DNA of 36,282 nt. Source: Bacteroidales bacterium. Lineage in GTDB: Bacteria > Bacteroidota > Bacteroidia > Bacteroidales > ML635J-15. The translations under genes and the position numbers were made by a program. Location: positions 1 to 36,282 of the forward strand of contig JAGOLH010000030.1 of the NCBI GenBank assembly GCA_017994175.1, read 5' to 3'. The notes under the pieces were generated by a model, which was given only the letters and a program-made list of their open reading frames with translations, did no database searches and had not been told where the DNA came from. Shown piece by piece: positions 1-36,282 of this stretch. Every line of letters begins with the position of its first letter. Within the stretch, counting starts at the first letter, position 1.

Positions 1-514
1 CTTCAACGAGCCGTGCGTATTCCAGCAAATGATCGTAAAGTGAAGGGTTGTATATTTTTTGCCAAAACACATGGACATTGCCCGCAGAGTCCACGTCTGC
101 AATAGGGAAACGACAGGGAATAGAACCCTCACTGATAATTAATTCTTCTGTCCAAGTACTGAAATCCATAGAAGAACGGTAAGCCACCCTAGGGACAATA
201 TCATTGGTTTCATAAATCAGAAAAAACTTACAGCCGCGGCTAATAGCAAATGTGGGGTTTTTCCCGTTGCAAATTAACACTGGTTCGCTCCATGTCTCTG
301 TTTCACGGTTCAGAAAAAGTCCCTTTACCACCATATTTCCATCGAGGCTGTCGTGATATACCACATACACATTATCGAGTGTATCGCGAACAATTTTGCG
401 CTGGTTTTTATTGGCTGTAGCGTCAATACAATGGCTGGTAGCAATCTGGGTTTGCCCTTGCGTACAAACCGAAAACAACAGGCACATTGCCACGAAAGCG
501 AGTTGCTTCTTCAT
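1..514 (-). CDS. Secreted BNR/sialidase-like repeat protein, N-terminal part (runs off left edge)
   Basis: The minus-strand frame starts with ATG at 514 and stays open to base 1, so only about 171 N-terminal residues are present. It begins with a signal peptide: KK, a hydrophobic run and a probable cleavage after CTQGQ. The mature part contains short repeats ending in motifs such as TWSEPV, STWTEE and GNVHVFW, spaced like the blades of BNR/sialidase-type beta-propellers that read 'P.ia.D..GnvhvvW'. This is a family resemblance judged by eye; no catalytic residues can be placed because the rest is missing. It lies 41 nt downstream of the 556-2961 gene on the same strand, so the two are probably cotranscribed. 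A C-terminal T9SS sorting domain would be expected beyond the window but cannot be seen. Confidence 0.7.
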   Translation of the reverse strand, partial: MKKQLAFVAMCLLFSVCTQGQTQIATSHCIDATANKNQRKIVRDTLDNVYVVYHDSLDGNMVVKGLFLNRETETWSEPVLICNGKNPTFAISRGCKFFLIYETNDIVPRVAYRSSMDFSTWTEELIISEGSIPCRFPIADVDSAGNVHVFWQKIYNPSLYDHLLEYARLVE

Positions 515-555
515 AGACCTTTATATTTAGTTTTATACCCCATGAAATTACTTTC

Positions 556-2961
556 CTATTCTACAATTAATTTCCTTACACCAACCCCCCCGTCCGTTTC
601 CAGCTTCACCACATATACGCCCGCTTTCAGGTGTTCAATATTGATCTCGCCGCCGGCAAAATCGTTCAACGCAATCAAAACTTTTCCGTTCAGGTCGCAG
701 ATGCTCAGACTGGCCTTGGGGGTATCGAATTGAATGGATACGTTCCCTGAAGTTGGGTTGGGATATATCTCGAACTGTAATGGTGAAGCATTGCTGCCCA
801 TTCCGTAGAATCCGGGGTTGTTGGTGGCAATATTCGAAAAGATCATTACATCGTCTTTTGCCCCTGAGCAATCTGCCGTGGTATTAAAACCAAGTCGGTA
901 ATAGCAATATTCTGCTCCTTCGGGTAAGTTATCATCAGTAAACGTACCGACATCGTTATTCACCGATGTAAGCAATTCCAAGTGGTAAGGCGAAATGCCA
1001 CGGTATATTTCCGTTACCGAATAATCCAGCCCAAAGTACTCATTCCAAATTAGCTGACATATGCTTTCGTTAGGTGAGTTTACCTGAAGATACACACTGC
1101 GATGGTTGCTACTGAGAACTGTTTCTTCGGAGCAGTTGTTGATAAAAGAGATTTTATAATTTGACGATGCTGCCCATGGTTGTGCCGAATAATCGGTAAA
1201 CTGTGCTTGGGCATAATCGCATGCTGCAACTTGATGATATTCTCCATCTTCCTCACGGTAAATATATACGGAATCTAATGCAGCTTGAGGCATTCCCCAA
1301 CGAATGAGGTTGCCATACAACCCCGATGAAGTAACATAACAGATATGGGGTTCCGGAAGCGGGCAGCATTGCGGATCAAGTTTATCGAGGATAAATAAAA
1401 AAATGGTTGTATCGTAAGCACAACCCCAATTGTCGGTTATATGAAATACGTATGGAAATCCGCCACCAGTAAAGTTGGGGGTAAAACTTGTAGTATTTCC
1501 GGAGTTTCCATCCAGATAATAACCTGTCCAAAAAGAGTTGTCAATGCTTTGCGGCGACCACTGATTCTGCGGATATTCCGGTATTTCCAAGAAGTCGGTG
1601 TATTCCCCCTTAAGGTGGATGTTTGCCGAAAATATAAAGCCGTCATCTCCGCACCTATTGTCCATAATGATTAATTGCCATTCACCGTTTACCGGACAGC
1701 CATATAAATCGTCGAAGGTCTGCACCGGACGATAGCTACCCGCAGGAATATTCTGATACGAAGTGTTTTCGATGTCTTGAAGGGAAATGCTTGCCTCATC
1801 CGACCAGTAATAGGTCCATCCCACTCCGGGAACACAGTTGTCATCATCTGTCGGTATTCCGTAATTTTTCCCGCCACAGGTACTTTCATCAAAAATACGT
1901 ACGGTTTTACCACTCGGACACATAAGTAACATTTCTAAATCTCCTGCTGCACTGTGTTCCATTTTTACCTCTAAAGAGCTTAAATCATCGGGTTCCTGCA
2001 ATGTGGTTATGTTCGAACTGGTACTTACATAAAACGGGAAATGCTGATAATATTCATAACAACCATAAATACAATTATTTATTATATGGTCGTTATCGTT
2101 TGCAACCGCTGTAACAGGGGAAATATAGCCTGTAAGCTGAACTTCCTGCCCCTCGCAAGCAGCCTCCTCATGGCCCGTGATTTCGAAAATCGGATCGGGC
2201 GGAACTCTGACAAAGAGAACAGGCAGGTTGTTAGATTGACAAGTATTAAAATCGCTGCTTTTCAAGAGAATCATGTACACACCGGGATTGTCAAAAGGAA
2301 TAGCAATGTCAGTCAAATTCATTCCTGAATACTCATTGAATAGGTCGATTAGGAACATCGTGTCGTTATAAACCAACCATGTGTATTCTGTTGTCGTTGC
2401 GGATTGTGGGTAATTTCCGTTTTGCCCCGACTGAAAATTACTTTCAACAGAAACCTCAAGGGTTGAATTATGGCATACATCAATGTAACTCCCATTGGGC
2501 AATAATTGACCTGCTGCATCGAAAAGCGCATTTGTGTAAGCAATGCATTCGTATTTACATGAAATACCAATTGCAAAATCAGCATCATAAGAATATGTGG
2601 AGACCCATTCAATTGTAATACAATTACCCGTTGATATAAACGATCTGTTTTCTTCGACCGGTGCATAATTCGATTGCAGCGGTGGAGAGTTCGTGTCGGG
2701 TCCGTCGTATATTCTCAACGTATCAAACATATAAATATCTATCATTTCGATATTTATCAATACATGCGAATTGGCTTGCCCCGAATAAATTGTTTTAATG
2801 AAATGCTCTCCAGGCTGGCATGAATTATTAGCCCCTCCCGAATCGTATAAGGTTCCAGAACAGGTTGTAATGATTGAATTTTCGCTCATTAGATATGTTT
2901 GTGCAAAAATAGGCGTACATCCTATAATTGATAATAAAATAGAAAATACCCGAGTTTTCAT
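556..2961 (-). CDS. T9SS cargo protein with CUB-like and P (proprotein convertase-type) domains, type A sorting domain
   Basis: A secreted protein of about 801 residues. I start it at the ATG at 2961 (MKTRVF) rather than the in-frame ATG at 2970, because it gives a standard signal peptide ending at IFAQ. In order it shows: a CUB-like domain at residues ~25-140 (motif LRIYDGPD); a PKD/Ig-like region to ~300; a P/Homo B-like domain at ~325-450 (SLEVKMEH, GDLEMLLMCPSG, GEWQLIIMDN); a fibronectin-like region; and at ~725-801 a T9SS type A C-terminal domain (FEIYPNPTSG, then GKVL, then LKAGVYVVKLE, ending KLIVE). P domains normally follow a subtilisin-like protease, but no protease domain is present. 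It is probably an adhesin or carbohydrate-binding surface protein released or anchored by T9SS. It shares an operon with the gene at 1-514. Confidence 0.85.
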   Translation of the reverse strand: MKTRVFSILLSIIGCTPIFAQTYLMSENSIITTCSGTLYDSGGANNSCQPGEHFIKTIYSGQANSHVLINIEMIDIYMFDTLRIYDGPDTNSPPLQSNYAPVEENRSFISTGNCITIEWVSTYSYDADFAIGISCKYECIAYTNALFDAAGQLLPNGSYIDVCHNSTLEVSVESNFQSGQNGNYPQSATTTEYTWLVYNDTMFLIDLFNEYSGMNLTDIAIPFDNPGVYMILLKSSDFNTCQSNNLPVLFVRVPPDPIFEITGHEEAACEGQEVQLTGYISPVTAVANDNDHIINNCIYGCYEYYQHFPFYVSTSSNITTLQEPDDLSSLEVKMEHSAAGDLEMLLMCPSGKTVRIFDESTCGGKNYGIPTDDDNCVPGVGWTYYWSDEASISLQDIENTSYQNIPAGSYRPVQTFDDLYGCPVNGEWQLIIMDNRCGDDGFIFSANIHLKGEYTDFLEIPEYPQNQWSPQSIDNSFWTGYYLDGNSGNTTSFTPNFTGGGFPYVFHITDNWGCAYDTTIFLFILDKLDPQCCPLPEPHICYVTSSGLYGNLIRWGMPQAALDSVYIYREEDGEYHQVAACDYAQAQFTDYSAQPWAASSNYKISFINNCSEETVLSSNHRSVYLQVNSPNESICQLIWNEYFGLDYSVTEIYRGISPYHLELLTSVNNDVGTFTDDNLPEGAEYCYYRLGFNTTADCSGAKDDVMIFSNIATNNPGFYGMGSNASPLQFEIYPNPTSGNVSIQFDTPKASLSICDLNGKVLIALNDFAGGEINIEHLKAGVYVVKLETDGGVGVRKLIVE

Positions 2962-3113
2962 ATGCACCATTTATGCTAATAAATATAAAAGAGAACTATT
3001 AAAAAGACACATAAATATACGATTTAGTTGCATTGCGATTACAAAAAGTTTAAATATTTATCTGAAGCAAACAAACTTTCTTGTTTCGCAGAGGGTAGTA
3101 TGGCATGAAATAA

Positions 3114-3146
3114 TTGTAATAAATCGCAAAATTTATGTTAAGTTTG
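3114..3146 (+). promoter_or_regulatory. Bacteroidota-type promoter for the lamin-tail protein
   Basis: TTG at 3114-3116 and TAAGTTTG at 3139-3146, a full match to TAnnTTTG, are separated by 22 nt. The predicted transcription start near 3152 leaves a leader of about 14 nt before the ATG at 3166. The spacing is at the long end of the usual range. Confidence 0.5.
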
Positions 3147-3165
3147 TTGAAATAAAATAGTTACA

Positions 3166-6100
3166 ATGTTCCGTATTTTACTTTTGCCGTTGTGCCTCAT
3201 CCCTTCGTTGCTGATGGCGCAATTTACCGATGATTTTTCTGACGGAAATTTTTCTGCCAATCCAGAATGGACAGGTAATACCGATAAATTTCAGATTGAT
3301 GCTTCAAACCGGTTGCAGCTTAACGAAATTGAATATACCGGCTCAGCATATTTATCAACAGCTTCTCAGGCAGTGAACGAAGCTTCGTGGGAATTCCTGC
3401 TGCAATTCGATTTTAATCCGTCGTCGTCGAATTATGCCAGAATTTATACAATTAGCTCAGGTAGTGATTTTACCGGCAGCCTGAACGGGTACTTTATAAG
3501 GGTTGGATATACCGACGATGATATAAGCTTTTTCAGACAGGATGGTGCTGCGGCTAGCTTATTGATTGATGGAACGAATGGCCGGTTAAACAGCGATGCT
3601 GTAACAGTGAGAATACGCCTCGAACGAGATGGGCTGGGAAACTGGAGCCTTTTCAGCGATACATTGGGGGGCACAAATTATTATGCCGAAGGAGTTTGCT
3701 TCGATAACACCTACAATGCAAGCAATTATTTTGGTGTGCGCTGTACGTTTACTACTACGCGAAAAGATAAATTTTTCTTCGACGATTTTGTGGTAACCGG
3801 AACTCCTTATACCGACAATGATCCACCGGTATTTCAATCGGTTACGGTAATCTCCGAAAATTCAGTGCGGGTGGTTTTCAACGAAGATCTTTCTCAAGAA
3901 ACAGCGCTGCAATTCGCTAATTATTCTGTTGACCACGAAATCGGGAACCCCGTGTCCGCTTCATTTTTCAATGATAATCACGCGATTGTGGATCTTGGTT
4001 TTGCAAATGATTTTATATCGGGAACAGAATATACGTTGCAATATTCCGGAGTTGAAGATGTTGCAGGAAATGTAGTGGTTTCAGGGAGTGGAACTTTTAT
4101 ATACCTGATTACTCAACCCGGCATGGTGGTAATTAACGAAATCATGGCCGACCCCAATCCGGTTGTAGACCTCCCCGAGGCTGAGTATATCGAGATTTAC
4201 AATACGTTGCAAGTGCCTGTAAATTTAACAGGATGGAGGCTGATAGTCAACAATTACGTCAGAACATTCCCTGCGGTTGAAATAGGCCCTGAATCGTATC
4301 TGCTGCTGTGTAGCACTACCAATGTTGAATTGTTTGGAACTGAAATACCGGTTGCTGGAATTTCTTCGTTTCCTGCTATCCCCAACGATGGAGCCACCCT
4401 GAAACTTTTCGATGCCGACAGTGTTGAAGTGAATCAGGTTACCTATGATGTAACATGGTATCACGATGCAACCAAAGATGATGGCGGATGGTCGCTCGAA
4501 AAGATAGACCCACTTAATAACTGCAGCGGTGCAACGAATTGGATTGCATCGGAAGACCCCTCTGGCGGAACACCCGGATTTATTAACTCGGTGAATGCGG
4601 TGAACACCGATAACACTCCACCAGAGGTTGCGATGGTACAACTTTCGGGGACAACCGAAATCGTGATAAACTTTTCGGAACCCGTCGATTCCATTACTGC
4701 AACCGATCCTCAAAACTACATGATAAGCCATGGTTACGACTCTCCCGATAATGTTGAAACGGATGCAACCGACCCTGCTGTCGTTCATCTTTTTGTGCAG
4801 ACTGCTTTCAGCGAGGGCATAGTGTATTCTGTCAGTATAGAAGGAATCTCTGACCTCTGCGGTAATACAATGCTTCCTTCGCAACACGATTTCAGTATTT
4901 ACACGCCGGCTGTAAACGATATCGTCATCAACGAAATTATGGCCGATCCAACACCTGTGGTAGGCACTCCGGAAGCAGAATATATTGAATTCTACAATAC
5001 AACCGAAAATCCCGTGACTCTGACCGGTTGGTCGCTGGTTGTGGGAACTTATATCAGGCCTATTCCTGCTGCACAGGTTGAAGCGCACGGTTATATTGTT
5101 CTTTGCAGCACGGGAAATACCAATCTTTTTAATACGGGTGTTAATGTTGTAGGAATAGCGTCTTTCCCTGCAGTACCCAATAGTGGGCAAACGCTGAAAA
5201 TTCTTGACCCGAACGGAAACAATATTAACATTGTAAGCTATCAGGATACCTGGTATCAGGATCCTTCAAAGGATGACGGTGGCTGGTCGCTCGAGAAAAT
5301 TGATCCATTGAATAATTGCGTTGAAATGGCGAATTGGCGGGCATCGGTTAACCCTTTGGGCGGAACTCCGGGTGCAATAAATTCAGTTTATGCTTCAAAT
5401 CCCGATAACACACCGCCTCACATACAAGCGCTGCAAGTGATAAACAACGCAGAATTGCTTCTTGAGTTTTCCGAAAAAGTGGACAGCAATACAATACTGA
5501 TTTCAAATTTTTTGGTTGAGCAATTATCGGTTCATCCAACGCAAGTCTTACTCAATTCAGATAGTAAAACGGTAAGCCTGACTTTTGCCGATCCGTTCGA
5601 AGAAAACACCATATATACCCTTGAAGTGAGTAATGTGGCAGATTTATGTGGGAATGCGATGGAAACAGTTTTCTCCGAGTTTAATATTTACTTCCCTGTA
5701 GTCAACGATATTGTGATTAACGAAATCATGGCAGACCCTTCACCAGTAGTTGGTCTTCCGGAAGCTGAGTACATCGAAATATACAATACTACCGCAAATG
5801 TGATTACTCTTACAGGCTGGAAGTTGATTGTGGGGAATTACGTAAAAGAATTTCCTTCTGCGCAAATTGGGGCAAACGGTTATATGGTTCTTTGCAGCCC
5901 GGCAAATGCTGTATTATTTGAATCCGGAATAAATACCCTTGGAATCACTTCTTTCCCTGCATTGCCAAACGATGGTAAAACCGTTAAAATACTGGATGCC
6001 GATAGCGTCGAAATAAATCAGGTCAGCTACGACATTTCCTGGTATCAGAATTCCGACAAAATCGAAGGGGGTTGGTCGCTCGAGAAAATCGACCCACTGA

Positions 6101-8145
6101 ACCATTGCGGAGGTATGAGTAACTGGATTTCCTCTGTTGCAGAAATCGGTGGCACCCCGGGTGCAGTCAACTCGGTGATGGCCGAAAACCCTGATAGTTC
6201 ACCACCTACGGTAGTTTCTGTTCAGGCTCTTACAGGCAACGAACTATTGGTAACATTTTCAGAATTTACCGATACGATTTTAGCTGTTAATCCAGCAAAC
6301 TATCAAATATCGCCCGACTACAACAACCCCGAATATGTGTATGTCGACCCCAACGATTTAAGACAAGTACATATTTTTGTACCCTATTCTTTCACCGAAA
6401 TTGTTGTATATACGCTTACTATCAGCAATATATCCGACTTGTGCGGGAATGTTATGGCCACCTCAAACATTAACTTCAGCATTTATAACCCACAACCATA
6501 CGATGTGCTAATTTCCGAAATTATGGCGGATCCCGACCCTGTGGTTGGACTTCCAAATGCCGAATATATTGAATTACATAACGTTACCGATATGCCCGTT
6601 AACTTGGCAGGGTGGAAGCTATTCTCCGGAAGCTCCTCATGTGTTTTGCCTGCTTACACAATACAGGCGGGTGCTTACATTACCATTTGTCACACAAACA
6701 ACAGCCTGCTTTTTGCACAGTACAGCAATGTACTCGGGGTTTCGGGATTTCCCGCCCTGCCCAATTCAGGAGCAGTTCTTTCTCTGGTTACCGACAATAA
6801 CATGAATATTCACGCTGTTGAATATTCCGATATCTGGTACAACGATAATTTCAAGAAAGCCGGGGGGTGGTCGCTCGAAATGATAGACCCTTCCAACCCC
6901 TGCGAGGGAGAAGATAACTGGATTGCCAGTACCAGCAACAGAGGAGGCACACCATCGGAAATGAATTCAGTAATTGCTGAAAACATTGATGTAACAGACC
7001 CGTTCGCCGAAAGTGCCGAAATTGTGAATGCCGACACCGTTAGGGTATATTTTAGCGAAACCATGCGTATTTCGTCGGTGTTGCCCGTTCTGAATTACTT
7101 GGTCGATCATAGTGTGGGTAACCCTGTTTGGGTGTACCCCGAACCTCCATTGTTCAACTCAGTGCTACTGAAATTTAATACTGTCTTTGAACCCGGGGTT
7201 GTATATCAGCTACAGTTTGCCGATACCTTGCGCGATTGCAGAGGAAACGACATTGTTCAGACTTTTGAAGTGCTTTTTGGTATTGCCGACTCTATTGGGC
7301 AAGGCGACCTTGTTATTAACGAAATCCTGTTTAATCCCTATCCTGATGGATACGATTTTGTAGAATTCTACAACAACTCAGGGAAGCTTCTCGATTTACG
7401 TAATGTATGGCTATCGCAGCGAGATGACTCAGGAAATCCGGGTGAGCCTGACAGGGCAAGCGAACGAAGCCATGTAATCTTGCCCGACGATTATATAGTA
7501 ATTACCGATAATCCGGCAGATATTGCAACAAGATATTACGTGCCTTCACCCCAGAAAATTATTTATTCCGATAATATGCCCTCCTTACCCGATAGTGATG
7601 GAAACCTGATTGTGTTTGACCGTGCAATGAATATTATCGACGAGTTCAGCTATGACGCCGACATGCATTTTGAACTGCTTGCCGACGACGATGGGGTTTC
7701 GCTGGAGCGCATCGATTTTGTAGAACCTACGCAAGCTGCATCTAATTGGCATTCCGCGTCCGGCGATGTGGGTTATGCAACACCTGGATATCAAAACAGT
7801 CAGTACCGCCCTTCTTCGGTTGATGCAATTAACAGCCTTGTACCCGATCCCAGGGTGTTTTCACCCGATAATGATGGCTACAACGACCGGTTGAATATTC
7901 TGTATCAGTTCGAAAATGCAGGTACAGTCGCCACAATAGCAATATACGACTCCAGAGGCAGGTTCATTACCTTTCTGGCAAAGAATGAAAGCCTTTCAGC
8001 TGAAGGTGTATTATTTTGGGATGGCCTTGATACCAGAAATCAGATTTGCTCTGTTGGTATCTACATTATCTATGCTGAAATGTACGATGAAACCGGCAGA
8101 ACATGGAACGAAAAAATGACGTGTGTACTGAGTATTAAGAAATAA
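3166..8145 (+). CDS. Giant secreted lamin-tail-domain (LTD) repeat protein with Ig-like modules and FlgD/T9SS-type C-terminus
   Basis: A 1659-residue exported protein with signal peptide MFRILLLPLCLIPSLLMAQ. Residues ~20-215 look like a jelly-roll/LamG-type domain (FSDGNFSANPEW). Five LTD modules follow, starting near residues 320, 585, 848, 1113 and 1381. The first four share (V/L)I(N/S)EIMADP.PVV..P.AEYIE and end with GGWSLE(K/M)IDP.N.C, then GGTP; the fifth is shorter and diverged (INEILFNPYPDG). Each LTD is preceded by an SbsA-type Ig-like domain with motifs like TPP and LCGN. The C-terminus from ~1560 (FSPDNDGYND, FWDGLD, GIYIIYAE) resembles FlgD Ig-like or gliding-associated C-terminal domains, so T9SS (type B-like) export is likely. 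LTD proteins are often linked to surface attachment or extracellular nucleases, but no nuclease domain is present. It is probably structural or adhesive. The period is about 264 residues (~792 bp). Confidence 0.88.
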   Translation: MFRILLLPLCLIPSLLMAQFTDDFSDGNFSANPEWTGNTDKFQIDASNRLQLNEIEYTGSAYLSTASQAVNEASWEFLLQFDFNPSSSNYARIYTISSGSDFTGSLNGYFIRVGYTDDDISFFRQDGAAASLLIDGTNGRLNSDAVTVRIRLERDGLGNWSLFSDTLGGTNYYAEGVCFDNTYNASNYFGVRCTFTTTRKDKFFFDDFVVTGTPYTDNDPPVFQSVTVISENSVRVVFNEDLSQETALQFANYSVDHEIGNPVSASFFNDNHAIVDLGFANDFISGTEYTLQYSGVEDVAGNVVVSGSGTFIYLITQPGMVVINEIMADPNPVVDLPEAEYIEIYNTLQVPVNLTGWRLIVNNYVRTFPAVEIGPESYLLLCSTTNVELFGTEIPVAGISSFPAIPNDGATLKLFDADSVEVNQVTYDVTWYHDATKDDGGWSLEKIDPLNNCSGATNWIASEDPSGGTPGFINSVNAVNTDNTPPEVAMVQLSGTTEIVINFSEPVDSITATDPQNYMISHGYDSPDNVETDATDPAVVHLFVQTAFSEGIVYSVSIEGISDLCGNTMLPSQHDFSIYTPAVNDIVINEIMADPTPVVGTPEAEYIEFYNTTENPVTLTGWSLVVGTYIRPIPAAQVEAHGYIVLCSTGNTNLFNTGVNVVGIASFPAVPNSGQTLKILDPNGNNINIVSYQDTWYQDPSKDDGGWSLEKIDPLNNCVEMANWRASVNPLGGTPGAINSVYASNPDNTPPHIQALQVINNAELLLEFSEKVDSNTILISNFLVEQLSVHPTQVLLNSDSKTVSLTFADPFEENTIYTLEVSNVADLCGNAMETVFSEFNIYFPVVNDIVINEIMADPSPVVGLPEAEYIEIYNTTANVITLTGWKLIVGNYVKEFPSAQIGANGYMVLCSPANAVLFESGINTLGITSFPALPNDGKTVKILDADSVEINQVSYDISWYQNSDKIEGGWSLEKIDPLNHCGGMSNWISSVAEIGGTPGAVNSVMAENPDSSPPTVVSVQALTGNELLVTFSEFTDTILAVNPANYQISPDYNNPEYVYVDPNDLRQVHIFVPYSFTEIVVYTLTISNISDLCGNVMATSNINFSIYNPQPYDVLISEIMADPDPVVGLPNAEYIELHNVTDMPVNLAGWKLFSGSSSCVLPAYTIQAGAYITICHTNNSLLFAQYSNVLGVSGFPALPNSGAVLSLVTDNNMNIHAVEYSDIWYNDNFKKAGGWSLEMIDPSNPCEGEDNWIASTSNRGGTPSEMNSVIAENIDVTDPFAESAEIVNADTVRVYFSETMRISSVLPVLNYLVDHSVGNPVWVYPEPPLFNSVLLKFNTVFEPGVVYQLQFADTLRDCRGNDIVQTFEVLFGIADSIGQGDLVINEILFNPYPDGYDFVEFYNNSGKLLDLRNVWLSQRDDSGNPGEPDRASERSHVILPDDYIVITDNPADIATRYYVPSPQKIIYSDNMPSLPDSDGNLIVFDRAMNIIDEFSYDADMHFELLADDDGVSLERIDFVEPTQAASNWHSASGDVGYATPGYQNSQYRPSSVDAINSLVPDPRVFSPDNDGYNDRLNILYQFENAGTVATIAIYDSRGRFITFLAKNESLSAEGVLFWDGLDTRNQICSVGIYIIYAEMYDETGRTWNEKMTCVLSIKK

Positions 8146-8210
8146 AAAGGATCTTGATATAACTTTTAATAAAAGACAACGGGTTTTTAAGGTCTTAATC
8201 CGATATATGG

Positions 8211-8233
8211 GAAGAAGCGGAAATAGCTTCTTC
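8211..8233. terminator. Perfect 8-bp hairpin downstream of the LTD gene, possible terminator
   Basis: GAAGAAGC at 8211-8218 and GCTTCTTC at 8226-8233 are perfect inverted copies around a 7-nt loop, 65 nt after the stop of the LTD gene. No T-run follows, so intrinsic termination is only one possibility; an RNA 3'-end stabilising hairpin is another. Confidence 0.35.
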
Positions 8234-8417
8234 AGTTATAACAACCATGTTTTTCAATTGATAATACTTGTCTTTTTAGAGATTGTTGAAGTAATATGGA
8301 GGAAGTGATTACAAATTCTTGGAAATGGTACCGCCGGTTTTTTCTTTTCGAAGTCAACGACCCAAAAGTTTTAAGGAAATCTCTTTAATTACCCACGTTA
8401 AAAAAACAATTAAAATA

Positions 8418-8449
8418 TTTGCTTTATGTATATGTTTGATATAAATTTG
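8418..8449 (+). promoter_or_regulatory. Bacteroidota-type promoter for the acidic lipoprotein gene
   Basis: TTTG at 8418-8421, a 20-nt spacer and TAAATTTG at 8442-8449 match TTTG-N19-21-TAnnTTTG exactly. A second box, TATATTTG, lies at 8453-8460. The leader to the ATG at 8540 would be about 80-85 nt, long enough for regulation, but no riboswitch class is recognised in it. Confidence 0.6.
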
Positions 8450-8539
8450 TATTATATTTGAAAAATATAAAGGATGTCAGGAAACATTTTTGTTAAGCTT
8501 CTATAAAGAAACCTATTATTAACTAAACAATACGCTACT

Positions 8540-8761
8540 ATGAAAACAAAGACACAACCGGTAATTGAGAAACTGCGCTCACTGTTTTTTGGAGCAATGC
8601 TGATTGGCTTAACGCTTGGCTTTTCTGCTTGCGAAGATTACACGTACGACGATGACGATGACGATGATGAAGACGTAATCCAAATTAACGTTAACGAAAA
8701 CGAAAAGAGCTTTGAAATGGATAGCCTGAATAACATCGATTTGAACAAGCCTGAAGAATAA
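8540..8761 (+). CDS. Small, highly acidic lipoprotein
   Basis: A 73-residue protein with a charged N-terminus, a hydrophobic stretch and a lipobox-like FSAC with lipid-acceptor Cys31, so it is a candidate envelope lipoprotein. The mature part (about 43 residues) starts EDYTY, followed by an uninterrupted run of Asp/Glu at residues ~37-45, and is acidic throughout. In Bacteroidota an acidic stretch right after the cysteine can act as a surface-export signal for lipoproteins (established in Capnocytophaga and Flavobacterium), so display on the cell surface is plausible but inferred. The Asp run is encoded by a GACGAT hexamer repeat. The gene has its own good promoter and lies 91 nt upstream of the TPR-CHAT gene on the same strand. 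I do not recognise a family. The -3 residue of the lipobox is Phe, which is less usual. Confidence 0.7.
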   Translation: MKTKTQPVIEKLRSLFFGAMLIGLTLGFSACEDYTYDDDDDDDEDVIQINVNENEKSFEMDSLNNIDLNKPEE

Positions 8762-8778
8762 AACTCATTTTTTTGTGT

Positions 8779-8786
8779 TATATTTG
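8779..8786 (+). promoter_or_regulatory. Possible -7 box upstream of TPR-CHAT gene
   Basis: TATATTTG at 8779-8786 matches TAnnTTTG, but no TTG lies at a suitable distance upstream. It could add a second start site for the TPR-CHAT gene, or be a chance match in AT-rich DNA. Confidence 0.3.
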
Positions 8787-8852
8787 TAAGAGCATAAATT
8801 TTTTGAAGTGATTGCAGTAGATTAAATGCTGCAATTACTTTATTCGTAACAT

Positions 8853-11800
8853 ATGAACAGGTACTTAATATCGGTTTTATTGCTGTTAAGCGTAGCGGCA
8901 GGATACTCACAAACCTGGCGCGAATATCATGCTATGTACACCGATTATTACAATAGGCAGATATATGATTCTGCAATTGTTTTTCTTAATAAAGCCATTT
9001 CGGATTGCGAAGAGCGGGATGCTACTTCCGATACTTCCTATGTAGTCATGATATCGGAATTGGGAAACCTGTACGGGGTAATGAAAATGCATAATGAGGG
9101 CATCGAAACAATTAATAAGGCAAATAAGCTTATTATCAAAAACCAGGGAAAGAACAGTTTATATGCCGAAAACTGCCTGGTACTCGCAGGAATATATTCA
9201 TCAATGGGTGATTATCCTGCTGCTGAGAAGCAATTAAAAGAATCGCTCGATGTTAGGGAAAAAACATTTGGCAACGAAAGCCCTGAATATTTAAGATGTT
9301 ACTTAGAACTGCCACGCCTGTATGTGAAAATGCGAAAATTGGGCGATGCTGATGTCATGTACGAAGAGGGTCGGAAAAACGCGGAGAAAATATATGGTAA
9401 AAAAAGCAATCAATACCTGAATTTGTGTTCTGAAGAAGGAGTGTATCTAAAGAAAAGGAGGAAATATACCGAATCGGAAATTCTATTGAAAGAATGTGTT
9501 GATTTGCGTGAAGAAATTGCCGGGCCGAGCGACACAGCTTATGCAAGTGATTGCGAAAACCTGGCAATGCTCTACGATAAAATGGGGAAATACGCCGATG
9601 CTGAAGTGCTTATGGTGCAATGCCTGAACATAAGAAAACCCGCACTTGGCGACAAACATGGGGCGTATTTGCAGGCAGTAGAAAATATGGGTGCTGTGTA
9701 TAAGAATTCAGGGCAGTATGCCAGGGCAGAACCCTATTATATCGAATTAAAAGAAACCGCAGAATTTATGTATGGAAACGCTGATACGGTGTATGCGGAC
9801 AGATGTAACGCTCTGGGCTTGTTGTATGCTGCGATGGGAAATTACAAAAATGCAGAACCTCTTTATTTCGAGGCCAAAGCTATTCGCGAAGCCGTCAATG
9901 GGAACACCCATCCGGAATACGCAAAAATCATCAATAATATTGCAACACTTTATATTAAACTGTTTGATTATGAAGCTGCTAAACCACTACTGACAGAAAG
10001 CCTGGAAATAAAGAAAAAAACTGAGGGCCCCGAAACGGCATCATATGCAAATAGCTGCAATAACCTTGCTTACGTATATATGAATACGGGAGAATTCAAT
10101 TCGGCAGAAAAGCTCTTCAAGGAAGCCCTTAAAATAAATGAATCGCGATTTGGCAAAGCTCACATTAATTATCTTAAAGCCGGCAACAATCTTGGCAACT
10201 TGTACATTGAAATGAAAAGCTATAATGCTGCTGAAAAAATTCTTCTCGAGATTAAAGAAATAGCATCACAAAAACTGGGTGTAACACATCCCTATTACGC
10301 TGAAATATGTAACAATCTTGCTAAATTATACAGGATAAAAGGTGATGTTACGCAGGCAAAATCGGCGTATCTTGAAACCATTAGCACAGCCAACACCATT
10401 ATTAGCAATAATTTCGGACTGCTTACCGAACAGGAAAAAGAAATGTATTTTGCAGGTTTCGATAAGTTCTATGATGGTTTTAATGCTTTTGCACTCCAAA
10501 CCATAAGCAACGATTCCGCAATTGCAGAATATGTGTACAACAACACCATCAAAACAAAGGGAATGTTGCTGAAATCATCCACTGCTCTCAGATTCAGCAT
10601 ACTGAGTTCTAACGATTCAGTATTGCTTGCAAAATACGATAACTGGATGCTGCTGAAAAGACAAATCTCCGACCTGTATGCACAGCCTGTGTATGAGAGG
10701 GGCAATGAGTTAACAAGGCTCGAGGGGGAGGCCAATACCCTCGAAAAACAACTTATCAAAGAATCAGAGCTTTTCGCTGATTCCGAAAATGAAAAAAAAC
10801 TAACATGGACCGACATAAAATCAAACCTAAAACCCAACGAGGCAGCAATTGAATTTATCGATTTCCAAGATGGCGACTCGGTGATTTATTGTGCACTCAT
10901 AGTGCGCCAAAACAGCAAATATCCCGAAATGATACGCCTGTTTGAAGAAAAACAACTTCAGCAGATTTTTGGCAAATTCCTGATGAATAATGTTAAATAC
11001 ATCAACTCACTTTATGGTCAACAAAATCAGGCAAATACCAAACTTTATAACCTGATATGGAAACCCATTGAAGAAAAACTCGAAGGCTGTACCGATGTGT
11101 ATATTTCACCGTCGGGATTGTTGCATAAAATCAGTTTCCCTGCCCTTTGTCGTGAGCAAAATGTATTTCTCTGCGATGTTTATGATATTAATATGTCGGG
11201 AAGTACTACTGGCATTATCCGACCACGCAGCCATCCCATCACCGATATCCATGCTTTTGTGGTTGGAGGGGTTGAATACAATACAGAAGTTACCGACAAT
11301 AATGTATGGGCATATCTACCGGGTACAAAAGAAGAAGCCGACAGTATTACAGGAATTATGCAGCAGGGGCAAACGGAATTTAACTATCAGTCAAACCGTA
11401 AAGCTAGTGAATTGGTTTTCAAACAGGATGCGACCGGTTATAACGTACTTCATATATCAACCCACGGATTTTTCTATCCCGATCCTGAGGAATTGTTGCA
11501 CTCGCGTATTCAAAAACAGGAAAAACCCGATGAAGAAACGCGCGCATCAGCGAATGGCGACTGGGGGTTTGGTATGTATGCATTTGCAATGAACCGCAAT
11601 CCATTAATGCGGTCAGGCCTGGTTTTGGCCGGAGCGAACAATGTTTGGAACAAAGGGGCGTTTCCTCAACCCCTCGTGGAAGATGGGGTTTTAACTGCCA
11701 GCGAAGTAGCTCAACTCAATCTCATCAATGTCGATCTTGTGGTATTGTCGGCTTGCGAAACCGGATTGGGCGACATCAGGGGAAGCGAAGGAGTGTATGG

Positions 11801-12011
11801 TTTGCAGCGGGCATTTCGACTCGCAGGAGTCGATTATATCATTATGAGCCTCTGGCGTGTTGCCGATAAAGAAACAAAAGAATTTATGACATGTTTCTAC
11901 CAAAACCTGTTGGAATGCAAGGACGTGGAAATTGCCTTTACAAAGGCCAGAAGCACAATGAGGCAGAAATACGACCCGTATTACTGGGCAGCTTTTGTAT
12001 TGGTAGAATAA
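8853..12011 (+). CDS. Exported TPR-repeat protein with C-terminal CHAT (caspase-clan) protease domain
   Basis: A 1052-residue protein with signal peptide MNRYLISVLLLLSVAAGYSQ, so it is probably periplasmic or beyond. Residues ~25-520 are about 42-residue tetratricopeptide repeats of the kinesin-light-chain/TPR_12 type (for example YAEICNNLAKLYRIKGD). A helical linker follows at ~540-700, then a CHAT domain at ~725-1052. The dyad is visible: HISTHGFF with His871, and VLSACETGLG with Cys968, followed by the family's RAFRLAGVDYIIMSLW segment. CHAT domains belong to peptidase clan CD; some are proven proteases, as in the TPR-CHAT partner of type III-E CRISPR effectors. No CRISPR genes are seen here and the protein is exported, so a different role is likely. 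The neighbouring acidic lipoprotein is the obvious candidate partner. Substrate unknown. Confidence 0.9.
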   Translation: MNRYLISVLLLLSVAAGYSQTWREYHAMYTDYYNRQIYDSAIVFLNKAISDCEERDATSDTSYVVMISELGNLYGVMKMHNEGIETINKANKLIIKNQGKNSLYAENCLVLAGIYSSMGDYPAAEKQLKESLDVREKTFGNESPEYLRCYLELPRLYVKMRKLGDADVMYEEGRKNAEKIYGKKSNQYLNLCSEEGVYLKKRRKYTESEILLKECVDLREEIAGPSDTAYASDCENLAMLYDKMGKYADAEVLMVQCLNIRKPALGDKHGAYLQAVENMGAVYKNSGQYARAEPYYIELKETAEFMYGNADTVYADRCNALGLLYAAMGNYKNAEPLYFEAKAIREAVNGNTHPEYAKIINNIATLYIKLFDYEAAKPLLTESLEIKKKTEGPETASYANSCNNLAYVYMNTGEFNSAEKLFKEALKINESRFGKAHINYLKAGNNLGNLYIEMKSYNAAEKILLEIKEIASQKLGVTHPYYAEICNNLAKLYRIKGDVTQAKSAYLETISTANTIISNNFGLLTEQEKEMYFAGFDKFYDGFNAFALQTISNDSAIAEYVYNNTIKTKGMLLKSSTALRFSILSSNDSVLLAKYDNWMLLKRQISDLYAQPVYERGNELTRLEGEANTLEKQLIKESELFADSENEKKLTWTDIKSNLKPNEAAIEFIDFQDGDSVIYCALIVRQNSKYPEMIRLFEEKQLQQIFGKFLMNNVKYINSLYGQQNQANTKLYNLIWKPIEEKLEGCTDVYISPSGLLHKISFPALCREQNVFLCDVYDINMSGSTTGIIRPRSHPITDIHAFVVGGVEYNTEVTDNNVWAYLPGTKEEADSITGIMQQGQTEFNYQSNRKASELVFKQDATGYNVLHISTHGFFYPDPEELLHSRIQKQEKPDEETRASANGDWGFGMYAFAMNRNPLMRSGLVLAGANNVWNKGAFPQPLVEDGVLTASEVAQLNLINVDLVVLSACETGLGDIRGSEGVYGLQRAFRLAGVDYIIMSLWRVADKETKEFMTCFYQNLLECKDVEIAFTKARSTMRQKYDPYYWAAFVLVE

Positions 12012-12115
12012 GACAGCGTGTTTCTGTAACCGATGGTTTTTTAAAATCAGGTTTTTTAGGGGATTACATGCCATAATCAAAATATTTGTAGTTTTACAGA
12101 AATCACCACAACCGT

Positions 12116-13282
12116 ATGGATTTAAAAAATTTTACTATAGCTTATGCCTACAAAAGCAAAAAAGAGCTCAAATCAGCGCTTTTTGTTTATCGGATTATTA
12201 CACGGCCTTTTTTAGTTCGTTTTGGGAAACTGATGTTGGATACTGCCCTAACCTTGCGTATTCCCATTAAACCGTTTACAGGTTTTATGTTTAGGCATTT
12301 TTGCGGTGGCGAAAAACTTGATGAGGTCATCAACATTTCGGATTGTATCGAAAAGTTCAATGTTAAAGTGATCCCTGATTTTTCGAAAGAAGGGGCGTCG
12401 GAAGAATCTGCTTATGAGGAATTGATTTCTGAAGTGAAAAAAGTCATCGATATTTCTGCAGAAAACCCCAATATCCCATTTGCAGTATTTAAACCAACAG
12501 GATTAATCCAAGCGGAGTATTTGAAGCAGCATGTGCCGATTGATCATTCTGAAATTATTGCATATCGTAGTCGGTTAGATGAAATATTTGGTTACGCAGC
12601 ATTTAAAAAAACCAAAGTGTTCATCGATGCCGAAGATTATTGGTATCAGGACAGGATCGATGAGATGGTGCTTGATTTCATGAGAAAATATAACAAAAAC
12701 ACCCCGGTAGTTTTTACCACTCTTCAAATGTACCGACACGACAGGTTAGACTATTTGAAAACTTTAACTGCATTGGCAAGGCGCGAAGGTTTTAAACTGG
12801 GTATTAAGTTTGTAAGAGGTGCCTATATGGAAAAAGAACGAAAACGGGCTTTGGAAGGTTCATATCCCGACCCGATACACCCGAACAAGGAAATAACCGA
12901 CAAGGCTTTTGATGATGCAATTACTTATTCGGTAGAAAACATCGATACAATTGATGTATTTTGCGGTACCCACAACGAAAAGTCCATTTTAAACCTGGTT
13001 AATGAAATTGAAAAACAGCAGATAGCAAAGAACGACCCGCGTATTTGGTTTTCACAGCTGTATGGTATGCGCGATAATCAGACTTTTAATCTTGCTGCGG
13101 AAGGATACAATGTGGCGAAATATCTTCCCTATGGCCCAATAAGGGAAGTAATGCCTTATCTGGTAAGACGCGCTGAGGAAAACTCCTCGATGGGTTCACA
13201 GGCGGGCGAGGAAATACGAATGTTGAAACTTGCATTGCAATTTCGCAATCCGAAAAACAAAACATTTCACCAGGTCCCGTAG
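12116..13282 (+). CDS. Proline dehydrogenase (monofunctional PRODH)
   Basis: A 388-residue FAD enzyme that oxidises L-proline to delta-1-pyrroline-5-carboxylate, the first step of proline catabolism. Electrons usually pass to the membrane quinone pool. Typical PRODH signatures are present in order: FIDAEDYW (~165), VFTTLQMY (~200), LGIKFVRGAYMEKE (~226), FCGTHNE (~285), FSQLYGM (~312), YLPYGP (~335) and the proline-carboxylate-binding R351-R352-AEEN. Length and architecture fit the stand-alone enzyme; no P5C dehydrogenase domain is fused and none lies nearby, so that step must be encoded elsewhere. No signal peptide: cytoplasmic or peripheral to the inner membrane. It is 104 nt after the TPR-CHAT gene. 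No good promoter match was seen (only TAGTTTTA at 12089-12096). Confidence 0.92.
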   Translation: MDLKNFTIAYAYKSKKELKSALFVYRIITRPFLVRFGKLMLDTALTLRIPIKPFTGFMFRHFCGGEKLDEVINISDCIEKFNVKVIPDFSKEGASEESAYEELISEVKKVIDISAENPNIPFAVFKPTGLIQAEYLKQHVPIDHSEIIAYRSRLDEIFGYAAFKKTKVFIDAEDYWYQDRIDEMVLDFMRKYNKNTPVVFTTLQMYRHDRLDYLKTLTALARREGFKLGIKFVRGAYMEKERKRALEGSYPDPIHPNKEITDKAFDDAITYSVENIDTIDVFCGTHNEKSILNLVNEIEKQQIAKNDPRIWFSQLYGMRDNQTFNLAAEGYNVAKYLPYGPIREVMPYLVRRAEENSSMGSQAGEEIRMLKLALQFRNPKNKTFHQVP

Positions 13283-13613
13283 TCAATTAAACTTGAAAAT
13301 GTTTTGAATGATAAGCATATGTAAAGCTTAAACAGGCTTGTTACAGCCATATTATCGGCCCACTAGAAATTTAATAATTGACACTGTGGCCAATGAGAAA
13401 TGTTGGTTCTTAACTACAAATTACCAATTTCGTTGATTAAGAATCATTAAAACGCTGCAAATGTTGCTACCTTTTATGCATTCCGAAAATTGTATTCTTT
13501 TCCTTATCGCTTCTATTTTGCTCACATATTGTTCAATCAAGGCTGGTTGAATTGAATGTGTTTCTTAGTATTTTTGAATTTATAAGTCCTATGTCGAACC
13601 AAAACAAAACATT
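13283..13613. other. 331-nt intergenic region with a promoter at its right end
   Basis: No gene-like frame, no clear terminator for the proline dehydrogenase gene and no long repeat were seen. The only supported element is the promoter at 13547-13576. Confidence 0.5.
13547..13576 (+). promoter_or_regulatory. Bacteroidota-type promoter for the W-repeat T9SS cargo
   Basis: TTG at 13547-13549, a 19-nt spacer and TATTTTTG at 13569-13576 fit the consensus. The predicted start near 13583 gives a leader of about 30 nt before the ATG at 13614. Confidence 0.6.
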
Positions 13614-14783
13614 ATGAAAAAGAGATTTACACTTTTGTTATCTTTTATACTGGTAAGTCTGATTGGATTCACCCAGATATTGCCTGAAAATTTCACAGTT
13701 AGAAACAATGTAGGACAACTGAAGGGTTTGAAATCGACCAAAGCACTGAAACAACGCCTTGATCAAATTGTGTACGAAGCCTATTCGTGGGACACACAGC
13801 AATGGTCGAACGATGCAAAAGTGACATACACTTACAATGACAACGGAAATGTTACCAGTGCCATAACATTCGATTATTCGGGAGGCACATGGGTAAACGA
13901 CCTTAAAGAAGATTGCTCCTACAATGGCGAAGGGGACATTGTTCAGGTGATGGAATCAGACTGGGATGGTACTGCATGGCAACTCAGCAAAAAATACGAC
14001 TATACCTATAATGGCAGTGGATATATCGAAACAAAAATTACTTCCATATATCAATCGGGTAATTGGGTAAATTCTCTAAAATCGGAATATACTTACGATG
14101 GAAATGGGAAAATGACTCTCGATTTTGTTTCAGCCTGGAGCACGGCCAAAGGATGGCAGACCGATTCAAAATACGAATATGCATACGACATTAACCAGCG
14201 AATTTCAGAAATAGTCCGGTCAACAATTGACGTTGGAATGGGTGAATGGGAACTAAATAAACGCAATGCTTTTACCCATGATGAGAACGGTAACCTGACC
14301 CGCCGCGATGATTCCATGTGGATTGGTAGCTGGAATGTATATCAGTACGAAGAGTTTACCCATTCAAATACCTATACCCTGGCAGATCTTTTGTTACCGT
14401 ATTCATGGTTGCTGCAGTATTTTTACTTTGCACATCAGCTTACCGGAACTATTCGGTATGTGTACAACTACGATGTGGTAAACTTTATGCAGTTCAGTAG
14501 GAGCACCTATATCTATTCGCAACAAAATGTGGGGATTACCGATAATGTAGTACCCGTTTATTCAGTTTACCCCAATCCGGTTACCGATAAACTGAACTTT
14601 ACCCTGCCCGAAAATACTCAAAATGCTATGGTGCAACTATCCGACCTCTATGGGCGTAAAGTTCTTGAATGCACCGTTAGCAATAATCAAAGCATTTCGG
14701 TAAATCATCTGGCTTCCGGAATGTACATTTGTAATATCACAGATGGTAATTTTTGCTACACCTGCAAGCTGCAAATCCACTAG
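13614..14783 (+). CDS. T9SS cargo protein with seven ~29-residue Trp/Tyr repeats and type A sorting domain
   Basis: A 389-residue exported protein with a signal peptide at residues 1-20 (cleavage near IGFTQ). Residues ~60-255 consist of tandem units beginning with Trp and containing an alternating aromatic strand such as YTYNDNGN, YDYTYNGSG or SEYTYDGNGK. The repeat tryptophan codons sit at 13803, 13890, 13977, 14064, 14154, 14247 and 14331, a period of 28-31 codons. This pattern recalls YD/RHS-like beta-repeats but is shorter than a toxin-encapsulating RHS shell. From residue ~317 it has a T9SS type A sorting domain: YPNPVTDKLNF, then GRKVLE, then LASGMYICNI. It should therefore be surface-attached or secreted. 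Function unknown; binding or adhesion is a guess from the repeats. It is convergent with the PGK-like gene. Confidence 0.8.
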   Translation: MKKRFTLLLSFILVSLIGFTQILPENFTVRNNVGQLKGLKSTKALKQRLDQIVYEAYSWDTQQWSNDAKVTYTYNDNGNVTSAITFDYSGGTWVNDLKEDCSYNGEGDIVQVMESDWDGTAWQLSKKYDYTYNGSGYIETKITSIYQSGNWVNSLKSEYTYDGNGKMTLDFVSAWSTAKGWQTDSKYEYAYDINQRISEIVRSTIDVGMGEWELNKRNAFTHDENGNLTRRDDSMWIGSWNVYQYEEFTHSNTYTLADLLLPYSWLLQYFYFAHQLTGTIRYVYNYDVVNFMQFSRSTYIYSQQNVGITDNVVPVYSVYPNPVTDKLNFTLPENTQNAMVQLSDLYGRKVLECTVSNNQSISVNHLASGMYICNITDGNFCYTCKLQIH

Positions 14784-14917
14784 ATTTTTAGCTTTTACGG
14801 CGAAATGTTGCTCTTTTATTGAATAGGCAAAAAACTTCTTAGTAAACAAGTTGCGTTGCGGCTAAAATTTCACATGAATTTGGGCCAAATTTTCGTGCGA
14901 TTTGCCGAAATTGTAAC

Positions 14918-16210
14918 TTACTGAGTTTTGCCGTTGATAAGTGCTTTTACCGGCTCCAGACCAAGATAGGTTCCGTTTTCAATGGCTTTGAGCACAGCAC
15001 CTCCACCGGTGAAAATATAGTATTTCGGACTGTCGAGTGCCATAATATACAACCCGGGTAAAAGTCGTTTCAGTTCCTGCATTGTGTCGCCACCGCCGTA
15101 GAGCTTAACCGCATTGATATTGGTATCAATTAGGCTGTCGAGAGCAATTGTACCATCGTTGAAGTGTGGGGTGTAGCCCATAACTGCATTTACAAAAATT
15201 GTATTTGCTTTATTGAAAACCTCTTTCACGTGAGCGTCTTCAAACGATTCGGGAGCAATGTCGAGTACGTAATTCAACTTTGCTCCGCTTTTTAATTTCC
15301 GAATGTCGTGAACCCTGTTTTTCCCTTCAATTTTCCCTTCAAACACGTCTGATTCAACAATATAAGGCAATTCAACAATGCGATCGGCGTATTTTTCCGA
15401 TTTTGTAATAAACTCTTTTGCCAACCGGATGTCGTCGTCTTCGATGCCGGTGATCGAAATTCCGTATTTTGCTGCCAGATAAGCATTATAAATTACACCA
15501 CCAAGAACCAGATAATCGGCTTTCTGAATCAGTGCATTCAGTGAATCGATTTTTGTGTCGAATTTGCTTCCGGCAACAACCGCTACCATAGGTTTCTGTG
15601 CATCGTAAATCCGGTCGAGGCTTTCAATCTCTTTTTGCAGTAGAAATCCAGCGTACGAAGGCAGGTATTTGCTTATTCCTACGGTGGAAACATGGGCCTG
15701 CCACGAACCAAACGCATCGTTCACATAAATATCGGCCAGACCAGCCATTTGATTGGCCAGACGCTCTGCCGATTCATCCTTTGCTTCTTCTCCAGTAAAC
15801 CACCGGGTGTTGGGAAGATATATCATATCGATCTCGTGGTTGCGTAATTGCCGTATCAGGTGATTTACGCTGGTTTCGATTCCTGCATAACCGGTATCGC
15901 CATGAACATAGAATTCAGGCACTTTTATTTTGACATGCAATTTGTTCTGAAGATATTCAACAATAGGCTGAACAGAACTCTCTTCATCAATTTTTATGGC
16001 TCCGGTTTTTTTATCTTTTGGCCTGCCTACGTGGGTCATTAGAATTATTTTACCGCCTTTAGCCAAAATATGGAACAATGTCCCGAATGTGGCATCAATA
16101 CGGTAAGGATCGTGAATCTGACCTTTTTTAACAACGTTATGGTCAACCCTGACAAGTACTACTTTGTCTTTCAAATCAGCATCCTGCAATAAAGGGAGTA
16201 GTGTTTTCAT
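14918..16210 (-). CDS. Divergent phosphoglycerate kinase homologue
   Basis: A 430-residue protein with the full PGK fold order but altered signatures. R21-VDHNVV replaces RVDFNVP (the Pro is Val). THVGRP at 59-64, NTRWF with Arg136, and YVNDAFG at 162-168 are recognisable. The usual AHRAHAST stretch reads SWQAHVST, so one substrate-binding Arg appears lost. K216 of AGSKFDTKI, GGGDT at 372-376 and TGGGAVL at 401-407 are kept. The WNGPMGVFE ATP-site motif reads VNAVMGYTP at 340-348. Canonical PGK moves phosphate between 1,3-bisphosphoglycerate and ADP in glycolysis. Either this is a divergent active PGK or a paralogue with another substrate; I cannot decide. At 430 residues it is slightly longer than the usual ~390-415. 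It is divergent from the radical SAM gene with 86 nt between starts. Confidence 0.85.
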   Translation of the reverse strand: MKTLLPLLQDADLKDKVVLVRVDHNVVKKGQIHDPYRIDATFGTLFHILAKGGKIILMTHVGRPKDKKTGAIKIDEESSVQPIVEYLQNKLHVKIKVPEFYVHGDTGYAGIETSVNHLIRQLRNHEIDMIYLPNTRWFTGEEAKDESAERLANQMAGLADIYVNDAFGSWQAHVSTVGISKYLPSYAGFLLQKEIESLDRIYDAQKPMVAVVAGSKFDTKIDSLNALIQKADYLVLGGVIYNAYLAAKYGISITGIEDDDIRLAKEFITKSEKYADRIVELPYIVESDVFEGKIEGKNRVHDIRKLKSGAKLNYVLDIAPESFEDAHVKEVFNKANTIFVNAVMGYTPHFNDGTIALDSLIDTNINAVKLYGGGDTMQELKRLLPGLYIMALDSPKYYIFTGGGAVLKAIENGTYLGLEPVKALINGKTQ

Positions 16211-16227
16211 GTGAAATCAATTTATTC

Positions 16228-16235
16228 CAAATTTA
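16228..16235 (-). promoter_or_regulatory. -7 box for the PGK-like gene
   Basis: Read on the minus strand this is TAAATTTG, a full match to TAnnTTTG, ending 17 nt before the ATG at 16210. No convincing TTG lies at the right distance upstream, so the assignment rests on the -7 box and its position. Confidence 0.4.
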
Positions 16236-16280
16236 TAACAATATTTTTAAAATAAATATATGTTTTTTACACCTATTCAT

Positions 16281-16288
16281 TACATTTG
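16281..16288 (+). promoter_or_regulatory. -7 box for the radical SAM gene
   Basis: TACATTTG matches TAnnTTTG and ends only 8 nt before the chosen ATG at 16297, implying a nearly leaderless transcript. The -33 region has no TTG at the ideal spacing. The box also argues against translation starting farther upstream. Confidence 0.4.
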
Positions 16289-16296
16289 GAAAGCTT

Positions 16297-17319
16297 ATGA
16301 GTATCAGGCTGCCATATATCTCGGTCGAAGTGAACGAAAACTGCAATCAATCGTGTTGTTTTTGCTATAATAATAAGGTATCGCAATCGGAATATCACCA
16401 AAGCAACTATGCCCAGTTACGCAGGTTGCTGGTGACCCTTTATAAACAAGCGAGACCAGAGCGTGTAGTATTTACCGGAGGAGAACCCCTGCTTGAACCA
16501 AGAATTGCAGAAATTGTACTTTTCTGTAAAATGCGAAAATCAGCAGTAAGCATCATTACTAATGGAACCGCTGCAACGAAAAATGTATATAAAGACCTGA
16601 TATTATTGCAGACCGATTTGTTTCAGTTGCCGGTACACAGCTTTAATGCTGAAGCTCACGATAAGATGACAGGACTGAAAGGCAGTTGGGAGAAAAGTGT
16701 TAACTCAATCTTACAAATCAAATCACTAGGGGGTAGGGTTGTTCCTGTGATTGTGATTACACGACACAATGTGAAAGAAATCGATAAAACTGTACAATTC
16801 ATAATTTCTTTGGGAATCAAGGAGCTGATGCTGAACCGGTTCAATTTTAGCGAAAACGCCGGTAAAGAAGCCGCTGGTATGTCAGCTTCAAAAAGTGAAC
16901 TTAATCAAGCCTATACGGCAGTAAATACATTGGCGCGTGATAATGCAATGAAAGTTTCATCAAACGTGAATACGCCATATTGTGTTTTACGACCTTCCGA
17001 ATATCCATTCATCCGGTTTAGCGGTTGCGCTTCTGATATTTTGCGGAATCCAATCACCACAGATATTCATGGGAACCTGCGTAAATGCAACCATAGCAAT
17101 GTTGTTGCCGGCAATATATTTCGTACATCTATCGAAGAAATCCTGCGATCCGACTACTTGAAAAGCTGGAATGAAATAATTCCGGATTTTTGTAAAAAAT
17201 GCAGCGACTGGCCCCAATGCCGTGGAGGCTGTCGTGCTGCTGCAGAGCGGACAGGTGGCAATATCTCGCTACCAGACCCTATGGTACTACTATTATCAGA
17301 AAATCAGCAGCTTGTTTAA
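16297..17319 (+). CDS. Radical SAM enzyme with SPASM domain
   Basis: A 340-residue protein. The [4Fe-4S] radical-SAM motif CX3CX2C is at C16, C20 and C23 (CNQSCCFC), followed by FTGGEPLLEP, the SAM-binding GGE motif, near residue 65. The C-terminal SPASM domain shows C244-X14-G-X4-C264 and then C299-X2-C302-X5-C308-X3-C312 (CKKCSDWPQCRGGC), which would hold auxiliary Fe-S clusters. SPASM enzymes modify peptides or proteins (PqqE-like, sactionine and thioether formation, sulfatase maturation) or other substrates, so the reaction here is open. I chose the ATG at 16297 because the -7 box at 16281 and the domain start fit it; a longer frame from 16201 overlaps the PGK-like gene start. No small precursor peptide gene is visible nearby. 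The next gene, 103 nt downstream, encodes a WD40-caspase protein. Confidence 0.88.
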   Translation: MSIRLPYISVEVNENCNQSCCFCYNNKVSQSEYHQSNYAQLRRLLVTLYKQARPERVVFTGGEPLLEPRIAEIVLFCKMRKSAVSIITNGTAATKNVYKDLILLQTDLFQLPVHSFNAEAHDKMTGLKGSWEKSVNSILQIKSLGGRVVPVIVITRHNVKEIDKTVQFIISLGIKELMLNRFNFSENAGKEAAGMSASKSELNQAYTAVNTLARDNAMKVSSNVNTPYCVLRPSEYPFIRFSGCASDILRNPITTDIHGNLRKCNHSNVVAGNIFRTSIEEILRSDYLKSWNEIIPDFCKKCSDWPQCRGGCRAAAERTGGNISLPDPMVLLLSENQQLV

Positions 17320-17347
17320 ATAACCGGTAATTGCCATTTTAAATGAA

Positions 17348-17365
17348 TATCAGATAAATCTGATA
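17348..17365. promoter_or_regulatory. Perfect 18-bp palindrome, candidate operator upstream of WD40-caspase gene
   Basis: TATCAGAT and ATCTGATA are exact inverted copies around a 2-nt centre. The element is centred about 34 nt upstream of the start site predicted from the -7 box at 17377-17384, so it covers the place where a -33 element would be. That is a common place for a repressor or activator site. No T-run follows, so it is not a terminator for the radical SAM gene. Confidence 0.45.
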
Positions 17366-17376
17366 GAAAGATTGAT

Positions 17377-17384
17377 TAAATTTG
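17377..17384 (+). promoter_or_regulatory. -7 box for the WD40-caspase gene
   Basis: TAAATTTG matches TAnnTTTG. The predicted start near 17391 gives a leader of about 32 nt to the ATG at 17423 and places an alternative upstream start (17372) outside the transcript. There is no TTG at -33; the palindrome at 17348-17365 occupies that position. Confidence 0.45.
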
Positions 17385-17422
17385 TTTATTTAAATCACTG
17401 GTTTAGTCTCATATTTCACAAA

Positions 17423-20400
17423 ATGAAGAAAATCAATGGGTTATTTGCTTTGATGTTTTGTTGCCTGATGGCGCATTCTCAGGAAGCAAATCTGATACTA
17501 CCCGAAGGCCATTTGGAAAAAATTATCCAGATTGGGTACAGTCCCGATGGAAATTATCTCGTAAGTGCCTCCGACGACAACACCATCAAAGTATGGGATG
17601 TGAGAACAGGCCGCTTACTTCATAACCTTTCTGACCATACTGACGATATTTTGAAATTTGTTTTTATTGAAAGTGGGACCAAAATCAGATCGTTATCACG
17701 CGATAAAACGGTTAGAACATGGAACATTAAAACAGGAGAGCTTGAATTTGTAAGTAGTGGCAGCAAAGTTGTAAATACACGTGCTTTTATAAATGAAAAA
17801 GGAACTCTTGTTGCCACTACCGATATGAACGACGGCATTGCCCGCATTTGGGATGTTACTGGAAAGGAATGGGTGCTTAAATATGAGTTACCTCTTAATG
17901 CAGAAAGTCCATTGTATTTAGTCTGTTTCAGCGATAATGACAAATATGTTTGCACAAACTATGAGGAAGGAAAAGCTGCCGTATGGGATCTGGAATCCGG
18001 GGAAAAGAGGTTTGTAACAAAGAATAAGGGAATCATTTTTACAGCATCTTTTAGCAACGACAACAGAAAATTAATTACAATTATCTCCGACACATTATCA
18101 GTCTGGAATATTGAGACCGGTAAATTGAGTTTTGAAGTAAAGAAGAACAACGGGTGTATTTCTTGTGCAAAATATAGCAACAACGATTCAATTATTATTA
18201 CCGGTTCTACAAGAGGCGAACTCAGGATTTTTGAAGGGGCGACAGGGAAATTAATACGAAAAATACCAGCCAATATCGACGAAATTTCCGATATAGCGAT
18301 TTCGTCCGATAGTCGATTTGTTTATTCTGTCGATTACGAAGGGTTAGTTACGAAATCAGACCTTTCGACCGGAAAGTTGATTAGCGAGTTTTCAACCTTG
18401 TATGGTAGCAATAGCACAATGAGATTTCGGCTTCGCCTTTCGTTAAGCCCCGATGAAAAAACCTTGGCAGTTACCAATTTTGCAGGAACAGTTGAAATAT
18501 GGAACATTGCCGACAACAGGATTCTTCATGAACTGAAGGGGCAGACATCTAAGATAAAAAAACCTGTTTTTAGTCCTTTGGGCGATATTGTTGCAGTGGT
18601 GAGCGCTGATTTCACGGTTAAAGTTTGGAATTATAAAAATGCAAGCTTATTACATTCTCTAAAGGGCCATCAAACCCCCATCGAAACCCTGACTTTTACG
18701 CCAGATGGGTCAAAGATTATAACTACTTCCGAAGATGGCTTTCTAAAAGTGTGGGACGTTTCAACAGGTCGGTTGTTATTTAGTATCGAGGATTTGTATT
18801 CCAGAATTGATGATGTGCTAATAAGCCCTAACGGAAAATATCTTTTTATTCTCCCCCGATGGAAAAATCCAAGAGTTTACAATATTCTTTCTGGCGAATT
18901 GCTGTTTGAACTCATGATTGAATCTTCAAAATTTAGGGGTGCATACTATTCGGATAGTGGAAGCTATTTGTATGTTTTTTATCGGGAAAACGACCAGATT
19001 AAATATCTTGAAATAAATGTAACAAAAAGCATTGCTATTGATGACATCCCAGTGGGAGAAATCGAAAATCATGAATTTGACGGTCATAAAACGGTCTTAT
19101 TGTTGCCCGATAAAAGCGGGTTACTTTACCTGGATGAATTTGAGTTAAATTATTGCAGTTTAACCGATAAAAACAAAAATGTGGTTTTTAGCGCACATCC
19201 GATGGAGATAACCAAAGATCCTTTTAACAATAACGGTAAATTAATTGTGTTCGACACTTACGATGGAACCGATGAATTACATGCCCAGGTTTGTGATATC
19301 GAAACTGGAAAAACAGTTTATGATTTATCCGGATATACATTTAATCCCAATGGCGGGATCGAACAGCCATTCAGCAGCGATGCCCGTTGGATACTCACCA
19401 TGGATGACTCAGGTTTTGTAAGGGTATGGAACGCCGCTGACGGAAAACTAAAAACCGAAATAAAATGCGGTGATGTAAATAATATACTGGCATTTGCCCG
19501 ATTTATGCCTGACAATAATACAGTTATGGCCGGTAGTTTTAAAGTTAACGAAATGCAATATATCTACCACTTTAATCCTGTTGGAATTTATGACATCGAA
19601 ACGGGAAATCTCATCGGAACAATACCTTTTGAGCAAGGATTTCCTGCCGCATTTTGCGATAGTGAAAACATCGCTGCCTATTGTAATAACTCTCAGTTGG
19701 TGTTATACGACACCAAAACATGCAAACAAAACGCCTCGTATATTGCTCTCGATAATAGCGAGTATATAGTGATTACCCCTGAAAAATATTATAAATGCTC
19801 AAAAAATGCTGCAGGAAAAGTACTTTGGCGCGCTGGTGGTAAGTTTTACCGCTTCGATCAGTTCGATTTGCAGTATAACCGGCCTGACATTGTGCTCGAA
19901 AAAGTAGGTAATCCCGACACAGTATTAATAAAACTTTACAGGGAAGCCTATAAGAAACGCCTGAGAAAAAGCGGATTCAGTGAAAATGTATTTCAACCGG
20001 GTTGGAGCTGTCCGGAGGTTGAAATTTTAAATGCCAGCACATTCCCATGGATAACTGATAAATCAAAAATTACATTGAATATCGTTGCGGAAGATAAAAA
20101 TGCCTCACTCAACAGGTTAAATATCAGTGTTAATGAGGTGCCGATAAATGGTGTAACCGGCATCGGGATAAAAACCGATAACTTGCCGTCGGTCGAGAAT
20201 TGGGTCGAAGTGGACCTTTGTGAGGGGTACAACATTATTGAAGTCTCCTGTACCAATGAATTTGGGGTTGAGTCATTTAAAGAAAATCTCGAAATTAATT
20301 ATGTGCCGGCGGTTCCTCATCAACCAATCCTGCACCTGATTGCTGTATCGGTATCGGAATATGCGGATGGGAGTTTTAATCTTACCTATCCGGTAAAAGA

Positions 20401-21175
20401 CGGAAGGGACATGGTTGCTTTATTGGGGAATGGAACATCCGGAACCTCAGCAATTGCCGTGGTCGACACATTGTTCAACGCAATGGCAACCCGAAGCAAT
20501 TTGCTTGATATGAAAACTGATCTTGGCAAAACAAATATCGACGATATTGTGATTTTATATCTATCAGGGCATGGGTTACTTAGCGATAATCTTGATTTTT
20601 ATTATGCAACTTACAATGTCGATTTTGCACACCCCGAATTACAGGGCATTTCGTACGACGAACTGGAATGGCTACTCGACGGTATTCCGGCACGTAAAAA
20701 ATTAATACTAATCGATGCCTGCCATAGCGGAGAACTCGACAGAGATTATGTTGATCAGACCAACGACAGTGTTATACTTGCCGATGGCACACGCAGCGGA
20801 CTGAAAACTTATTCCTATAAAACCGCCATGATGCCATCGCAGCAGGGAAATATACCGTTTAACTCAGCATTTGAACTCATGCAGGAAACTTTCAACGACC
20901 TGAGTAAAGGTTCCGGCGCTGTTGTAATTTCTGCTGCGTCTGGCACGGGTTTTGCAATCGAGTCGCCCGTGTGGAATAACGGAGTTTTTACGTATGCAGT
21001 TATTTCAGGATTAAAAGAGTTGAGGGCTGATTTGAACAATGATAATATGATTACTGTTTCTGAATTGAAAGTTTTTGTAAGCAACGAAGTGGAATCGCTA
21101 ACCAGAGGAAGGCAAAAACCATCGGGAAGGGGCGAAAGTTTGCTTTTCGACTGGAAATTGGTGCAGAAAGAATGA
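17423..21175 (+). CDS. Exported WD40-repeat protein with C-terminal caspase (peptidase C14-like) domain
   Basis: A 1250-residue protein counted from the ATG at 17423, which gives signal peptide MKKINGLFALMFCCLMAHSQ; the in-frame start at 17372 would add 17 residues before it. Residues ~25-710 hold many WD40 blades, with at least a dozen W-D/W-N endings such as IKVWDVRTG, VRTWNIKTG, LKVWDVSTG and VRVWNAADG, enough for two propellers. After an Ig-like linker (~850-965) comes a clan CD caspase domain (~968-1250). It has the catalytic pair in YLSGHGLL (His1050) and LILIDACHSGE (Cys1100), both intact. WD40-caspase fusions occur in many bacteria, mostly uncharacterised. The propellers probably sense or bind a partner and control proteolysis in the envelope or outside the cell; that is inference. 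It follows the radical SAM/SPASM gene by 103 nt. Confidence 0.9.
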   Translation: MKKINGLFALMFCCLMAHSQEANLILPEGHLEKIIQIGYSPDGNYLVSASDDNTIKVWDVRTGRLLHNLSDHTDDILKFVFIESGTKIRSLSRDKTVRTWNIKTGELEFVSSGSKVVNTRAFINEKGTLVATTDMNDGIARIWDVTGKEWVLKYELPLNAESPLYLVCFSDNDKYVCTNYEEGKAAVWDLESGEKRFVTKNKGIIFTASFSNDNRKLITIISDTLSVWNIETGKLSFEVKKNNGCISCAKYSNNDSIIITGSTRGELRIFEGATGKLIRKIPANIDEISDIAISSDSRFVYSVDYEGLVTKSDLSTGKLISEFSTLYGSNSTMRFRLRLSLSPDEKTLAVTNFAGTVEIWNIADNRILHELKGQTSKIKKPVFSPLGDIVAVVSADFTVKVWNYKNASLLHSLKGHQTPIETLTFTPDGSKIITTSEDGFLKVWDVSTGRLLFSIEDLYSRIDDVLISPNGKYLFILPRWKNPRVYNILSGELLFELMIESSKFRGAYYSDSGSYLYVFYRENDQIKYLEINVTKSIAIDDIPVGEIENHEFDGHKTVLLLPDKSGLLYLDEFELNYCSLTDKNKNVVFSAHPMEITKDPFNNNGKLIVFDTYDGTDELHAQVCDIETGKTVYDLSGYTFNPNGGIEQPFSSDARWILTMDDSGFVRVWNAADGKLKTEIKCGDVNNILAFARFMPDNNTVMAGSFKVNEMQYIYHFNPVGIYDIETGNLIGTIPFEQGFPAAFCDSENIAAYCNNSQLVLYDTKTCKQNASYIALDNSEYIVITPEKYYKCSKNAAGKVLWRAGGKFYRFDQFDLQYNRPDIVLEKVGNPDTVLIKLYREAYKKRLRKSGFSENVFQPGWSCPEVEILNASTFPWITDKSKITLNIVAEDKNASLNRLNISVNEVPINGVTGIGIKTDNLPSVENWVEVDLCEGYNIIEVSCTNEFGVESFKENLEINYVPAVPHQPILHLIAVSVSEYADGSFNLTYPVKDGRDMVALLGNGTSGTSAIAVVDTLFNAMATRSNLLDMKTDLGKTNIDDIVILYLSGHGLLSDNLDFYYATYNVDFAHPELQGISYDELEWLLDGIPARKKLILIDACHSGELDRDYVDQTNDSVILADGTRSGLKTYSYKTAMMPSQQGNIPFNSAFELMQETFNDLSKGSGAVVISAASGTGFAIESPVWNNGVFTYAVISGLKELRADLNNDNMITVSELKVFVSNEVESLTRGRQKPSGRGESLLFDWKLVQKE

Positions 21176-21254
21176 TAAACTCTCAAAACAATAAATAATG
21201 ATTTGGTTTGCTTAAAAACACTAAAAAATCTGCCGATTGTATTAATAAATATGT

Positions 21255-21262
21255 TATTTTTG
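21255..21262 (+). promoter_or_regulatory. -7 box for the 21302 lipoprotein gene
   Basis: TATTTTTG matches TAnnTTTG. TTG at 21237-21239 lies only 15 nt upstream, shorter than usual. The predicted start near 21269 gives a leader of about 33 nt. Confidence 0.45.
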
Positions 21263-21301
21263 TAACCTAAATAAACTAAGTTTAATTTAAATTCTAATTC
21301 T

Positions 21302-22369
21302 ATGAAAACATTACGAATTGCAGTTGTTTTAATTATTGCGGCTTTCTCAACCTATATGCTTACCAGCTGCGACCCTGAGAGTGCTGAACCTACAATCACT
21401 TGGGAAGGTATTATTTCGTATAACTACGATGCAAACGAAGATGGCAACTATACTCACACTTTGAATTTGGTAGTTGATGCCGAAGCAGGGATAAACCTGT
21501 TTAATATCTGGAAACATGTAATTACCGACACCGACACAGTATCGTCGCTTGTTGACAGTCCTGCCGATTGCATCGGACTGCTTACCTACAACCACGATCT
21601 CGATATCGCAGTTACTCCTGCTGACGTAGCCGGTGGCGTTACAAAAATTATTTATGAATTCGAAGTTACCGACAACGATTTGAATACCGTAACCGAAGAA
21701 TTTGTAATTTTTGTTACCAACGGAATATTGAGCTATAATGTTACTTTTATTGTAAAAGACGGAGCAGGTGCCGACATTACAGATGCTATCATGGTTTTTG
21801 GTGATTCTACCAACACAGCCGGCGACTACACACTCGTTAATGTTCCCACAGGAACCTACAACTACACTGTGAACAAAGCCGGATACCAAGCTGTAAATGC
21901 AACTGATTTTGTCTTAGAATCTGACACTACCATTTCGGTCGTTTTACATAAGCTTTTATCAGCTTATTCAGAAAATGTTCTTATTACCCAAAGCGTAACT
22001 TCATCTTATGCAACCTACGAAGGTGTTCGTGTATCGGAAACCGAAAACACAACCATTGGCGTTAAATATCACACCAATACAGCCAATACCATCGTAATTA
22101 AGACAACAACCAACTGCGAAGGATGGGTAATTGTTGACAACGACAGCTACACTACCTTAGATGAGATTATTGCTGCTTATGCTGCCAGAACACCGGTTGC
22201 CGAATATGAACTTCCGTTCGACTATGCCAGCAAAGCCTATGCAGCCCGTTATTTTATTTCGAAAGTTGACGGTGCTTACTTGTTGGTAAAATATGTTGAC
22301 GGATTTGTAAACCCCAACGATATTGATGGTAATTTGGGTAATGTTATTGCATTCCAATACAAATTCTAA
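21302..22369 (+). CDS. Lipoprotein with carboxypeptidase-regulatory-like domain, function unknown
   Basis: A 355-residue protein with lipobox LTSC (Cys23) after a hydrophobic signal, so it is an envelope lipoprotein. The mature start is DPESAEP, acidic and close to the cysteine, compatible with surface export. Residues ~30-140 resemble an Ig/PKD-like module (YEFEVTDNDLNTV). Residues ~142-220 look like a carboxypeptidase regulatory-like or CnaB-type beta-sandwich (VTFIVKDGAG, LVNVPTGTYNYTVNKAGY). Residues ~222-355 are a C-terminal domain I do not recognise. The gene has its own -7 box and is followed by a strong terminator, so it looks monocistronic. It lies downstream of the WD40-caspase gene, but a functional link is not shown by the sequence. 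Confidence 0.8.
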   Translation: MKTLRIAVVLIIAAFSTYMLTSCDPESAEPTITWEGIISYNYDANEDGNYTHTLNLVVDAEAGINLFNIWKHVITDTDTVSSLVDSPADCIGLLTYNHDLDIAVTPADVAGGVTKIIYEFEVTDNDLNTVTEEFVIFVTNGILSYNVTFIVKDGAGADITDAIMVFGDSTNTAGDYTLVNVPTGTYNYTVNKAGYQAVNATDFVLESDTTISVVLHKLLSAYSENVLITQSVTSSYATYEGVRVSETENTTIGVKYHTNTANTIVIKTTTNCEGWVIVDNDSYTTLDEIIAAYAARTPVAEYELPFDYASKAYAARYFISKVDGAYLLVKYVDGFVNPNDIDGNLGNVIAFQYKF

Positions 22370-22385
22370 AAGAAGCTGATATGAT

Positions 22386-22417
22386 AAAAAGCTGTCCGAA
22401 AGGGCAGCTTTTTTTTT
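22386..22417 (+). terminator. Intrinsic terminator of the 21302 lipoprotein gene
   Basis: GCTGTCC at 22391-22397 pairs with GGGCAGC at 22402-22408 (one G-T wobble) around a GAAA loop. It is preceded by an A-run and followed by nine T, starting 17 nt after the stop codon. Confidence 0.85.
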
Positions 22418-22420
22418 ATG

Positions 22421-22478
22421 CCCCTGTCATGCTGAGTAGAGAAGCGAAGCGAAACGATAATTGAAGCATAGACAGGGG
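22421..22478. repeat. REP-like intergenic hairpin element
   Basis: CCCCTGTC at 22421-22428 is the exact inverse of GACAGGGG at 22471-22478. The inside begins TCATGCTGAG and carries GAAGCGAAGCG, resembling the dispersed 'TGTCATGCTGAGCGAAG' type of intergenic repeat found in many genomes. With one copy in the window this is recognition by pattern only. Confidence 0.4.
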
Positions 22479-22611
22479 ATTCGAAGCACAACAAACGACA
22501 CATTGTTTTACTGAGAAACAACGTACAAATGCATTGGTATATGTTGCATTCTAAAATAATTGCTTTTCTGCAACGATTTCTTTATTAATTTTACCGAAAA
22601 CAGTTTGATAT

Positions 22612-23775
22612 ATGGCACGAATTCTAGTTATCGACGATGAGCGCAGCATACGCAACACTATGAAAGACATTCTCGAATACGAGAAACACGAAGTTGATGT
22701 TGCCTGCGACGGAAAAGAGGCAATCGGGTTGATTAGCGAGAAAGCGTACGATGTGGCTTTTTGCGATATAAAAATGCCTCAGATGGACGGACTGGAAGTT
22801 CTCGAACAGATTAAAACCATCAACCCCGACTTATCGGTGGTTATGCTTTCGGGACATGGCACCATCGAAACTGCAGTAGAATCGATTAAAAAGGGAGCCT
22901 TCGATTTTATTCAGAAACCGCCGGATATCAACCGTATCATGATCACTATCCGCAACGCCATGGACAAATCACAGTTGGTGAACGAAACCCGGCAGTTAAA
23001 GAAGAAAGTAGGGATGAAATACCAGATGGTAGGCAGCAGCGAGTCTATCAATAAAGTTAAAATCATGATCGATAAGGTTGCCCCCACCGATGCACGGGTG
23101 ATGATAATGGGACCCAATGGAAGTGGGAAAGAGGTGGTAGCACGATGGATGCACGAAAAAAGTCACCGAAGTAACGGTCCTTTTGTGGAAGTGAATTGCG
23201 CTGCCATACCTTCAGAACTAATTGAAAGCGAGCTGTTCGGGCACGAAAAAGGTGCTTTTACTTCAGCAATAAAGCAGCGTATTGGTAAATTTGAACAGGC
23301 AACCGGGGGTACCTTGTTTCTCGACGAAATTGGTGATATGAGTCTGTCGGCTCAGGCAAAAGTGCTGAGAGCCCTGCAGGAAAACAAAATTACCCGTGTA
23401 GGCAGCGATAAGGACATTGCTGTCGATGTAAGGGTTATTACTGCTACAAACAAAGATTTACGAGCTGAAATCGATAATAAAAATTTCAGGGAAGATCTCT
23501 ATCACCGTCTGAGCGTCATTATCATCAAAGTTCCGTCGCTCAACGAGCGAATTGACGACGTCCCTGAACTGGCATCCTATTTTATTGAAATGGCCTGCTC
23601 AGAACAGGGAATTGCGGTGAAAAGCATTACTCCTGATGCCATTGAGGCATTGCAAAAATGTAAGTGGACAGGAAATATCCGTGAATTCCGTAATGTGATA
23701 GAGAGGTTGGTTATACTTTGTGGAAACTCAATAACTGCCAGCGACGTGGATGCCTATGTGTATCCATTAACCTAG
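22612..23775 (+). CDS. NtrC-type response regulator (REC + sigma-54 AAA+ domain) lacking the HTH domain
   Basis: A 387-residue two-component regulator. The receiver domain (~1-120) has the acidic pocket near residues 7-9 (DDE), phospho-acceptor Asp52 in [11 protein letters not shown], and the later Lys in FIQKPP. The AAA+ domain (~145-375) has Walker A GPNGSGKE at 167-174, the sigma-54 contact loop GAFTSA at 214-219 (consensus GAFTGA, Gly to Ser), Walker [13 protein letters not shown], and a [15 protein letters not shown] segment. The protein ends about 15 residues after that segment, so the usual Fis-type helix-turn-helix is absent. HTH-less relatives such as Helicobacter FlgR activate sigma-54 without specific enhancer binding. 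No histidine kinase is adjacent. The aspartase-like gene starts 4 nt after the stop, so the two are cotranscribed. Confidence 0.92.
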
Positions 23776-23779
23776 ACTT

Positions 23780-25213
23780 ATGAGAAAAGAAAAAGACTTT
23801 TTAGGCGAAATGCAGATTCCTGCAAATGCCCTGTATGGAATACACGCAGCTAGGGCTGTTGCTAATTTTAAAAATGATAGTACCTTTCCAGTGGAATGGT
23901 ACAAGTCGGTTGGGGCTGTAAAGCTTGCCTGTTATAAGACATGTGAAAAGTTTTTTGAATTGAGCCTCGAAAAATTTGGGAAAAACCTGCCGCTGACAAT
24001 TATTGAAAGTAATGTTCTTGATGCACTCAAAGTTGCTGCTACCGAAGTGAGCCTGGGCAAATGGTTCGAATATTTCATAGTTCCTGCAGTTCAGGGTGGA
24101 GCGGGTACCAGTATTAATATGAATATCAATGAGATAATTGCAAATCGTGCACTGCAGATTACAGGACATAACCCGGGAGAATATCAATTTATTCACCCGG
24201 TGGAGCATGCCAACATTTACCAAAGCACAAACGATGTAATTCCAACAGCGATGCGGCTTGCAGTAATACAGTTGCTCACCGAGCTCGAAGAAGAGGTGAA
24301 TAAGCTCCGTCTGCTCATGGAAGAAACTGAACAGCGATTTCGGAATATTCCTCGGATAGCCTATACCCAAATGCAACAGGCTGTTCCAACTACTTACGGA
24401 AAACTCTTTAGTACGTACTGCGATGCCCTTGCGCGCGACTGGTGGCGTATTTCCAAATGTTTTGAACGCATCAAAACGGTCAACCTTGGTGGAAGCGCTG
24501 TAGGAACAAGCATAACAGTGCCCAGATATTTTGTTATGGAAGCTGTAAGAACCCTGCAGAAAAACACAGGATTACCGCTAACCCGTGGTGAAAACCTTTG
24601 CGATGCTACCGCAAATAACGATGCACTGGTCGAAGTGCATGCCATCCTGAAATCGCATGCGGTAAATATTGAAAAATTTGCCTCCGACTTACGGTTGCTT
24701 GCTGCAGATATCAGCAATGAAAACCTGTCAATACCGCAAAAGCAGGTAGGCTCCAGCATTATGCCCGGTAAAATCAATCCGGTAATACCGGAATTTCTTA
24801 TTAGCATTGCACACCGTGTGTATGCTAACGACCAGATGATCGCTTCGCTTTGTGCACAGGGTTGCCTAGAACTGAATGCATACCTGCCTTCCATCGGGAA
24901 TGCCATGATCGAAAGCCTGAAGCTCCTTATAGCAGCCGATATCAGTTTTCGCGAAAACTTACTGACGGGAATTAATGCAGATGCAGGAAAGAGCGAAGAA
25001 ATCTATCTGAAAAGCCCTGCCCTCAGCACCGCATTGCTTCCTTATATTGGTTACGAAAAAGCTTCCGAAGTTGCGTCATATATGCAGCAACACCGCTGCA
25101 CTATTTTTGAAGCTAACAAAGCACTTGGCTTCATCGAAGAACAAAAACTGCATGAAGCTTTGCACCCCGATAAACTGCTAAAACAGGGGTTTTCGATTAA
25201 AGATCTATTGTAA
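23780..25213 (+). CDS. Aspartate ammonia-lyase-like enzyme (fumarase/aspartase superfamily)
   Basis: A 477-residue protein of normal length for aspartase, which splits L-aspartate into fumarate and ammonia. It shows the superfamily's three conserved regions: QGGAGTSINMNINE (~112-125); HPVEHANIYQSTNDVIPTAM (~140-159); and the mobile signature loop GSSIMPGKINPVIPE at ~324-338, whose second Ser (326) is the expected catalytic base. IANRA and GENLCDATANNDALVEVH also fit the family. Variants such as PGK instead of PAK and LNAYLPSIGNAM suggest a divergent aspartase subgroup; fumarase or another lyase activity cannot be ruled out. Cytoplasmic. Aspartase-like genes are found in the [FeFe]-hydrogenase maturation clusters of some Bacteroides, but no hydEFG gene is seen here. 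It is translationally close-coupled to the regulator upstream. Confidence 0.85.
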   Translation: MRKEKDFLGEMQIPANALYGIHAARAVANFKNDSTFPVEWYKSVGAVKLACYKTCEKFFELSLEKFGKNLPLTIIESNVLDALKVAATEVSLGKWFEYFIVPAVQGGAGTSINMNINEIIANRALQITGHNPGEYQFIHPVEHANIYQSTNDVIPTAMRLAVIQLLTELEEEVNKLRLLMEETEQRFRNIPRIAYTQMQQAVPTTYGKLFSTYCDALARDWWRISKCFERIKTVNLGGSAVGTSITVPRYFVMEAVRTLQKNTGLPLTRGENLCDATANNDALVEVHAILKSHAVNIEKFASDLRLLAADISNENLSIPQKQVGSSIMPGKINPVIPEFLISIAHRVYANDQMIASLCAQGCLELNAYLPSIGNAMIESLKLLIAADISFRENLLTGINADAGKSEEIYLKSPALSTALLPYIGYEKASEVASYMQQHRCTIFEANKALGFIEEQKLHEALHPDKLLKQGFSIKDLL

Positions 25214-25228
25214 GTGTGAACAATTCAG

Positions 25229-25330
25229 CTATTTAAACGAAAAAGTCCAGTTCACGTTGCCGGTTTTACGATCGATACTCATAAGTCCCAATGTTTTCAT
25301 TCGGATGATGAGATTGCCTTTTTCTGCCAT
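25229..25330 (-). other. 33-codon in-frame tail beyond the DUF5916 gene stop (possible remnant or mini-ORF)
   Basis: On the minus strand, an open stretch begins directly after the TAA of the DUF5916 gene (25408-25406), in the same frame, and runs to TAG at 25231-25229. Its first ATG is at 25330 and gives a 33-residue peptide starting MAEKGNLIIRMK and ending NWTFSFK. The composition is protein-like and the upstream in-frame codons read NNPCDLQYIA. It could be the degraded 3' end of another gene, a readthrough extension or chance. No promoter is evident. Confidence 0.25.
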
Positions 25331-25405
25331 GGCAATATATTGTAAATCGCAAGGGTTGTTTGATTGTGCTGCCTTTTTTTGTTTTCTTTTGTCCGCGGAA
25401 AAATT

Positions 25406-27826
25406 TTAGTGCGATTTTTTAAAATACTGCCAGTCGATATAGTACATAAGCTTGAGTGATATGGTATTCCACTGTGGTTGCTGTAACGTGTTTGTAAAAT
25501 TTTCACCAAATCGCGGAAAGATATTTCCCGTATCGAAATACTCCATATTGTAAATGTTGTTTTTATAGGAGAAATTCAGGAAACTTCCGGGAGCAAAATT
25601 CCAACTGAACAACAAATCCACGTTAAACGCATTGAAATTGATATTTTTATCGGTAAATGTAATTTCAACAGGAGCAAGGCTTCCGTCTTCATTCAACAGG
25701 TAAAAACTTCTATAATCAACTTTGCTCCAGTAATGCCGTGCACTTAGCTGCAGATATATTTTATTTGTAAACACCCAGTTCAACCCCAAACTGCTGGTAT
25801 AAATGCCTATATTCCGTTTTCCGAAAAACACATTATCTTCCGAGTTTTCTACATAGCCATAGTCGTTCCAATCGTTGTCGGCGTTGAACGATACAATTAA
25901 AATAATATGTTTATTAAGTCTAAGCCGGGGGCTGATTTCAACGGTAAATCCCCGATAGTCGGATGTGTTCACGGTTAGATTGGCAACGAAATCAATGGCC
26001 AGTCGTTTGCGGTAATCGGTTGAAAGGTATATGTTATCGTAAAACATTTGAGGCCATTTTACAAAGCGACCCGAAACTCTGGGTTCAAAATAATCATTCG
26101 TTTTTGTCAGGTCAAAATGAAGATTATTCCATATACTCAACTGCTTTTTCGTCAGGGCATAATTCCAGAAATGCAAGTACCAGCCTGTAAATGTGTTTGG
26201 ACTGTATAGTCGCGAATATGTGGAATAAACCTCGCAAAGAATGGTGTTGAAATTTCCTTTCGGCTCAAAAATGTTATAGGCAAAACTCAAGGTCTGACTG
26301 AATTCGTTGTTTTGTTGAAGAAATCCCATAGCATTCGGATTGTATCGGTCCGATTCAACATTTACGCTGTATCCATAATTAAACGAACCATTGAATTTCC
26401 CTAGCCCGAAAGAGGTATTAAAACCACCGGGCTGTTGATTGGTATTACCACGCTTATAATAGCTCCAAGCGGCATTGGTTTTTATGCCGAATTTATTTTG
26501 CTTATCCATTAACCGGAACGAAGTTCCGAGAACGTTGGAAAGGAATCCGTTGCCCGGCTGAACTACGTTGGCATTGGTAAGGTTTACGTATGAGTTTTTA
26601 TTGAATGCTTTATCAACCACAATCATGTTATAATTTGCCCAATGCTCCGTAAGTAATTTTTCGCTTTCGCCAAGGGGGTTGGTTACACGAGCATAGGTGT
26701 TGGCGGTGATGGCATTGAAAAAACCGACGGCAAGATTGTTTTTATCGCGGCCGGTAATTTTGAAAGCATTAATCAGCCTCGATTGATTTGGATTTTTCAA
26801 TATTGTGTAGCCATCGTCGAGCAGGGTATCAACACTATTAAACCCGTCGGGGGTGCTCCCGATTCGGCGCGAATAAAACAGCCCACACTTGTTGAACAAT
26901 TCGGTGCCTTCCGTAAAAAACGGTCGCCTTTCTTCGTAATAGGTTTCATAGGGCGACAGATTCAGTACAATATTATCGGATTTCTCTTGCCCGAAGTCGG
27001 GAATCAATGTCATATCGAGTGTATAGCTTTCGCTAAGCCCAAGTTTCATGTCAAGACCGCCATTGAACGCATACGCCGGTTTGGACAACTCGGAATAATG
27101 GTTTAAATAGGCTGCCAAATAGGGAGTAAACGACAGGCGTAAAGGGGCTTCAATGTTTGATATACCATGCATTTCCGCCATTTGCTCTGTTTTAGTTCCA
27201 GATTTTTTATCTACCAGATTATAGCTTGAAACTTCGCGCGTTCTTCTAATTGATCTGTAGAAATTGATTCCCCATATCTGCGACGCATTGTTCGGAAACC
27301 GAATCGATGACCAAGGGATACGCACTTCGACCATCCACCCCGAGTCACACAACTGAACACCGCTTTCCCAAACTGCATCCCACGAATAATCACTGTCGAA
27401 GGTAGAAACACGAATATCGGTCTGTACGTTGGCAGCAGTTATCCATAACATGTATGAGTTTTGCCCGTCGTTGTTCGGGTTTAGGTCAATACCAAACATA
27501 TCGGCATTCCCGTTGTCATCGTCGCGGATGGTTGGCTCGTTGTAAATACTGTCGGGAGTATGGTCTTTCAGAAAGGCTGCAACGTATATCGCTCTGTCAT
27601 TATAAGCCACCATTACATCACTTTCTAACTGAGATTTCTGTCCATTTGTAGGCTGATACGTTAAAAAATTCGTTTGTATGGGTGCCGATTGCCAGATTCC
27701 TTCCTGTAAACTGCCGTCTATGATTATTTTTTCCGAAGTACGAACGGCAGTAACCACGCGCTTCTGCGAAAACGCATTCAGTGTGCACAGCATACAGAGG
27801 ATAAAAAAAACAGGCAACAGCTTCAT
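25406..27826 (-). CDS. DUF5916 outer-membrane protein with N-terminal CBM9-like domain
   Basis: 806 residues from the ATG at 27826, which gives signal peptide MKLLPVFFILCMLCTLNAFSQ; the in-frame ATG at 27889 would add 21 residues before it and is less likely. Residues ~25-215 form a carbohydrate-binding family 9-like sandwich: KIIIDGSLQEGIW, DRAIYVAAF, GIDLNPNNDGQ, WMVEVRIPWSSIRF and WGINFYRSIRR. Residues ~220-806 are a DUF5916-type region with alternating amphipathic strands and the family's ETYYEERRPFFTEGTELF motif near 310, probably an outer-membrane beta-barrel. The family is widespread in Bacteroidota without a settled biochemical role; glycan binding or transport is often supposed. The gene is divergent from the S37 peptidase with 189 nt between the chosen starts. 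Confidence 0.88.
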   Translation of the reverse strand: MKLLPVFFILCMLCTLNAFSQKRVVTAVRTSEKIIIDGSLQEGIWQSAPIQTNFLTYQPTNGQKSQLESDVMVAYNDRAIYVAAFLKDHTPDSIYNEPTIRDDDNGNADMFGIDLNPNNDGQNSYMLWITAANVQTDIRVSTFDSDYSWDAVWESGVQLCDSGWMVEVRIPWSSIRFPNNASQIWGINFYRSIRRTREVSSYNLVDKKSGTKTEQMAEMHGISNIEAPLRLSFTPYLAAYLNHYSELSKPAYAFNGGLDMKLGLSESYTLDMTLIPDFGQEKSDNIVLNLSPYETYYEERRPFFTEGTELFNKCGLFYSRRIGSTPDGFNSVDTLLDDGYTILKNPNQSRLINAFKITGRDKNNLAVGFFNAITANTYARVTNPLGESEKLLTEHWANYNMIVVDKAFNKNSYVNLTNANVVQPGNGFLSNVLGTSFRLMDKQNKFGIKTNAAWSYYKRGNTNQQPGGFNTSFGLGKFNGSFNYGYSVNVESDRYNPNAMGFLQQNNEFSQTLSFAYNIFEPKGNFNTILCEVYSTYSRLYSPNTFTGWYLHFWNYALTKKQLSIWNNLHFDLTKTNDYFEPRVSGRFVKWPQMFYDNIYLSTDYRKRLAIDFVANLTVNTSDYRGFTVEISPRLRLNKHIILIVSFNADNDWNDYGYVENSEDNVFFGKRNIGIYTSSLGLNWVFTNKIYLQLSARHYWSKVDYRSFYLLNEDGSLAPVEITFTDKNINFNAFNVDLLFSWNFAPGSFLNFSYKNNIYNMEYFDTGNIFPRFGENFTNTLQQPQWNTISLKLMYYIDWQYFKKSH

Positions 27827-27833
27827 TCTTTCA

Positions 27834-27864
27834 CGAAGATATTTAAAATACAATGATGGTACAA
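27834..27864 (-). promoter_or_regulatory. Weak promoter candidate for the DUF5916 gene
   Basis: On the minus strand, TTG (27864-27862) and TATCTTCG (27841-27834) are 20 nt apart. The -7 box differs from TAnnTTTG by one base. The predicted start would be almost at the ATG at 27826. Confidence 0.3.
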
Positions 27865-28015
27865 TTTGATCAAAAACAAAAACACCCAACAGTGAAAATT
27901 CTTTATGAATTATTAAAATGATCTTTTCGTTAAAATTTCAATGTAGTTTTTGTTACCTTGCCATCTGATAAAGAATAAAACTTATTGCTATCTTGGTATG
28001 CTTAAAACTAATCTT

Positions 28016-29320
28016 ATGAGAATTAAAGCCTTGTTTATCGGTGGTGCTATGTTCCTGTTACTTGGTTTTACAGGACTGGCCTCGGGCGTTGCACGTGAAC
28101 TACCGCAATACCTTCTTGCGATCCCGGAAGTGCAGGATATCGACACCCTTGAAACTTCCGATTTCTTTAGCGAAAAATACCTGGTATTGTTCAAGCAGGA
28201 AATTGATCATGGCAATCCGGATGCCGGCTACTTTACTCAACGCGTTTTTATAAGTCATTATGGTTTTAATAGTCCTGTTGTTTATACCACGGAAGGATAT
28301 ACCGGATCGTATGCAGAAATGCCGGGCTATGTCAACGAACTTTCTGCAATGTTCGAGGCAAATCAGATTGTTGTGGAGCATCGGTATTTCGATCAGTCGG
28401 TGCCGGAACCTTTCGATTGGAAATACCTTACAACCGCAAATGCTGCCGCTGATCACCACGCTGTTTTCGAAGCACTAAAGCCTGTGTATAAAGAAAAATG
28501 GATAAGCACAGGAATTAGTAAGGGTGGTGAAACAGCCATGTTGTATAATATGTACTACCCTGATGATGTTGACATTTGTGTTGCATATGTTGGACCTGTA
28601 GCTTTTGCGGTTGAAGATGGTCGCCACGAACCGTTTATTGCATCGGTCAGCACGGGGAAAGACCGTAAACGGATACTTAGTTTTCAGAAAGAAGTGCTCA
28701 AGCGCAGGAGTGAAATGATTCCCCTGCTCGAAGCCTTTTCGAAAAAAAACAAACTAACCTACAGAGTAAGCATCGATGAAGTTCTCGATTATTGTGTACT
28801 GGAATTTTCGTTTGCATTTTGGCAATGGGGCGCATCTCCGGCAACAATACCCGGCACAAAAGCATCCACTCAGGAGCTTTTTCGGTATCTGGTAATGATT
28901 GCCTCCCCCGATTATTTTGCCATTGAAGGAATTGAACCAACTCTACCCTTCTTCTATCAGGCAGCACGTGAACTGGGGTATTATGGTTATGATGTGAAAC
29001 CATTTAAAAAATACCTGAGCATCAGTAGTGCTGAAGGATATCTTTATACAATATTTCTGCCTCCTGATTTGAAGGTTGATTTTATTCCCGAAACTTCGCA
29101 AAAACTTGCCGATTACATGCAACACAAGGCTCACCATACAATACTTATTTATGGTGAATTTGACCCTTGGTCAGCAGCAGCAGTCGACGTGTCGCAAAAC
29201 CCAAATGTTTTGAAAGTGATTTCCCCTGCGGGTTCGCACATGGCCAGAATCAAAAACCTACCAAAAATTCAACATGATAAAGTGATTAATACAATCACTC
29301 AATGGCTTAACGAGAAGTAG
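28016..29320 (+). CDS. Secreted S37 (PS-10) family serine peptidase, tripeptidyl-aminopeptidase-like
   Basis: 434 residues from the ATG at 28016 (MRIKALF); in-frame starts at 27998 and 27950 also precede the hydrophobic signal segment FLLLGFTGLASG. It has an alpha/beta-hydrolase core. The nucleophile motif is TGISKGGE (Ser168), followed by YYPDDVDICVAYVGPV, a stretch typical of peptidase family S37 (Streptomyces tripeptidyl aminopeptidase relatives). The acid lies in YGEFDPWS (Asp383) and the His in GSHMARI (His408), so the triad is complete. VVEHRYFDQSVPEPFDWKYL near residue 120 is also family-like. Proteins of this group remove di- or tripeptides, often proline-linked, from peptide N-termini outside the cytoplasm. 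The substrate here is unknown, though proline-rich peptide breakdown would suit the proline dehydrogenase in the same window. Confidence 0.85.
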   Translation: MRIKALFIGGAMFLLLGFTGLASGVARELPQYLLAIPEVQDIDTLETSDFFSEKYLVLFKQEIDHGNPDAGYFTQRVFISHYGFNSPVVYTTEGYTGSYAEMPGYVNELSAMFEANQIVVEHRYFDQSVPEPFDWKYLTTANAAADHHAVFEALKPVYKEKWISTGISKGGETAMLYNMYYPDDVDICVAYVGPVAFAVEDGRHEPFIASVSTGKDRKRILSFQKEVLKRRSEMIPLLEAFSKKNKLTYRVSIDEVLDYCVLEFSFAFWQWGASPATIPGTKASTQELFRYLVMIASPDYFAIEGIEPTLPFFYQAARELGYYGYDVKPFKKYLSISSAEGYLYTIFLPPDLKVDFIPETSQKLADYMQHKAHHTILIYGEFDPWSAAAVDVSQNPNVLKVISPAGSHMARIKNLPKIQHDKVINTITQWLNEK

Positions 29321-29321
29321 C

Positions 29322-29339
29322 CCCCTCTGTTTGCAGGGG
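29322..29339 (+). terminator. Short hairpin right after the S37 gene
   Basis: CCCCT at 29322-29326 pairs with AGGGG at 29335-29339 around an 8-nt loop, 1 nt after the stop codon. No T-run follows, so termination is uncertain. Confidence 0.3.
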
Positions 29340-29350
29340 TAATCGATTGC

Positions 29351-29370
29351 AACAATATTAAATATTTGTT
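29351..29370. promoter_or_regulatory. Imperfect AT-rich inverted repeat upstream of the tetR gene
   Basis: AACAATATT and AATATTTGTT face each other with one extra base in the right arm. The element lies 30 nt upstream of the -33 box of the tetR promoter. It could be an operator for the TetR-type regulator, but AT-rich chance is a real alternative. Confidence 0.25.
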
Positions 29371-29399
29371 AAAATCGTCATTTATGATTAATAAAACTA

Positions 29400-29428
29400 T
29401 TGAAACTAAAAAAAGTTTTTTAGTTTTG
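29400..29428 (+). promoter_or_regulatory. Bacteroidota-type promoter for the tetR-efflux operon
   Basis: TTG at 29400-29402, an 18-nt spacer and TAGTTTTG at 29421-29428 fit the consensus. The predicted start near 29435 leaves a leader of about 11 nt before the ATG at 29446. Confidence 0.6.
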
Positions 29429-29445
29429 CGTGATTAATTATTGTG

Positions 29446-30057
29446 ATGGACACCCGATTAAGAATACTGAAGGAAGCCGGAATCCTGTTTTCGCGCATGG
29501 GAATACGTGCCGTAACCATGGACTACATTGCGTGTCAGCTCGGTGTTTCGAAGCGGACGATATATGAATTGTTTTCCGATAAGGACGACCTGTTGTTTCA
29601 GGCTATTTCCGAAGGAATGAATTATCATAAAGAGCAGATGATTGCTATGATTGAATCATCGGAAAACGTAATAGATGCAATATTTAAATTTGCAGTATTT
29701 CATAATAGAATAATCGAGAAGATTCACCCGATGTTTCTGGAGGATTTAAAAAAGTATCACAGCAACGTTTATAATTCACTGAATAACAACAGAGTATTTG
29801 ACGATGACACTATTTTGGAGCATATGTTGAATAGGGGGATTATTGACGGAATGTTCCGTTCTGATATAAGTGTGAAACTTGCCGGAGTTTTTATGCGGCA
29901 GACCGTAAAGTTTTGCTCTTTGCAACATAACGATGGAGAAAATCAGTTTACAAAGGAAGATATCAGTAACACAATATTTCTTCCCTATTTACGGGGGATT
30001 TGTACTGAAGAAGGTTTGACAATACTAAATAATTTTAAAGCCGATGCCTTGTATTGA
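29446..30057 (+). CDS. TetR/AcrR-family transcriptional regulator
   Basis: 203 residues from the ATG at 29446; an in-frame GTG immediately before it (29443) is less likely. The N-terminal ~55 residues form a TetR-type DNA-binding domain: RLRILKEAGILFSRMGIRAVTM, then helix-turn-helix YIACQLGVSKRTIYELFSDKDDLL, ending in the typical F..K..L pattern. The C-terminal ~145 residues are the helical ligand and dimer domain, with no family-specific motif I recognise. It is the first gene of the efflux operon 29446-36115 and probably represses it, being relieved by a pump substrate. That role is inferred from position, as with AcrR. The gap to the outer-membrane factor gene is 101 nt and contains a hairpin and a second -7 box. 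Confidence 0.88.
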   Translation: MDTRLRILKEAGILFSRMGIRAVTMDYIACQLGVSKRTIYELFSDKDDLLFQAISEGMNYHKEQMIAMIESSENVIDAIFKFAVFHNRIIEKIHPMFLEDLKKYHSNVYNSLNNNRVFDDDTILEHMLNRGIIDGMFRSDISVKLAGVFMRQTVKFCSLQHNDGENQFTKEDISNTIFLPYLRGICTEEGLTILNNFKADALY

Positions 30058-30068
30058 TGGAATCGTAA

Positions 30069-30096
30069 TTTACCGCTGCCTTGAGGCAGTTTACCG
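30069..30096. promoter_or_regulatory. Hairpin with flanking direct repeats between tetR and efflux genes
   Basis: CTGCC (30076-30080) and GGCAG (30085-30089) are inverted copies around TTGA, and the unit is bracketed by two TTTACCG copies (30069-30075 and 30090-30096). It sits 31 nt upstream of the -7 box at 30127. It may be the regulator's operator or an attenuating RNA hairpin; no T-run follows. Confidence 0.35.
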
Positions 30097-30126
30097 AATA
30101 TCGAAGTGATTGATATATTGCAGACA

Positions 30127-30134
30127 TATTTTTG
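30127..30134 (+). promoter_or_regulatory. -7 box upstream of the outer-membrane factor gene
   Basis: TATTTTTG matches TAnnTTTG. The nearest TTG upstream (30110-30112) is only 14 nt away. The predicted start near 30141 would give a leader of about 18 nt to the ATG at 30159, so the pump genes could be transcribed apart from tetR. Confidence 0.4.
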
Positions 30135-30158
30135 TTGTTTTTTGAAAAAAGATTTAAG

Positions 30159-31544
30159 ATGAAAAGAAGAATAATATTTACGGTACTATTGTTAGGGTGG
30201 TTAACAATAGGTGGATTTTCGCAAACCAGCACAACCCTCTCTCTCAGCCTTGACCAGGCCAGAGAATATGCACTCGAGCACAACCGTGTACTTAAAAATG
30301 CACAATACGATGTCGCCATTTCGAAGAAGCAGATTTGGGCAAATATTGCGCAGGGCTTGCCTCAAGCCGAAGGGAGCATTGATTATACCGATTTTTTCAA
30401 TTACGAAGTGGAACTCAATTTTGGTGGCGGAGGCGGAACTCCCGATATCGACTTTACAAAGCTCGACGCCGGCGACCTCGAAATACTGAGTTTGTTGAAT
30501 CAAATGATGGGAAGCGGTACGAGTACAATCAAAATGGACAACTCGTCTTCGGCCAAATTTCAGGTTTCTCAGCTCGTTTTTTCGGGGCAGTATCTGGTGG
30601 GACTTAAGATTGCCAAAATAGCACATCACCTGACAGAACTTGCCCTCGAAAGTACCGAGGCTGATATTATCGAAGCGGTTACATCATCATATTATATTGC
30701 GCTGGTTACCATCGAGTCGTCTAAAACACTCGATGCCAGTATCGAAAACCTGAATAAAACTTTGGCCCAAACCAAGGTAATGCTGGCAGCAGGTATGGCC
30801 GAACAGGTAGATGTGGATCAGTTGGAATTGGCGGTAATGATGCTTCAGAATACAAAAAGTCAGATGCAGCGCGCTGTTGAGATGAGTTATAACCTGATTC
30901 GTTTTCAACTCGGTGTTGATGCAAATACCGAAATAGTTCTTACCGAATCACTCGACGACATCATTGGTCAAATCAACTTTCAGGCATTGGCCGGCGATTC
31001 CTTTGTGCTCGAAAATAATCCTACTTACAAAATGCTGCTGACTCAGGAAGAAATGACCGGGAAAATGATGCAGCTCGAAAAATGGAATTACGCACCAACC
31101 ATTGTCGGTTTCTACAGCTACAACGAAAAATTGATTACCACCGATTTCGATATGAACCCCAAACATATTGCCGGTATTACCATGACCATCCCGATTTTCT
31201 CGAGCGGTATGCGGAATGCCAAAGTACAGCAAAAGAAAATTGAATTCGAAAAATCAAAAAACACACGCCTCATGGTGCAGGATCAATTGCTGATGCAGGA
31301 GAAACAATACCGTTTCGATTTGATTAGTGCCATAGAACAATATGAATTACAAAAGCGAGGTATTGATGTGGCAAAGCGTATTTACGATAATACCGAAGTA
31401 AAGTATACCCATGGTGTTGCCAGTAGTTTGCAGCTTACTCAGGCCAGCGACAACTACCTTAAAGCACAGAATAATTACATCTCGGCGCTGATGAACCTGC
31501 TTCAGGCCAAGAACAATTTCGATAAACTGTTAAACAATTTGTAA
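30159..31544 (+). CDS. TolC-family outer-membrane efflux protein
   Basis: 461 residues from the ATG at 30159 (MKRRIIF); a TTG-initiated frame from 30132 would add nine residues before the signal peptide. The signal ends at GGFSQ. The mature protein shows two long helical hairpin repeats of the outer-membrane-efflux-protein family: LSLSLDQAREYALEHNRVLKNA at the start, VQVTQ-like FQVSQLVFSGQYLVGLKIAK near 145, QVDVDQLELAVM near 220, and in the second half VPIFSSGMRNAKVQQKKIEFEKS, YTHGVASSLQLTQASDNYLKAQNNYISALMNLLQAKNNFDKLL. It should form the trimeric outer-membrane channel that docks onto the adaptor and RND pump encoded just downstream. The adaptor gene starts 23 nt after the stop. A Gly-rich insert lies near residues 90-100. 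Confidence 0.92.
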   Translation: MKRRIIFTVLLLGWLTIGGFSQTSTTLSLSLDQAREYALEHNRVLKNAQYDVAISKKQIWANIAQGLPQAEGSIDYTDFFNYEVELNFGGGGGTPDIDFTKLDAGDLEILSLLNQMMGSGTSTIKMDNSSSAKFQVSQLVFSGQYLVGLKIAKIAHHLTELALESTEADIIEAVTSSYYIALVTIESSKTLDASIENLNKTLAQTKVMLAAGMAEQVDVDQLELAVMMLQNTKSQMQRAVEMSYNLIRFQLGVDANTEIVLTESLDDIIGQINFQALAGDSFVLENNPTYKMLLTQEEMTGKMMQLEKWNYAPTIVGFYSYNEKLITTDFDMNPKHIAGITMTIPIFSSGMRNAKVQQKKIEFEKSKNTRLMVQDQLLMQEKQYRFDLISAIEQYELQKRGIDVAKRIYDNTEVKYTHGVASSLQLTQASDNYLKAQNNYISALMNLLQAKNNFDKLLNNL

Positions 31545-31567
31545 ATTTTTTAAATAGCGAACAAGCA

Positions 31568-32632
31568 ATGAATACAACTAAATCATTTTTATTGGCAGGA
31601 GCAGCGGTAGTATTGCTGTTGATGTCGTCGTGCGGTTCTAAAAAAGGTTCCGATAGTAATGCCCAAACAGCTGCCGACTCGGTGAAGCAGATTAAAACGG
31701 TAAAACTGTTGACCCTTTCAAAAACCGAGGTTATGCGAAATCTTGAGTATACAGCGAGTATTTCACCCTACGAAGAATTGTATATGGCGCCCGCCCAACC
31801 GGGTAGAATCACTAAAATAAATGTCGAAATTGGCGACCGCGTGAGTAAGGGCCAGATAATTGCCGAAATGGACAAAACTACCCTGAATCAGGCCGAATTG
31901 CAGTTGATTAATCTCGAAAAAGATTATAAGCGCCTCGATACTCTCATGCAGGTAGGTGGTGTTGCCGCTCAGCAATACGACCAGATAAAGACCCAATTGA
32001 ATGTAACCCGCAACAATGTGGAGTTCTTACGCGATAATGTGGTTCTGAAGTCACCTTTTACCGGAATTATTACCGCCAAATATTTCGAAAATGGCGAACT
32101 CTACAGCGGAGCACCCAACACACAGGTTGGTAAAGCAGCCTTGGTGATAATTCAGCAGATAAACCCATTGAAGGCCACCATTGCAATATCAGAAAAATAT
32201 TATCCTATCGTAAAAACCGGAATGGAGGCTGTGCTGACCTGTGATATCTATCCCGGAGAAATATTTAAAGGTAAAATCAGTCTGATACATCCCACCATCA
32301 ACGCAATGAGCCGTACTTTCAATGTTGAGGTACAGATTCCGAATGGAAACGAAAAACTACGCCCCGGAATGTTTGCCAAAGTAAATGTTAGTGTTGGTAA
32401 AGAAGAGGCCATGGTGGTGCCGGTAACTTCGGTGCTCGTTCAGGAAGGTACCAACATCCGCTATGTTTTTGTTTACATCGATGGTAAGGCCAAACGGGTG
32501 AATGTTGAGACCGGAAAACGATTCGACGATAAAATCGAGATTTTTTCTGACAACCTGAAGGAAGGCGATAAAATTATCGTTGCCGGACAGAATAAATTGC
32601 TCGAAGGCGATGTGGTAACCGTGGTCGAATAG
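31568..32632 (+). CDS. RND efflux periplasmic adaptor lipoprotein (membrane-fusion protein)
   Basis: 354 residues with lipobox MSSC (Cys22), so it is anchored to a membrane by lipid, as are AcrA-type adaptors. In order: a beta-barrel/lipoyl half (PAQPGRITKINVEIGDRVSKGQIIAEMD, ~67-94); a short coiled-coil hairpin (~95-150, QAELQLINLEKDYKRLDTL); the second lipoyl half (VVLKSPFTGIITAKYFENGELY, ~155-176); the beta-barrel (~190-270); and a membrane-proximal domain (VVPVTSVLVQEGTNIRYVFV). The hairpin is short compared with AcrA. It links the pump and the TolC-like channel. The RND gene follows after 32 nt. Confidence 0.93.
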   Translation: MNTTKSFLLAGAAVVLLLMSSCGSKKGSDSNAQTAADSVKQIKTVKLLTLSKTEVMRNLEYTASISPYEELYMAPAQPGRITKINVEIGDRVSKGQIIAEMDKTTLNQAELQLINLEKDYKRLDTLMQVGGVAAQQYDQIKTQLNVTRNNVEFLRDNVVLKSPFTGIITAKYFENGELYSGAPNTQVGKAALVIIQQINPLKATIAISEKYYPIVKTGMEAVLTCDIYPGEIFKGKISLIHPTINAMSRTFNVEVQIPNGNEKLRPGMFAKVNVSVGKEEAMVVPVTSVLVQEGTNIRYVFVYIDGKAKRVNVETGKRFDDKIEIFSDNLKEGDKIIVAGQNKLLEGDVVTVVE

Positions 32633-32664
32633 GAGCGCATAAAATTTTTTAAAAATCAGGAATT

Positions 32665-35600
32665 ATGAGTATTTATAGTAGTGCAGTAAAAAAACCGATT
32701 ACAACCATAATGATATTTCTGGCTGTAATCATCTTCGGGTTGTATTCGCTTACCCGTCTGCCCATCGATTTATATCCCGAAGTAGAGCTTCCGGCAATTT
32801 CGGTAGTTACAATCTACGCGGGAGCCAATGCCTCCGATATCGAAACCAACGTGTCGAAACCCATCGAAGATGCTTGCAACTCGGTCGAAAATCTGAAGGA
32901 AATAAACTCCACTTCACGCGACAATATGTCGATTGTTACCCTGGAATTCGAATGGGAAACCAACCTTGATGAAGCGGCCAACAATATCAGAAACTCACTC
33001 GAATTTGTGAAGAAAAACTTACCTGATGGGGCCGAAACACCCATAATTTACAAATTCAACAGCAGTATGATGCCCATACTGTTATATTCGGTGGTCGCCA
33101 AAGAAAGCTATCCGGGTATCGAAAAACTGCTCGATGAAAAACTGGTTAACCGCCTCAATCGCATCGACGGAGTTGGATCTGTATTTATTGCCGGTGCTCC
33201 CGGAAGGGCAGTGTATGTTGAAGTCGATCCACGCAAAATTGAAGCCTATAATATGTCGGTCGAAATGATAGGCGGAATCCTTCAGGCTGAGAACTTTAAC
33301 CTGCCGGCCGGTAATGTCGAAATGGGTCAGATGGATTATCAGCTTAAAGTGGAAGGCGAATTCGCCAACAGCGATCAGGTGAAGGAAGTGGTGTTGGGCA
33401 GTTTCAACGGACAGACCATCTACCTGAAAGATGTGGCCACGGTGCGCGATACGGTAAAGGATATGTCGCTCGACGAAAGAATTAACGGGGTGCAGGGTAT
33501 CAGAATGTTTATCATGAAGCAGTCGGGAGGTAACACCATTGCCGTTGCCCGTGATGTGAAAAAAGAACTCGAAGAAATAAAGAAAACCCTGCCGCCTGAT
33601 GTAAAAATCGAACCCATATTCGACTCGTCAGAATTTATTACCCATTCGGTAAACAACCTGTCGGAAACACTACTTTATGCATTGCTCTTTGTGGTGCTCG
33701 TTGTGCTGTTTTTCCTCGGACGCTGGAGGGCTACGTTTATTATAGTGCTTACCATTCCTATATCGCTGATCGTTGCGTTCATCTACCTGTCGGTAACGGG
33801 GAGTTCTATTAATATTATTTCGCTGGCATCGCTCTCAATTGCTATTGGGATGGTGGTTGACGACGCCATTGTGGTACTCGAAAATATTACAAAACATATC
33901 GAAAGGGGAGCAACACCCCGCGAAGCCGCTCTGTACGCCACCAACGAAGTGTGGCTGGCGGTAATCGTAACAACCCTGGTGGTACTTGCAGTATTCCTGC
34001 CATTGACGTTTGTAAGTGGTATGACCGGTGTGTTGTTCCGTCAGCTGGGTTGGATTGTTTCGATAGTAGTAACCACCTCTACACTGGCGGCCATTACCCT
34101 TACCCCCATGCTCAGCTCGCTGATGCTGCGCCTGCGTCCACCCAAGAAGGACAAAAAATTTAGTTATAACAATACTATAAGGCGTTTTCTTGATGTAGTT
34201 GACAGAGGGTATGAAAAACTTATCCGCTGGAGCTTGCGCCATAAAATTATTGTGCTCGGATCTGCACTGGTAATCTTTCTTTCGTCGTTTGCCCTGATGC
34301 CTTACATCGGCACAGAGTTTATCCCGCAATCGGACCAAAGTATGGTAACTGCAAAAATAGAGCTTCAGACAGGTACCCGTGTCGAAGAATCAGCCAAGGT
34401 GGTGAAGCAGGTTGAAGAGATAATTAAAACACGGTATGGCAGTGAAGTAGAGTTGGTTTCAACCTCAGCTGGTAGCAACGATGCCAATGGTGTTGCCGCT
34501 ATCCGGAGTTCTTCAGGGTCGCACATTATAAACGTACAACTTCGTCTGGTCGATATCAATAAACGAAATCGTACATGCTGGGAAATTGGTGACGACTTAA
34601 GGGCTCAGTTGGCTTTGATTCCCGAAATTGTGAATTATAGCCTGGCATTTTCGAGTGGTATGGGTGGGTTTGGCAGCCAGGGTATTGAGGTCGAAATTTT
34701 TAGTTACGACTTTGATGTGACCAACAAACTTGCGTCTGAACTGTCGGAGAATATCAAAAAGCTCGAAGGTGCCCGCGACGTAACTATAAGCCGCGAAAAA
34801 TCAAAGCCTGAACTTACGGTGGTGCTCGATCGTGAAAAACTGGCACAATATGGACTCAATACAGCCAGTGTTTCGATGGCAGTGCGTAACAGGGTGCTTG
34901 GATACACCGCCACAAAATTCCGGGAACAAGGCGATGAGTACGATGTAATCGTGCGTCTCAAGGAAGATTACCGGGGTTCAATCAGCGATATCGAAAACAT
35001 TACACTCATGAATGCACAGGGTGTTAAAGTGCGCCTTTCCGAAGTAGGCAAGGTGGTGGAACAATGGTCGCCACCTACCATTGCCCGCCGCCAGAAGGAA
35101 AGGATAGTTTCGGTAACCGTACAACCCTATAAGGTTTCGATGGGTGAACTGGCTGCACAAATTCAGAAAATCGTTGATAATACCGATAAACCCGGCGATG
35201 TGATGATTACCGTGGGCGGGTCATACGAAGAACAACAGGACTCGTTTGCCGACCTCGGTTTGCTGCTGGTGATTTCGCTCTTGCTGGTATTTATTGTAAT
35301 GGCTTCGCAGTTCGAATCCTTTAAAATGCCATTGATTATTATGTTTTCAATTCCATTTTCGTTCTCAGGCGTTATTTTCGCCTTGTTTATTACGGGAACA
35401 ACCCTGAGCGTTATTGCTGCGTTGGGTGCTGTATTACTCATTGGTATTGTGGTGAAGAATGCCATCGTGTTGGTTGACTATATCAACCTGATGCGTGACA
35501 GGGAATACGACCTGTATGATGCTATTGCTCTGTCAGGTAAGTCCAGATTGCGTCCGGTGCTAATGACAGCCCTTACAACTATTTTGGGTCTTCTGCCAAT

Positions 35601-35817
35601 GGCCATAAGCACCGGTGAAGGGTCAGAAATTTGGAGCCCGATGGGTATTTCGGTTATGGGTGGTTTGATCTTCTCTACCATCATCACCATGATTATTGTT
35701 CCGGTTCTTTATGCCTTATTTACACGTAAAGGCGAAAAACTGAGAAAACGAAACATTCACCGACTGAAGTATAGTTTTATGGAAGATACCAACGATGTTA
35801 AAGAAATAAAAGAATAA
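32665..35817 (+). CDS. RND-family efflux pump, inner-membrane permease (AcrB/MdtBC type)
   Basis: A 1050-residue proton-driven transporter of the usual length for the hydrophobe/amphiphile RND class. It has TM1 near residues 11-30 (ITTIMIFLAVIIFGLYSL), a large first periplasmic loop, and TM2-6 at ~340-480. The second TM1-like segment at ~530-550 is followed by the second periplasmic loop, with TM8-12 at ~870-1030. Proton-relay residues are intact: Asp399-Asp400 in GMVVDDAIVVLEN (AcrB D407/D408) and Lys931 in GIVVKNAIVLVDY (AcrB K940). The substrate cannot be read from the sequence; drugs, bile-like detergents or lipids are possible. The stop is separated by 4 nt from the PII-like gene, so all pump genes form one operon. 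Confidence 0.95.
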   Translation: MSIYSSAVKKPITTIMIFLAVIIFGLYSLTRLPIDLYPEVELPAISVVTIYAGANASDIETNVSKPIEDACNSVENLKEINSTSRDNMSIVTLEFEWETNLDEAANNIRNSLEFVKKNLPDGAETPIIYKFNSSMMPILLYSVVAKESYPGIEKLLDEKLVNRLNRIDGVGSVFIAGAPGRAVYVEVDPRKIEAYNMSVEMIGGILQAENFNLPAGNVEMGQMDYQLKVEGEFANSDQVKEVVLGSFNGQTIYLKDVATVRDTVKDMSLDERINGVQGIRMFIMKQSGGNTIAVARDVKKELEEIKKTLPPDVKIEPIFDSSEFITHSVNNLSETLLYALLFVVLVVLFFLGRWRATFIIVLTIPISLIVAFIYLSVTGSSINIISLASLSIAIGMVVDDAIVVLENITKHIERGATPREAALYATNEVWLAVIVTTLVVLAVFLPLTFVSGMTGVLFRQLGWIVSIVVTTSTLAAITLTPMLSSLMLRLRPPKKDKKFSYNNTIRRFLDVVDRGYEKLIRWSLRHKIIVLGSALVIFLSSFALMPYIGTEFIPQSDQSMVTAKIELQTGTRVEESAKVVKQVEEIIKTRYGSEVELVSTSAGSNDANGVAAIRSSSGSHIINVQLRLVDINKRNRTCWEIGDDLRAQLALIPEIVNYSLAFSSGMGGFGSQGIEVEIFSYDFDVTNKLASELSENIKKLEGARDVTISREKSKPELTVVLDREKLAQYGLNTASVSMAVRNRVLGYTATKFREQGDEYDVIVRLKEDYRGSISDIENITLMNAQGVKVRLSEVGKVVEQWSPPTIARRQKERIVSVTVQPYKVSMGELAAQIQKIVDNTDKPGDVMITVGGSYEEQQDSFADLGLLLVISLLLVFIVMASQFESFKMPLIIMFSIPFSFSGVIFALFITGTTLSVIAALGAVLLIGIVVKNAIVLVDYINLMRDREYDLYDAIALSGKSRLRPVLMTALTTILGLLPMAISTGEGSEIWSPMGISVMGGLIFSTIITMIIVPVLYALFTRKGEKLRKRNIHRLKYSFMEDTNDVKEIKE

Positions 35818-35821
35818 TACT

Positions 35822-36115
35822 ATGAAAGCAATATTCATTGTCTATAATATGGCCCTTACCGACAAGGTGGAATACATGATTGACGTGCTGGGAATCAGAG
35901 GCTATTCTCAATGGTCGAACATGCAGGGCAGGGGAAGCGAAACCGGAGATCCTCACTATGGCAACCACACTTGGCCCGAAATTAATTCTGCTATACTAAC
36001 CATTGTCGAAGATAATCAGGTAGAAAAAATACTCCAGAAAGTAAAAAACCTCGACAATATAAATAAGGACGTTGGTATCCGTGCTTTTGTTTGGGATATA
36101 ATCGGAGGATATTAA
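35822..36115 (+). CDS. PII-like small protein associated with the RND operon (PG0164-type)
   Basis: A 97-residue protein with the beta-alpha-beta pattern of a ferredoxin-like, PII-like fold. KAIFIVYNMALTDKVEYMIDVLGI forms beta1-alpha1, and GYSQWSNMQGRGSETGDPHYG forms a loop in the T-loop position. NSAILTIVEDNQVEKILQKVKNLD forms beta3-alpha2, and a final strand ends at GIRAFVWDIIGGY. Similar proteins encoded behind RND pumps in Bacteroidota are annotated as PG0164 family or PII-like; a metal- or nucleotide-sensing role is assumed by analogy, not proven. No signal peptide: cytoplasmic, so it could gate or report on the pump from the inside. It starts 4 nt after the pump gene and is followed at once by the operon terminator. 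The identification is by pattern and context. Confidence 0.75.
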   Translation: MKAIFIVYNMALTDKVEYMIDVLGIRGYSQWSNMQGRGSETGDPHYGNHTWPEINSAILTIVEDNQVEKILQKVKNLDNINKDVGIRAFVWDIIGGY

Positions 36116-36126
36116 GGGTAACATAT

Positions 36127-36157
36127 AAAAAAATCCGTCCTAATGAACGGATTTTTT
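36127..36157. terminator. Bidirectional intrinsic terminator of the efflux operon
   Basis: AATCCGT at 36132-36138 pairs with ACGGATT at 36147-36153 around an 8-nt loop. An A-run lies on the left and a T-run on the right, so it can act in both directions. It starts 11 nt after the PII-like stop and lies just beyond the 3' end of the minus-strand tRNA-Gln gene. Confidence 0.85.
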
Positions 36158-36158
36158 G

Positions 36159-36230
36159 TTGACCTGTTAGGACTCGAACCTAAAAAACAAGATCCAGAAT
36201 CTTGTGTGTTGCCAATTACACCACAGGTCA
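36159..36230 (-). tRNA. tRNA-Gln (anticodon CTG)
   Basis: A 72-nt cloverleaf read on the minus strand. Acceptor stem TGACCTG pairs with CAGGTCA, with the U1-A72 pair typical of tRNA-Gln. The D-stem is GTGT/ACAC. Anticodon stem CAAGA/TCTTG encloses loop TTCTGGA, anticodon CTG at 36195-36197, reading CAG codons. T-arm is TTAGG-TTCGAGT-CCTAA. All stems pair fully. The 3' CCA is not encoded. Confidence 0.95.
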
Positions 36231-36237
36231 ATATGTG

Positions 36238-36282
36238 TTGTCCGACTAGGATTCGAACCTGGACAGGCAGAACCAAAATCTG
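36238..36282 (-). tRNA. tRNA-Gln (anticodon TTG), 3' part, cut by right edge
   Basis: The 3' 45 nt of a second minus-strand tRNA gene. Visible are the anticodon loop TTTTGGT between CAGA and TCTG (anticodon TTG at 36274-36276), a 4-nt variable loop, the T-arm CCAGG-TTCGAAT-CCTAG and the acceptor 3' strand TCGGACA plus discriminator A. The T-stem has one C-A mismatch at its second pair. It reads CAA codons. The 5' half lies outside the window. It is separated from the CTG tRNA gene by 7 nt, so the two are cotranscribed. Confidence 0.88.

Follow-up and report, generated by a model that had tools for sequence, protein, structure and literature searches.

Sequence evidence for a third, deeply separate branch of the phosphoglycerate kinase family in uncultured Bacteroidales

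The phosphoglycerate kinase (PGK) homologue encoded in the window, by which we mean the whole stretch of 36,282 nt analysed here, belongs, on the evidence of alignments and trees, to a third branch of its family that is deeply separated from bacterial and archaeal PGKs. The protein may well be an active acyl-phosphate phosphotransferase with a changed partner, acting at or near the 1,3-bisphosphoglycerate (1,3BPG) step and used alongside an ordinary PGK. It would transfer a phosphoryl group between 1,3BPG and 3-phosphoglycerate (3PG), or at a neighbouring step, with the usual hinge closing and in-line transfer kept; the changed partner could be an altered phosphorylated carboxylate, an altered phosphoryl donor or acceptor, or both. 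PGK is one of the best-conserved enzymes in central metabolism and has a single textbook reaction. Full-text searches of part of the literature turned up neither a divergent branch of bacterial PGKs, nor a bacterial PGK with two domains, nor any PGK dependent on pyrophosphate. A strictly conserved third branch that is altered at residues for both ligands and is found beside an ordinary PGK offers a natural test of partner change within the fold. Should the partner be something other than ADP or other than 3PG, uncultured bacteria of gut and sediment would have an additional reaction in their central carbon metabolism. Annotation by PF00162 only can hide a second function of this kind.

The PF00162 profile matches the window protein over essentially its full length (residues 8-411, 291 bits, E = 1.6e-86, cut-off 27), which places it in the PGK family. 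The AF2 model (pLDDT 87.9, pTM 0.85) has the two-domain PGK fold, its best match in the PDB being 1vpe (Z 41.1, rmsd 2.9, 390 residues). The protein passes no specific NCBIfam model; the bifunctional PGK/triosephosphate isomerase model (NF010569) gives 220.6 bits where 883 are required, and is matched at profile positions 6-388 of 645 only. The motif coordinates in Table 1 were computed from the residue numbers, and the inserted LPGLYI is modelled with low confidence (pLDDT 53-61).

Table 1. The PGK-family gene of the window, its motifs and its divergent neighbour. Counts refer to the 86 aligned members of the divergent family.
Feature	Residues	Coordinates (nt)	Strand	Basis and remarks
PGK-family paralogue, 430 aa, ATG start		14918..16210	(-)	ORF; PF00162 291 bits; AF2 model
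RVDHNVV	R21-V27	16130..16150	(-)	R21, D23, N25 kept; Phe replaced by H24 (86/86); the next Pro of PGKs absent
PNTRW	P133-W137	15800..15814	(-)	ENLRF/ENTRF in PGKs; R136 corresponds to 3-phosphate Arg122 and is kept; E to P and F to W, 86/86 each
SWQAH	S169-H173	15692..15706	(-)	TAHRAH in PGKs; one residue shorter; His to Trp; 3-phosphate Arg170 to Gln171
AGSKFDTK	A213-K220	15551..15574	(-)	K216 and K220 kept, both 86/86
GGVIYN	G237-N242	15485..15502	(-)	Adenine-pocket turn; V239 (86/86) and N242 (86/86) unlike bacterial PGKs, like archaeal PGKs
NAVMGY	N341-Y346	15173..15190	(-)	NGPMGVFE in PGKs; Asn of the alpha-phosphate retained; Gly-Pro altered; the ribose-binding Glu deleted together with the residue before it
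GGGDT	G372-T376	15083..15097	(-)	Phosphate/Mg loop kept, 86/86
LPGLYI	L384-I389	15044..15061	(-)	Insertion peculiar to the family, following the GGGD helix; every position conserved in 84-86 of 86; the other aligned PGKs lack it
Radical SAM protein, divergent neighbour		16297..17319	(+)	PF04055 73 bits; start probably the ATG at 16297, the ORF as listed beginning with GTG at 16201

The separateness of the family is seen in two trees. In a tree of 82 rows, the 27 rows of the divergent family form one clade (SH-aLRT 100, stem 1.73). In a more careful tree of 52 rows that includes archaea, three separate groups appear, bacterial (89/66), archaeal (100/100) and divergent (100/100, stem 1.5), with the divergent family joining neither of the others. 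Note that the tree is unrooted, and it would look the same whether the family is ancient or changed fast early on and was strictly conserved thereafter. The median identity is 71.8% among the 86 members and 31% between them and 106 other PGKs. Of 1770 genome pairs (60 genomes), 1717 show stronger conservation of the divergent family than of the ordinary PGK (medians 72.5 vs 55.6%); thinning at 95% identity leaves 1128 pairs, and 1091 of these show it too. Part of this high conservation may come from a more recent spread of the gene, slow evolution and transfer not being separated in these comparisons.

The contacts of 3PG and of the nucleotide were defined from section 6 of a review (PMC7729029), and the Bacillus numbering was checked on the printed 1php sequence, where residue 323 is Glu and not Asp as the review gives it. 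By this definition five of the six reviewed 3PG contacts are kept in all 86 members, the 3PG side retaining D23, N25, H60, R63 and R136 without exception. Equally invariant (86/86) are R37 and K216 of the transition state and, on the phosphate/Mg side, K220, N341, G372-G374, D375 and T376; 7/7 of the reviewed phosphate/Mg contacts are kept, one Ser as Thr. The residues that mark a PGK for phosphate, Mg and the transition state (Arg38, Lys215, Lys219, Asn336 and GGGD, in human PGK numbers) are thus all found, each in 86/86. Of the three 3-phosphate arginines (65, 122 and 170; PMC7729029) two are kept, as R63 and R136, and Arg170 is replaced by Gln171 in every member; the His next to the lost Arg is also gone in every member, with Trp there in 85, where His-Arg is found in 105/105 bacterial and 21/21 archaeal PGKs.

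The altered motifs RVDHNVV (21-27), SWQAH (169-173) and NAVMG (341-345) stand as the preliminary description gave them, and they are not the drift of one genome, since H24, Q171 and A342-V343 each occur in 86/86 and W170 in 85/86. The bacterial PGKs (n = 105) have F, Y or M at the site of H24, and R, H and G-P at the other altered sites in 105 cases each. Thinning to 65 members below 95% identity leaves the residue pattern unchanged. Compared with the 105 bacterial and 21 archaeal PGKs, the changes specific to the divergent family are the replacement of His-Arg by Trp-Gln with a contraction of one residue, the lost Glu, H24, P133, W137 and F400. In summary form, the family has in common with bacterial PGK (EC 2.7.2.3; 1php, 1vpe) the whole-length fold, the catalytic Arg and Lys, the phosphate and Mg site and most 3PG contacts, but the identity is about 31-34%, the AHR clamp is missing and so is the ribose Glu, GPMG is altered and LPGLYI is extra. 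The retained residues point to phosphoryl transfer and the altered ones sit at both ligands, and a PGK-like transfer with a changed partner would, on such evidence, be the most economical reading.

On the adenosine side, 5/5 of the reviewed contacts are replaced. Specifically, the adenine contacts Tyr223, Ala292 and Val321 (Bacillus numbers) are changed in 86/86 members, Leu237 is Gly in 85 and Ala in 1, and the ribose Glu after GPxGxF, present in 105/105 bacterial and 21/21 archaeal PGKs, is deleted in 86/86. Archaeal PGKs use ATP, and a control set of them was drawn from one archaeal phylum (28 genomes with a match; 20 loci returned, all 20 used, plus 2cun from Pyrococcus horikoshii). These proteins mostly have V/L/I, N, S/N and I where the divergent family has V, N, G and V/I, the positions of V239 and N242 in GGVIYN reading V/L/I in 21/21 and N in 20/21. 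The substitutions V/L/I for Gly, Asn for Phe/Tyr and Ile for Gly are thus similar in the two groups. The adenine-pocket changes, at first seen as diagnostic, are thus largely common to archaeal PGKs, which weighs against a changed partner and means that they are no proof of a non-ATP donor. Archaeal PGKs differ from the divergent family in that they keep His-Arg and the Glu (21/21) and lack the second Lys (21/21) and, in most, the Asp, both of which the divergent family keeps; the two are separate clades with a median identity of 26.6%. We also note that the PGK of an Altiarchaeales-titled genome (L103, also L176) carries NAVMG and GGGST and has features in common with the divergent family, with His-Arg and the Glu kept.

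These comparisons bear on the possibility of an ordinary ATP-dependent PGK isozyme in which the substitutions are simply tolerated, a second PGK serving, for example, the gluconeogenic direction. Such an isozyme would be expected to keep what is kept here, five of six 3PG contacts and all reviewed phosphate/Mg contacts, and most of the same adenine-pocket changes are tolerated by archaeal PGKs. We nevertheless consider it fairly unlikely, because Arg170 and the ribose Glu are lost in 86/86 members and universal in the 126 bacterial and archaeal PGKs compared, and because it leaves unexplained a stem of 1.5 substitutions per site that is followed by strict conservation. In addition, the review (PMC7729029) has Arg65 and Arg170 making the salt bridges of the closed form of human PGK.

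An adenosine-independent PGK, linked to pyrophosphate (PPi) or polyphosphate, would account for 7/7 phosphate/Mg contacts being kept while 5/5 adenosine contacts are replaced and the ribose Glu is deleted throughout. A possible analogy, and no closer likeness, is the PPi-dependent acetate kinase of Entamoeba histolytica, an acyl-phosphate kinase with a changed phosphoryl partner that belongs to a different enzyme family; it is reported to use acetyl phosphate and Pi and to have a constricted adenosine pocket (PMC5517563). The genome of the window does encode a membrane pyrophosphatase (G000:C38), but this enzyme is near universal in the order (52/60 genomes; 10/11 positive and 42/49 negative for the divergent family), and its presence does not follow that of the family. 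The changes L to G and F/Y to N would moreover open the pocket and not fill it, and the only PFK match of the genome reads GGDG, which we take to be the ATP-type motif. Since four of the five adenosine contacts vary similarly in archaeal PGKs, leaving only the lost Glu as specific, the control lowers the standing of a PPi-linked enzyme, which we now regard as very improbable. It also seems quite improbable that this third branch of the fold has left adenine-nucleotide chemistry and transfers between an acyl phosphate (1,3BPG or an analogue) and a non-ADP partner such as Pi or PPi; if it had, anaerobes carrying it would divide what a single glycolytic step yields in energy, part going to ATP by way of the ordinary and often double PGK and part to a second currency. 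A change of nucleotide preference has a precedent in the guanine-nucleotide PGK of Entamoeba histolytica, which the review describes as structurally canonical (PMC7729029).

The genome of the window (3.17 Mb, 95% complete) holds three PF00162 matches, the window protein and two within one frame of contig C2 (L001 1462-3846, (-) strand), which encodes a 794-aa protein with two complete PGK domains of ordinary type joined head to tail. The N-terminal domain has Gln (THRGQP) where the window protein has R63, and Asp where it has N341; in the C-terminal domain, Asn takes the place of the Asp that precedes AFGTAHRAH. The preliminary description had proposed to look for a second, canonical pgk, and the genome carries an ordinary one in the form of this two-domain PGK. 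The window gene is neither the only pgk of its genome nor grouped with active PGKs, the combination that would have counted against that description. Among the host genomes of the best 80 loci, 77 have another PGK, the exceptions being G096, G125 and G132. Of the two roles offered for the protein earlier, a divergent but working PGK of this lineage is therefore disfavoured, and a paralogue with a new role gains support from the strict, family-specific conservation and the separate clade.

The three genomes of the 80 that show no other PGK speak for an ordinary isozyme, and together with G047 they also count against a changed partner, as the divergent gene could replace PGK in them, although assembly gaps explain these four cases equally well. 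Replacement was considered for the two genomes without another PGK in the order sample, G047 and G054 (the latter being G096 by its contig coordinates), and set aside, since both are incomplete and G047 also lacks GAPDH. G132 carries two divergent-family members in tandem. The tandem pair among the 80 loci is that of L076 (6561-9281), in a Cloacimonadota-titled MAG for which no other PGK was found.

Classed by open-frame length and match positions, the PGKs of the 80 host genomes comprise about 33 two-domain forms (including one split over contigs and one broken by a stop), 12 of 650 aa and 32 single forms, with none in 3. In the order sample a two-domain PGK occurs in 4/11 positive genomes, one of them cut by a contig end, and in 0/49 negative genomes. 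The two-domain halves that were put in the tree all fall in one clade, so that the association of two-domain PGKs with the divergent family may rest on few events.

This association, and a position directly behind a two-domain PGK in 12/80 loci, would be expected of a non-catalytic partner that binds or regulates the ordinary, often two-domain, PGK, or that senses 3PG or 1,3BPG. We think such a partner decidedly unlikely: K216, K220, R37, N341 and GGGD are strictly kept, unlike in the N-terminal remnant of the 650-aa PGKs, which has lost both GGGD and the second Lys in 5/5. With these residues and five of six reviewed 3PG contacts kept in 86/86, a non-catalytic role appears less likely than a kinase role, with the reservation that conservation of catalytic residues also fits ligand binding without turnover.

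The gene neighbourhood gives a further indication of how a phosphotransferase with a changed partner might be used. Another PGK lies in the fetched flanks of 20/80 loci, and a second divergent-family member in one more (L076). Twelve of these 20 (L027, L033, L038, L039, L043, L044, L049, L050, L055, L057, L064 and L068) have a two-domain PGK as the next gene upstream in the same orientation, the stop-to-stop gap being 25-365 bp where the genes do not slightly overlap; in L059 a single PGK is found instead, at 364 bp, and in L015, L045, L046 and L047 a two-domain PGK, stop-broken in L047, lies 3.7 kb off on the opposite strand. GAPDH adjoins the divergent gene in 2/80 loci (L048 and L031). Related genomes share these arrangements, which are not statistically independent. 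The recurrent position right behind an ordinary PGK gene suggests joint use of both, and the linkage to PGK, and twice to GAPDH, also suits an ordinary isozyme. No conserved operon partner other than PGK was found among the loci, the flanks varying by lineage. A dedicated GAPDH partner was considered and rejected, since the positive genomes mostly have one GAPDH like the others and no extra gap/pgk pair was seen.

For the window itself, the gene had been described as lying beside peptide-modification and protease genes and away from glycolysis genes. The radical SAM neighbour is there, and neither gapdh nor any other gene of glycolysis was recognised in the window, which counts against the favoured explanation, but the peptidase (S37 family, 27950-29320) is 11.7 kb away and does not adjoin the gene. 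Next to the radical SAM gene, window positions 17372-21175 encode a 1267-aa WD40-repeat protein with SGHG and DACHSG in its C-terminal part, which we take to be caspase-like motifs, and positions 8853-12011 encode a TPR protein with a C-terminal CHAT domain, presumably also caspase-like; the two make candidates for caspase-fold proteins in the window.

The divergent family is present in at least 80 genomes, mostly of uncultured Bacteroidales. A scan of named genome contigs gave 156 pattern hits and 134 confirmed relatives, of which the best 80, at 70-78% identity, make up the set of loci; none of their titles appears to name a cultured strain. Sampling one genome per family of Bacteroidales found it in 11/60, all 11 confirmed by sequence, and in a sample of 395 genomes of the phylum none but that of the window was positive at E <= 1e-70. 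Plasmid records gave 61 matches, all below 60% identity. In a Spirochaetota sample 2/149 genomes are positive. A wide spread across phyla was not accepted, because mis-binning of contigs may explain the loci that bear the titles Lentisphaerae, Delongbacteria, Aminicenantes, Altiarchaeales and Cloacimonadota; L066, for example, is 4.1 kb long and 90% identical to the Bacteroidetes copy L013, with an upstream aminotransferase common to both. Among the copies titled outside the main phylum only those of Spirochaetota look secure, since the three in the tree form one clade, all four have common flanking genes and 2/149 genomes are positive.

The 86 aligned members are 81 from the 80 loci (L076 has two), the window protein and four from the order sample, with L002, L003, L120 and L123 left out before counting as repeats of other rows. 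One of the broken halves of L047 was kept, and a 237-codon partial PGK of L031 was left unaligned. The 106 other PGKs exclude five degenerate N-terminal domains of 650-aa PGKs, and become 105 bacterial PGKs when the archaeal-type L103 is moved out and counted with the archaea as L176.

The ordinary PGKs of these genomes show some peculiarities of their own. In rumen-type Bacteroidales (L104-L108) the 650-aa PGK consists of a leftover C-terminal PGK domain fused to the front of a complete PGK. The arrangement suggests decay of a two-domain PGK, and the remnant domain may now be structural or regulatory. In L047 (12977-15370) a two-domain PGK is interrupted by an in-frame stop, which leaves frames of 380 and 417 codons. 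Within a single two-domain PGK the halves are sometimes mutual nearest relatives, a pattern that gene conversion would produce.
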